From: a virus
DNA length: 42,141 bases
IMG/VR virus record: IMGVR_UViG_3300005617_000097
Location: 1 to 42,141 of that record
Strand: one strand, 5' to 3'
How positions within the stretch are numbered: position 1 is the first letter of the stretch; each line of letters begins with the position of its first letter. Shown here piece after piece: positions 1 to 42,141 of this stretch. Under the pieces are notes generated by a model. It was not told the DNA's origin. It searched no databases and was given only the letters and a program-made list of their open reading frames with translations. Both the position numbers and the translations under genes were made by a program.

Positions 1-19
1 GAAGCGAAGAAGAAGGGAC
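1..19. repeat. Terminal direct repeat (circular genome overlap), left copy
   Basis: These 19 bases are identical to 42123-42141. The reading frame that enters the window's end continues in frame through this repeat to a stop at 28-30. The repeat is therefore best read as assembly overlap of a circular or circularly permuted molecule, not a biological repeat. Confidence 0.9.
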
Positions 20-30
20 GTGCCGCGTGA
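1..30 (+). CDS. C-terminal end of the NinB-like protein that starts at 41688 (wraps the circle)
   Basis: The frame starting at base 1 encodes a basic tail (EAKKKGRAA) and stops with TGA at 28-30. Joined to 41688-42122 it completes a protein of about 154 residues. The stop overlaps the GTG start of the HNH gene at 27 (GTGA), the same coupling used throughout this operon, which supports the join. Confidence 0.85.
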   Translation, partial: EAKKKGRAA

Positions 31-419
31 GCACGTTCTACAACCCGAACCGCCGCACGCGCCTGAAGCCAGACGTCGACAAGTGGGAGCGGCAGCAGAA
101 GCGGGCCGGTGCGAAGGCCAAGGTCAAACGTGCCGAAGAGGCCACGTGGCGTGCCCTCTCCATTCAGGTGCGCGACCGGGATAAGAACGCCTGCCGTGTC
201 TGCACGTGCCAGACGACGCCGTGGGGGAAGGGTGACCCTCGGACGTGGGGCTGCGCGCACCACATCGTTTACCGATCCGCCGGCGGGCTGGACGTGCTGA
301 GCAATCTGATCTGGCTGTGCCGTTTGTGCCACGACAAGGAACACCGGCACGAGATCAACATCATGGGCAACGCGGAGCGGTTCACCGTGGGCAGCGTGAC
401 GACGGAGCGTGCCTCGTGA
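27..419 (+). CDS. HNH endonuclease-like protein
   Basis: This 130-residue protein starts with GTG overlapping the previous stop (GTGA). It has a basic N-terminus, a CxxC pair at C56/C59, a CAHHIVYRSAGG core with H78/H79, then SNLIWLCRLCH with a second CxxC pair at C98/C101. That is the order of a zinc-stabilised HNH (beta-beta-alpha metal) nuclease. It lies right after the ERF/exonuclease/NinB-like set, where phages often carry a small HNH or junction-processing nuclease. I infer a role in recombination intermediates or packaging; the homing-type HNH genes elsewhere in this genome are unrelated in sequence. Confidence 0.8.
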   Translation: MSTFYNPNRRTRLKPDVDKWERQQKRAGAKAKVKRAEEATWRALSIQVRDRDKNACRVCTCQTTPWGKGDPRTWGCAHHIVYRSAGGLDVLSNLIWLCRLCHDKEHRHEINIMGNAERFTVGSVTTERAS

Positions 420-670
420 CGATTGGCCTCTGCACTATTTTCGGAATCCAAACGCTGCAGATTTACACCTACGCGATGGCGACTTACGAACTGGCGCTGG
501 CGCAGGCCGTGGAGAACATGAACGGCGTTGAGTATCGGCTTGAGCGCGACCCTGAAACGATTCAAGCCAACGGCTTGCGTCAGACGGTCATGCGCCTGCC
601 GGAAGCGTGGGAGTTGATCATGGTGCAGGAAGTGGAAGTCGGCAATAGCGTGCTCACGGTGCCCAAATGA
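416..670 (+). CDS. Small hypothetical protein (84 aa)
   Basis: The GTG at 416 overlaps the HNH stop (GTGA) and gives 84 residues. An in-frame ATG at 476 would give a 64-residue protein starting MATYELALAQ. The product is acidic with no recognisable motif, and the first 20 residues are hydrophobic if the GTG is used. The frame stays open upstream to 245, but that part lies entirely in the HNH gene and is not coding. Its stop overlaps the next gene by 4 nt (ATGA). Function unknown. Confidence 0.6.
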   Translation: MTIGLCTIFGIQTLQIYTYAMATYELALAQAVENMNGVEYRLERDPETIQANGLRQTVMRLPEAWELIMVQEVEVGNSVLTVPK

Positions 671-873
671 CCCACGAAGCCGCCGCCGCGTTCTGCCGTC
701 GCCTGGACGAGCGGGCCGAGCACATCCGCATCCGGGCCATTGTGAAGCGCCGTCGTCAACTGCTGTGCAAGTGTGACGCGGACGTGCTGATTGGGCTGCG
801 GGCCTTGCGGTTGACGGACACGCCCACGTCTCGCCCGGACAACGTGAGAACGATGAACAGGAAGGCGCTGTGA
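667..873 (+). CDS. Small basic hypothetical protein (68 aa)
   Basis: The ATG overlaps the previous stop (ATGA). The 68-residue product is rich in Arg, with helical segments such as CRRLDERAEHIRIRAIVKRRRQ and a short LLCKCDADV stretch. It could bind nucleic acid, but no family is recognised. It ends directly at the start of the methylase gene, so the two are probably translationally coupled. Confidence 0.6.
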   Translation: MTHEAAAAFCRRLDERAEHIRIRAIVKRRRQLLCKCDADVLIGLRALRLTDTPTSRPDNVRTMNRKAL

Positions 874-1517
874 TGAAGGTTTACGAGCGAATCATCGACA
901 CCAGTGTGGCGCACAGGCGAATCGATCCGGCTGATGTGGCTGCTGCGCTTGGCGCCGGGCCGGTGTCGTTCGCTGGCCGTCATTCGATGGACTCACCAGA
1001 GTGGTATACGCCGTCGCGCATCGTTGAAGCGGCCCGCTATGCGATGGGCGGTATCGACTTGGACCCAGCCTCTCATGAGGAAGCGAATCAGATCGTCAGG
1101 GCCGAGCACTACTTCACGGCCGAGATGAACGGGCTCGTTCAGAAGTGGTATGGCCGCGTCTTCGTGAATCCTCCGGGCGGACTCGTTAACGAGTTCTGGT
1201 GCAAGTTGATCGCAGAATTGCCCAACATCGAAGGCGCCGTATGGGTGGGCTACTCCCTTGAGCAATTGCAAACGCTTCAACACAGCGGCGCATCGGCTCA
1301 TCCGTTGGACTTCCCAACGTGCTTTCCATCGCAGCGGATCGCCTTCGTAGAGAACGAGGCCGCGAAGGTGGCGCGCAAGGCGCGGTGCGAAGCGAAGGGT
1401 AAGAAGTTCAACCCGAAAAGCTCACCGTCGCACGCGAATTATGTCACGTATCTCGGGCGGTTCCCGAATCGCTTCGACGAGACGTTCAGCCCCATCGGGC
1501 GCGTGGTGCTGCTGTGA
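873..1517 (+). CDS. Phage DNA N-6-adenine methyltransferase (Dam family)
   Basis: About 214 residues. An EWYTP motif near residue 44, a DLDPAS motif near 63 and a VFVNPPGG motif near 97-104 match the phage Dam-type N6-adenine methylases, where EWxTP opens the domain, DPA follows, and NPPY/NPPF is the catalytic tetrapeptide. Here the fourth catalytic position is Gly (NPPG), a variant. The ATG at 873 is preceded by an AGGAAGG ribosome-binding site; a GTG at 870 could add one residue. It probably methylates phage DNA to evade restriction, and GATC sites remain common in the window. Confidence 0.8.
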   Translation: MKVYERIIDTSVAHRRIDPADVAAALGAGPVSFAGRHSMDSPEWYTPSRIVEAARYAMGGIDLDPASHEEANQIVRAEHYFTAEMNGLVQKWYGRVFVNPPGGLVNEFWCKLIAELPNIEGAVWVGYSLEQLQTLQHSGASAHPLDFPTCFPSQRIAFVENEAAKVARKARCEAKGKKFNPKSSPSHANYVTYLGRFPNRFDETFSPIGRVVLL

Positions 1518-1828
1518 TGAAGCCCGTCCGTCCCTGCGCCGTCTGTGGCACCACGCGCAAGAGCGCGCAGTCCGCCCGCTGTGCGCGCCACCTCGACCGA
1601 CGCGCCAGACGCTCGAAGTGCTCCCAAGCCATGCGCGACGTCTGGGCGCAGCGTAAAGCCTCCGGCTACGTGCCTAACGATCGCGGCGTCCAGGCGATGC
1701 AGCGCTACAACCAGGCGCGGAAACACGGCATCCCGTATGAGCCGGATCTGACGGCGCATGTCATCGACGCGATTATCGCCCGTGAGCACCGGCGCAAACG
1801 GCCGACGTGGAACAGGAGCGCGGCGTGA
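1517..1828 (+). CDS. Basic Cys-rich hypothetical protein (about 103 aa)
   Basis: The start overlaps the methylase stop; GTG at 1514 is an alternative. The N-terminus has a Cys/His cluster (PCAVCG, then a Cys and CARH) that could hold one zinc. It is followed by Arg/Lys-rich helices and a C-terminus ending in basic residues (REHRRKR). No known family is recognised. The zinc cluster plus strong positive charge suggest nucleic-acid binding; this is inference. Confidence 0.6.
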   Translation: MKPVRPCAVCGTTRKSAQSARCARHLDRRARRSKCSQAMRDVWAQRKASGYVPNDRGVQAMQRYNQARKHGIPYEPDLTAHVIDAIIAREHRRKRPTWNRSAA

Positions 1829-2085
1829 GTCAACCATCCCTCTTCGATCTGCCTCAACCGGCCCCACGCCCGGTGTCTCCCGTGGTGCGCGAGATCCACC
1901 GACGTGCGTCCAACCGGGATCGCGTGCTGGCCCGGCTGCAACAGGGACCGGCGACTAACGTCCAGTTGAATGACATCTGCTTCCGCTACGGGGCGAGGAT
2001 CTTGGAGTTGAAACGGGAGGGGTTTGCCATCGTGAAAGCGCACGTCGGGCAGAGCGTGTGGGTGTATCGGCTGGTGACGCCATGA
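1825..2085 (+). CDS. Winged helix-turn-helix phage protein (HTH_39-like)
   Basis: 86 residues from the GTG at 1825, which overlaps the previous stop (GTGA) and has AGGAG upstream. The core (RVLARLQQGPATNVQLN, then YGARILELKREG and a hairpin to the C-terminus) fits the short phage helix-turn-helix proteins in which NAELN...YGARIHELRK-type motifs form the recognition helix and wing. The N-terminus (SLFDLPQP) is a flexible leader often seen in this family. It is probably a DNA-binding accessory protein of the early operon; target unknown. Confidence 0.65.
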   Translation: MSQPSLFDLPQPAPRPVSPVVREIHRRASNRDRVLARLQQGPATNVQLNDICFRYGARILELKREGFAIVKAHVGQSVWVYRLVTP

Positions 2086-2348
2086 GCGACCAGTGTAACT
2101 ATCATGCTGGCGACTGGAAATGCCGCGCATGGGTGATGAAGGGGCAGAAGTATTGCCGCGCCCACATCAAAGGCTATAGCACCAACAGACCGTTACGCGG
2201 CTGCGGCTGTCTGCGTGATGGTCATTGGAAGTTCTGCCCGTTCTGCGGCGTGGCGCTGCCTGACCCGAAGACGCTGACCGTCCATGCGTTGAAACAGAAG
2301 GTCCAAGAACTCGAAGCGCAACTGAAAGCTGATAAACCCGTGCTATGA
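2082..2348 (+). CDS. Double zinc-ribbon hypothetical protein (88 aa)
   Basis: The ATG at 2082 overlaps the preceding stop (ATGA). The product has a first Cys/His group (CNYH, C, YCRAH) and a second (CGCLRDG, FCPFCG) typical of small zinc ribbons. A short C-terminal coiled-coil (LKQKVQELEAQLKA) follows and could drive dimerisation. It is the last gene before the 2364-2394 terminator. Function unknown. Confidence 0.7.
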   Translation: MSDQCNYHAGDWKCRAWVMKGQKYCRAHIKGYSTNRPLRGCGCLRDGHWKFCPFCGVALPDPKTLTVHALKQKVQELEAQLKADKPVL

Positions 2349-2363
2349 TGCGCCATTAAAAGC

Positions 2364-2394
2364 GAAACGCCCCGGTTGTGAGCCGGGGCGTTTC
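2364..2394 (+). terminator. Strong hairpin terminator of the recombination operon
   Basis: A perfect 12-bp stem (2364-2375 pairs with 2383-2394) with a 7-nt loop has an A-rich 5' side and a T-rich end (GGGGCGTTTC), right after the stop at 2346-2348. The AAA/TTT at the stem base gives a short U run at the 3' foot on either strand. It is well placed to end the unit that starts at 39355 and crosses the genome join. Confidence 0.8.
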
Positions 2395-2824
2395 AGCAAG
2401 ACCGGTGTCGGCCGGAATTGCGGGTAGCGTTCTCCCGCATTCTATCCCACCCCAACCCAAATCACCAAAGCCGTGGCACCTGGACTATAGGCGCACGCTC
2501 GAGCAAGACCGTTCGGGAAGACACCGTGTCGGGAATTTACCTGTATGACCAGTGCGGGCGCTGCCGGAGGGCATCCCGCGACCTCGGATGAACGCATACG
2601 GGTATGACAGTCGCGCTTAGAGCCAGTGACGCACAGACCACCGTGCCGCACGACCGAGGGACACGCGCTGCACCCCCAGCCGTGAGACTGTCAGGCACGC
2701 GAGGGGACGGCGTAGACACCGAATCATGCGCCGTCAGGGATACGCCGAGTGGGTCACGTCGGATCAGGGCACGGAGTGTGCCCAACCGAGGGATCAAAGC
2801 TCGGGGTCTACATTGGATAATCTG
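2395..2824. other. Gene-poor region with several hairpins
   Basis: I see no convincing gene here. The open frames on both strands lack ribosome-binding sites and look non-protein-like. Hairpins can be drawn at 2418-2423/2433-2438 (TGCGGG with CCCGCA), 2642-2647/2694-2699, 2706-2712/2729-2735 (7-bp perfect stem), 2767-2772/2778-2783 (6 bp, 5-nt loop) and 2786-2790/2800-2804. In a genome where genes overlap almost everywhere else, this could be an origin, a small RNA or a decayed gene. No consensus promoter is clear. Confidence 0.4.
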
Positions 2825-3001
2825 ATGCGAAAGCGTGACCGTCTCGCCCTGTTGAAGCTCTGTCAGACCTGCCGCTGTCATGCGGTGTCGGCCGTGACGT
2901 TTGTTCCTGGTCAGTTGCCCTTACGGCGCTGTCTCGGCTGTTGGAAGGCGGCGTATCAGGGGAGGGGTGATGACGCTGGAATCGCTGCTGCTGCGCGCTG
3001 A
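2825..3001 (+). CDS. Small zinc-ribbon-like protein (58 aa)
   Basis: From the ATG at 2825 the product is 58 residues with two CxxC pairs (CQTC, CLGC) about 25 residues apart, a compact zinc-ribbon pattern. The frame stays open to an upstream ATG at 2726, which would add 33 residues (99 nt), but that stretch is the hairpin-rich region and has no ribosome-binding site. The shorter start also has only a weak one. The last residues overlap the next gene's start region. Confidence 0.5.
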   Translation: MRKRDRLALLKLCQTCRCHAVSAVTFVPGQLPLRRCLGCWKAAYQGRGDDAGIAAAAR

Positions 3002-3254
3002 GTTGGGCGGCTCCGCCTATAGCCGTCACCTATTCTTCCGTGGCTGCACCTACGCCTCTGGTGTGCTGTTGGTGGAAGACCGAGCACAAGGCGAGATGAT
3101 CGGCAGGCTGTTTGGTGAACAACTGCGGCGCGTCGTCGCGGACCTGCGGATCACGGTCGCGCAACCGACACCACCGCCCGAGAAGCCCAGCGGCATCATC
3201 AAGGCGAAGGCGCTGGCGAAGTGGGAACAGGCGAGAATCACCAACCTCGATTAG
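2970..3254 (+). CDS. Hypothetical protein (94 aa)
   Basis: The ATG at 2970 follows AGGGGAGGGG, a strong ribosome-binding site, and overlaps the end of the upstream gene by 32 nt in another frame. The sequence has a helical start (LESLLLRAEL), a hydrophobic middle (ASGVLLVEDRAQGEMIGRLFGEQL) and a Pro/Lys-rich tail. No known domain is recognised. Confidence 0.6.
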   Translation: MTLESLLLRAELGGSAYSRHLFFRGCTYASGVLLVEDRAQGEMIGRLFGEQLRRVVADLRITVAQPTPPPEKPSGIIKAKALAKWEQARITNLD

Positions 3255-3257
3255 CAC

Positions 3258-3286
3258 TTGACACGCACGGTGACACGCATTAATGT
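3258..3286 (+). promoter_or_regulatory. Sigma-70-like promoter, TTGACA-N17-TAATGT
   Basis: A perfect -35 (TTGACA, 3258-3263) is separated by 17 nt from TAATGT (3281-3286). The likely transcription start, about 7 nt on, coincides with the ATG at 3294, so the message would be leaderless. A direct repeat TGACACGCA occurs at 3259-3267 and 3271-3279, across the -35 and spacer, and could be an operator. Confidence 0.65.
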
Positions 3287-3293
3287 GTCTCGC

Positions 3294-3455
3294 ATGGCCA
3301 TCACTGAGGCACTTCGGCGTAAACGGCGCAAGGCTGGGAAGATTGGCGGCCCGGCTCGAGCCGCGAGCATGACCCAAAAGCAACGCACGGCCGCCGCGAG
3401 ACATGCCGCCAACGCTCGGTGGGCGGCTGTCCGAGAAGCCCGTAAGGCGTTATGA
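3294..3455 (+). CDS. Small Ala/Arg-rich protein (53 aa), likely leaderless
   Basis: 53 residues from the ATG at 3294. There is no Shine-Dalgarno sequence; the ATG lies 7 nt after the -10 box. The protein is very basic and Ala-rich (RRKRRKAGKIGG, then AARHAANARWAAVREARKA). It resembles the short GGxARAAxLSPEQRxxxARxAAxARW motif found in many small phage and antitoxin-like proteins. It is probably DNA-binding or a regulator; function not known. A TTG start at 3258 would lie in the promoter and is unlikely. Confidence 0.55.
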   Translation: MAITEALRRKRRKAGKIGGPARAASMTQKQRTAAARHAANARWAAVREARKAL

Positions 3456-3619
3456 CCGAACCCGTGAAGCAAGTCTACTGGTGTCCCGGATCTGGATCTC
3501 AGCGTGTCTCCTCCTGGGATCGTCCCGAGCGAGACAAGGCGTTAGAAGTGCGGTTGTGCGGCACGTTCAAGAGTCACCCGTCCCATACGTGGACGGGCCA
3601 AGAGAGGAAGCAACCGTGA
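3452..3619 (+). CDS. Small hypothetical protein (55 aa)
   Basis: The ATG overlaps the upstream stop (ATGA) and the frame runs 55 codons to the TGA at 3617-3619, which overlaps the next GTG start. The residues (VYWCPGSGS, then CGTFKSHPSHTWTGQ) have two widely spaced Cys and no known family. Both ends fit the 4-nt-overlap pattern of the operon, which is the main support for it being a gene. Confidence 0.6.
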   Translation: MTEPVKQVYWCPGSGSQRVSSWDRPERDKALEVRLCGTFKSHPSHTWTGQERKQP

Positions 3620-4074
3620 TTGAGATTTCCAAGAGCCCGACTGCCGACACCCGCACGTGCGACTACACGCAGGTCAGTGAAACGACGCTCTACCGCGCCA
3701 GCCATCTGCACATCTTGGACGTGCGACGAGCGTTGGCGTTCTTCGGCTGGATGCTGTCCGACGCGGCGGCCCGTCACGACTTCGACAAACTGTCAGACGT
3801 GGCCGGGTTTCACGCGGACTTCCAGACCGGCTTCAAGGTGACCGAGTGGTGGGACCGCCATCGCACGCTGAACCGTCACCATCTCCTGCAGGCTGATGGC
3901 GTTCCGGCCGACGTGAATCTGATCGACGTGCTCGACATGATCGCGGATTGCATCATGGCCGGGATGGCGCGTGCCGGCAGCGTCTACCCACTGGAGATTC
4001 CAGACGACGTGCTGAAGGCGGCATTCACCAACACCGTGGAGCTGCTGAAAGCGCAAGTGAAAGTGCGCGACTAG
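3616..4074 (+). CDS. DUF5662-like protein (152 aa)
   Basis: The GTG at 3616 has an AGAGAGGAAG ribosome-binding site and overlaps the previous stop (GTGA). The layout is TLYRASHLHILDVRR, ARHDFDKLSD, LNRHHLL and NLIDVLDMIADCIMAG. It resembles DUF5662 proteins, in which HI, RHDxSK, HHxx and DllEMlaDw recur, an HD-hydrolase-like arrangement of His and Asp. The biochemical role is not established. The frame is open upstream to 3403, but that part overlaps other genes and is not coding. Confidence 0.6.
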   Translation: MIEISKSPTADTRTCDYTQVSETTLYRASHLHILDVRRALAFFGWMLSDAAARHDFDKLSDVAGFHADFQTGFKVTEWWDRHRTLNRHHLLQADGVPADVNLIDVLDMIADCIMAGMARAGSVYPLEIPDDVLKAAFTNTVELLKAQVKVRD

Positions 4075-4105
4075 CGTGGACGGGGACCGCACGGAAGGGG
4101 CAGTG

Positions 4106-4309
4106 ATGGAGTGGCAACCGATTGAGACGGCACCAAAGGATGACACGCAAATCCTACTGACCGACGGATCGGAAGTCAGTCAAGGTTGGTGGGAACCAGA
4201 CTACGGATGGTTGGGTTGGGAAGTTTATAGGGCCGTTCACAGGTTCACGCCCACCCACTGGATGCCTCTCCCTGATCCCCCTGCGAGCCCACGGAAGACG
4301 GGATCATGA
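4106..4309 (+). CDS. DUF551-like protein (67 aa)
   Basis: The ATG at 4106 follows GGAAGGGG. The protein opens with WQPIETAPKDDTQILLTDG and closes with FTPTHWMPLPDPP, the signature ends of DUF551 phage proteins (WxPIxxAP... and VTHWMPLPxPP). The function of the family is unknown. Its stop overlaps the ATG of the TnpB-like gene by 4 nt (ATGA), so the two are likely co-translated. Confidence 0.75.
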   Translation: MEWQPIETAPKDDTQILLTDGSEVSQGWWEPDYGWLGWEVYRAVHRFTPTHWMPLPDPPASPRKTGS

Positions 4310-5424
4310 TGGCTGAGACGACCCCGGACCGCGCCCGGCTGCGGGCACTGCCTACGATTTGTGTCACCTTAAAACTGCGCCCGACGTGCGCTCAAGAGGC
4401 AACGTTCCGCCGTTGGCTCTGGCACTTGACCGCCGTCCACAACTGGACGATCAAGACAATTGAACGAGAGGCCCAGGCCGGCCGTTACCCGAGCACCTTC
4501 CGTCTCAAGAGTCTAGTCAGCGGTCATAGCGAGCGTATGGCGGTCCCGGCTCGCGCTATTTGCGCTGCCGTCGATACGGCGCACGGCGCATGGCGAAGAT
4601 GCTTCCGCAAGCTAGCTCGTAAACCAAGGTTGCGCGGTCGCCGTCGTCCACTGAACAGCATTGGCTTCTCGCATGGCATCAAGACCATCAGGAACGGTCG
4701 CGTCTCGATTCCTGGTATGGGTCAGGTCAGATTTCATCGACAAGACATTCCCGTAGGCGATTGCGGTTACGCGCGAATCGTGCGTCGTGCGTCAGGTTGG
4801 CACTTGTGCATGTTCGTCAAGGCGCAGCCTCAACCGATCGTGCGCGTTGCCAACGGCGAAGTCGGTATAGACCCAGGATTTTCGTCTCTCTTAACGCTCT
4901 CCACTGGCGAAGTGATCGAGCGAGCGTCAGAGCTATCTAATGGCAGCGTTCGGCTCGCGCAGGCTCAGCGTGGCCGCCGGAAGCGCCTCGCGGCTCGCCT
5001 ACAGGAGCGCATCAGCAACCGTAGGAAGAACCGCAACCATCACATCTCCAGCCAGCTCGTTAGTGAGAACAAGTTCATCGCGTTCTCAACAGACAACCGC
5101 GCTGGCCTAGCGCGTGCTCGATTCGGCAAGTCCGTAGCCGCGGCGGCTCACGGCCAACTTCTGTCTCAGCTTCGCTACAAATGCCTTCACGGCGGTGCGG
5201 AACTGGTTGAGGTTGCCTCTCGCAATTCCACTAAGACCTGTTCAGCGTGCGGCGCCTTGTCTGGGCCGTCCGGCTTTGCGGGCTTGTCGGTCAGGCGATG
5301 GGAATGTTCGGCCTGTGGAGCCGATCACGATAGGGACGGCAACGCCTCTATCAACGTTCTCATTACTGGGCGCGGTTCGCGCCTCAAGAGTGGTCGCGAG
5401 GCCACATCAGGAATCGCATCGTGA
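4306..5424 (+). CDS. TnpB-like RuvC/zinc-finger protein with altered RuvC-II site (possible nuclease-dead RNA-guided protein)
   Basis: 372 residues, full length for IS605-type TnpB/OrfB. The N-terminal RNA/DNA-binding region opens with TLKLRPTCAQEATFRRW. RuvC-I is VGIDPG with D189. RuvC-II aligns ENKFIAFSTDNRAGL (254-268) with the canonical ENxxIxxEDLNVKGM, so the catalytic Glu is replaced by Ser261 and the following Asp by Thr262. The four-Cys zinc finger (C312, C315, C334, C337) and the RuvC-III DRDGNASIN (D342/D344) are intact. No TnpA or IS ends are seen; the ATG overlaps the upstream gene by 4 nt, which argues for an operon member rather than a recent insertion. By analogy with TnpB-derived repressors (TldR) it may bind but not cut DNA; a displaced active-site Glu is the alternative. 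Confidence 0.85.
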   Translation: MMAETTPDRARLRALPTICVTLKLRPTCAQEATFRRWLWHLTAVHNWTIKTIEREAQAGRYPSTFRLKSLVSGHSERMAVPARAICAAVDTAHGAWRRCFRKLARKPRLRGRRRPLNSIGFSHGIKTIRNGRVSIPGMGQVRFHRQDIPVGDCGYARIVRRASGWHLCMFVKAQPQPIVRVANGEVGIDPGFSSLLTLSTGEVIERASELSNGSVRLAQAQRGRRKRLAARLQERISNRRKNRNHHISSQLVSENKFIAFSTDNRAGLARARFGKSVAAAAHGQLLSQLRYKCLHGGAELVEVASRNSTKTCSACGALSGPSGFAGLSVRRWECSACGADHDRDGNASINVLITGRGSRLKSGREATSGIAS

Positions 5425-5507
5425 GAAACACCGCGAAGATCAAGAGACGATCCAGAGGCTGTCTCGCCTCTCTGCGCCAGCGCCTCGCCCCACAGGAGGG
5501 GACGTAG
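5369..5507 (+). ncRNA. Candidate guide (omega-like) RNA region of the TnpB-like gene
   Basis: TnpB scaffold RNAs normally come from the 3' end of tnpB and beyond. Here the last codons hold a 6-bp hairpin at 5369-5374/5378-5383 and another at 5390-5395/5400-5405 closed by a GCGA (GNRA) loop. After the stop an 83-nt gap contains a perfect 6-bp hairpin at 5454-5459/5466-5471. The final part also holds the ribosome-binding site for 5508. The structure is seen; the RNA function is inference, and neither scaffold ends nor guide can be fixed. Confidence 0.35.
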
Positions 5508-5753
5508 ATGAAGCAAGGCGAACTCGATAACGCCGTGCGGCGTGCGCTGAACATCTTCGACGGATGGAACGACGTGACCGGCTTCGTGCAGAAGCACACC
5601 GGTTACTACTACGAACTGCAGGCTATCGTGACGGATGCGGTTCACTGTGGCGCACAGGCCGCAACGGGTGATTACCGCAAGTTGGATGCGGAACAAGCGC
5701 AGGAGGCCAAGCAGGTGAGGCCCCGCTGGTCCGCCCGCTCGGGGAACACGTAG
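5508..5753 (+). CDS. Hypothetical phage protein (81 aa)
   Basis: The ATG follows AGGAGGGG, a strong ribosome-binding site. The sequence (ALNIFDGWNDVTGFVQKHTGYYYELQAIVTDAVHCGAQAA) looks like a small helical phage protein of a type common in early regions; I cannot assign a role. The stop TAG is directly followed by the ATG of the frameshifted nuclease. Confidence 0.65.
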   Translation: MKQGELDNAVRRALNIFDGWNDVTGFVQKHTGYYYELQAIVTDAVHCGAQAATGDYRKLDAEQAQEAKQVRPRWSARSGNT

Positions 5754-6007
5754 ATGGCCTGGGCACGCCGCACGGACGACACGCACGGTCCCATCATGGC
5801 CGCCTTGCGTCTCTGTGGCTGGGGCGTGATCGACACGTCCCGCATGTCTGGCTTCTGCGACCTTGTGGCGTGGAAGGGCGATGCGGCAGGTTGATCGAGG
5901 TCAAGACGGGCAACGCCAAACACACCGAATCGCAGCGCAAGCTGATGGAACGCGGCTGCCCGCTCGTCACGTTGCGGTCAGTCGAAGATGCAGTTGAGTT
6001 GAGGTAG
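5754..6007 (+). pseudogene. Frameshifted PD-(D/E)XK (VRR-NUC/Holliday-resolvase-like) nuclease
   Basis: Frame one (5754-5894) encodes 46 residues: RRTDDTHGPIMAALRLCGW, VIDTSRMSGFCDLVAWKGD, then a TGA at 5892-5894. The -1 frame from 5891 continues LIEVKTGNAKHTESQRKLMERGCPLV and stops at 6005-6007. Together they make an intact small nuclease with the DLV and IEVK catalytic signature at the usual spacing of about 9 residues. No slippery heptamer is seen at the shift, so a real 1-nt indel or an assembly error is more likely than programmed frameshifting. Confidence 0.7.
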
Positions 6008-6014
6008 GTCACCG

Positions 6015-6302
6015 ATGCCCCTGACGAGAGAAGAAGCGATCGAGCAGTTACAGAAACTCCGCAAGCACATGGCGGCCGGGCTGAAGGGTTGCGTCGAATG
6101 CGATGCGCGTGTCCTTGTCGCGATCGAATTGTTAGCGGAGGGGACGACGCCGCCGGCCTGCGACACCTGTCGGCAGTGGACGCGCTACAAGAAGGATTCC
6201 GATTGGGGAACCTGTGAGGACGGCGTGTCAAGGGAAGACGGCCAGACCTACGCCTTATTCTCATGTTCGCTGTATTGCAAGCGTAAGGAGGCCCAGTCAT
6301 GA
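6015..6302 (+). CDS. Zinc-finger-like hypothetical protein (95 aa)
   Basis: The ATG at 6015 lies 7 nt after the frameshifted nuclease, with GAGGTAGG upstream. An N-terminal helix (REEAIEQLQKLRKHM) is followed by CVEC and by CDTCRQW...GTCED, a Cys pattern common in small phage zinc-finger proteins. The C-terminus has two more Cys. Function unknown. Confidence 0.65.
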   Translation: MPLTREEAIEQLQKLRKHMAAGLKGCVECDARVLVAIELLAEGTTPPACDTCRQWTRYKKDSDWGTCEDGVSREDGQTYALFSCSLYCKRKEAQS

Positions 6303-6793
6303 CCCCGCCTGATCCCCTGTCGGCCGCCGTGGCACGCGCCCTGACGGATGACGTGATTCAGCGCGGTATGGAGAAGTGGCCCGAGCTGCAAGGTGAGCAT
6401 CTCGCGGCCGAGCGTCGGTATCGAATCATCCTGTCGGTCCTCACCGCCCTCGCGCCCGTCATCGAGCAGTTGGAACGGTTGGTCTATGTTGGGGATCATC
6501 ACTTCTCTGACTTAACGTGGAAGAGTAGGTGTGAAGAGGCTAACGCTCGCGCCGAGTCCGCCGAATCGGATCGCGCCGCGCTCCGGGCACGGGTGGAGGC
6601 GTTGGAGCAGAAGTATCGCGAGCGTCTGTGGCTGGGACACGGGCACCTTGGCGTCTACGGCGACGACGGCGAGATGCAGTGTTCAGAGTGCTCGCCGTTC
6701 GGTGCGTGGGACTACAAGCGCGAACCTATCGAGGTATTGGAGTCCACGATTATGAGGGTGGCCGCCAGCCGTATTCGTGAGGTCTCCCGATGA
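6299..6793 (+). CDS. Coiled-coil hypothetical protein (164 aa)
   Basis: The ATG overlaps the previous stop (ATGA). The middle is a coiled-coil (CEEANARAESAESDRAALRA, then RVEALEQKYRERL, residues about 80-120), followed by a CSEC motif. The N-terminal 70 residues are helical. No catalytic motif is seen. It is likely a structural or adaptor protein of the early set. Confidence 0.65.
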   Translation: MTPPDPLSAAVARALTDDVIQRGMEKWPELQGEHLAAERRYRIILSVLTALAPVIEQLERLVYVGDHHFSDLTWKSRCEEANARAESAESDRAALRARVEALEQKYRERLWLGHGHLGVYGDDGEMQCSECSPFGAWDYKREPIEVLESTIMRVAASRIREVSR

Positions 6794-6993
6794 CCGACGC
6801 CCCCTCTGTCAGCGTGAAGGCCGCCCAGCGTCGGATAATCGTCGCTGAGCTGGTCAAGTTGGCGGTCCCCGCGAGTGAGTATCCGCCGACGACGCTGGTG
6901 ATTCGGCCCGGCGATGTGGACGGCTTGCTGGCAGGCGTGTTCACGGTAGGGGAGTCGCACCAGAAGATTGTCCGAGTGAGGAGAGGACGATGA
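6790..6993 (+). CDS. Small hypothetical protein (67 aa)
   Basis: The ATG overlaps the preceding stop. The sequence has a basic start and a hydrophobic VIRPGDVDGLLAGVF section, with no known family. Both junctions are 4-nt overlaps, which supports translation. Confidence 0.6.
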   Translation: MTDAPSVSVKAAQRRIIVAELVKLAVPASEYPPTTLVIRPGDVDGLLAGVFTVGESHQKIVRVRRGR

Positions 6994-7238
6994 GTGACGC
7001 CCCTATGACCATTCCTCAAGGCATGCGCAATCAGGAAGCCATAGCCGATCTGCAAAAGGGTGTCTTTAACCGCATGTCAACCGCGGCATGGAGCGCCGCT
7101 AGGCGCTGCGAGGACATCACGAAAGAACGCGGCGCTGGCGCCTACGATGCCATCATGTTTGCCCGCACGCAGCTTGACGAGGCCGAACGCCAGTTGTTCA
7201 TCTTCCGAGAGCTTGAAGCAAAACGAGCCGAGCCATGA
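6990..7238 (+). CDS. Small helical hypothetical protein (82 aa)
   Basis: The ATG overlaps the upstream stop (ATGA) after GAGGAGAGG-like purines, a good ribosome-binding site. It is mostly helical (AIADLQKGVFNRMSTAAWSA, then FARTQLDEAERQLFIFREL). No recognised family. Confidence 0.65.
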   Translation: MSDAPMTIPQGMRNQEAIADLQKGVFNRMSTAAWSAARRCEDITKERGAGAYDAIMFARTQLDEAERQLFIFRELEAKRAEP

Positions 7239-8164
7239 CTGATCCCCACCATCCCGAGACGCCCGCCCCGTCATACACGCCACAGGACTACATCGATGCG
7301 TTGCAAGGCGAAGGGCCATTGGCTTACGACTGGAGCGATAAGCCGCACCGTCTCGTGTATGACCTTGTAAAGCGTTTGCGAGAGGTTGAGGCCTCCCCGT
7401 CCGCCCTGCACGCGCTGAGTGCGAAGTGGCGCGAGGAAGCAAACCGTCCTGGCACGGACAACCCAACCGCATCAACCTTCGAGTTCTGCGCTGACGACCT
7501 CGACGCCGCGCTCCCCGCACGCCCCACGGGATGGCCAGAACGTCTAGACGAGGACAGTCCGAACTTTGTGCGATCGTTCATTCGCGGCTGGAACTGTGCG
7601 ATAGACGCCTGCGAAGACGCCGCGCTCCCCGCACGAGGAGGGGAACAGGACGAGCCGACGCTGGAGCAGGTCATCAACCGACTGCCTCTGGACGGGCTTG
7701 CGCGACGTGAATACCGAGCCATGCTGGCGGCACTGGCGTTGTCGTCCATGCCGGACATGCCCGAATATCAGCCTGCCGCGCCCCTCTCACAGCCAGCGAC
7801 ACGGGACCAGGACGAGCCGCGACAGCCTGTTCCGGAGTGGTTCATTGAACGTCTAAAAAGCTGGCGCGACGACGAACGCAGCACTATCAAGCGCGGCCAC
7901 TTGGACTACATCATTGACTCCATCATCTGCGAGCGGTTGGCCTCACCTTACGGGGGAGCGCCCGCCACGCCGGAGCCGGTGAAGGAAAGTTGCGAGCGAT
8001 GCCAGATGCGCGTGCCCACCTATCTTGGCAGTTGGGATATTGGCGTCCGTGGCGGCATAGCCTTTCGGTGTGCTGCCTGCCGTCCTGTTGGCGGAACAGA
8101 CGCCGAGCGCGAGCTGAACCGCACCACTGTGGTGGCGATGCGAAAGGAAAAGCTGAAGCCATGA
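7235..8164 (+). CDS. Hypothetical protein with C-terminal zinc ribbon (309 aa)
   Basis: The ATG overlaps the previous stop. The protein is a string of short, possibly repeated units (DDLDAALPARP near residue 90, CEDAALPARG near 128) linked by acidic segments, and ends in a CERCQMR...FRCAACRP zinc ribbon. The first half resembles the composite 'Asp/Pro-rich plus zinc ribbon' proteins of phage early regions. A 20-bp exact DNA repeat underlies the two DAALPAR copies. No enzyme motif is visible, and it is not a helicase or primase by motif. Confidence 0.65.
   Translation: MTDPHHPETPAPSYTPQDYIDALQGEGPLAYDWSDKPHRLVYDLVKRLREVEASPSALHALSAKWREEANRPGTDNPTASTFEFCADDLDAALPARPTGWPERLDEDSPNFVRSFIRGWNCAIDACEDAALPARGGEQDEPTLEQVINRLPLDGLARREYRAMLAALALSSMPDMPEYQPAAPLSQPATRDQDEPRQPVPEWFIERLKSWRDDERSTIKRGHLDYIIDSIICERLASPYGGAPATPEPVKESCERCQMRVPTYLGSWDIGVRGGIAFRCAACRPVGGTDAERELNRTTVVAMRKEKLKP
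7502..7635. repeat. 20-bp direct repeat within the 7235 gene
   Basis: The 20 bases at 7502-7521 recur exactly at 7616-7635, 114 bp apart (a multiple of three). Both encode (D)AALPAR in frame. This suggests an internal duplication; the intervening sequence is otherwise not obviously repeated. Confidence 0.8.
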
Positions 8165-8652
8165 ACGTGCCTAATTTCGTCGATCTACTGTCGAAGGCGC
8201 GTGCTCACGTCGAAGCCAGTCCACTCTATAAGCGGTTCATCGCGCACACGCCACTGGAGAATGACATCGCGTGTTGGATGGCCGCTTTCGCCTCTGAGGC
8301 CCTACACGCCGCCATAGACTCGTGGGAGCCAGCGCCCGCCCCGGCCGTGGAGCGACCCGACCTGCTCGATGAGGTTCACGCGATGATTCTGCGCCGAGCC
8401 ATTCCCGGTCACGCGATGGGCATGGCGATCATTGACGGGCTGTTGAGGGACTTGCAAGCCTTACGGTTGCGTCGTCCCTCCCAGACGCCAGAGACGCCGA
8501 GGACGTGCGCCAAGTGCGGACATGGGCCTGGATTCCATCTCAACGGCGGTCCGCTATTCAGCGGCAAGGATCTCGGCGCGTGCGATCACGACCATTGTCA
8601 TTGCGATTGGTGGGAGGAGCCCTCGCCGCCCGCCCAGGAGAACCCGACATGA
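8161..8652 (+). CDS. Hypothetical protein with Cys/His-rich C-terminus (163 aa)
   Basis: The ATG overlaps the upstream stop; the open frame further upstream is a shadow of the previous gene. Helical N-terminal two-thirds, then CAKCGHGPGFH and CDHDHCHCDWW, a dense metal-binding cluster resembling the C-terminal parts of several phage proteins that end in HCxCxW. No family assigned. Confidence 0.65.
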   Translation: MNVPNFVDLLSKARAHVEASPLYKRFIAHTPLENDIACWMAAFASEALHAAIDSWEPAPAPAVERPDLLDEVHAMILRRAIPGHAMGMAIIDGLLRDLQALRLRRPSQTPETPRTCAKCGHGPGFHLNGGPLFSGKDLGACDHDHCHCDWWEEPSPPAQENPT

Positions 8653-8834
8653 GCGAACGAGACACGCTGGCGACGATTCGTGCCGAGATCGTGCGCCGGC
8701 GCGATGCTGCTGCCCGATACCTCGACCACCCGGAGGCAAGTTCGGGAGCTCACGCCGTCACGGGTGTGTGCGAAGCCGTGCTGAAGATTCTCGACGCTGA
8801 GCCTCCCGAGACGGACGCCCCGGAGACGCCATGA
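8649..8834 (+). CDS. Small hypothetical protein (61 aa)
   Basis: The ATG overlaps the previous stop (ATGA). Short helical protein (LATIRAEIVRRRDAAARYL) with an acidic, Pro/Thr-rich tail. Unknown function. Confidence 0.6.
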   Translation: MSERDTLATIRAEIVRRRDAAARYLDHPEASSGAHAVTGVCEAVLKILDAEPPETDAPETP

Positions 8835-9112
8835 CCGCCCAGACGACCGAACAGGCCATCGCCGCCAAATGGGCCGAACTCGACCGCCAGTCCGCTGATA
8901 GGCCCGACCTCCAAGCCCTGTGGGCCGCTGTGCGGGCCGATGAGCCCTCCCGGGCTGTCGTCACCCTTGCTGCCCTCTATTACCAGTCCTGCCGCAGCCA
9001 GGAGGGCACAGAGAGTGATCTGCTCATCGGTATGGCGGCCGAGGAGATTGCAGGGCTACGTGGGGCCATCCGGATACTCGAACGGCTGCTGGGGAAGGCG
9101 CTGGAGCGGTGA
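8831..9112 (+). CDS. Small helical hypothetical protein (93 aa)
   Basis: The ATG overlaps the previous stop. Almost all helix (AAKWAELDRQSADRPDLQAL, then IAGLRGAIRILERLLGKALE). One Cys. No family recognised. Confidence 0.6.
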   Translation: MTAQTTEQAIAAKWAELDRQSADRPDLQALWAAVRADEPSRAVVTLAALYYQSCRSQEGTESDLLIGMAAEEIAGLRGAIRILERLLGKALER

Positions 9113-9324
9113 TCGTCTGGTTGTGCTTCGAGTCGCATCGCCCTGACGGTCAAGTCTGGGCCGTTCGCCGCGGGTCACGCTGGCTGAATGCCGCCCACGT
9201 CGAAACATTGGGCGTCGAGTGGGAGACCGTCTATCGGCCAGACGGCCCCCAACCGAAAGCGTATCTCCGCGGACAGGCCCGCAGCGTCGTCCAGCACGGC
9301 GAGACGATCTACATCGCGCCCTAG
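9109..9324 (+). CDS. Small hypothetical protein (71 aa), last rightward gene
   Basis: The GTG overlaps the upstream stop (GTGA). A beta-rich small protein (MIVWLCFESHRPDGQVWAVRR). Its TAG stop (9322-9324) and the TAG stop of the leftward gene share the palindrome CTAG at 9321-9324, so the two operons meet tail to tail with no spacer and no visible terminator. Confidence 0.6.
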   Translation: MIVWLCFESHRPDGQVWAVRRGSRWLNAAHVETLGVEWETVYRPDGPQPKAYLRGQARSVVQHGETIYIAP

Positions 9325-10967
9325 AACTTGTTCAGCGTGATCGCGCAGGCTAAGCCTCGGGAGTCCACGGCTGTGGCCGTGCGCGGATTCCGACCCACAC
9401 CAAACGTCACCGACCATTGGCCGACCTGCCCACTGATGTTCCAGGCCCCAGACGTGCGGCCCGTGTTATTCGGCCACTGGGTGACTTGAAACTTCAACAC
9501 GGGAGACGCGCACGGATTCGGCACGTTGCACGCCTGCACGACCGTATTGTGCGTTTTGTCGCCCGTGGCCGCGGCGCAGATTTGCCCCCCACCTGATGCG
9601 GGGGTCGTCACCGTGTAGGTCCGCTCAGTCGTCACGTTCTGCTGCTGATTGACGCACGTCGAGGTGGCAATGACCACCGGAGCTGACCACGCGCCCACAC
9701 AGTCAACAGCCGTCGGCGGGGGAGGCGGATCGGGAGGCGTCACGGGAGAGCCGCCCGTATTCACGGAGAACTGATACAGCCGCCCCGTGTTGACGTTCGT
9801 CCCTGACCCGTAGATGACCATGTAGAGTTTGTTGCCCGTCGCATCGTAGGTCACGCCTGACACGTTCGTGGCCGCCACGTCGCCCGAGAACGGCGCGGTA
9901 TAGCCTCGTGCGAGGTTTAGTTCGGCCATCGCCGTGGGACGCAGGATTGGATTCGTGCCGTCCAGTCCGGCCATGTCCCAGGTATGCATTTCCTGTGTGC
10001 GGCCGTCGAAGTGCAGGGTCGAGTCCTGATACCAGCACCCGCCGGCCGATGGGGATGTCTGCCCGGTCACGCCGCAAATCGCCGCGACCGCGATATAGGT
10101 GTCGAGGATGATCGTCGCGTTGTTGTAGTAGCTGTCACCCCAGACCATCCAGCCTTTGCCCTGGTCATTCGGTGACAACCACGCGCCTTGAGACACGGGC
10201 GGGATGGTCGGCGGGCTCGAGGGATTCGGCCGCTGATCGCCGCCGTCAAAGTAGTTCCACGGGATCGTCTTCCGATAGCCACGATACCCACAGCAGCCGA
10301 CATCGAGGATGACTTTAGGCGTTACGCTGCCGCCGTCTGCCTGCAGGTCCGGGTCGGGAATGGCATACATCGTCGGGCCGATCGGCGCCCCACCACAACA
10401 GGTCAGGCGCGACGAGTAGCCGCCCCAGCCCGTGATGTATTTGTTGCCGGCCATGAGCGTCTGCCACTTCGTCGGAATTGGGAGGACGCCGCCATACATG
10501 CGCCGATCAGGAATCCCCGTCACGGTCACGCGCTTGACGTTGGTGAGGGCGCCCGCCGCGCCGAGCGTCATAATCTTGATCACCGCCGGCCGCACGGCAT
10601 CGCCATCGGGGTAGTCAATCGCGGACGTGATGAACAGTCGATTGGTCGCTTCTGAGTAGTAGATCCCTGTGAAATCGCCGACATACGCTGACACGTTCCA
10701 CGTGGCCGTAGTCGTTGTAACTGTCTGCCCAAATGACTTGCCCGTAATCGAAAACTCTTGAAGAATACCCGTGTGCGTGAGCGTCAAAAACCTTAACTCT
10801 CCAGCCACGTGCCGTGATGTTAGGGCGCGCTGGTAAGTGCTGTCGAGGCCGAACGTCTGCAGGTTGTAGTAACCATCGAGCGTGAAGTCTGACGAATTGA
10901 GGACTTGTGCCCGAATCGGCAGGATGGCCAGCACAGCGGCGAACAGGGCAATCAACAGGCGTCTCAT
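9321..10967 (-). CDS. Secreted, signal-peptide-bearing virion or cell-surface protein (548 aa)
   Basis: The ATG at 10967 has GAGGAT upstream and gives a signal peptide: RR, a hydrophobic core LLIALFAAVLAILP, cut near IRA|Q (residue 20). The first ~370 residues are beta-rich with repeated motifs resembling a beta-propeller (for example FTGIYYSEATNRLF, SPNDQGKGWMVWGDSYY). A PDPPPPP linker leads to a Cys-rich module (CVGAWSAP...CVNQQQNVTTERTYTV...CAAATG) like a thrombospondin-type repeat, and a final domain. A signal peptide is rare for a tail protein; it may be exported to the envelope or displayed. Frame-open sequence upstream to 11315 is a shadow of the next gene. Confidence 0.6.
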   Translation of the reverse strand: MRRLLIALFAAVLAILPIRAQVLNSSDFTLDGYYNLQTFGLDSTYQRALTSRHVAGELRFLTLTHTGILQEFSITGKSFGQTVTTTTATWNVSAYVGDFTGIYYSEATNRLFITSAIDYPDGDAVRPAVIKIMTLGAAGALTNVKRVTVTGIPDRRMYGGVLPIPTKWQTLMAGNKYITGWGGYSSRLTCCGGAPIGPTMYAIPDPDLQADGGSVTPKVILDVGCCGYRGYRKTIPWNYFDGGDQRPNPSSPPTIPPVSQGAWLSPNDQGKGWMVWGDSYYNNATIILDTYIAVAAICGVTGQTSPSAGGCWYQDSTLHFDGRTQEMHTWDMAGLDGTNPILRPTAMAELNLARGYTAPFSGDVAATNVSGVTYDATGNKLYMVIYGSGTNVNTGRLYQFSVNTGGSPVTPPDPPPPPTAVDCVGAWSAPVVIATSTCVNQQQNVTTERTYTVTTPASGGGQICAAATGDKTHNTVVQACNVPNPCASPVLKFQVTQWPNNTGRTSGAWNISGQVGQWSVTFGVGRNPRTATAVDSRGLACAITLNKF

Positions 10968-10974
10968 AGCATCC

Positions 10975-11928
10975 TCACGGTAGACCGTCACACGTATCTG
11001 TAATGCCTTCCACGGTGAGCACGGCGGTGCCCCACTCCTGCGCGGTGGCCTGAGTATAGCCCCACCAATACATCGCGTAGGCGGTCGCTTCCATGAACCG
11101 CACGGAGATCGGGCCGCCCTGCGGCGTCTTGGTCGGCCAGCCCGCGTAGCCGTGTTTGAGCCGTCGCACGAGATCGGCGAGGTCGTAGAGCGTCTGCTGG
11201 AGCGGCGTGCGGCCGTCGCTGTTCCGCACGTAAGCCCCCGGCGGGTCGCCCTGATAGGCCCAGCCGGTGCAGCCATGCACAACGACATGCTCGGCACACA
11301 TGGCCTCTGGGGCATCGCTCGGCCCCGGCCCGAGGTGTCCAGGCGGATTGTGCCAGATTCGCTCTTCGGTCGGAAAGGTGCGCGTCAGCCAATCCCAGAG
11401 CCACGCGGACTCGTCGAAGTCCTGCCACTGCTCGTATTGCGACATGATGATCGGCGGGATCACCCCGAGCTCGCGCAAGCGGGCATAGAACGGCGTAAAG
11501 TCCCGCTCCATCGCCGCTCGGTTGAACGTCCGCGTGTTCTCGTTGTAGTAGGGTTCGCAGTCCGGAGCGGCACAGAGGGTCACGGCTACGCCATGAGAGT
11601 CAAGCCATCGCAGATAGCCCGCAAAGCCGTCCGGGTCGACCAGCCAGTTGGAATCAGGAAAATGCCCTTTGTAGCCCTTGCCGAAGCCGAGCGCGACCGT
11701 GTGCCGTCCCCCGAGCCCGATGTAGCGGTCGAGGATGGCCTGAGCCCTGGCCTTGTCGATGCCGTAGAGCGTGTCGAGTTCGTTGACGAAAAACCGATCC
11801 GGGATGGCATTCGGGAATCCCATCGAGACGAACGGATTGACCGCCTCGATCACGAACTGGCCGCGGAGCCCGTGTGCCGGCGGCGCAGGACTGCCACCAG
11901 TCAACAGCAGGAACTCGTCTGAGGTCAC
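10975..11928 (-). CDS. Putative glycoside-hydrolase-like protein (317 aa)
   Basis: The GTG start overlaps the upstream gene's stop (GTGA). The layout looks like a (beta/alpha)8 glycoside hydrolase: FVIEAVNPFVSMGF, VALGFGKGYKGHF, VAVTLCAAPDCEPYYNE (D123/E125 region) and IIMSQYEQW (E166). Acidic residues at strand ends could be catalytic. This is a structural impression; no family could be named. It could be a tail depolymerase or a cell-wall hydrolase, given the neighbouring membrane proteins. Confidence 0.45.
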   Translation of the reverse strand: MTSDEFLLLTGGSPAPPAHGLRGQFVIEAVNPFVSMGFPNAIPDRFFVNELDTLYGIDKARAQAILDRYIGLGGRHTVALGFGKGYKGHFPDSNWLVDPDGFAGYLRWLDSHGVAVTLCAAPDCEPYYNENTRTFNRAAMERDFTPFYARLRELGVIPPIIMSQYEQWQDFDESAWLWDWLTRTFPTEERIWHNPPGHLGPGPSDAPEAMCAEHVVVHGCTGWAYQGDPPGAYVRNSDGRTPLQQTLYDLADLVRRLKHGYAGWPTKTPQGGPISVRFMEATAYAMYWWGYTQATAQEWGTAVLTVEGITDTCDGLP

Positions 11929-12926
11929 AGCCCCTCAGCAACGATGAACTTCCACACGCCTTTCACGCCGCCCGTATCGACCACGGCCTGACCGGAGCCC
12001 ATGACCCAATAGAAGGACTCGGACGGCCCGGCGACCGTTGCAGGGGCTGACCGGAACTGCCCCGTGGCGCCGTCAACGGACAGGAAGCCACCAGGGACCG
12101 GATAGTTCCAACGGTCAGTGAAGCCCGGCACGGTCGACTTGACGAGGTTCTTGGCACGCAACGCGAACTTGGGTTCAATCTCAGCCATTAGCAGGAACTC
12201 CACAGGAATCGGGGGTAGAGGCGGAATCGGGGGAATCGGGGGCACAGGCGGCACAGGGGGATCAGGCGGCCAAGGCTGCCACGGGATAAACTGCGGCTCG
12301 CGGACCATGATCTCGGTAAACCCCACCACGACCACCGCCGTCCCGTCCGCTTCAATCGCCAGATGCGACGGCACTGGCGTGTCGATGCGCGAGACTTCGT
12401 AGGGCTTCTGTTGCGCCGCATTCCACGCTGATACCCGAGCGCCACTCGTGCGATCCTGCCCAATCGTCCACGGCTCAATCGTCGTCCAATGCGAGAGCGT
12501 CAAGCCAGGGAACCGCACAAACATGTGACTATCGGCCCAGATCGGCTCTGCGTCGAGCGCCACATTCCAAAAACCTTGGGAGGTGCCTTCGCAGGGTGTG
12601 ACCGTCCGAGGGCCGATCTCGCGCAGTTCCAGATCCAGCACCGTGCGCCCATACGTCGCCCCGTAGGGCGCCCGCATCCACGTGATCTGCCAGCCGTCCG
12701 GATGCACGACGATCCCAACACACTGCGCCCCAAGGGCGACTTCACCCGAGTCCCAGCGGTGGCCCTGAGAATCGGCCATCTGACACCGGCCTTGGAACTG
12801 TGCCACGGCGACAATGACATTCGACCGCGCCGCCGCGCGTAGCCACATAGCATCACTCGGATCGGTGAAGAGGCTTCCCGTGACGAGCACGGCCCGTCCG
12901 TTCTGGGTAACGATGTCGGTATACAT
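11925..12926 (-). CDS. Proline-linked two-domain protein, possible tail component (333 aa)
   Basis: The start ATG at 12926 overlaps the stop of the upstream membrane gene (TGATG), which favours it over the GTG at 12959. The N-terminal beta-rich domain (residues about 1-225) is followed by a proline-rich linker of PPxPP repeats and a C-terminal domain of about 85 residues (MAEIEPKFALRAKNLVKSTV onward, VPGFTDRWNYPVPGG). The linker suggests an extended, surface-exposed protein. No known family. Confidence 0.55.
   Translation of the reverse strand: MYTDIVTQNGRAVLVTGSLFTDPSDAMWLRAAARSNVIVAVAQFQGRCQMADSQGHRWDSGEVALGAQCVGIVVHPDGWQITWMRAPYGATYGRTVLDLELREIGPRTVTPCEGTSQGFWNVALDAEPIWADSHMFVRFPGLTLSHWTTIEPWTIGQDRTSGARVSAWNAAQQKPYEVSRIDTPVPSHLAIEADGTAVVVVGFTEIMVREPQFIPWQPWPPDPPVPPVPPIPPIPPLPPIPVEFLLMAEIEPKFALRAKNLVKSTVPGFTDRWNYPVPGGFLSVDGATGQFRSAPATVAGPSESFYWVMGSGQAVVDTGGVKGVWKFIVAEGL
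12202..12271 (-). repeat. Proline-coding repeat tract
   Basis: Imperfect repeats of a GGAATCGGGGG-like unit (read on the plus strand) encode a PPV/PPI tract in the minus-strand protein. It is a hinge between two domains of the 11925-12926 product. Confidence 0.7.
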
Positions 12927-13060
12927 CAGCCGATGGTCTGGAGCAGCATCGCCACGCACATCAGCAAGACGGCCACCCAGAGCGGCGCCTTGCCGATGGC
13001 CGAGAGGATCGTGACGATGAATGCCGCGACCACGAGCAGAGAGTAGGCGGTCAGGTGCAT
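12926..13060 (-). CDS. Small two-transmembrane protein (44 aa), holin-like
   Basis: Reading the minus strand from 13060 gives MHLTAYSLLVVAAFIVTILS, AIGKAPLWVAVLLMCVAMLL, QTIG and a TGA. It has GGAGA upstream as a ribosome-binding site and two hydrophobic helices separated by a short GKAP turn. It fits a tiny holin or pinholin-like protein near the other membrane genes, but many phages carry such proteins of unknown role. Confidence 0.55.
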   Translation of the reverse strand: MHLTAYSLLVVAAFIVTILSAIGKAPLWVAVLLMCVAMLLQTIG

Positions 13061-13068
13061 GGTGTCTC

Positions 13069-13332
13069 CTACGCGGCCGGCGGCGCGGTCTTCGCGTCGA
13101 CCGCCGAGGCCGCTTCCGCCAAGGCCGCTGACCGTTCGGCCAGTGCCGAGGACGTGGCTGCCAGTTCGGTGAGGTCTACCGGCTGATTGGCGTCAATCTT
13201 CGCCTTGAGGTCCACGATCTGCTGATCGAGGTTCTGAATGTCGCCGTCGAGGTTCGTGACAGATGCCGCCAGACTATCGAAGTTACTGGAAACCACCGCC
13301 AAATCCGCCTTGATCTGTTCCACTGTTGCCAT
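13069..13332 (-). CDS. Coiled-coil small protein (87 aa)
   Basis: The ATG at 13332 (MATVEQIKADL) is preferred over the longer open frame. The protein is a coiled-coil (DSLAASVTNLDGDIQNLDQQ, IVDLKAKIDA) with an Ala-rich tail. No membrane segment. Possibly a structural or lysis accessory protein. Confidence 0.6.
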   Translation of the reverse strand: MATVEQIKADLAVVSSNFDSLAASVTNLDGDIQNLDQQIVDLKAKIDANQPVDLTELAATSSALAERSAALAEAASAVDAKTAPPAA

Positions 13333-13382
13333 GATGCGTCTCTCCAGTTGAAGGACGGGCCGAAAGAGCCACGCCCGTATGG

Positions 13383-13604
13383 TCATTCCGTGGGTCCACT
13401 CGGACCCGCCGCCTTGTGGACGGCCACCGCCGTATCGATGAACGCGCCGATCTTCTCGCGCAGTTCCGGCTTAGCGGACTCCGCAATCTTCTCGCCTTGG
13501 AGCGCAATCGCAATCGCCTTATCGCGCTTCATGCCGCCGCCCTTGATCGTTTGCTCCACCTGAGCCATCGCGCCGAGAATCTTCATAATCAGACTGAAAT
13601 TCAT
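13383..13604 (-). CDS. Small phage protein in the lysis region (73 aa)
   Basis: The ATG follows AGGGAG. The N-terminus MNFSLIMKILGAMAQVEQTIK is amphipathic, followed by a basic region (MKRDKAIAIALQGEKIAES) and an Ala-rich end. It overlaps the holin-like gene by 4 nt. Unknown function. Confidence 0.6.
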   Translation of the reverse strand: MNFSLIMKILGAMAQVEQTIKGGGMKRDKAIAIALQGEKIAESAKPELREKIGAFIDTAVAVHKAAGPSGPTE

Positions 13605-13957
13605 GTCGGTCTCCCTGAGAGGTCGTCTGTGCGCTTGTTCGCGGACGCCGCGCCCGAGACTTTCCCTTGCGCGACCCCTTCAGTAAATGCCGCCGTGTTT
13701 GAAATCTCGGCCGCCGTGCGGATCTCCTGCTTGAAGTCATCCATCCGCGAATTGACGACCTGATGGGTATCGCGCTGCATGAAGCCCAGTAGTGTCAGAA
13801 TCGTCGGTGTGATGATGCCGAGGATGCTGGCAATAACGGCCGAGTTGTCCCCCTCACGCACAGACACCACGACCACGACAGACACCGCCGCCGTGATGGT
13901 CAGGGCAACAATCGCCCCCAGATAGAGCGCCGACTTGGCTGGGGCCTGCTGTCTCAT
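13601..13957 (-). CDS. Holin-like membrane protein (118 aa)
   Basis: Two strong transmembrane helices (ALYLGAIVALTITAAVSVVVV and SVIASILGIITPTILTLLG-like, residues about 10-32 and 41-60) are followed by a soluble tail with HQVVNSRMDDF, a motif also seen in other phage two-helix proteins near lysis genes. The ATG overlaps the upstream stop (ATGA). I infer a holin or holin-like role; not proven. Confidence 0.55.
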   Translation of the reverse strand: MRQQAPAKSALYLGAIVALTITAAVSVVVVVSVREGDNSAVIASILGIITPTILTLLGFMQRDTHQVVNSRMDDFKQEIRTAAEISNTAAFTEGVAQGKVSGAASANKRTDDLSGRPT

Positions 13958-14259
13958 TTCGGATCAGCTCCATTCATCGTGGCGAAACACCGAAACCGCT
14001 TGTCTGCGCTGAATCCCGCCGCGTTGATACACGCCTGCGTCTGCATGTTCAGCGTTTGCTTTTGCAGCCCCACTTGCGTGCCAACAAGCCCGACCAGAGC
14101 CGATGTCGATACCGCCATGCTCGCATGTTCAGCCTTAATGTCAGCGATGCCCGTCTTGATGTCCCCCATCACCACACCAATCACATAGGCCAGCATGAGC
14201 ACGGCCCAGACCTTTGGGTCTTTCGCAATCGCAGCCATCACTTTCGACTCCACGAACAT
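13954..14259 (-). CDS. Single-pass membrane protein of the lysis region (101 aa)
   Basis: The ATG at 14259 follows GGAGG. One transmembrane helix (VWAVLMLAYVIGVVMG) is followed by a soluble, helical part with two Cys near the end (ACINAAG, FRCFATMNG). The topology (N-terminal helix, periplasmic coil) could fit an inner-membrane spanin or accessory lysis protein, but no outer-membrane partner was recognised. Its upstream open frame is a shadow. Confidence 0.5.
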   Translation of the reverse strand: MFVESKVMAAIAKDPKVWAVLMLAYVIGVVMGDIKTGIADIKAEHASMAVSTSALVGLVGTQVGLQKQTLNMQTQACINAAGFSADKRFRCFATMNGADPK

Positions 14260-14278
14260 GCGCCAGCCTCCCGAGATA

Positions 14279-14920
14279 CTAGATGCCAACCGCACTGAGA
14301 ATCCACCAGCCAGAAACGCCGTCAGAATAGAGCGCCACCGTGGGGAATAAGGGCGAGACCGCGGCCGGAACCGAGTAGTAGGCCGCCAACCCGTCAATGG
14401 TCTCCGTGCCGTCAGGGGTCACACGCACAACCACACCCGACGACAGATTCTTGACATACAGCACCGTGCCGCGATCCGCCGCCGCTGGCAGTTGCACGAC
14501 AAAGGGATTCGTCGCCGTGTCCACCAGCACGAGGTTATCCGTCGTCTGGACCGTGTATGGTGAAGCCGTAGCTGTCGTGCCTTGCGTGGCCGTGTTCGCG
14601 CTGGAGGCCAGCGCAATCGACGGATAGTCGGCCGTATAGACCTGATCGTAGAGGAGCACCATGTCTGAGTCATAGACGAAGATGCTATAGGCCGCGTCGT
14701 TTGAGAAATAGATCGGGCTTGGTGGTCGTCCACTTTCGTCTAATTCGATGGGATTTTCTTGTGGAATCGTCAGGGCGCTGTCGGTCCAAGAAATTTTCAA
14801 AGTCGTAAGGTCTGTCTCTCGCGTCGAGATGAAGCCCCCGGCATTAGGGACAAGCCCATCAGCGGTGCTTTTCAGGAACCGTTGTTCCACCCAAGGAATT
14901 GTTGCGCCCGGCTGCGACAT
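14279..14920 (-). CDS. Tail-fibre adaptor with head-binding-like N-terminus (213 aa)
   Basis: The ATG follows GAGGT. The N-terminus (FLKSTADGLVPNAGGFISTR, NPIELDESGRPPSPIYFSND, AYSIFVYDSDMVLLYDQV) matches the general pattern of short-tailed phage head-binding or fibre-anchor domains, such as the P22 tailspike-type IxxxAxGxPV...LDxxGR motifs. The rest is beta-rich. It may anchor receptor-binding proteins encoded elsewhere. Confidence 0.55.
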   Translation of the reverse strand: MSQPGATIPWVEQRFLKSTADGLVPNAGGFISTRETDLTTLKISWTDSALTIPQENPIELDESGRPPSPIYFSNDAAYSIFVYDSDMVLLYDQVYTADYPSIALASSANTATQGTTATASPYTVQTTDNLVLVDTATNPFVVQLPAAADRGTVLYVKNLSSGVVVRVTPDGTETIDGLAAYYSVPAAVSPLFPTVALYSDGVSGWWILSAVGI

Positions 14921-14948
14921 TATCGATAAACCTCGGCTGAATTACGGC

Positions 14949-14954
14949 TACAAT
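14949..14954 (+). promoter_or_regulatory. -10 box (TACAAT) for the homing endonuclease, leaderless spacing
   Basis: TACAAT lies 7 nt before the ATG at 14962. There is no ribosome-binding site and no good -35 17 nt upstream. The same TANNNT-N6/7-start pattern occurs at other genes in this genome. Confidence 0.4.
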
Positions 14955-14961
14955 CAGCCAA

Positions 14962-15633
14962 ATGCACCCTAACGCCAAGCCTGAAGGCCACCCGCAACCG
15001 GACCAGACATTTGGAGACTGGACCATTATCAGAGAAGCGGCACGGAGAGGCTACGCTCGCTACTATCAGTGTCAATGCCGCTGCGGTCGACGTGCGGATA
15101 TTTCGATGGGCAGCCTGAAATCTGGAGCGAGCCGAGGGTGCGGATGCCGACGCGACCAGCTCACCAAAGTTCGCAACAGCACGCACGGACTGAGCCATAC
15201 ACGAGAGCATGAAACGTGGGCCGGTATGAAAGCCAGATGCTACAGGCCGTCGTGCAAGTCTTACCGCGACTACGGCGCCAGAGGCATCACGGTCTGCGAG
15301 GCATGGCAGAATAGCTTTGAGCAGTTCTACGCCGATATGGGACCACGCCCATTTGAAGGCGCGACCATTGAGCGCATTGACAACAGCGGCCCTTACGCGC
15401 CTGAAAACTGCCGATGGGCCACGAAGGCCGAGCAGTCGCGCAACACCACGCGCAGTCTGATCATTGAGCATGACGGCCAACGCATGACCGCCTCGGAATG
15501 GAGCCGTAAGCTGGGCGGCAATGACCTGATGGTCTCGTGTCGCATCCGCCGCGGCTGGACGCACCACGACGCTGTAACCATCCCGCCGATGGACATCACC
15601 GAGCATTGGCGCGGTCACGGTTCTTCATCCTGA
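14962..15633 (+). CDS. Free-standing HNH homing endonuclease (223 aa), opposite strand in the late operon
   Basis: The N-terminus has a zinc-like CQCRCGRR...GCGCRRD. The core is [42 protein letters not shown] and TKAEQSRN, the signature of small phage HNH homing nucleases (SYxDYGGRGIxV...SIERIDNxxGYxPxNCRWAT). A C-terminal DNA-binding-like tail follows. It lies on the plus strand between two leftward genes, and its last 19 nt overlap the end of the ejection-type gene. It is a selfish element: it cuts an intergenic or gene target and copies itself. Confidence 0.8.
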   Translation: MHPNAKPEGHPQPDQTFGDWTIIREAARRGYARYYQCQCRCGRRADISMGSLKSGASRGCGCRRDQLTKVRNSTHGLSHTREHETWAGMKARCYRPSCKSYRDYGARGITVCEAWQNSFEQFYADMGPRPFEGATIERIDNSGPYAPENCRWATKAEQSRNTTRSLIIEHDGQRMTASEWSRKLGGNDLMVSCRIRRGWTHHDAVTIPPMDITEHWRGHGSSS

Positions 15634-16865
15634 CTGGACACGAGCGCTTGGACGCCCATCCGAATGAGGTTCTGCGGAATCCCTGACGCATGGGCTGCGC
15701 TCTGATAGAGGCCACGCGCCAACATCGATTTGACGGCCGGGCTCCGCGACAGCACGAACGCCAAGAACGACTTAGGATTCTCGGCAATCCACCCGATCCC
15801 GGCCGGGTCACGGTTCGCGGCTCCGGCGACACGCTTCGCAATCGCGTCTCTGGCTTCGATCAACGCGCCTTCTTTAGCGTTTAGGCCCTTCACTTCTGGA
15901 TGGGCCGCCTCGATGCCTTCCTTGAGGCCACGGGCAAGCGCCTTTTCGGTCTCCAGCGCCGCGCCCTTCGTCTCGCCGTAAGCCCGTGCGCCGATGGCTC
16001 GATAGGTGCCCTGTTTGAGTTCCTGCGCGGCCTGCACGGACATCGGCGTCATGGGGTAGTTCGGCGCCCCGCCGTGGACACGCGAGAACTGGTCGACCAC
16101 GCCTTCGGCTGCGGCTTTGTCTGCCATAGGGGCGACCTGCTTCCCGGCCTGCGTCACGACACCTGACGCGGTATCGGCCACGAGTTCGGGATAGACCTTG
16201 GCTGTCGACCCGGCGATGATCGACTTGATCTCGTCGTTCGTCGCACTCAGGAGGCTGTTGATTTTGCCGATGCCGCCTTGGGTGACGTTGATACCTTCGT
16301 CTAAGAGCGTCTTGACCACCCGCGGCATTTCGACGTTCTTGACGGCCTTCTCGACCATCTTGTAAGCGGGCTTGACCGCCGACTGCATCAGGGCTGGAGC
16401 GGCCATACGTGCGCCTTCCACGACGGCTTGACCCGCACCTTCCATGAGACCTTGGCCAGCCCCGGCCATGAGAGCGTTTCCGGCCCCTTGGCGCATGCCC
16501 TGCAGTCCACCAAGGATCGTCTCCTTGGGATGGGCGACCACGTTACGCGCCACGTCCGCGACGGCGCCAGGTAGTTCAGTTGCGTGCATCGCGGTCGTGC
16601 GGAGCCCTTCACCCGCCGCACCGCCCATCGCCGCTCCAGGAACGCCGCCCAATATGCCGCCGATGGCTCCGCCAACTGTGGGTAGCCAGTCTGTGGCCCT
16701 GCTCAGCCAGGAATGTTCTTTAGCGGGCTCAGGATGAGCCGGATTCGCCTCTTTGTAGAGCTTCGCTGCGGCCGTTTCAATCTCGGCATCAGACATCGTG
16801 CCGGGGAACGCAATCGCGCCCTTGCCTGGGATGTCGATCACCTTGTCCGGTGTCTGATCGGCCAT
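15615..16865 (-). CDS. Putative ejection (internal virion) protein (416 aa)
   Basis: Begins MADQTPDKVIDIPGKGAIAF, then a Gly-rich hydrophobic stretch (GGAIGGILGGVPGAAMGGAA, residues about 62-80), helical parts and a C-terminus with a PKSFLAFVLSRSP motif. The start overlaps the upstream stop (TAATG). Long helical proteins with hydrophobic Gly-rich stretches at this place fit P22-like ejection proteins (gp7/gp20/gp16 group), but sequence identity cannot be claimed. Confidence 0.5.
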   Translation of the reverse strand: MADQTPDKVIDIPGKGAIAFPGTMSDAEIETAAAKLYKEANPAHPEPAKEHSWLSRATDWLPTVGGAIGGILGGVPGAAMGGAAGEGLRTTAMHATELPGAVADVARNVVAHPKETILGGLQGMRQGAGNALMAGAGQGLMEGAGQAVVEGARMAAPALMQSAVKPAYKMVEKAVKNVEMPRVVKTLLDEGINVTQGGIGKINSLLSATNDEIKSIIAGSTAKVYPELVADTASGVVTQAGKQVAPMADKAAAEGVVDQFSRVHGGAPNYPMTPMSVQAAQELKQGTYRAIGARAYGETKGAALETEKALARGLKEGIEAAHPEVKGLNAKEGALIEARDAIAKRVAGAANRDPAGIGWIAENPKSFLAFVLSRSPAVKSMLARGLYQSAAHASGIPQNLIRMGVQALVSSQDEEP

Positions 16866-18532
16866 TACTGCACCGGCTCCACTTTTCCGGTGAGCGGATT
16901 ATAGCGGCCGGTAGGCTTCGGCGTAGCGACGGCTGCTGGCGGAGCTGGCGCATACGGGTTACCAGCGCTTGCCCCCTGCACGCCCGTGTTTTGGATGGAA
17001 TGCAGGCGCGTCTGGACGTTCTTGCGAGCCAGCGATACCATGTCGTGCAATACCCTCTCATCCCAATCAGCACTGAGTGCCTTCTCGGCCAGCTTCAATG
17101 AATGATCGGTCGGAGAGTTGCCGCCCATGTAGACGGCGCCGAGGTCGGACGTGACATCGGCAATCTGCGCGTCGAGTTGGTTGGCAATCGTCGCCGCTTG
17201 CTTGCCCAGCGCCCCACCCTTCGCAAGTGCCAGCGTGGCCCGATTCAACGCGGGGAACCGACCAGCCTTCCATTGAGACGCCAAGTTGTCGACGCTATCG
17301 AGTAGATCAGGAAGCTGATTGATCGACTGATTCAGACGAAGCTGCTGATTACTGTTGAGCGCCGCGATATGCTTCTGGGTCGCCACCCAATCGGTCGCCG
17401 CTCCAGCGAGGTCGAAGCCCTGCCGATGCGCTTCCGCCATGATGGCCGTGTAGTCTTTCGACGCCCGGCCGGGCAGCTGCGGCGGGAGTGTGCCGTCCTT
17501 CATGCCCTTCACGGATTCGCGGACATCGTTCACCGCGCCACCAGACCCACCACTGGCTGCGGCCACACGGGGCCGATCATCCGCTTGCCCGTATTGCTTC
17601 CGGGCGGCTGTCTTGATCTGCACACGCTCACTGGGCGTCAACTGCTCTGCCGTCTTGCCGCGCTTCGCCGCTTCCGCCTCGAGGAAGTCTGCCTCGAAAC
17701 GTCCGTAGTCACTGCCGGCCGATTGCGCCGCTGGCTTCGTCGCGTTCAGGACTTCATTGGCCGTGAGGCCCGCACTCCCGAGCAGCGCCCGTCGTGCTTC
17801 CTGCGGGCTGAATCGGTCACGGGAGAACCCCTCAGACGATATTTTGCGACTCACGCCGAGCGTATCGGCCGCGTCGAAGGCTTGCGCCCACTGCTCTGGA
17901 TCGGTCGCAACTCCCAGACGGTTCCGCACGCGCTGTTCGTTCGTCGTCGCGTCCTTATCGAGCCGGTCGAGCTGCTTCTGATACTCCTCGTGCGACAACG
18001 CCGCATCACGCACATGGCCGATCTTGACCGGATCGGGCGTGGGCCCGAGATACTGTGCGACTTCCGGTTTCAGCTTGGCAATCTGCGGCAGCACATAAGC
18101 GTATTGGGACGGATCACCTTCGATCCCACGGAGCAACGACTCAACCTGCTGGCCGTTCTCGCGTTCCCGCTTGCGATCAGCTTCTTCCGCTGCGAGCGCC
18201 TCTTTGTGAACTTCGCCAAACTTCTTCGACACGGCCGCGTAGGCGTCGTAATCGTTCGCTTGGAGGTCCGAGAGCACGCCTTCCTGATCGAGCTTGCCGT
18301 CAGGGGTCATGTGCTTCTGGATGGTCGACTGCACGAGCGCCTGTCGCCGTTCGGCATCCGCCAGATCGCGGGCCTGCTTCTCGATCTGGGCTGTTCGCAC
18401 GGCCGTGAGCGACTGCCGCTCCGCGTTCAGCGACTCGGTTTCCTTGCGCTTCGCGGTCGAGTCCGCCAGATCCGCCAGCGTGGCAAACTTGTAGGGCTTG
18501 TATTGATCGTAAATGCCCGCGTCAATCGCCAT
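16865..18532 (-). CDS. Large helical ejection-type protein (555 aa)
   Basis: Mostly alpha-helix and coiled-coil (ADSTAKRKETESLNAERQSL, AEEADRKRERENGQQVESLL, TAAEQL-like repeats). It has no membrane helix and no catalytic motif. The start overlaps the upstream stop (TAATGG). Size, helicity and gene order match the internal ejection proteins of P22-type phages, which line the core and enter the cell with DNA; this is inference. Confidence 0.5.
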   Translation of the reverse strand: MAIDAGIYDQYKPYKFATLADLADSTAKRKETESLNAERQSLTAVRTAQIEKQARDLADAERRQALVQSTIQKHMTPDGKLDQEGVLSDLQANDYDAYAAVSKKFGEVHKEALAAEEADRKRERENGQQVESLLRGIEGDPSQYAYVLPQIAKLKPEVAQYLGPTPDPVKIGHVRDAALSHEEYQKQLDRLDKDATTNEQRVRNRLGVATDPEQWAQAFDAADTLGVSRKISSEGFSRDRFSPQEARRALLGSAGLTANEVLNATKPAAQSAGSDYGRFEADFLEAEAAKRGKTAEQLTPSERVQIKTAARKQYGQADDRPRVAAASGGSGGAVNDVRESVKGMKDGTLPPQLPGRASKDYTAIMAEAHRQGFDLAGAATDWVATQKHIAALNSNQQLRLNQSINQLPDLLDSVDNLASQWKAGRFPALNRATLALAKGGALGKQAATIANQLDAQIADVTSDLGAVYMGGNSPTDHSLKLAEKALSADWDERVLHDMVSLARKNVQTRLHSIQNTGVQGASAGNPYAPAPPAAVATPKPTGRYNPLTGKVEPVQ

Positions 18533-19698
18533 TACACCGGCACTCCACCACGGCTCGCCCCGCGACCCTTGAACACCTTCGACCAGTCCACCGCGCCAGC
18601 GGATTCCGCCAGTCCGCCGAGTGTCGTGTTCGTGTTGTTCGCTTGGGCCGTCTGGGCGTTGGCTGTGGCATTGGCCTGTCCGGTCAGCAGCCCGCCCGTG
18701 GCGTTGGCGTTGTTCTGCGCGCTGTTGCTGTAGCCCGTGCCGTAACCGCCGAGCTGTCCCGCGCCCTGCATACCCAACTGCGTAAAGCCCGCGAGCTTGT
18801 TGTAAGCGTTGTTGCTGTTGTTGAAGAACGTCCCTTCGTCCATCTGGTATTCGCCCAGACGCCGGCCATAGGTGTTGTTGTTCGCTTGGAAGCGGCGGTT
18901 GTATTCATCGCCGTATTCCTGCGCCGCGACCCCTTGATCGTAGTTCGCCAAGTCCTTCAGCGTGCCACCGGTCAGGAGCGTGCCTTTCGCGGCGGCACTG
19001 CGCTGTAGGCCCTCTTCGCCCATCTTCAGACGGGCTTGGACGGCAGGGCTGTTCATCACTTCATCAGCGGTCGGGGCTTGGAAGTCGGCCGGCGCGTTGA
19101 ACTGTTCCGTCCACGGTGCGGCCAAGCCGGGAGCGGAGAATGATGCGAGCCGGTTCGCACCCGTCGCGCTGTAGCCTGCGGGCATCCCGCCGCCGCCCAT
19201 GTTGCCGAAGCTGCCGTTGCCAGGACCGCGGCCGATGCTGTTGTCATCGGGCAGGAGCGTGGCTGAACCGCCGTAGTCCCCCGAGGCGCCGCCTTCGTTG
19301 CCAGGAATCCCGAGCCGGTTGGCCCAATAGTCCGACCATCCCGACCGCACGTTGCCGTCTGAGTAGCGGTCAGGCGTCAACACGTAGCCGATGCCCTGCT
19401 GGATGTCGGCTTCGGTTGGCGCCGGGCGACCGTAGGCTTGAGCCCGCTTTGTGAGCGCATCCGTCACCTGCTGCCGCACGTAGGCCGGATCGCGAGGATC
19501 TTGACCGCCACCGCCAGCGGGCGCACTGGTCGTCTGCCAGGAGTTCCCCGCATTCGGCAGCGAGCCCCACCCGGGCGAAGGCGCACTCGTTTGGGCACCC
19601 GGCGGTAATCCGGGCTGCTGCTCCGGCTGAAACGTCTGGGTGCCGCCCTGCGGGAAGGGCTGATAGGTCGGATTGCCGCGTCCAACTTGAAGGGCCAT
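18532..19698 (-). CDS. Gln/Gly/Asn-rich ejection or internal virion protein (388 aa)
   Basis: Low-complexity N-terminus rich in Pro, Gln and Gly, then helical blocks (PTADEVMNSPAVQARLKMGE) and an Asn-rich C-terminus (NSNNAYNKLAG, QTAQANNTNTTLGGL). The start overlaps the previous stop (TAATGG). It probably belongs to the internal virion set. No domain recognised. Confidence 0.5.
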   Translation of the reverse strand: MALQVGRGNPTYQPFPQGGTQTFQPEQQPGLPPGAQTSAPSPGWGSLPNAGNSWQTTSAPAGGGGQDPRDPAYVRQQVTDALTKRAQAYGRPAPTEADIQQGIGYVLTPDRYSDGNVRSGWSDYWANRLGIPGNEGGASGDYGGSATLLPDDNSIGRGPGNGSFGNMGGGGMPAGYSATGANRLASFSAPGLAAPWTEQFNAPADFQAPTADEVMNSPAVQARLKMGEEGLQRSAAAKGTLLTGGTLKDLANYDQGVAAQEYGDEYNRRFQANNNTYGRRLGEYQMDEGTFFNNSNNAYNKLAGFTQLGMQGAGQLGGYGTGYSNSAQNNANATGGLLTGQANATANAQTAQANNTNTTLGGLAESAGAVDWSKVFKGRGASRGGVPV

Positions 19699-20585
19699 TA
19701 GCTTGCCTTCGCTTTCGACTTGTCGCCGTAGCTGGACGACGACTTGCGCTTACTCGACCAGCGTTCAATGTCCTTCAGCGTGGACCCTACGGCCGTATCA
19801 GGGACTGTTCCACGTGGAACAGGAGTCAGCTCCGGTGTGGGCGCCCCGGGACGGCCGGGATACGGCGTCTCCATCGGGACATTGGCGTTGAGCCCTTGCG
19901 GCACGCCCATCGGCTGCTGCGTGGACACCACACGGCCGTTCATCGGCCCGACAGGCGCGATGTTCATCCCTAAGAGGCCGCCGAGCGTCTGGAAGGGCTG
20001 CCCTGCCATGTTCTGGAAGTCGGACCGCTGCTGGGTATAGACATCGCCTGCGGCCTGCTGGGCCTTCTGCTGCTGAGCGAGGGCGGCATTCGTCGCCTGC
20101 TGCTGGGTCTCTTGGGCGCTCTTGATCGCGTTGCGGTTGTTGATGCCGCCGACGACCTGAGACGCCACAGTCGCGATCTTGGGAATCCACGAGGCCCAGC
20201 CACCGCCGCCTGCGGCTGCTGCGCCTGCCGCACTCGCACTACTGGCGATAGGTGCGGCCGCGCTCGCCGGAAGCGCACTCGCACCACTAGGAATAGCCGT
20301 TGCAGACGGCGCCGCGCTACCGCCACCAGCGGCCCCCAGCGCATTCCCAACTAATGCCGCCCCGCCAATCGTCGCCGCGGCCGTGATCCCGGCCTTCTTT
20401 AGAAATGACCCGAGGGACTGCTTGTTATCGGGAAGCGCCCCGCTCCAGTAGCTGTGACCGCTCGGACCAATCCATTTCCCGTCCGCGCCCTGATACCATC
20501 CGAGCTTCACGGCAATCTCAGGCGTGATCTTTGTGCCATTTGGCAGCGCGTCGTAAAACTGCTGCTGTTCCGGGGTCATTGCCAT
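19698..20585 (-). CDS. Ejection-type internal virion protein (295 aa)
   Basis: The ATG at 20585 starts MAMTPEQQQFYDALPNGTK, giving a short N-terminal domain (EIAVKLGWYQGADGKWIGPSG), then a very Ala/Gly-rich hydrophobic region (GITAAATIGGAALVGNALGA), a Gln-rich coil (QETQQQATNAALAQQQKAQQ) and a Ser/Lys-rich tail. The hydrophobic plus coil pattern resembles small ejection proteins (gp7-like). It is preceded by a 24-nt gap. Confidence 0.5.
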   Translation of the reverse strand: MAMTPEQQQFYDALPNGTKITPEIAVKLGWYQGADGKWIGPSGHSYWSGALPDNKQSLGSFLKKAGITAAATIGGAALVGNALGAAGGGSAAPSATAIPSGASALPASAAAPIASSASAAGAAAAGGGGWASWIPKIATVASQVVGGINNRNAIKSAQETQQQATNAALAQQQKAQQAAGDVYTQQRSDFQNMAGQPFQTLGGLLGMNIAPVGPMNGRVVSTQQPMGVPQGLNANVPMETPYPGRPGAPTPELTPVPRGTVPDTAVGSTLKDIERWSSKRKSSSSYGDKSKAKAS

Positions 20586-20609
20586 AGGAGCCGCCTTAGT
20601 GTAAACGAC

Positions 20610-21590
20610 TTACGCGATAAACACGCCGCCACCGCCACCGCTGTTGATAAACTGTCCGCCGACACTGCTGCTCGAGAGTGTCGCCGCGGGCGTATAGGTC
20701 ACGACGATGATCCCGTTGGCGCCAGCGCCGAACAGTCCTTTGCCGACCGAGGCCCATCCACCACCGCCGCCGCCGCCACCGTAGAGGCCCGCGGCACCGG
20801 CGTTGCCGCCGTTGTTCCCGGCTGTGGAGCCGCCACCCGCACCGCCACCACCGCCCGCGCCGTGTGACGCATCGAAGTCCGCGCCCGCGCCACCCGCACC
20901 GCCAGTGCCGGCGTTCGTGCCGAGTCCTGCACCACCGGACCCGCCGCCGCCAATCGTGCCCGCGTTGCCGTTGCCCGTGCTGACACCCACGGCACCACCG
21001 GCACCAGTCGGACCATTACCGCCTGCACCTGATGGATCGGTGTCAGAACTTGCCCCACCAGCGGACGCCGAGGAACCACCCGCGCCGCCACCGCCAGCGC
21101 CGTTCATCTGTGGCGTGCCGCCTGTGCCCGCGCCGCCCACACCGCCAGCCTGCCCGTTGCCTCCTGGCCCCGCCGCGCCACCACCACCGGCACCGGCCGT
21201 GTGATCCGCGCCGACACCCCCGCCCGCCCCGCCTGAAAACGCGCCAGTCGATGGCGTGCAGGACGCCGCCGCCCCGCCCGCCCCGGCGCCGCCGTCTGTC
21301 GCGCCCGCGCCGCCTGGCGCGATGACGACGCTCGTGTCCCACTTCGTATCGGTGCCAGCTGCGCCACTCGTCGCCCCGCCCACGCCGATCTGAATCCCGG
21401 TGACCGTCGCGCCTGAGCTATAGGCGATACCCGTCTTGATCGCATACGCCCCGCCCCCGCCACCCGTGCCGACGTGAGACGCGCTCGCCGTAAATCCAGC
21501 CCCGCCAGCCCCGATGCACTCCACGGTAATCGCGGACCCGTCCGTGCTGATCGAGAACGTCGTGCCGCTCGTGATGAACGCTTTCGCCAT
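20610..21590 (-). CDS. Glycine-rich adhesin-like protein (326 aa)
   Basis: An N-terminal domain of about 70 residues (MAKAFITSGTTFSISTDGSA) is followed by about 220 residues of Gly-Ala/Gly-Gly repeats (GGAGGAGADF, GGGGGAGGGSTAGNNGGN) and a short end (GIIVVTYTPAATLSSSS). Long Gly-rich repeats in phage receptor-binding proteins (the S16 gp38 type) form polyglycine-II sandwiches; the pattern here suggests a host-contact tip. Its start immediately follows the upstream stop. Confidence 0.6.
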   Translation of the reverse strand: MAKAFITSGTTFSISTDGSAITVECIGAGGAGFTASASHVGTGGGGGAYAIKTGIAYSSGATVTGIQIGVGGATSGAAGTDTKWDTSVVIAPGGAGATDGGAGAGGAAASCTPSTGAFSGGAGGGVGADHTAGAGGGGAAGPGGNGQAGGVGGAGTGGTPQMNGAGGGGAGGSSASAGGASSDTDPSGAGGNGPTGAGGAVGVSTGNGNAGTIGGGGSGGAGLGTNAGTGGAGGAGADFDASHGAGGGGGAGGGSTAGNNGGNAGAAGLYGGGGGGGGWASVGKGLFGAGANGIIVVTYTPAATLSSSSVGGQFINSGGGGGVFIA

Positions 21591-22700
21591 TCAGGGCACC
21601 GTGATCTTCAGCACGAGCGTGACCCGCGTCACCGTCGCCGCCGAATCGACGTTGAAGCCGAGCACATCACCAGCCGAGACCGCCGTCGTCCAGCCGGTCA
21701 GCGTGCTATCGGTGGACTTGTTCGCCGCGGTCAACGTGGGCTTGGCCGAGGCCGTGATGGTGTCGGCGTTCGTCGGCGGATAGTTGGCGTAGGTGTCTTT
21801 CCAGATGTCGATCACGATGCTGCCGGATGTGGCGCTCGCATCGGTCGAGAGCAACGTATTCGCGGTGATGGTGCAGGCGAACGGGACCGAGAGAAAGCCC
21901 TTCACGCCCGTGGTAATCGCCACGCCGCCGCCGTCAATCGTGATGCCCAGCGCACTCGGGACGGAGGCATTCAGCGTCGTGCCAGACATGGCAAGATTCG
22001 ACCCGAGCGTCAGTTCTGAGTAGGCCGCGCCTGATCCGGCACTGCCGCTGCCCACGAGCTTGCTATTGGCTGCGGCGTTCGCAATCTTGGCAAGGGTGAC
22101 CGCGCTGTTCGCGATGGTGGTCGCGACGGTGCCGGATGTCGTGACATCCCCGGTCAAATCGGCGTTGCTGATCGAGGAGGCCCCGGTGAACTTCGTGAGG
22201 TTGCCCGAGGCTGGCGATCCGGTCGTCGTGACGGTGCCGCCGGCACCCGTCGCCGTGAGGACGGTCCCAGTCAGCGTCAAGCCCGTGCTGATGGTGAGTT
22301 CTTCAAAGTCACCCGCGCCAGAGGCGGACCCACGCCCGACGATCTTGGATGCGCCAGTCGCCTGCACCAGATTCGCAAATGGGAGGTCGCCTGACACATC
22401 CGCCGTGAGACTCACCGCGCCGAACGTCGGATCGCCCGCCGCGTTGCCATGCAGAACCGTCGTGGTCGTGCCAAGACTCGCCAAGGCCGAGACATCCACA
22501 CCGCCGTTGCCGACAATCAGTGCATGGTCCGTCAGCGTGCCGGTGTTCGTGACGGTTCCGCCCGTCGCGACGTAGGTCACCGCCCCGGCATCGTCCTTGT
22601 AGCCCAGCCCGTTCGTGGGATCGACAAAGATCGTGTCTTTCAACGTCGCCGGGGTCGGCACGTCAGCTTCGAGCGTTTCGAGAACGGTAATCCCTGCCAT
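21591..22700 (-). CDS. Tail-fibre protein with repeated beta modules (369 aa)
   Basis: Starts MAGITVLETLEADVPTPATL. The central part repeats short beta units (TGASKIVGRGSASGAGDFEE, then SKLVGSGSAGSGAAYSELTL), an arrangement seen in many phage fibres. The C-terminus (DIWKDTYANYPPTNADTITA) is a globular beta domain common in tail fibre tips. Start overlaps the upstream stop (TAATGG). Confidence 0.6.
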   Translation of the reverse strand: MAGITVLETLEADVPTPATLKDTIFVDPTNGLGYKDDAGAVTYVATGGTVTNTGTLTDHALIVGNGGVDVSALASLGTTTTVLHGNAAGDPTFGAVSLTADVSGDLPFANLVQATGASKIVGRGSASGAGDFEELTISTGLTLTGTVLTATGAGGTVTTTGSPASGNLTKFTGASSISNADLTGDVTTSGTVATTIANSAVTLAKIANAAANSKLVGSGSAGSGAAYSELTLGSNLAMSGTTLNASVPSALGITIDGGGVAITTGVKGFLSVPFACTITANTLLSTDASATSGSIVIDIWKDTYANYPPTNADTITASAKPTLTAANKSTDSTLTGWTTAVSAGDVLGFNVDSAATVTRVTLVLKITVP

Positions 22701-24028
22701 TAGGTCACTTCCACGAGATAGCCATCGACCACGAGCGTGCCTTCCACGTCAATCGGCATGGTCCACAAGCCTTGGATGTTCACGGGTATGGTGAAGGTCG
22801 TCGCAGGCGGCACGAAGTAAGGCACACCCGCACCACTCGCCACGACCGAGAGGTCAATCGACTGTGCGCCCTGATTCGCCGTGAATGTCACTGAGGCATC
22901 AGCCGACGTAAGGGCTAATGTCGCATTCGCGCTCGGGGCGGTCACGCCGCCAATCGTGCTAAAACTCGGCGCGGAGACCGACACGGGAATATTCGCAATT
23001 TGCGTCGTCGCGCTCTGCACCCCGTTGTTCGTGTCCTGGAGCGCATCACGCCAGGGCTTGGTAATGGTCCCGTCTGGGTTTACGAGCTTCTGACTCTGCA
23101 CCGGTAGCCGATTGCCGCCAGCCGTCGACCCGTCAAAGCGCGTGCCTTCGAGCACAGGGCCATCCGCAAACACCACCGCCCCAGACACCACCGTGCCAAT
23201 CGAGGTCGTCCCGGCGTTCACGTTGATGTCCATGATCACGAGGTCAGCAGGAGCCTCCCCTTGGGTGAGACTCCACGCCACCCGCACATGGCTACTATCC
23301 ACGCCCTGCACGTCTGGATTAAACTCCGTGCCAACGGTCGGAATGATCAGCCCAGATAGTTGGGTCGCGTTTCTGACACTGAGCGTCCCGGCCGCGCTGT
23401 CGTATTCCAACACGCCCACGGCGGACCCAATCGTAAAGGGCACCAACCGAATGATATTCGGCCGCGATTGAAACCCCGCGACCGGGGCGCCGGTCGTGAC
23501 ATTCACGAGATGCCAGCCGGCCATGTCCTGGTAACTGACGATATTCTGACGAATATAGAGGCGCGTTGTCGTCGGCATGGTCGTGACCGACCACTGCAAC
23601 GCCCCCAGCGCGGTATAGACCTTGATTTGGCTGGTCCCGAAATCAATCAACAGCACTTGACCAAGTTCAGAGACCAGCGTGGGATTTTGGCTGAAATCGC
23701 CCAGCGACCCCTCGGGAAACGGCCCGAAGCCACCCACACTCGTCCTCACACCCACGCCCGCCAACCATGCCGCCCACACGTCGGCGCCGCCGCCCACGAG
23801 GTTGCCACCAGCCGAGGCGTCAAGCGTGGTCACGACGTTCGTATCGAGGTCGATCTTCCGGATGGCACCACCCGTCACCGCGGCCTGATAGACCAGCGTG
23901 TGACTATTCAGCCAATGGGCGTTGTTCCCCCCTTGGCCCACGAGCGGCGGCGGGATCGCGCCCATCGTCGAAATCTCGGCAAACCCCATCGCCACCGGCT
24001 TTGTGGTGTAGGGGCTGATGACCGGCAT
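22700..24028 (-). CDS. Beta-propeller-like virion protein (442 aa)
   Basis: The ATG at 24028 overlaps the upstream stop (TAATG). The first ~300 residues are WD/NHL-like beta repeats (HTLVYQAAVTGGAIRKIDLD, GQVLLIDFGTSQIKVYTALG), and the last ~140 residues (TKPWRDALQD onward, ending VEGTLVVDGYLVEVT) resemble a fibre attachment domain. It probably decorates the tail hub. The open frame further upstream is not used. Confidence 0.55.
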   Translation of the reverse strand: MPVISPYTTKPVAMGFAEISTMGAIPPPLVGQGGNNAHWLNSHTLVYQAAVTGGAIRKIDLDTNVVTTLDASAGGNLVGGGADVWAAWLAGVGVRTSVGGFGPFPEGSLGDFSQNPTLVSELGQVLLIDFGTSQIKVYTALGALQWSVTTMPTTTRLYIRQNIVSYQDMAGWHLVNVTTGAPVAGFQSRPNIIRLVPFTIGSAVGVLEYDSAAGTLSVRNATQLSGLIIPTVGTEFNPDVQGVDSSHVRVAWSLTQGEAPADLVIMDINVNAGTTSIGTVVSGAVVFADGPVLEGTRFDGSTAGGNRLPVQSQKLVNPDGTITKPWRDALQDTNNGVQSATTQIANIPVSVSAPSFSTIGGVTAPSANATLALTSADASVTFTANQGAQSIDLSVVASGAGVPYFVPPATTFTIPVNIQGLWTMPIDVEGTLVVDGYLVEVT

Positions 24029-25659
24029 TAGTGGTCCCACCCTTCCAGATCGAGCCACGCCTGAACGATGCAGATGTCGACCGCATCAGTGAACACCAGC
24101 TCATACGTGCGGTTGTAGGCCGCGCCGAGCTGATACCACTTCACTTTCTGCCGATAGGCGCCCACGGGCCCGAGCGACGACTCACGATTACTGCTCCACG
24201 TCGATCCGTTGTCGTCGCTCGTCCGCAGCGTCATGATCGGCGCGGGACTGTCGGCATTGCCTTGCCCGACCATGCAGTCGAGCTCTAATCGGACATGGCG
24301 AATACGCTTCCCGTCACTGCTGACCGTGGGCGACCGTCGCACGCACCGAATCGGAAACGTGACCTCTTCCCCAGGCGTCGGGGTCGGAGGTGGGGCAATC
24401 GCGCCCTCAAAGATGGCATAAAGGAACCGGCGCCCGGTTCCGTTCGTGAGATCCCAGCTAATCTCTGGCGACCCCGAGCCGTTGAACACCGCCGCACCCG
24501 TCGCGACGACGGTCTGACCTTCCGCCACGGCCGGCGCCGCCATCGTCAGCAGCCGATCTGTAAATCGACCGCGGGATGTCGAGCTATCGGCTTGTCCCTG
24601 AAGTGAGCCGATCCACACGTTAGCCGTCGCCAACGGAGTCGCCGCGCCAAACGAGAAGCCGAGATTGTTTTGGACTGATCCACTGGACGCGAGTCCAATG
24701 GTCGCGGCGAGCATCGCGCCAGCGGTGAATCCGGCCGTCAGCGTCTGAGTCTGTGGCGCCGCGGCCGTGGGCGAGTTCGTCGATCCGACGACCACTTGCG
24801 GCCCAGCAATCGCCAAATAGATGAATCCAGCCGGATCGCTGAAGCCAGACGCCCCATCGGCGGCCGAATAGTCGACCGTCAACGTGCCTACACCGAGATC
24901 CGTCAACGCCCCGAGCGTCGAGAGACTGGCATTGCGGCTGCCGCTCAACTTCGCCTGCACGTTGGCGTTGTTCTGATAGCTATAGCCGGTCGAATTGCCA
25001 ATACCGGCCGGGCCGATACTGCTCGCGACGATGCCTTGATCCAGCGCCGCATTCGCCAATCCGACATTCGGCCACGGGTCCGTTGTGTTGATGGGAATGG
25101 CGTAGACCTGCGACCCCGTGCCCGGCACACCCAACGTGAGCAGTGCCGTGATCTGCCGCGCCATGCCGAGCGTGGTAGTCACGGGCGCTGGAGTCGTGAC
25201 CGGATCGATGGCAATGCCGACTTCCGCGAACAGGTCGTTACCGCCGAACACGACATAGTGCAGATCGAACGGATCGGTATCCGCCGACGCCGACCACGTG
25301 AACGAAAACGAGCCTTCCGCAAAGACGACGTTGTTCGCGCTATACGCGGTCGTCGTCTGGGTCGCCTCCTGCGGGATCGTGAGCAGCGACGGATTCGTGA
25401 TCAGGTTCGTCCACGCGATGGACGGCGACGAATCGCCCGTATTCGCCCAGCACCCGCACGAAAACTCCGTCAGGCCGTCCGACACGCCCGTGAACATGTA
25501 GGCGTTGCTGGTGAAGCCATCCGACGCCTGCACGGTGCCATAGAGGAGCACCGCTTTGCCGGTGAACAGGCCGAGCGCATCCGAGATGCCCGTGACCGTC
25601 TGCACGCCGGTCGTCGTGCGCCGAGCGACGGTGCCTACCGCATAGCGGTAATCGGCCAT
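24028..25659 (-). CDS. Fusion: virion beta-domain plus C-terminal part of gp10-like stabilisation protein (543 aa)
   Basis: Residues 1 to about 420 are a beta-rich domain that repeats a theme of the 26779 protein (SNAYMFTGVSDGLTEFSCGC, TTTLGMARQITALLTLGVPG). From about 431 to 543, after a PTPTPGEE linker, the sequence reads PIRCVRRSPTVSSDGKRIRH, PAPIMTLRTSDDNGSTWSSN, YRQKVKWYQLGAAYNRTYEL, which matches the C-terminus of P22 gp10-type packaged-DNA stabilisation proteins. The partner N-terminal part is encoded just upstream (25659-26777). The start overlaps that gene's stop (TAATGG). Confidence 0.6.
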   Translation of the reverse strand: MADYRYAVGTVARRTTTGVQTVTGISDALGLFTGKAVLLYGTVQASDGFTSNAYMFTGVSDGLTEFSCGCWANTGDSSPSIAWTNLITNPSLLTIPQEATQTTTAYSANNVVFAEGSFSFTWSASADTDPFDLHYVVFGGNDLFAEVGIAIDPVTTPAPVTTTLGMARQITALLTLGVPGTGSQVYAIPINTTDPWPNVGLANAALDQGIVASSIGPAGIGNSTGYSYQNNANVQAKLSGSRNASLSTLGALTDLGVGTLTVDYSAADGASGFSDPAGFIYLAIAGPQVVVGSTNSPTAAAPQTQTLTAGFTAGAMLAATIGLASSGSVQNNLGFSFGAATPLATANVWIGSLQGQADSSTSRGRFTDRLLTMAAPAVAEGQTVVATGAAVFNGSGSPEISWDLTNGTGRRFLYAIFEGAIAPPPTPTPGEEVTFPIRCVRRSPTVSSDGKRIRHVRLELDCMVGQGNADSPAPIMTLRTSDDNGSTWSSNRESSLGPVGAYRQKVKWYQLGAAYNRTYELVFTDAVDICIVQAWLDLEGWDH

Positions 25660-26777
25660 TAGAGGACCAGCCGATCGTCAAAATAGGCCATGTCCTGGTG
25701 ATAGATCGTGCCGGAAAGACGATCTCCGACCAGATGCTTCCCAAAGGCGAAGGCGTGATTCACCCCGACATACGGCACCGACTGGCCTAAACGTGTGTCC
25801 CAATGGTCCCGTTCGTGCCATTGCTCGGTGGAGATGTCGTAGACCCACGTCGTCGGCAGTCCTGGCACGTAGAGCACATAGAACGTATGGCCTTGTTCCT
25901 GATACGCCCACCCCAGACTATTGAATCCTCCCGTGGTCTGAGCAAAGGCCGCTTCCGCCGCATGGGTCGACACACGGGTCGGCGTGTAGCCTTCCAATCG
26001 CCAGACCATCCGTGATCCTTGGCTGTCTTGGCCGAGGTAATAGCACGTATTGTCCACTTCCACGGCCGAGAACGGGGCGAGAATACCGTGCTCGATGATG
26101 GTGCCCGGTTGCGGCACAAATCCCGCCGCGCCCCCTGACCCATCATCGACCCAAATGGCCGTGTTGCGCGTGCCGAACAATACGAGGTTGTCATGGCTCC
26201 GCAGCATCGCCACGATCTGATCGGAGAATTGCGATTCGATGCCTTTGTCCAGCCCGTCCCAGGAGGTGCCGTCATAGAGGGCAGAGACGGAGAACGCCCC
26301 ATCAGTGCCGGACAATACGAGAAAGGCGCCGTTAAAGAACAGCCCCTGAATCACGTTCGTGGGGAACGCATCATCGGTGATCTGCGTCAGAACGTTCGTG
26401 TTCAGGTCGAAGATGTAGCCGAGCCCGCCAGACGTGATGAGCAGTTGATGGCCTTGGGCGCCTGAGCTCGAGATGGTCGCGGCAATCCCCGACCGTCGCA
26501 CCGCACCCCACGCGACAGGGAGCCCACTCGGCAGCACTTCAAAGAACCCCTGACCGCCGACCGCGAAGCACCGGCCGTCTTGAGCGAACAGCGCATTGAC
26601 TGGCCCGTGCGAGAGCGTGCAGAACCGCCGCAGCCCCGGACGCCGATACATATTCCATTGGGCTTTCGGCGTGCCCCCATCCACCCGGCGCGTGTAGAAG
26701 TTTAAACTACGCTCCGCATCACTCCATCGGGAGGCTTGGGTATTCGACGGCCCGAGGAACCCAGGGAACTCGGACAC
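25659..26777 (-). CDS. Packaged-DNA stabilisation protein, gp10-like, N-terminal part (372 aa)
   Basis: GTG start (MSEFPGFLGPSNTQASRWSD). The body matches the P22 gp10 family: SLNFYTRRVDGG, RRPGLRRFCTL, LLITSGGLGYIFDLN, IVAMLRSHDNLVLFGTRNTA, HGILAPFSAVEVDN, LSGTIYHQDMAYFDD. It ends where gp10 would turn into its last domain; the missing ~113 residues occur at the end of the next gene. P22 gp10 is 472 aa; 372+113 gives 485. It forms part of the hub below the portal. Confidence 0.7.
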   Translation of the reverse strand: MSEFPGFLGPSNTQASRWSDAERSLNFYTRRVDGGTPKAQWNMYRRPGLRRFCTLSHGPVNALFAQDGRCFAVGGQGFFEVLPSGLPVAWGAVRRSGIAATISSSGAQGHQLLITSGGLGYIFDLNTNVLTQITDDAFPTNVIQGLFFNGAFLVLSGTDGAFSVSALYDGTSWDGLDKGIESQFSDQIVAMLRSHDNLVLFGTRNTAIWVDDGSGGAAGFVPQPGTIIEHGILAPFSAVEVDNTCYYLGQDSQGSRMVWRLEGYTPTRVSTHAAEAAFAQTTGGFNSLGWAYQEQGHTFYVLYVPGLPTTWVYDISTEQWHERDHWDTRLGQSVPYVGVNHAFAFGKHLVGDRLSGTIYHQDMAYFDDRLVL

Positions 26778-26778
26778 G

Positions 26779-27531
26779 TCAATTCCCCGTCGTCAGCGTG
26801 TTAATCGTCTTCACATTCGCCGCATGGACGCCTTGCACGTCATGCACCGACGCCCACGTCACGCCCTGCACCGCCTGCACATGATTCGGCGGCGCGGCAT
26901 CCAGTGAAGCCACAAGCATCTGCGCCGACCAGCTCACATCGATATTCGTCCCGTAATTAAACGAGACGGCATCGGCCGCCGACTGGATCTTGTAGTAAAT
27001 CTTGAAACACTCAGAGGCGCCGTAGTTCGTGAACTCGCCGCCCTGCTGCCAGCCAGTGACGGCCCCGAGCGCCGCCGCTCCGGTATTGGGAATCAAGACA
27101 ATCGTGATGTTGTCGGCATGGGTCGGCGTGATCGGCCCGACAGCGGGAAAGTCCGCGAATCCGCCGTTGTTCGTCGCGGACTGAAACGTCGGCGCCGCCC
27201 CGAGCCCGGCGACTTCCATCGCCTGCATCGAGCTGTATTTGCCGGCGGACGGGGTATCGGTCACGACGGACGTTGCCCCGCCGGCAATGTTCACGGCCGA
27301 GAAGATCGCCCCGATGTCGTCAATCCCCGCCGCTTGCTCCACGCGCCGGGTGAACGTATCCGTCTGCGTATTCGTGAACGCCGACGTGCCAATCGCGCCC
27401 TGGTAGGACACGGCACAGCCAATGATGGCATTCCCTGCGGCCGGCGCCGTCAGGGTCGACGTGATGGCCGTGCCGGGCGTGCCGCTCGTCGTGTTGCCGA
27501 CCGTGCCCTGCTGCACGAACGTAATCGCCAT
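26779..27531 (-). CDS. Beta-rich virion protein (250 aa)
   Basis: Starts MAITFVQQGTVGNTTSGTPG and is built of beta strands (NITIVLIPNTGAAALGAVTG) like a jelly-roll or Ig-type fold. It resembles the N-terminal region of the 24028-25659 product in layout, not by a clear alignment. It sits in the hub block, so it may be a fibre or decoration component. Start overlaps the previous stop (TAATGG). Confidence 0.5.
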   Translation of the reverse strand: MAITFVQQGTVGNTTSGTPGTAITSTLTAPAAGNAIIGCAVSYQGAIGTSAFTNTQTDTFTRRVEQAAGIDDIGAIFSAVNIAGGATSVVTDTPSAGKYSSMQAMEVAGLGAAPTFQSATNNGGFADFPAVGPITPTHADNITIVLIPNTGAAALGAVTGWQQGGEFTNYGASECFKIYYKIQSAADAVSFNYGTNIDVSWSAQMLVASLDAAPPNHVQAVQGVTWASVHDVQGVHAANVKTINTLTTGN

Positions 27532-27809
27532 TAGGGACCATCCGGCAGCGCATCAGCCGCCGCCTGCGCCACGATCCGCACATTCACCGGGCCTTGGATG
27601 ACACACTGGCCCGCGTTGACCGTGCGAAGCCCTCCAGGGGTCATCACCCGGACGAGGCCGTCACCCGTCAAGGCGCCGGCAATGCCCTGACCGCGCATCC
27701 ACGCCCAGAACTGCCGCTCGGCCAGGAAACTGCCCGTGCGAAACGGCGCCGCCGTCGACGGCTGTCCGCCATCACGCACCGAACGAGTCACGAGAGGGAG
27801 ATCAGGCAT
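27531..27809 (-). CDS. Small virion-block protein (92 aa)
   Basis: Starts MPDLPLVTRSVRDGGQPSTA and includes a Trp-containing helix (ERQFWAWMRGQGIAGALTG) and a beta-rich end. No family recognised. The stop overlaps the next gene's start (TAATGG). Confidence 0.5.
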   Translation of the reverse strand: MPDLPLVTRSVRDGGQPSTAAPFRTGSFLAERQFWAWMRGQGIAGALTGDGLVRVMTPGGLRTVNAGQCVIQGPVNVRIVAQAAADALPDGP

Positions 27810-27815
27810 GATGGC

Positions 27816-28724
27816 CTAGGCGAAGGTCACGTAATCCGGGGATGGCCCGAACCAGATGACATCCGCGGTAATCGCAAAACCCACCACGCGCACGATCTGA
27901 TTCGTCGTGGAGGGGGAGGTCGCGGTAATCGCCCCGGCGGTGGGCGACACATAGAGGGTCGCCCCGGGCGTCCAGTTCCACGCATCATTCCGAACCAGCG
28001 ACCCGGCCAGCGCCACGCTCATCGCTTGGCCGACCGTCTTCGTCTGGAGCGAAATCGCCAAGAAACCCGTCGCCGTCGCCGCGGCATCCGCATCCGTCTG
28101 CTGCCACGTCGCGGAACTGTCCAGATAGACCAGATCCATCGCTGTGATGGACCCCCCGGCATTCTGGGAGGCCAACGAGTTGCCTACCGCGGTCAGGTCC
28201 GTGCCGGGAATGCCCAAAATGCGGCTGCCCGAGAGCGTCAGACTCGTGCCAGTCGCCACGCCCAAGACTGGCGTCACGAGTGTCGGGCTCGTCGCCAGCA
28301 CGACCGCGCCCGTGCCGGTCGTGGACGCCGCCGTGATAGGCGTCAGGCTGCTGCCGTCTCCCGTGAGCGGCGCAGAGGTCACAACCGTGCCCGTGCCACC
28401 AGAGGAGGTCAGCGGCCGGCTGCTCGATCCATCGCCCGTCAACGTGGGATCGGTGAAGATGGCCGCCTGCACGGGCGCCGGGACGCTAAAGTCAGACGGC
28501 AGCCCCATCGTGACCGCGGCGAGCGCGGCATGAGCAATCTGGGCCGATCCGTTCTGCCCGCGACGAAGCGGCACGATGGACCCGACCGCCGGCCCGGTCT
28601 GCGTCATGTATTCCCCGCCGATGAGCAGGGTATTGCCCGTGGCCGTGCCGGTCGTGCTCGTGAGCACCGCCGACAAGTCGCTCACGCGCATCGCCGCGGC
28701 TAGGGTCGTCGAAGTGGTCGCCAT
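27816..28724 (-). CDS. Decoration/fibre-like protein, paralogue of the 30675 product (302 aa)
   Basis: The N-terminus (SDLSAVLTSTTGTATGNTLL, GEYMTQTGPAVGSIVPLRRG) aligns with that of the 30675-31274 product ([40 protein letters not shown]), showing a shared domain. The middle has fibre-like repeats (TVVTSAPLTGDGSSLTPITA), and the C-terminus is a beta domain (GNSLASQNAGGSITAMDLVY onward). The start directly follows the upstream stop. Confidence 0.6.
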   Translation of the reverse strand: MATTSTTLAAAMRVSDLSAVLTSTTGTATGNTLLIGGEYMTQTGPAVGSIVPLRRGQNGSAQIAHAALAAVTMGLPSDFSVPAPVQAAIFTDPTLTGDGSSSRPLTSSGGTGTVVTSAPLTGDGSSLTPITAASTTGTGAVVLATSPTLVTPVLGVATGTSLTLSGSRILGIPGTDLTAVGNSLASQNAGGSITAMDLVYLDSSATWQQTDADAAATATGFLAISLQTKTVGQAMSVALAGSLVRNDAWNWTPGATLYVSPTAGAITATSPSTTNQIVRVVGFAITADVIWFGPSPDYVTFA

Positions 28725-29480
28725 TTATCGCCCTCGGAAGCCGGAGATCGAATCCGACAGAATGTTGTAGACGCCCGCCTGCACCGTCAGCGCCGGATCA
28801 AAACCCAGATCGGACATGGGCGTATTCCCCCGCTGATAGAGCGCCAGGAACTGCCCGCACAGCCGATCCAGCTGGTCGCTCCACGGTTGCCCGAAGCGAA
28901 TCGCCAGCCACCTCGCCAGTTCATACGTCAGCGCAGGCACGGCTCCCGGTGGAAAATCGAACGGCACCGACAGGCCCGAAAACTCCGACAACTGCATCGG
29001 CCGATAGAGCACCAGCGACGTGCCATCCGCCGACGGCACCGGCCACAGGTTGATGGACCCGAGGCCGCCGGTAAACGTCATGTTGTAGTAGAGGCCCGAG
29101 AAGTAGGCTGACTGTAGTTCCTTCTGCACAATCGACGCATAGGCATCGTTCGTATAGATGGAGCGGCTGATCTCGAACGGTTCCACCACCGTCGTCACGA
29201 GGAGCCCGACGTTATCGATCTCTGGCGGCCTTGAGGTGTCGAAGTCGCCGCCCGGCCCAATCGAATACGGGTCACTCGGGCCACCACGACCGGCCGTGAG
29301 CGGAAACACTTCCCGCGCCGTGACCGGAATCGTCAGTGGCATCAGCGACCACTGGCCGACGATTTGATTGAGGAGGGACAGCCCTTGCTGGCCCTGTGAG
29401 GCCGAGACCGCAGCCCCGTCCTGCACCACCCCGATGATGCCGTAGGCGTCCGTGATGATCGACAGCGCCGTCGTGCTCAC
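28725..29480 (-). CDS. Tail accessory / head-completion protein, P22 gp4-like (251 aa)
   Basis: The GTG overlaps the previous stop (GTGA). Begins ALSIITDAYGIIGVVQDGAA and includes SLLNQIVGQWSLMPLTIPVT, a pattern typical of P22-gp4-type head-tail connectors (AxxxLGxVxxGExxS...GLxxLNxMLDxWS). Gene position between coat and gp10 fits. At 251 aa it is longer than P22 gp4 (166 aa). Confidence 0.65.
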   Translation of the reverse strand: MSTTALSIITDAYGIIGVVQDGAAVSASQGQQGLSLLNQIVGQWSLMPLTIPVTAREVFPLTAGRGGPSDPYSIGPGGDFDTSRPPEIDNVGLLVTTVVEPFEISRSIYTNDAYASIVQKELQSAYFSGLYYNMTFTGGLGSINLWPVPSADGTSLVLYRPMQLSEFSGLSVPFDFPPGAVPALTYELARWLAIRFGQPWSDQLDRLCGQFLALYQRGNTPMSDLGFDPALTVQAGVYNILSDSISGFRGR

Positions 29481-29842
29481 GTCTCGTCCTTCTTCGACCG
29501 TCCCGGCTTCTTCTTCACTGGCACCGAGGGAATCTCCGGGACATGCGTCGAAACGGTCGCTTCATACGCTTCCGCTTCACGCTGTGCGGATTCGCTCAGA
29601 CGCAGATCGGCATAGGCGCGTTCGGCCGCGGCATTGCCAACCGCCGCCTCTTCGGCCTCAAACTGATCGATGGCCTGCTGCGGCTCATCGCACCAGCCCT
29701 GCCCGATCGCCTTGTAGTATTCATCCGAGTTGCGGACGACGAGCGTGGTCTGACTCAGCACGCGGGCGTCAATACAGACCACCTGCGCGTTCGGCAGCTT
29801 CAGGGCGCGAAAGAGTGTGACCGGAGCGTCCATCCACGGCAT
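29477..29842 (-). CDS. Hypothetical head-region protein (121 aa)
   Basis: Includes NAQVVCIDARVLSQTTLVVR and SDEYYKAIGQGWCDEPQQAI, then an acidic/Ala-rich helix and a Lys/Pro-rich tail (PVKKKPGRSKKDET). This NAxxxYxxLxxGWxxxP pattern recurs in phage proteins beside coat genes. Role unknown. Confidence 0.55.
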   Translation of the reverse strand: MPWMDAPVTLFRALKLPNAQVVCIDARVLSQTTLVVRNSDEYYKAIGQGWCDEPQQAIDQFEAEEAAVGNAAAERAYADLRLSESAQREAEAYEATVSTHVPEIPSVPVKKKPGRSKKDET

Positions 29843-29846
29843 AGCG

Positions 29847-30104
29847 TTACTGTTGGTAGAGCGCGACCATGAGGGTCGCCGTAGTGGTCGTGCTGTTGAC
29901 GCGCTTGAACGAGATCGGGAGCAGCGACCCGGCTACGCACGTGAAGTTCACGACGCGGTTGTCTTCCGTCAGGATGACGACAATCCCGGCCCCACCCACC
30001 CACAGCGCGGTCGGATAGTGCCCGTTGATCTGTTCCTGCTCCACGGTGTCACTCTTCGTGACATCTCGCGCCGTGTTGTAGGTGGTATTGACAATCTGAG
30101 CCAT
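29847..30104 (-). CDS. Head spike-base-like protein (85 aa)
   Basis: The central and C-terminal parts ([40 protein letters not shown], then [11 protein letters not shown]) match the 'spike base protein, RCAP_Rcc01079' pattern of short beta-sandwich proteins (LyVGgaGdvkvxtxxG..VtFxgVpaGtxlPvxxxxV.stgTTAtxivaLy). They sit at capsid vertices in gene-transfer agents and phages. Start preceded by AGAGAGG. Confidence 0.6.
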
Positions 30105-30135
30105 TTACTCGGCCTCTCTGTGTTACGATGTTTGC

Positions 30136-30678
30136 GTGCCTAAATCGCAAAACCTTACCAATGTGCGCTTCGGACGCTTAATCGCTATTCACCCGATCAA
30201 TGGCTCTCGTTCAGCGAATATACGACGGCGATGGTTCTGTCACTGCGATTGCGGCAATGAACATATTGCGACGACGAATGTGCTCACGTCAGGTATCACG
30301 CAATCATGCGGCTGCTACCGAGCGGAGCGTCTTCATGTCCAAAACCGCATACACGGGATGACGAGAACGTCCGAATACTACACGTTCAAGAACATCATCA
30401 GCCGTTGCTATAACCCAACCAATGCGAGCTACAAGGACTACGGCGCGAGAGGTATCACCGTCTGCGACCGGTGGCGCAATTCGTTCCCTCACTTCATCGC
30501 TGACATGGGCCGAAAGCCAACAAAGGCCCACACCATCGAACGCACCGACAATTCCAAGGGCTACAGCCCTGAAAACTGCCGTTGGGCGACTCGGAAGGAG
30601 CAGGCGGCGAATCGTCGGCCACCCGCTCCTCGTCAGTGCTCATGCCCCAACTGTGGGCATGTGTTCAGTCCCCGCTAA
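30136..30678 (+). CDS. Free-standing HNH homing endonuclease (180 aa), opposite strand in the late operon
   Basis: The GTG start has TACGAT 6 nt upstream and no ribosome-binding site. The zinc-like [10 protein letters not shown]...SCGCYR N-terminus precedes [22 protein letters not shown] and [19 protein letters not shown], homologous to the 14962 nuclease. It ends in an extra [10 protein letters not shown] zinc knuckle. It is inserted on the plus strand between two leftward virion genes and overlaps the end of the 30675 gene by 4 nt. Confidence 0.8.
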
Positions 30679-31274
30679 CCAACGGTTACGCCGCTGGCGC
30701 AGACGAGGCCCCAGAGCCCTCGTGACGCCATGATCGTGACGGAGTTCCCGATGGTGGCCGCAAACGTCAGAACGTCACTGGAAGTCGTGTCGCCGTTGAA
30801 GCCGGGCGTGTAGGTCACGGTGTGCGCCGCGGCCGTGTTGCTGTAGATCGTCACGGTCGTGCCGTCCGGCGTCGAGGCTGACGGGGACGTAAGCGTCATC
30901 GCCGCCGCGGTGGCCTTGTTCAGAAAGATCACCGTCGGCACGGTCGGCGGGGTAATGGCTCCCGACGCCCCATAGCTCGCTGTGACCGGACGGAACGTGC
31001 CTGGCGTGGTGGTGGACCCCGGCTGCGGCGCCGGGAAATCCGTGGTCAAGCCGGTGGTGACGGTGGACAGAATCGGGTGCGCGCTCTGCACGCTCCCGTT
31101 CTTGCCGCCGCGCTGGACTGGAATCGTGGTGCTGACGGCCGCGCCCGTCTGCACCATGTATTCGTTGTCCACGCAGATGATATTGCCCACGGCGAACCCC
31201 GTCGCCGACGTGACCACGATGGACTGGTCGTTGGCGCCGATGGCCGCTGCTGCGGTCGTAGTGGTGACGGACAT
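30675..31274 (-). CDS. Capsid-decoration-like protein (199 aa)
   Basis: The ATG at 31274 overlaps the coat-gene stop (TAATG). The N-terminal domain ([40 protein letters not shown]) is shared with the 27816 product. The C-terminal part ([20 protein letters not shown]) is a small beta domain common in phage decoration or fibre proteins. Immediately after coat, it is a likely capsid decoration protein. Confidence 0.6.
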
Positions 31275-32554
31275 TAGCTGGCACCTCCGGCGACGACGCA
31301 GGCCCAATCGGGCCGATACGCCAACCACCCGTAGAAGCAATCGAGACGGCTGATCTTCTGGTCCGACTGCGCGTTGTATTGCCTCACGTAACGAGCACTC
31401 CAGCCCGTTTCCGCATCACTCACCATCGCCACGTCGGCGCCCGGCAGGTCGCTGTCGGCGTCGACCATGCCCAACACAAACGCCTCACGGTTGTAGACGA
31501 GGCCCTGACGGGTCGCCGTGGCCGTCCACGTGCCCGAGCCGGTCGTGATCGTCGAGCCCAGCGGAATCAGCGGCGCGTTGTTCACCGGCAGCGCGTCCAC
31601 GTTCGCCAGCGCGTTCGGGATCGGCCCCGACCCGACCGCAATCAGCGGCGGCTGGAACGTGATCGTCGCATCCACGCCCGAGGACGTGACCGCGGCCGTC
31701 ACCGTCAACTGCATCAGCTGGCCCGTGCTGGTGTAGTTCTGCGGGTTGATCTCGTTCACGTTGGCGATGGTGAACTTGTCGCCCACCTGATACGTCGTCG
31801 CGCTCGAGGCGTTGCCGTCCGTGACGATGGTCGTCATGCCGTCCGCGAACGTCGTCTGATTGACCAGCGGCGTGAACGTGGTCGATGAGCCGGTCGTGCG
31901 CTGCATCGTGTTCTGGTCCATATACCACTCGTCAATGCCGAGGCCGTTCTCACCCGACGAGAACTGACCCGTCCGCCAGTTCTTGCCGATGCTGGACGCC
32001 GGATTGAAGACGGTCGAGTTGGACCCGACGAGCGTGGCGCTCATGTTGGGCGAGATGACCGCCACGAGGTTGTCATCCGGCACCGCGACGTTGCGGAGCT
32101 TCGTGACCGCATCCAGATAGGTCTGAATGCTCGTGGGCGTCGTGCCGGGCGTGCCCACCGAATGCGCGACGAGCGGCGTGCAGCGCGTTAGGCCATCGAA
32201 GTCGATGGTGTTGGCGAGCTGGACCGATGCCGGCTTGATGTAGCGCGAGCGGACTTCCTCGACCGAGAACGTCGAATCGAACGTCGACCACGAGATGCCG
32301 ATGTTCGCCTGATCCGTGATGTTGAACCGGACGGTAACGTCGTTGATCCCCTGCTGCTGGAACGCCTGCCCCTTGGTCGTGGCATACCGCTGCGGGAGAC
32401 GCAGGGAGAAGCCCGATCCGACTTTCGCGCCGCCGGCCTTGAAATCAGCCGAATACTTACGCGTGACGTTCGCGCCGAACTTGAGCGAGTTCTGCGCGAT
32501 ACGCGAGACCTCTTTCACCACCCAAGTTGGCGTAACAAATGCGTTGCTTGCCAT
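31274..32554 (-). CDS. Major capsid (coat) protein, P22 gp5-like
   Basis: 426 residues (P22 gp5 is 430). The N-terminus (MASNAFVTPTWVVKEVSRIA, then NSLKFGANVTRKYSADFKAG) matches the start of P22-type coat proteins, and RLPQRYATTKGQAF, QANIGISWSTFD and YRIAGLD-like central parts follow. The family has an HK97 fold with an inserted I-domain. It sits after scaffold and portal in the right order. Confidence 0.8.
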   Translation of the reverse strand: MASNAFVTPTWVVKEVSRIAQNSLKFGANVTRKYSADFKAGGAKVGSGFSLRLPQRYATTKGQAFQQQGINDVTVRFNITDQANIGISWSTFDSTFSVEEVRSRYIKPASVQLANTIDFDGLTRCTPLVAHSVGTPGTTPTSIQTYLDAVTKLRNVAVPDDNLVAVISPNMSATLVGSNSTVFNPASSIGKNWRTGQFSSGENGLGIDEWYMDQNTMQRTTGSSTTFTPLVNQTTFADGMTTIVTDGNASSATTYQVGDKFTIANVNEINPQNYTSTGQLMQLTVTAAVTSSGVDATITFQPPLIAVGSGPIPNALANVDALPVNNAPLIPLGSTITTGSGTWTATATRQGLVYNREAFVLGMVDADSDLPGADVAMVSDAETGWSARYVRQYNAQSDQKISRLDCFYGWLAYRPDWACVVAGGAS

Positions 32555-32568
32555 AGAAACCTACAGTT

Positions 32569-33621
32569 TCAGGCATGCCGAGCCTCCCTCGCTTTGCGCT
32601 CCTGCTCATTCATGGCCGCGATGTATTTCGGCCCGAAAGGCAGGTCGTCAGGCGAGGCGGACCCAGCCGCCATAACCGAAGGTCTCACCGGCTTAATGAG
32701 AGGCTTCGCAGTGGTAGAGACAGGCAGGGTCTCGGGGCCGGAGAGGGCCGATGACACCTGCGCGACGAGACGACCAATTTCACGAGCGGCAGCAATCGAA
32801 TCCGTCATCTTGGCCAACCGATTCGCATCGTCTGGATGCGTCAGCAGGTGATGAAACAGATCCGCGCTGAGAGCGGGGTCGAAGCGAGCTTCTTCCCGCA
32901 AGAGTTCCTGCGCCACCGGGGAATACTCCACCGGGTCTGCATTAAGAAGTTGCTGAAAGTCAGGGTGACGTTCGGCGCCAAGGCTAATCGCGGCTCGCAC
33001 TTGAGAATCGCGCTCTGACTTATGCGCCTGCTCAGCCCTGCGGGCCTGCCGTTCCTCATCACGGGTGTCCGCGATAAAGGCGGCCATTGCCGCCTGATGC
33101 ATGGTGTAGGGGTCTTCGACGCCCGCGTTCACGAAGTCATCGAACTTCGGCGCGTTGGGGAGCGCCTGATACCGCTGCACATCCTGCAGATAGCTGGCTG
33201 ATGGGCTGGGAGCTTGACGTGCGACCGGCTCCGACTCGGCACGGGGCTGTGCGGGCTGGCGCAGCGCCTGAATCTCGGCTTCGCGCTCAGCGGCGATGCG
33301 TCTAGCGTCATCGCGCTCACGTTCGGCCTCTCGCTGCTTGGCGATAGCGACATCGATCTTGGCTTGATGAGACTTGCGCGGATCGCCGCTTCTAGCTGGC
33401 TTCGCAGGTTCAGGCTGCTCGGGCGTCTTCGCCTTGAACTTGCCGTCCTCTTCGCGCTCGATGGTTCCGGCCGACTTGGCGGTCTCGGTTGACGGAGACG
33501 CAGGGTCCGCCTCGGGATCATCGGGCGTATCGAACCCCGCAGCGACACGGATATTCTCGGCCGTATCGTTGGCCGTGACCGTCACTCGCCCTTCTGTCAC
33601 TGACGTGATCGGTTCACTCAC
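32569..33621 (-). CDS. Scaffolding protein (350 aa)
   Basis: The GTG overlaps the upstream stop (GTGA). Acidic N-terminus (DDPEADPASPSTETAKSAGT), long helical middle (KIDVAIAKQREAERERDDAR, RIAAEREAEIQALRQ), and a helical C-terminus rich in basic residues (MNEQERKAREARHA), the usual coat-contact end of P22-like scaffolds. Position between portal and coat fits. Confidence 0.7.
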   Translation of the reverse strand: MSEPITSVTEGRVTVTANDTAENIRVAAGFDTPDDPEADPASPSTETAKSAGTIEREEDGKFKAKTPEQPEPAKPARSGDPRKSHQAKIDVAIAKQREAERERDDARRIAAEREAEIQALRQPAQPRAESEPVARQAPSPSASYLQDVQRYQALPNAPKFDDFVNAGVEDPYTMHQAAMAAFIADTRDEERQARRAEQAHKSERDSQVRAAISLGAERHPDFQQLLNADPVEYSPVAQELLREEARFDPALSADLFHHLLTHPDDANRLAKMTDSIAAAREIGRLVAQVSSALSGPETLPVSTTAKPLIKPVRPSVMAAGSASPDDLPFGPKYIAAMNEQERKAREARHA

Positions 33622-33887
33622 GATTGGCCCCTATTGTGCGGCTGCAGGGTGCGCCTGTCAAGACGACGGATCATCGTCCCATCCCACTGATACAGCGTAT
33701 GCAGGTCGGCTGACGCATACCGGCCCGGCTTGGCGCTGTGGTCGCTCATCACAATCTCGCCTGACTCGTCCGTCTCGATGCGACGGTCGAGCATCGCTAA
33801 GGCGTATCGCTGAAGCAGGGGCGGCGGCTCGGGATTCGGTCGCACACCAGTGAGGCCAGCTATACGACGGCGCCGCGCTTCACCCAT
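33618..33887 (-). CDS. Small hypothetical protein between portal and scaffold (89 aa)
   Basis: The ATG overlaps the portal stop (TAATG). Arg-rich N-terminus (EARRRRIAGLTG), then a beta-rich half (ESGEIVMSDHSAKPGRYASA). No family recognised. Confidence 0.55.
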   Translation of the reverse strand: MGEARRRRIAGLTGVRPNPEPPPLLQRYALAMLDRRIETDESGEIVMSDHSAKPGRYASADLHTLYQWDGTMIRRLDRRTLQPHNRGQS

Positions 33888-36223
33888 TACTCGGCCACCT
33901 GCCTGTTCGGGTCAACAGGCGGAGGAACGGTCGCCATCGCCGCTTGCTGCCCGTGCTCCACGTCCTGGAGTTCCCGTGCCTGCTGATGGCCTTGATCGCC
34001 TTGCTCGAGCGTGTTCGCCTGATCCACTTGGCCCTGCTGCAGCGCCTGTTGATGGGCCATTTGCGCCATTTGGCGCTCGTGGAGCTGCTCACGTGTCAAG
34101 ATGTCGTGCTCGTGGCCCTGCACGCCCAACCGCTCCCGTTCTTCGAGGAACAGCGTCAGCCGGTCGACCTTCGCGCCGAGTTCGGCCACGGCCAGCGCGG
34201 TTTCAGACTGAATCTGGGCAATCTGCAGCCGGGTCTGATCGGCGGACTGTTGCGTGGCGGCCTTCACCTGCGCGTCGTGCTGCGCCTTGCCGACCTGAAC
34301 CTGCGCGTTCATCTCCGCGATCTTGATCTTGGCCTGATTGTCGTCGGCCATCTGCTGGGCTTCCTGAAGCGCCTGTTTAAGTTGGGCCAACTGCGCCTGC
34401 ATCGCCGCGGGATCTTGCTCCCCATCGACCCCGGGAGGCTTAATCCGGGCCGCAATCGCATCGGCCTGGGGGATGTCCATCGACTCGACCCACAAATCCG
34501 CGAACCGTGGCACGAGTTCCGGGGCCGCCTGCGCGAGGGCGTTCATGCCGGCAAATGTCTCCGCCTTGAGCGTCTGCGGCGACTTCCCGACGTTCACAAT
34601 CACGCCGTATTGGCCCTCGGCCAGCATGTGCGCCGTAATCGGCTGCTGCGTCTGTTGGGCTTGCGCCGCGGCCGGGCTCCCGGGAGGCGCAGGCACGGGC
34701 TGCTTGTCGTGCCCCTGCACAAACGGCTGATTGAGCATCACGAAGTCTTCGGTATCGTCCTTGCCGATGATGCGCTCAACGCGGCCTGGACGGTCGTAGA
34801 CCGCTGGGAGCAGGTCCACGACGACAATGCCGGTCTGACGAATCGCACGCGCATGATGCGTGAGCCAGCCGGACGTGCCCTGCTGCGAGGCGTTCTTCAG
34901 TTCCTCGATGGCCTTCCCGCTGCGGTCATTCGGGTTGACATGGCCCAATGCGGCATCCGGGACGCCCGTGGTCGACCGGATGAAGTTCGTAAACAACGAA
35001 ATCATCTCGGCAAACGCCTGAATGGCCGGTTCATCGTTGTTCCGAGATGGTGGAGGGAGCAATTGCGGCCCCGTCGCGGCCGTCATGGCGTTGTATTCGA
35101 GGAAGGGGAAGTTGCGCGTGTTGGCTTGGTTCCACCACGCCTCGTAGCCTTGGAGTTGCCCAGCCACAGCCAACCACGGAGAGGCTGACGCCAGCCCAAT
35201 CTTCTCGGCCGCGGAACTCACCATGTAGTTCAGCATCCGGCACGGGCTCATCGCCGGCTGCACCATGCCCTCGATGAAGATTTCCCCGCCGACGTTGTAT
35301 TTGTTGCCCGTGCCCTCGATGATCGGGATGAAATGGCCGTCCCACTCCTGGGGCTCATCCAGCCACTCGATGCCGTTCATCTTCGCCCACTTGATCGTGC
35401 GGACATCGACCTCACGCCCGTCAGGCGTCTTGGACTTCTGGTAGGTCGCATACCAGTATTCCGCGATGCGATACGTCTTCCCCGCTTCGCCCTCGATGAC
35501 CCAATGCTTCCGGTCATCGCCCAGCCCCTCGACAATCTCGCTATCTGAGGCGTTCGCCAGCTTCGACGCGCCAAACTCCCGCTTGTAGTCGGCTTCCATC
35601 AGGTCCGCCGTCACAAAGCAGTAATCCGGCTCCCAGAATCCGCCATTCGGTTGCCACTTTGGCAAGGGGTCGCGGTAGACCGAGAAGCCATTCTCGATCG
35701 GCTCGATGCGGATGACCTGATCCAGCCCAGCCCGCTCGTTGGCGTAGGCTTTATTGACGCGCCAGTAGCCACGCCCACAGCCCACCATGCGCTGAAAACC
35801 CCACGAATACACATCATCCGCGTGGCTGTCCGTCTGGATGGCCCGCACGAGGCCCGCAATCACTTCCGCGGTGTCTTTATTCGCCTTGCCGTCTCGGGGC
35901 GTGATGGTGATGGCTAAGTCGGCGTCATGCTCCTGATTGACCACCTGTGCGATAGGCTGATCCAGCGTCCGCATCGTGAGCATCGGACGCGCAGGCACGG
36001 CAGGGGAACCGCTGGAGGCATTCGCGGGCAAGCCTGCACGAGCGAGCTTGGCGTCCTCGGTCCACTGGTCGCCGGCCTGAAACCGTAAGGCTTCCAGTTC
36101 ACGCGCCCGCTGGTCGTGCTCCGTCTCGGCAATGAACTTGAACTGCGCGAGCGCGGTCGCGTGGAGGTCGGAAAGGGCTTTCTTCGCGTCGTTAGCCACA
36201 GGCGTGCGTGAGTTTACCACCAT
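33887..36223 (-). CDS. Portal protein, P22 gp1-like (778 aa)
   Basis: 778 residues (P22 gp1 is 725). The start ATG lies in the last codons of terminase (overlap 36214-36223). Features: EALRFQAGDQWTEDAKLARA, a central GKANKDTAEVIAGLVRAIQT helix, YSWGFQRMVGCGRGYWRVNK, and a very long Gln-rich C-terminal helix (residues about 600-760), the portal barrel typical of P22-like portals. It is the packaging channel and attachment point of the gp4/gp10-type hub. Confidence 0.8.
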   Translation of the reverse strand: MVVNSRTPVANDAKKALSDLHATALAQFKFIAETEHDQRARELEALRFQAGDQWTEDAKLARAGLPANASSGSPAVPARPMLTMRTLDQPIAQVVNQEHDADLAITITPRDGKANKDTAEVIAGLVRAIQTDSHADDVYSWGFQRMVGCGRGYWRVNKAYANERAGLDQVIRIEPIENGFSVYRDPLPKWQPNGGFWEPDYCFVTADLMEADYKREFGASKLANASDSEIVEGLGDDRKHWVIEGEAGKTYRIAEYWYATYQKSKTPDGREVDVRTIKWAKMNGIEWLDEPQEWDGHFIPIIEGTGNKYNVGGEIFIEGMVQPAMSPCRMLNYMVSSAAEKIGLASASPWLAVAGQLQGYEAWWNQANTRNFPFLEYNAMTAATGPQLLPPPSRNNDEPAIQAFAEMISLFTNFIRSTTGVPDAALGHVNPNDRSGKAIEELKNASQQGTSGWLTHHARAIRQTGIVVVDLLPAVYDRPGRVERIIGKDDTEDFVMLNQPFVQGHDKQPVPAPPGSPAAAQAQQTQQPITAHMLAEGQYGVIVNVGKSPQTLKAETFAGMNALAQAAPELVPRFADLWVESMDIPQADAIAARIKPPGVDGEQDPAAMQAQLAQLKQALQEAQQMADDNQAKIKIAEMNAQVQVGKAQHDAQVKAATQQSADQTRLQIAQIQSETALAVAELGAKVDRLTLFLEERERLGVQGHEHDILTREQLHERQMAQMAHQQALQQGQVDQANTLEQGDQGHQQARELQDVEHGQQAAMATVPPPVDPNRQVAE

Positions 36224-37500
36224 TGTCCAGTGATGGCAGGAGGCGCATTACCCTGGCGCCGTTCAACCGGCACCTGCTGACTGACCGCCAGATACCGAAA
36301 AGCGTCCGCGCAATGACTCGACCAGTCATGGACGGGAACGGCCTTGAACTCGTTGATCCGCGAGTTGTAGTCGCGCCGATAGTGCTGTAGCGCCTCACGG
36401 CCCTTGCGTGTCTTGACCTCATCGAACCAACACCGCGGGAACAACATCCGGGCCGCATGGATGCCGTCTTCCAAGGGCACGTTGGGCACAACTTGAAAGC
36501 GAATCCCAAGACTGGCCGCAGCTTCAAGCCTTGACCGGCCAGAGGCAAACTCCGTGACCTGGATGTCGTGCGGCGCCCAATGCGTGCCGTAGCTGTAGCC
36601 GCGTTCTTTGATGACCTGGACGTAATGCGGCAGCCCCACGCCAGAGGATTCATAGTAGTCAATCAACCGGACTTCGCCTGAGCGCACGGACTGTGCGAAC
36701 CAAATCGCTGTCTGGTCGCCCACACCCAAGTCCCAATAGGTGTCAACCGGGAGAATCGGATCGACCGGCACGCGGGTAACGCGCTGGTCGGTGATGGTCT
36801 GCTGCAGCTCGGCCGCGTAAATGGCACCCTTCACGGACGCCTCAAAGCTACACTCAAACTCCTGCTGATACTCATCGGCCGTCATGATGGACCGAGCCGA
36901 CTGCAGATAGCCAGGATCAAGCAGCCCGGTCGCACTCGCCTTGTATTCGGCAAACCACCAATCGGGGTCACCGGCTTCCATGCGGACTTTGGCGTCTCGA
37001 GCGATGTCGTAAAACTGATTCTTACCGTTGGGCGTGCCCATGAACAGGCCCCAGCCGCCACGGTCCACGAGGGTCGGCCCAATGACCTCGGTAAACGTCT
37101 TGGGCGGGTGCATCCCGTATTCGTCGAGCGCCACGCCATCAAAGTAAAGCCCACGCAGGCTGTCGGGATTGTCGGCGCCATAGAGCCGCACTTGCCCTTC
37201 GTTCGGGTAGTCAATCCGCAGCTCGGACTGATTGACCGCCACGTCAGGGATGACCCGGCTGTAGTGCTGGGCGTAGTCCCAACAGACGGCCTTCGATTGC
37301 GTGTAGGTCGGGCCGATGTAGCCGAAGCGCGGGCGGGGCTTCGTGGTCGTCAGGGCGCCGCGGATGAGGTGGTTGACCCCCAGCACCGTCTTGCCAAAGC
37401 GCCGATGGCAGACGATGACGCAGAATCGATGCTTCCTGAGCGCCTGATGGACTTCGCGCTGGAGAATACGCGGGCTGTAGTCGATGACAACTTCCGGCAC
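36214..37500 (-). CDS. terL: Terminase large subunit (ATPase and nuclease)
   Basis: From the GTG at 37500, which follows GGAAGGA and overlaps the small-subunit stop (TAGTG), the protein is 428 residues. Walker A CHRRFGKT (31-38), Walker B FDGVALDEYG (D126/E127), a GTPNGKNQF coupling motif, then nuclease acids in TYWDLGVGDQTAIWF and DAFRYLA near the end. It drives headful DNA packaging through the portal encoded next. Confidence 0.9.
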   Translation of the reverse strand: MPEVVIDYSPRILQREVHQALRKHRFCVIVCHRRFGKTVLGVNHLIRGALTTTKPRPRFGYIGPTYTQSKAVCWDYAQHYSRVIPDVAVNQSELRIDYPNEGQVRLYGADNPDSLRGLYFDGVALDEYGMHPPKTFTEVIGPTLVDRGGWGLFMGTPNGKNQFYDIARDAKVRMEAGDPDWWFAEYKASATGLLDPGYLQSARSIMTADEYQQEFECSFEASVKGAIYAAELQQTITDQRVTRVPVDPILPVDTYWDLGVGDQTAIWFAQSVRSGEVRLIDYYESSGVGLPHYVQVIKERGYSYGTHWAPHDIQVTEFASGRSRLEAAASLGIRFQVVPNVPLEDGIHAARMLFPRCWFDEVKTRKGREALQHYRRDYNSRINEFKAVPVHDWSSHCADAFRYLAVSQQVPVERRQGNAPPAITGQWW

Positions 37501-37895
37501 TAGTCCTTCCACCGGACCACCAGCGGGCCGCCGTCTTTGCCGGTCAGTTCGACGTGATCCGCGGGCTTGTCCATATAACGGTTCAGAATGTCGGTGAACG
37601 CCTGGACGCTAGGGTCCTTCTCCCACACCTCCACCACGAGCCGGTCACTGTCATCGCCTGATAGGAGCTTTTCGGCTTCGTCTGCGGTGAGCTTCTCAAA
37701 CTTGCCAGTCCGCTTGTCCCGAGCCACGAGGTATTGGAGGCCCTTGGCGTGCTTCAGTTGGGCATCGAGCAGGGACTCCATGTGCTGGTCAACGATGCGC
37801 CTGAACGCCTCTCGGGCCTCGGCCTTCGCCCGTGTGGGGGCGTAGACGGTGCCCTTCTTAGGACCAGAGTTCGCCCGTGCCCCGCCTCTAGGCAT
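37500..37895 (-). CDS. terS: Terminase small subunit
   Basis: 131 residues from the ATG at 37895 (MPRGGARANSGPKKGTVYAP, a typical phage TerS opening). The centre is helical (TRAKAEAREAFRRIVDQHME) and the C-terminus (MDKPADHVELTGKDGGPLVV) matches the usual TerS tail that contacts the large subunit. A TTG at 37910 would add five residues. There is no ribosome-binding site before the ATG, only a 9-bp tandem repeat. Confidence 0.75.
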   Translation of the reverse strand: MPRGGARANSGPKKGTVYAPTRAKAEAREAFRRIVDQHMESLLDAQLKHAKGLQYLVARDKRTGKFEKLTADEAEKLLSGDDSDRLVVEVWEKDPSVQAFTDILNRYMDKPADHVELTGKDGGPLVVRWKD

Positions 37896-37913
37896 GTTCA
37901 AACAGTTCAAACA
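37896..37913. repeat. 9-bp tandem repeat between homing nuclease and terS
   Basis: GTTCAAACA occurs twice in direct tandem (37896-37904, 37905-37913). It contains the stop of the HNH homing gene and sits directly before the terS start. It may be an insertion scar, the homing target, or part of a packaging site. Confidence 0.8.
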
Positions 37914-38344
37914 TGGCGATCACTGAAATCACGATTCTTAATAAGGCCGCCCTTATGCCCGAGCGTGTAGATGCGATGCCGCTGGTTTTTCGAGGCCGTG
38001 GTCCATTCTAGATTGTCAGCCCGATTGTCTAACTTATTTCCGTTCAGGTGGTTAACCTGAAGGTCAGGTGCAGCGCCAGGCACGAAAGCATGAGCCACGA
38101 GCCGATGCACCAACACGCGCATATCTGGGCGGTTGAATCCACGCTGGCGCAAAAGAACCTGCTGATAACCGCCTGTGGTGACATACCCAGGCATGAAGCG
38201 GCCAGCAAACGATCTAACAGTCTCCCCACCCCAACGATTACCCTGCGTCCGATTCCCAGAGAGCGATCGAACGCGGCCGAGGTTGCTCACCTCGTATCCA
38301 ACCACGTTTGGAATCGGCTGCCAATATTCAGGGCTGAGGGCCAC
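37907..38344 (-). CDS. NUMOD4/HNH homing endonuclease (145 aa)
   Basis: NUMOD4 N-terminus EYWQPIPNVVGYEVSNLGRV and RSL, then HRLVAHAFVPGAAPDLQVNH, LNGNKLDNRADNLEWTTASK, NQRHRIYTLGHKGG, the HNH_3 pattern of phage homing nucleases. The GTG at 38344 has TAAACT 7 nt upstream and no ribosome-binding site; a TTG at 38365 directly after the previous stop is an alternative. Placed before terS, a common homing location. Confidence 0.8.
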   Translation of the reverse strand: MALSPEYWQPIPNVVGYEVSNLGRVRSLSGNRTQGNRWGGETVRSFAGRFMPGYVTTGGYQQVLLRQRGFNRPDMRVLVHRLVAHAFVPGAAPDLQVNHLNGNKLDNRADNLEWTTASKNQRHRIYTLGHKGGLIKNRDFSDRHV

Positions 38345-38365
38345 AGGGGAGAGTTTAGCCCACAA

Positions 38366-38710
38366 CTAACGGGGCGCACCGCAGGATTGGCAGTGGACAG
38401 ACTCGGAATGCGGCACGTGGCAATACGCGCAGCGGCCTTGACTAGCGTAGCGACGACCTGTCAGACGTTCGGCTAGTCGTCTCGCCATCTCAGTTGCGTC
38501 ATCGACAGTGTTCACGGGCATCCACGCATCTGGCGCGTCAATAACCGCTGGCGGATTACCCTTCCACTCTTCCAACTGCACGCGCTCATAGGCGTAGCGA
38601 CCCATTGCCGACTGAAGTTCAATGGGTCGCTTCCATGACGGGTTCAACTGCAACACGCATCGCGCTGTCTCTTTGGCGACGAACTGAGGCGTGATGAAGA
38701 CGTTCGCCAC
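38366..38710 (-). CDS. Hypothetical protein with C-terminal zinc ribbon (114 aa)
   Basis: The GTG at 38710 follows AGGAAGG. The centre (PSWKRPIELQSAMGRYAYER, VQLEEWKGNPPAVIDAPDAW) has no known match; the end is a CAYCHVPHS...CQSCG zinc ribbon. It is encoded before the homing gene and terS, and may be a regulator or packaging accessory. Function unknown. Confidence 0.55.
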   Translation of the reverse strand: MANVFITPQFVAKETARCVLQLNPSWKRPIELQSAMGRYAYERVQLEEWKGNPPAVIDAPDAWMPVNTVDDATEMARRLAERLTGRRYASQGRCAYCHVPHSESVHCQSCGAPR

Positions 38711-38714
38711 AGCC

Positions 38715-38837
38715 CTAGCCCTTCCTGAGCAGCCGCAGTTGGAGTTCATCCACTACGTCGAAGCCTTGGGAGAGGAGGCCCCACAGTTGGAACTCGGTCA
38801 GGGCTGTCAAATTAATGACATGAATAGGTTTCAGCAT
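38715..38837 (-). CDS. Very small hypothetical protein (40 aa)
   Basis: The frame MLKPIHVINLTALTEFQLWG, LLSQGFDVVDELQLRLLRKG runs from the ATG at 38837 to a TAG at 38717-38715, 4 nt before the next start. No clear ribosome-binding site; coupling to the upstream stop is likely. Possibly a small regulator. Confidence 0.45.
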   Translation of the reverse strand: MLKPIHVINLTALTEFQLWGLLSQGFDVVDELQLRLLRKG

Positions 38838-38839
38838 GG

Positions 38840-39034
38840 CTAGTCCAGCGGGGCGATACCGAGGGCGCGGAGAAACGCAGCATCAAACGCGGCGGCTCGC
38901 TCAGCGGCCGGATCAGGATTCACGATATACACAGCGTTCGTGATGGTGAACGTGTCGCCGGGCCTGAGAATAAGGCCGCTATTTGATGCGGCCTCACACC
39001 ACCCTGTCCAATCAATCGGCAGTTCGTCGCCCAT
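38840..39034 (-). CDS. Small hypothetical protein (64 aa)
   Basis: The ATG overlaps the stop of the ribbon-helix-helix gene (TAATG). The sequence (WTGWCEAASNSGLILRPGDT, FTITNAVYIVNPDPAAERAA) is compact, with no family recognised. Confidence 0.5.
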   Translation of the reverse strand: MGDELPIDWTGWCEAASNSGLILRPGDTFTITNAVYIVNPDPAAERAAAFDAAFLRALGIAPLD

Positions 39035-39222
39035 TAGCTCGCCAGTCCCTTCTCGCGCAGGTAGTCGGACAAGCTCAGGCCGGCGTCTTTGGCTTTTTGG
39101 TCGAGTGCCCGACGCTCAGCCGGGCGGACGCGAAACTTGACGAACTCGCCCAGGCGCTTCGCTGGGGCCAGTGTGGGCCGTCCCATTTTGCGTGGCTTCG
39201 TGCCGTTGCCCTTCCCTGTCAT
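39034..39222 (-). CDS. Ribbon-helix-helix DNA-binding regulator (62 aa)
   Basis: From the ATG at 39222: basic start (TGKGNGTKPRKMGRPTLAPA), then a beta strand (EFVKFRVRPAERRALDQKAK) and two helices (DAGLSLSDYLREKGLAS), an Arc/MetJ-like ribbon-helix-helix or MobC-like arrangement. It is the first leftward gene, divergent from the rightward operon, so it may control the switch. No ribosome-binding site; TATCCT lies 6 nt before the ATG. Confidence 0.6.
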   Translation of the reverse strand: MTGKGNGTKPRKMGRPTLAPAKRLGEFVKFRVRPAERRALDQKAKDAGLSLSDYLREKGLAS

Positions 39223-39354
39223 AGGTGTAGGATAACACAACCTGAGGCACAAGTGTGGACCTGAAAATAAATCGCACTTTGCGCTTGACTTGCTGTGTCC
39301 ACGGCTGTATTCTCCCTTCATCGCGTCGGGCATCCCGGCCGAGAGGAGCGCAAT
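39223..39354. promoter_or_regulatory. Divergent control region between leftward and rightward operons
   Basis: 132 bp between the ribbon-helix-helix gene (minus) and the first rightward gene. On the minus strand TATCCT (39234-39229) lies 6 nt before the ATG. An inverted pair GTGGAC (39255-39260) and GTCCAC (39297-39302) and an imperfect palindrome CACAAGTGTG (39248-39257) could be operators. Rightward promoter at 39285-39313. Confidence 0.55.
39285..39313 (+). promoter_or_regulatory. Rightward promoter, TTGACT-N17-TATTCT
   Basis: -35 TTGACT (39285-39290), 17-nt spacer, -10 TATTCT (39308-39313). A start near 39320 leaves a ~35-nt leader with GAGAGGAG before the ATG at 39355. The GTCCAC arm of the inverted repeat lies inside the spacer, so a repressor bound there would block the promoter. 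Confidence 0.7.
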
Positions 39355-39435
39355 ATGGTGGTTTACTTCTTCGTGTTATATGCCGCATTTGTGCTGATGG
39401 CCTTCTCGGCATTCATTGAGGAGCGCACGCGATGA
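39355..39435 (+). CDS. Tiny membrane protein (26 aa)
   Basis: MVVYFFVLYAAFVLMAFSAF, then IEERTR and TGA. One hydrophobic helix with a charged C-terminus, preceded by GAGAGGAG. First gene of the rightward unit. Its stop overlaps the next start (ATGA). Confidence 0.6.
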   Translation: MVVYFFVLYAAFVLMAFSAFIEERTR

Positions 39436-39563
39436 TCGTCTACGCCCTAGCCGTTGGCGCGGTCGCGGCCCTGTGGGTCGTGTATCGCGCCGAACGGCGA
39501 CGACGCGCCCTCCACAAGCTCGACGAGACGTTCACTCCTTATCGGGAATGGACGGATCTGTGA
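39432..39563 (+). CDS. Small single-pass membrane protein (43 aa)
   Basis: MIVYALAVGAVAALWVVYRA, then ERRRRALHKLDETFTPYREW and TDL. An N-terminal helix with a basic cytoplasmic tail. The ATG overlaps the previous stop (ATGA); its TGA overlaps the next ATG (TGATG). Confidence 0.6.
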   Translation: MIVYALAVGAVAALWVVYRAERRRRALHKLDETFTPYREWTDL

Positions 39564-39670
39564 TGGATGCACGCATCTGGCAGATGGCCGCCTTTTTGAC
39601 GGTTGCAGCTCTCGCTTTTCGGTGGTTCAAACGTAGTATCCACGGCCACCGGCCAGGAAGGAAACCATGA
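39563..39670 (+). CDS. Tiny single-pass membrane protein (35 aa)
   Basis: MDARIWQMAAFLTVAALAFR, then WFKRSIHGHRPGRKP. A short helix followed by basic residues. The ATG at 39563 overlaps the previous TGA, and its stop overlaps the ATG of the zinc-ribbon gene. Confidence 0.55.
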   Translation: MDARIWQMAAFLTVAALAFRWFKRSIHGHRPGRKP

Positions 39671-39951
39671 TCGGGAAATGTGCAGCCTGTGGCGCGCGGT
39701 GCGACGGCGACGTGTGCGACTGGATCTGTGAGACGCGAGCGTCAGACGCGGCCAAGTGGCGCGGGAAAGAACCCTGCACCGTCTGCGTGGAACACGACAG
39801 TCCCAACGATTGGGAGCCGGCGACCGTGGGCGAGCTGTGCAGCTTCCACGAGGAACAGCGCAACGAAGCCGCCTACGAGCGGCAGGTCGAGGACTACTAC
39901 GGGTCCAGTGCGCCACAGACGGCGGCGGAACACATTGGGAGGACGCGATGA
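39667..39951 (+). CDS. Zinc-ribbon protein (94 aa)
   Basis: AGGAAGG precedes the ATG. Cys pairs CAACGARCDGDVCDWIC and CTVC suggest one or two zinc ribbons, followed by an acidic helix (SFHEEQRNEAAYERQVEDYY). No family assigned. Confidence 0.6.
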   Translation: MIGKCAACGARCDGDVCDWICETRASDAAKWRGKEPCTVCVEHDSPNDWEPATVGELCSFHEEQRNEAAYERQVEDYYGSSAPQTAAEHIGRTR

Positions 39952-40277
39952 CGCTGATGGTGTCTCGTGTCTCCTCTCCCGACGAACAGGCGAGAGCCGC
40001 CCAACGGCAGGCGGAAGACGACCGACTGAACGTAGCGTCACTGGCGTATCGAGGGCAGTTGGCCTTCGCGTGCGAGTTGTTCATGGCTGGCGACGACTTT
40101 AAGGCTGAGGGTGTCGATTGCCGAGATGCAATCCGCAACGCCCTCCGCAAAGTGGAGCGCACACTGACCCTCTGTGGGGTGCAGCCGATCGTGCAGCACT
40201 ACGAACGCCACGCCAAGCAACAGGCCGAGACGATCACGCGCCTGGAGCACGTCATCCGCATTCTGGAGCAGCCATGA
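39948..40277 (+). CDS. Helical hypothetical protein preceding ERF (109 aa)
   Basis: The ATG at 39948 overlaps the previous stop (ATGA). Mostly helix: SSPDEQARAAQRQAEDDRLN, FKAEGVDCRDAIRNALRKVE, ERHAKQQAETITRLEHVIRI. No known family. Its place just before ERF suggests a replication or recombination accessory role; this is weak inference. Confidence 0.6.
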   Translation: MTLMVSRVSSPDEQARAAQRQAEDDRLNVASLAYRGQLAFACELFMAGDDFKAEGVDCRDAIRNALRKVERTLTLCGVQPIVQHYERHAKQQAETITRLEHVIRILEQP

Positions 40278-41044
40278 GCACCGACCTACTGACACAAGCC
40301 GAGGCCGCGGTTGAGACGCGGGCGTTGCAGTCCGCGCAGCCCATGATCGACCTCGCCACGATGCTGCAAGGGCTCGTGATGAATCCCGATGTCCCGGTGG
40401 ACAAGCTGGAGAAGATCATCGAGCTTCACGAGCGCATCCAGCGGGAAGCGGCAAAGGCCAAGTTCTACGAAGACTTCGCCAAGATGCAGCGCAAGCTGCC
40501 CATCGTCATCGCCCGCAAGAAATCGAACAACGGGAAGTATGCGCCCCTCGAAGACATCCTCGAAGTGGTGCGCCCCATTATCTCAGAGTTTGGCTTCTCG
40601 TTATCGCACCGCACCGAGTTTCCCGAAGGCGGCGGTGTGCGAACGACCGGCATTCTCGCGCATCACGCGGGGCACGAACGCACATCAGAGTTCGTCACGC
40701 CAGCCGACAAGAGCGGCAACAAGAACGACGTGCAGGCGCTCGGCTCCGCGATGCAATACGGACGGCGCTACACCACGCTCGACCTCGTGAACATCACGAC
40801 GCGGAACGAAGACGACGACGCGAAGCGTGCGGCGACCGCGCCTGAGCCATCTGGCTATCAGGACTGGCTCGACACACTGGCGACGAAGGCCGACGAAGGA
40901 CTGCCAGCCTTGCAGCAGATGTGGAAGGTCGCCAACGGTGACGCGCAGTTGAAGCTCTACGTCGCGCACCTGACGAAGACGGACCCCAACATCTGGAACG
41001 AACTCAAGACACGCGCCGCGAAGGTGCCAGCGGTGAAGCGATGA
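40274..41044 (+). CDS. erf: ERF-family single-strand annealing protein
   Basis: 256 residues. An N-terminal helix (IDLATMLQGLVMNPDVPVDK, EKIIELHERIQREAAKAKFY) leads into the ERF core: FYEDFAKMQRKLPIVIARKK, KYAPLEDILEVVRPIISEFG, then LGSAMQYGRRYTTLDLVNIT near 157-175, the hallmark YGRRY block. Anneals complementary strands after exonuclease resection. Followed by an exonuclease, as in P22-like recombination modules. Confidence 0.9.
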   Translation: MSTDLLTQAEAAVETRALQSAQPMIDLATMLQGLVMNPDVPVDKLEKIIELHERIQREAAKAKFYEDFAKMQRKLPIVIARKKSNNGKYAPLEDILEVVRPIISEFGFSLSHRTEFPEGGGVRTTGILAHHAGHERTSEFVTPADKSGNKNDVQALGSAMQYGRRYTTLDLVNITTRNEDDDAKRAATAPEPSGYQDWLDTLATKADEGLPALQQMWKVANGDAQLKLYVAHLTKTDPNIWNELKTRAAKVPAVKR

Positions 41045-41691
41045 GCTTCGACGTGATCGTGTGCGAGCAGCGGTCGGACGAATGGCGTGCGGCTCGGGCT
41101 GGACGGCTGACCGGCTCGGTGTGCGCCGACATGCTGGCCGAGGTGAAGTCGGGCGAGTCGGCTAAGCGGCGTGACCTGCGGTATCGACTTGTCGCTGAGC
41201 GGCTGTCTGGCGTGCCTCAAGAGGGCGGCTACGTCAGTCCTGAGATGCAGTGGGGTATCGACAAGGAAGCCGACGCGCTCGCCGCTTATGAAGCCCTGAC
41301 CGGCAATATCGCCATGCCCGTTGGCTTCGTGGCGATGCGTGACGTGCTCATGGGCTGCTCGCCTGATGGCGTGGTCGGGGAGTTCGACGGGCTGGTGTCC
41401 CTGAAGTGCCCGAAGACGGCCACGCACGTGCGGTATCTCCGTGAGTCGAGCATCCCGTCCGACTACATGCCTCAGATCCTTTGCGAACTCTACGTCACCG
41501 GGGCCAAGTGGTGCGACTTCATGAGCTACGACCCGCGGCTACCGGAGCACTTGCAGACGTTCCTGATGCGCTACGAACGCGACGAGAAGGCCATCGCAGA
41601 GTTCGCCCGCAAGGCGGCGCTGTTCCTCGAGGAATGCGCGACGGAGGAAAGCGCGTTGCGCGGCTGGAGCGTTCTCAAGGAGGCCGTGTGA
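41041..41691 (+). CDS. YqaJ/lambda-type exonuclease with Glu-to-Ser change at the active site
   Basis: 216 residues. DEWRAARAGRLTGS (family N-terminal motif), MQWGIDKEADALAAYE, GCSPDGVVG (D109), then LVSLKCPKTATH: the expected E-x-K is S120-L-K122. QILCELYVTGAKWCDFMSYD and the C-terminal helices fit the family. The acidic catalytic Glu is replaced by Ser; Glu114 or Asp116 may compensate. Pairs with the ERF gene. Confidence 0.8.
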   Translation: MSFDVIVCEQRSDEWRAARAGRLTGSVCADMLAEVKSGESAKRRDLRYRLVAERLSGVPQEGGYVSPEMQWGIDKEADALAAYEALTGNIAMPVGFVAMRDVLMGCSPDGVVGEFDGLVSLKCPKTATHVRYLRESSIPSDYMPQILCELYVTGAKWCDFMSYDPRLPEHLQTFLMRYERDEKAIAEFARKAALFLEECATEESALRGWSVLKEAV

Positions 41692-42141
41692 GCGCTGACC
41701 CGGCCGTCTTCCTCGGGACCGTGGACGCTGATGGCGTGATTCACCTCGACTTCCCGCATCAACAGCGGCGGTATTGCAAGGCCAAACTCGCCGGGCAATG
41801 TGTCGACGTGATTATCACTCCGCAAGGCGTCATGAAATCGCGCCTACAGGAGAAAGGCTTTCACGCCATGTTGCGGCCGTGGGTCGCTGATGGCGTCATG
41901 CGCTACGACGACCTGAAGCAATTCCTGTTGGCGGAAATCTTCGGGACGATGGAAGTGGCCAATCCGATCTCCGGAGAGATCGTGCTCGTGCTGCGCGAGC
42001 CGCACACATCCACGTTGAGCCGCACGAAATACAGCGAACTCATCGAACAGACGCTCCAGATTGCCGCCGAGAAGGGCTACATCCTTGAGGCGCCGCATGA
42101 GTATCGCATGCGGAAGGAACAGGAAGCGAAGAAGAAGGGAC
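41688..42141 (+). CDS. NinB-like recombination-associated protein (partial; continues at 1-30)
   Basis: The GTG at 41688 overlaps the exonuclease stop (GTGA), with AAGGAGG upstream. Residues such as RRYCKAKLAGQCVDVIITPQ, MRYDDLKQFLLAEIFGTMEV and STLSRTKYSELIEQTLQIAA, EKGYIL resemble the NinB/Orf-type proteins near phage recombination genes (TSxLSxxxFxxLIExIxxxxAExG). With the first 30 bases the protein is about 154 residues. Its function is inferred only from neighbours and the C-terminal motif. Confidence 0.55.
   Translation, partial: MSADPAVFLGTVDADGVIHLDFPHQQRRYCKAKLAGQCVDVIITPQGVMKSRLQEKGFHAMLRPWVADGVMRYDDLKQFLLAEIFGTMEVANPISGEIVLVLREPHTSTLSRTKYSELIEQTLQIAAEKGYILEAPHEYRMRKEQEAKKKG
42123..42141. 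repeat. Terminal direct repeat, right copy
   Basis: Identical to 1-19; see the first entry. Supports a circular or permuted genome. Confidence 0.9.

What the first reader, a model, noticed from the sequence alone, without database searches (positions are those of the whole stretch)
4306..5424. Lone, operon-embedded TnpB homologue with a lost RuvC-II catalytic Glu: possible phage TldR-like RNA-guided regulator
The TnpB-like protein keeps the RuvC-I Asp (D189), the RuvC-III DRDxN and the zinc finger. In RuvC-II, however, ENKFIAFSTDNRAGL replaces the ENxxIxxEDLNVKGM consensus (Ser261 for Glu, Thr262 for Asp). The codon change (TCA against GAA/GAG) needs at least two substitutions, so it is not a single sequencing error. 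There is no tnpA, no visible IS end, and a 4-nt ATGA overlap with the gene upstream, which suggests stable use by the phage. TnpB-derived nuclease-dead repressors (TldRs) are established, some of them phage-encoded. I find no Glu at the alternative position used by rearranged TnpB/Fanzor sites (aligned residue Ser305).
Basis: partly seen in the sequence, partly recalled or inferred. Interest (0 to 1): 0.85.

Follow-up and report, generated by a model that had tools for sequence, protein, structure and literature searches.

The report
Phage TnpB with relocated catalytic acid
This phage gene encodes an RNA-guided DNA-cutting-type protein (TnpB) of a jumping gene that has lost the glutamate normally needed for cutting, but it belongs to a whole family, mostly found in viruses, that instead keeps one invariant aspartate two positions away, so it may still cut DNA with a rebuilt active site rather than being the dead gene switch first proposed.

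Summary
In detail: P0001 (4306-5424 +) is a full-length TnpB fold with D189, D344 and the zinc finger, and no Glu at either known RuvC-II position (Ser261 canonical, Ser305 alternative). (1) The loss is not private: the window belongs to a well-supported clade of 45 sequences, nearly all viral, that lack both Glu residues; it is sister to the alternative-Glu TnpBs. (2) All 45 carry Asp at canonical+2 (D263), a position that is Leu/Val in the outgroups. In the 42 members that keep D189, D189/D263/D344 are invariant while 261 and 305 drift. (3) A covarying omega-RNA right end lies at 5368-5443, followed by a putative guide (5444-5463), so an IS end is present. (4) Four members sit directly behind a Y1 TnpA; several have IS200/IS605 left-end hairpins, paralogous copies or mini-elements. 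The clade is therefore a set of mobile elements, not domesticated regulators. I favour a still-active RNA-guided nuclease with a D-D-D site (about 0.5) over a nuclease-dead RNA-guided binder (about 0.35). Cleavage is untested, no model coordinates were available, and no guide target was found. The window's nearest phages lack the gene, so it is an accessory insertion.

The parts
4306..5424 (+). tnpB-like gene (372 aa), full TnpB fold
4870..4872 (+). codon of RuvC-I Asp189
   Evidence: D in 42 of 45 clade members, Q in one lineage of three
5086..5088 (+). codon of Ser261, position of the canonical RuvC-II Glu
   Evidence: S/T/N/L in the clade, never Glu; aligns to E278 of ISDra2 TnpB
5092..5094 (+). 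codon of Asp263, candidate relocated catalytic acid (canonical+2)
   Evidence: D in 45 of 45 clade members, L/V in all outgroups
5218..5220 (+). codon of Ser305, position of the alternative (Fanzor-type) Glu
   Evidence: S mostly, also P/N/G/C, never Glu
5239..5316 (+). zinc finger C312-C337 (CxxC...CxxC)
   Evidence: cysteines invariant in the 42 members with D189
5335..5337 (+). codon of RuvC-III Asp344
   Evidence: invariant in the clade
5368..5384 (+). omega-RNA hairpin 1 (GGGCGCGGTTCGCGCCT)
   Evidence: covarying helix, 97% of cells paired
5410..5443 (+). omega-RNA 3' end / IS right end: GGAATC-hairpin-GAAGATCAA
   Evidence: motif shared with the clade and with outgroup IS elements; homology with L144 stops at 5442
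5444..5463 (+). putative guide GAGACGATCCAGAGGCTGTC (flanking DNA just behind the right end)
   Evidence: position only; no target found
4106..4309 (+). upstream DUF551-like gene, ATGA overlap with tnpB; context, not part of the element
   Evidence: weak Pfam match just under cut-off, phrog_924

Best explanation
The gene is the tnpB of an IS200/IS605-type element carried by a tailed phage, here without TnpA and without a recognisable left end. It belongs to a clade, found mostly in viruses, that is sister to the alternative-Glu TnpBs and has no Glu at either known place. Most likely steps: the transcript's 3' end is the omega-RNA (shown by covariation and homology). TnpB loads it and uses the bases that follow as guide (inferred from the family). 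On a matching empty site next to a TGA(A/T)-like motif it cuts DNA with a rebuilt RuvC triad D189-D263-D344, in which Asp263, two residues past the lost Glu, supplies the third acid (inferred, untested). Cutting empty alleles would favour retention and spread of the element among phages.
For: Clade monophyletic 100/100, next to alternative-Glu TnpBs. D263 is in 45/45 members against L/V in the outgroups; D189/D263/D344 are invariant in the 42 members with D189, while 261 and 305 vary. The lineage that lost D189 also lost the invariant K-S pair (275-276), as expected where cutting is abandoned; the rest keep both. dN/dS 0.05-0.10. Complete TnpB fold. omega-RNA with 11 of 14 pairs doubly compensated. 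TnpA directly upstream in L016 and L025 (Pfam/NCBIfam above cut-off) and by motif in L147 and L150. IS left-end hairpins. Two copies with different guides in one phage, mini-elements, and closest phages without the gene.
Against: The acid at the canonical place is essential where tested (ISFba1 E290A, PMC11061315), and no TnpB with Asp at +2 has been shown to cut. D263 is kept even in the D189Q lineage, so it may have a structural role. It lies just past the end of the predicted strand (255-261), and no coordinates were available to measure the site. The window copy has no TnpA or left end, and no target or empty site was found.
Confidence: 0.5

Rival explanations
1. The clade is nuclease-dead but still an RNA-guided DNA binder. 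It either regulates its own element's transposition or, in the window, represses a target as a TldR-like factor.
For: Both known Glu positions are empty; RNA and fold are conserved; purifying selection also acts on the D189Q lineage (dN/dS 0.10); phage TldRs exist (PMC13418256).
Against: D189, D263, D344 and the K-S pair are held invariant in 42 members, which is unexpected if cutting were useless. The clade is mobile with TnpA. Guides differ from element to element. No partner gene or promoter target was found.
Confidence: 0.35
2. The window copy is an inert or decaying passenger: an element stranded in the phage after losing its left end and TnpA.
For: No TnpA and no left-end motif; long end branch (0.54); absent from the nearest phages.
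Against: Intact 372-aa frame keeping the motifs invariant in the clade; intact omega-RNA end; the nearest relative L144 is also intact.
Confidence: 0.13
3. The missing Glu is a sequencing or assembly error in a metagenomic contig.
For: The window comes from a single metagenomic virus record.
Against: The same loss is found in 44 further sequences from dozens of independent contigs.
Confidence: 0.01

Closest known systems
Alternative-Glu (Ealt) TnpBs of IS200/IS605 elements, e.g. L060 (Pseudomonas plasmid, with tnpA), L054, L056
   Same: Nearest relatives in the tree; same RuvC-II to zinc-finger layout; homologous omega-RNA 3' end GGAATC-hairpin-GAGGATGTCAA
   Different: They carry Glu in VNE/VDE before the zinc finger and Val at the D263 position; the window clade has no Glu there and Asp263 instead
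Canonical TnpB (ISDra2 8bf8/8h1j, ISFba1 8iaz)
   Same: Whole fold (TMq 0.63-0.74), RuvC-I and RuvC-III Asp, zinc finger, RNA encoded at the gene's 3' end
   Different: Canonical Glu (E278, E290) is replaced by Ser261; about 20% identity
Fanzor and pro-Fanzor TnpBs (PMC10711439)
   Same: A rearranged RuvC-II; a DPG motif at RuvC-I in most of the clade (DTG or others in the rest)
   Different: They keep a Glu six residues before the zinc finger, which is Ser305 here; IS607-type rather than IS200-type transposase
TldR, TnpB-derived nuclease-dead repressors (PMC13418256)
   Same: Phage-borne TnpB homologue lacking a RuvC acid, guide RNA kept
   Different: No stable partner gene, no shared guide, clade linked to TnpA and IS ends; the other catalytic residues are invariant, not lost

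Membership tests
TnpB (IS200/IS605 RNA-guided nuclease family) | TnpB fold with RuvC, zinc finger and family profile | tested here: met
TnpB (IS200/IS605 RNA-guided nuclease family) | omega-RNA at the 3' end of the gene with guide from the flank | tested here: met
   RNA; the guide itself is inferred by position
TnpB (IS200/IS605 RNA-guided nuclease family) | D-E-D triad, Glu canonical or alternative | tested here: not met
   no Glu at either place in any clade member; Asp263 instead
TnpB (IS200/IS605 RNA-guided nuclease family) | RNA-guided DNA cleavage | not testable with these tools
   needs a biochemical assay
IS200/IS605 element | Y1 TnpA next to tnpB | tested here: met
   met for clade members L016 and L025 and by motif for L147, L150; not met in the window record
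IS200/IS605 element | Left-end and right-end hairpins | tested here: inconclusive
   right end present in the window (5368-5443); left end found only in other clade members
TldR (TnpB-like nuclease-dead repressor) | RuvC nuclease inactivated | tested here: inconclusive
   Glu lost, but D189/D263/D344 invariant in 42 members; activity not testable here
TldR (TnpB-like nuclease-dead repressor) | Exaptation: no transposon signs, stable association with a non-transposon gene | tested here: not met
   IS right end; TnpA and left ends in the clade; contexts and guides vary; nearest phages lack the gene
TldR (TnpB-like nuclease-dead repressor) | Guide matching a promoter or regulatory target | tested here: inconclusive
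   no second match above 10 nt from the guide start in the window; 18 exact 16-mers in IMG/VR, none above 19 nt; host unknown

The most novel reading that the evidence does not exclude
A large clade of IS200/IS605 TnpBs, mostly in viruses, evolved a third solution for the RuvC-II catalytic acid: an Asp two residues downstream of the canonical Glu (D-D-D site), with both the canonical and the Fanzor-type Glu absent, and remains an active RNA-guided nuclease.
Probability: 0.45. Interest if true: 0.7.

Novelty: new variant of a known kind. Interest (0 to 1): 0.52.

Why it matters
If active, it shows that the RuvC site of RNA-guided nucleases can be rebuilt once more, with a shorter acid at a shifted place, and it warns against calling TnpB/Cas12 homologues dead from a missing Glu alone, which is how nuclease-dead relatives are usually spotted. 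It also gives a compact family (about 350 aa) that was not found in the isolate phage and plasmid collections searched. If dead, it would be a large group of mobile elements that keep a non-cutting RNA-guided protein, which would be equally hard to explain by the standard retention model.

Tried and rejected
Sequencing error: rejected, since the same loss is clade-wide. Glu supplied at the Fanzor-type site: rejected (Ser305). Invariant Ser305 as a functional residue: it looked invariant in 17 sequences, but the larger set shows S/P/N/G/C. Guide target in the window or in IMG/VR: none convincing. Empty site in sister phages: the accessory region differs too much; only weak DUF551 matches. My first guess for the RNA 3' end (hairpin at 5490-5503) was dropped once the clade alignment put it at 5443. 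L020/L032 as proof of a moved element: dropped, because the mini-copy is at the same place in both phages. Rfam and tRNA scans of the window found nothing. Spacers of the GCTCA arrays beside the D189Q lineage matched nothing above chance in the loci held. Two key papers (the PNAS 2023 TnpB census and the Nature 2024 TldR paper) are not held, so whether this clade was listed there could not be checked.

Full report
What is there. The ORF at 4306-5424 (+) encodes a 372-aa TnpB homologue. An AlphaFold model built on its own clade (pLDDT 79.7) matches whole TnpB structures: 8h1j at TMq 0.72 and 8iaz at 0.74. Aligned to ISDra2 TnpB, D189 and D344 stand at the RuvC-I and RuvC-III Asp, Ser261 at Glu278 and Asp263 at Leu280. 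The Fanzor-type alternative Glu lies six residues before the first CxxC (PMC10711439); here that is Ser305 (before C312). So the reported loss is real, and complete for both known Glu positions. The surrounding record is a tailed phage with portal, terminase and head genes.

The loss defines a clade. Scans of IMG/VR with single sequences and alignments and one scan of GTDB species genomes gave 45 usable sequences: the window, 42 other viral contig sequences and two MAG contigs, with a few near-duplicates among them. No match of 60% identity or more exists in 50,697 phage records or 72,556 plasmid records. A tree of 18 members with outgroups makes the clade monophyletic (100/100), grouped with alternative-Glu TnpBs of bacterial IS elements and apart from canonical ones (100/99). 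The larger tree agrees and puts L144 (60-61%) nearest to the window.

What replaced the Glu. In all 45 members the residue two places after the canonical Glu position is Asp (window D263; pattern S/T/N/L-x-D, mostly followed by N). In every outgroup, canonical or alternative-Glu, it is Leu or Val. Among the 42 members with D189, 39 of 349 scored columns are invariant at a mean pairwise identity of 55%; D189, D263, D344, K275, S276 and the zinc cysteines are all in that set. Positions 261 (S, T, L) and 305 (S, P, N, G, C) are not. One lineage of three sequences (L021/L182, L022/L183, L191) has Q for D189 and LL for the K-S pair, and shows what relaxation looks like. That lineage still has D263 and D344, which is the main point against reading D263 as purely catalytic. 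Synonymous changes dominate wherever it could be measured (dN/dS 0.05-0.10).

The RNA and the end of the element. The last part of tnpB and the bases behind it form a conserved RNA 3' end: a GGGC..GCCC hairpin, then GGAATC, a second hairpin, and GAGGxTCAA. Of 14 consensus pairs 11 have double compensatory changes; 91% of cells are paired against 70% in shuffles (0 of 500), and sliding the partner by one to three columns drops this to 40-50%. The same end occurs in IS elements of the outgroup, including one with tnpA (L060). In the window it is 5368-5443, and blastn homology to L144 ends at 5442. The next bases, GAGACGATCCAGAGGCTGTC, are the putative guide. A left end was not found.

The clade is mobile. 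A Y1 transposase (IS200 family above cut-off) lies directly upstream of the clade tnpB, on the same strand, in L016/L085 and L025/L084; sequence motifs show the same in L147 and L150. L013 and L043 keep what reads as the last codons of a tnpA in front of tnpB. Left-end hairpins (GCCGCAA...GGTTAGGC) preceded by TGA(A/T) are found for L015, L018, L019, L025, L030 and L043 and for the mini-element in L002. One phage carries two copies with different guides (L013 and L043). Internally deleted copies occur (L030, L032/L052), as does a copy reduced to left end plus omega-RNA (L002:890-1095). In the 15 elements compared every guide was different. The four records closest to the window phage by head protein (74-97% identity) lack the gene.

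How it most likely works. Established for the family (PMC8612924, PMC10278001, PMC11870625, and general knowledge): TnpB binds its own 3' RNA, uses the flank as guide and cuts matching sites, which favours retention of the element. Shown here: fold, RNA, mobile context, selection. Inferred: the third acid is D263. Against this, the Glu is essential where tested (ISFba1 E290A, PMC11061315), and D263 lies just after the end of the modelled strand (255-261). I could not measure geometry, because no coordinates were given. I therefore put an active D-D-D nuclease at about one half, a dead RNA-guided binder at about one third, and a decayed passenger (for this copy) at about one eighth.

Relation to TldR. 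TldRs are marked by RuvC inactivation with guide RNA kept and by exaptation with partner genes (PMC13418256). For the window clade the exaptation features were tested and not met, and catalytic death is undecided. The D189Q lineage L021/L022/L191 (terminase-like gene upstream, ribbon-helix-helix-like gene downstream, both read by eye; dN/dS 0.10) is a better TldR candidate than the window.

Novelty. Rearranged TnpB sites are a known kind (PMC10711439). An Asp at canonical+2 in a clade lacking both Glu positions is, as far as I could check, not described; the 2023 census paper was not available. New variant of a known kind.

Noticed in passing
L021:4998-6107, L022:5001-6107, L191:2-640: A lineage of the same clade that has lost D189 (Q) and the invariant K-S pair but is under purifying selection (dN/dS 0.10) in a conserved place between a terminase-like gene and a ribbon-helix-helix-like gene: a better candidate for a phage nuclease-dead RNA-guided regulator than the window.
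   Followed up: partly
L021:4757-4987 and 6249-6318; L022:4789-4992 and 6335-6413; L191:781-918: Intergenic arrays of GCTCA every 18-55 nt beside that D189Q tnpB (8 copies in about 270 nt; simulated mean 0.3-0.4), with variable spacers: operator sites or an array of short guides? Spacers match nothing above chance in the loci held.
   Followed up: partly
Upstream of tnpB in L011/L153, L015/L172 and L023: A small zinc-ribbon ORF (CxRCGHxWxPR...CPKCxSxYWD) directly in front of tnpB, in L015 between the left end and tnpB, where other elements have tnpA.
   Followed up: partly
L019:6043-6070, L020:6119-6145, L030:5306-5330, L014:6030-6110, L009:815-900: The right end of the element supplies an in-frame start (e.g. 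ATGAGCATCAA) to the downstream gene, as if the element inserts just behind start codons of the ATGA(A) type and restores the start.
   Followed up: partly
L002:890-1095; L030:4833-5316; L032:4850-5144: Non-autonomous mini-elements in phages: left-end hairpin plus omega-RNA only, or internally deleted in-frame tnpB.
   Followed up: partly
window 27-419 and 870-1517: An HNH endonuclease gene and a Dam-type methyltransferase gene lie in the same accessory arm as the tnpB.
   Followed up: no
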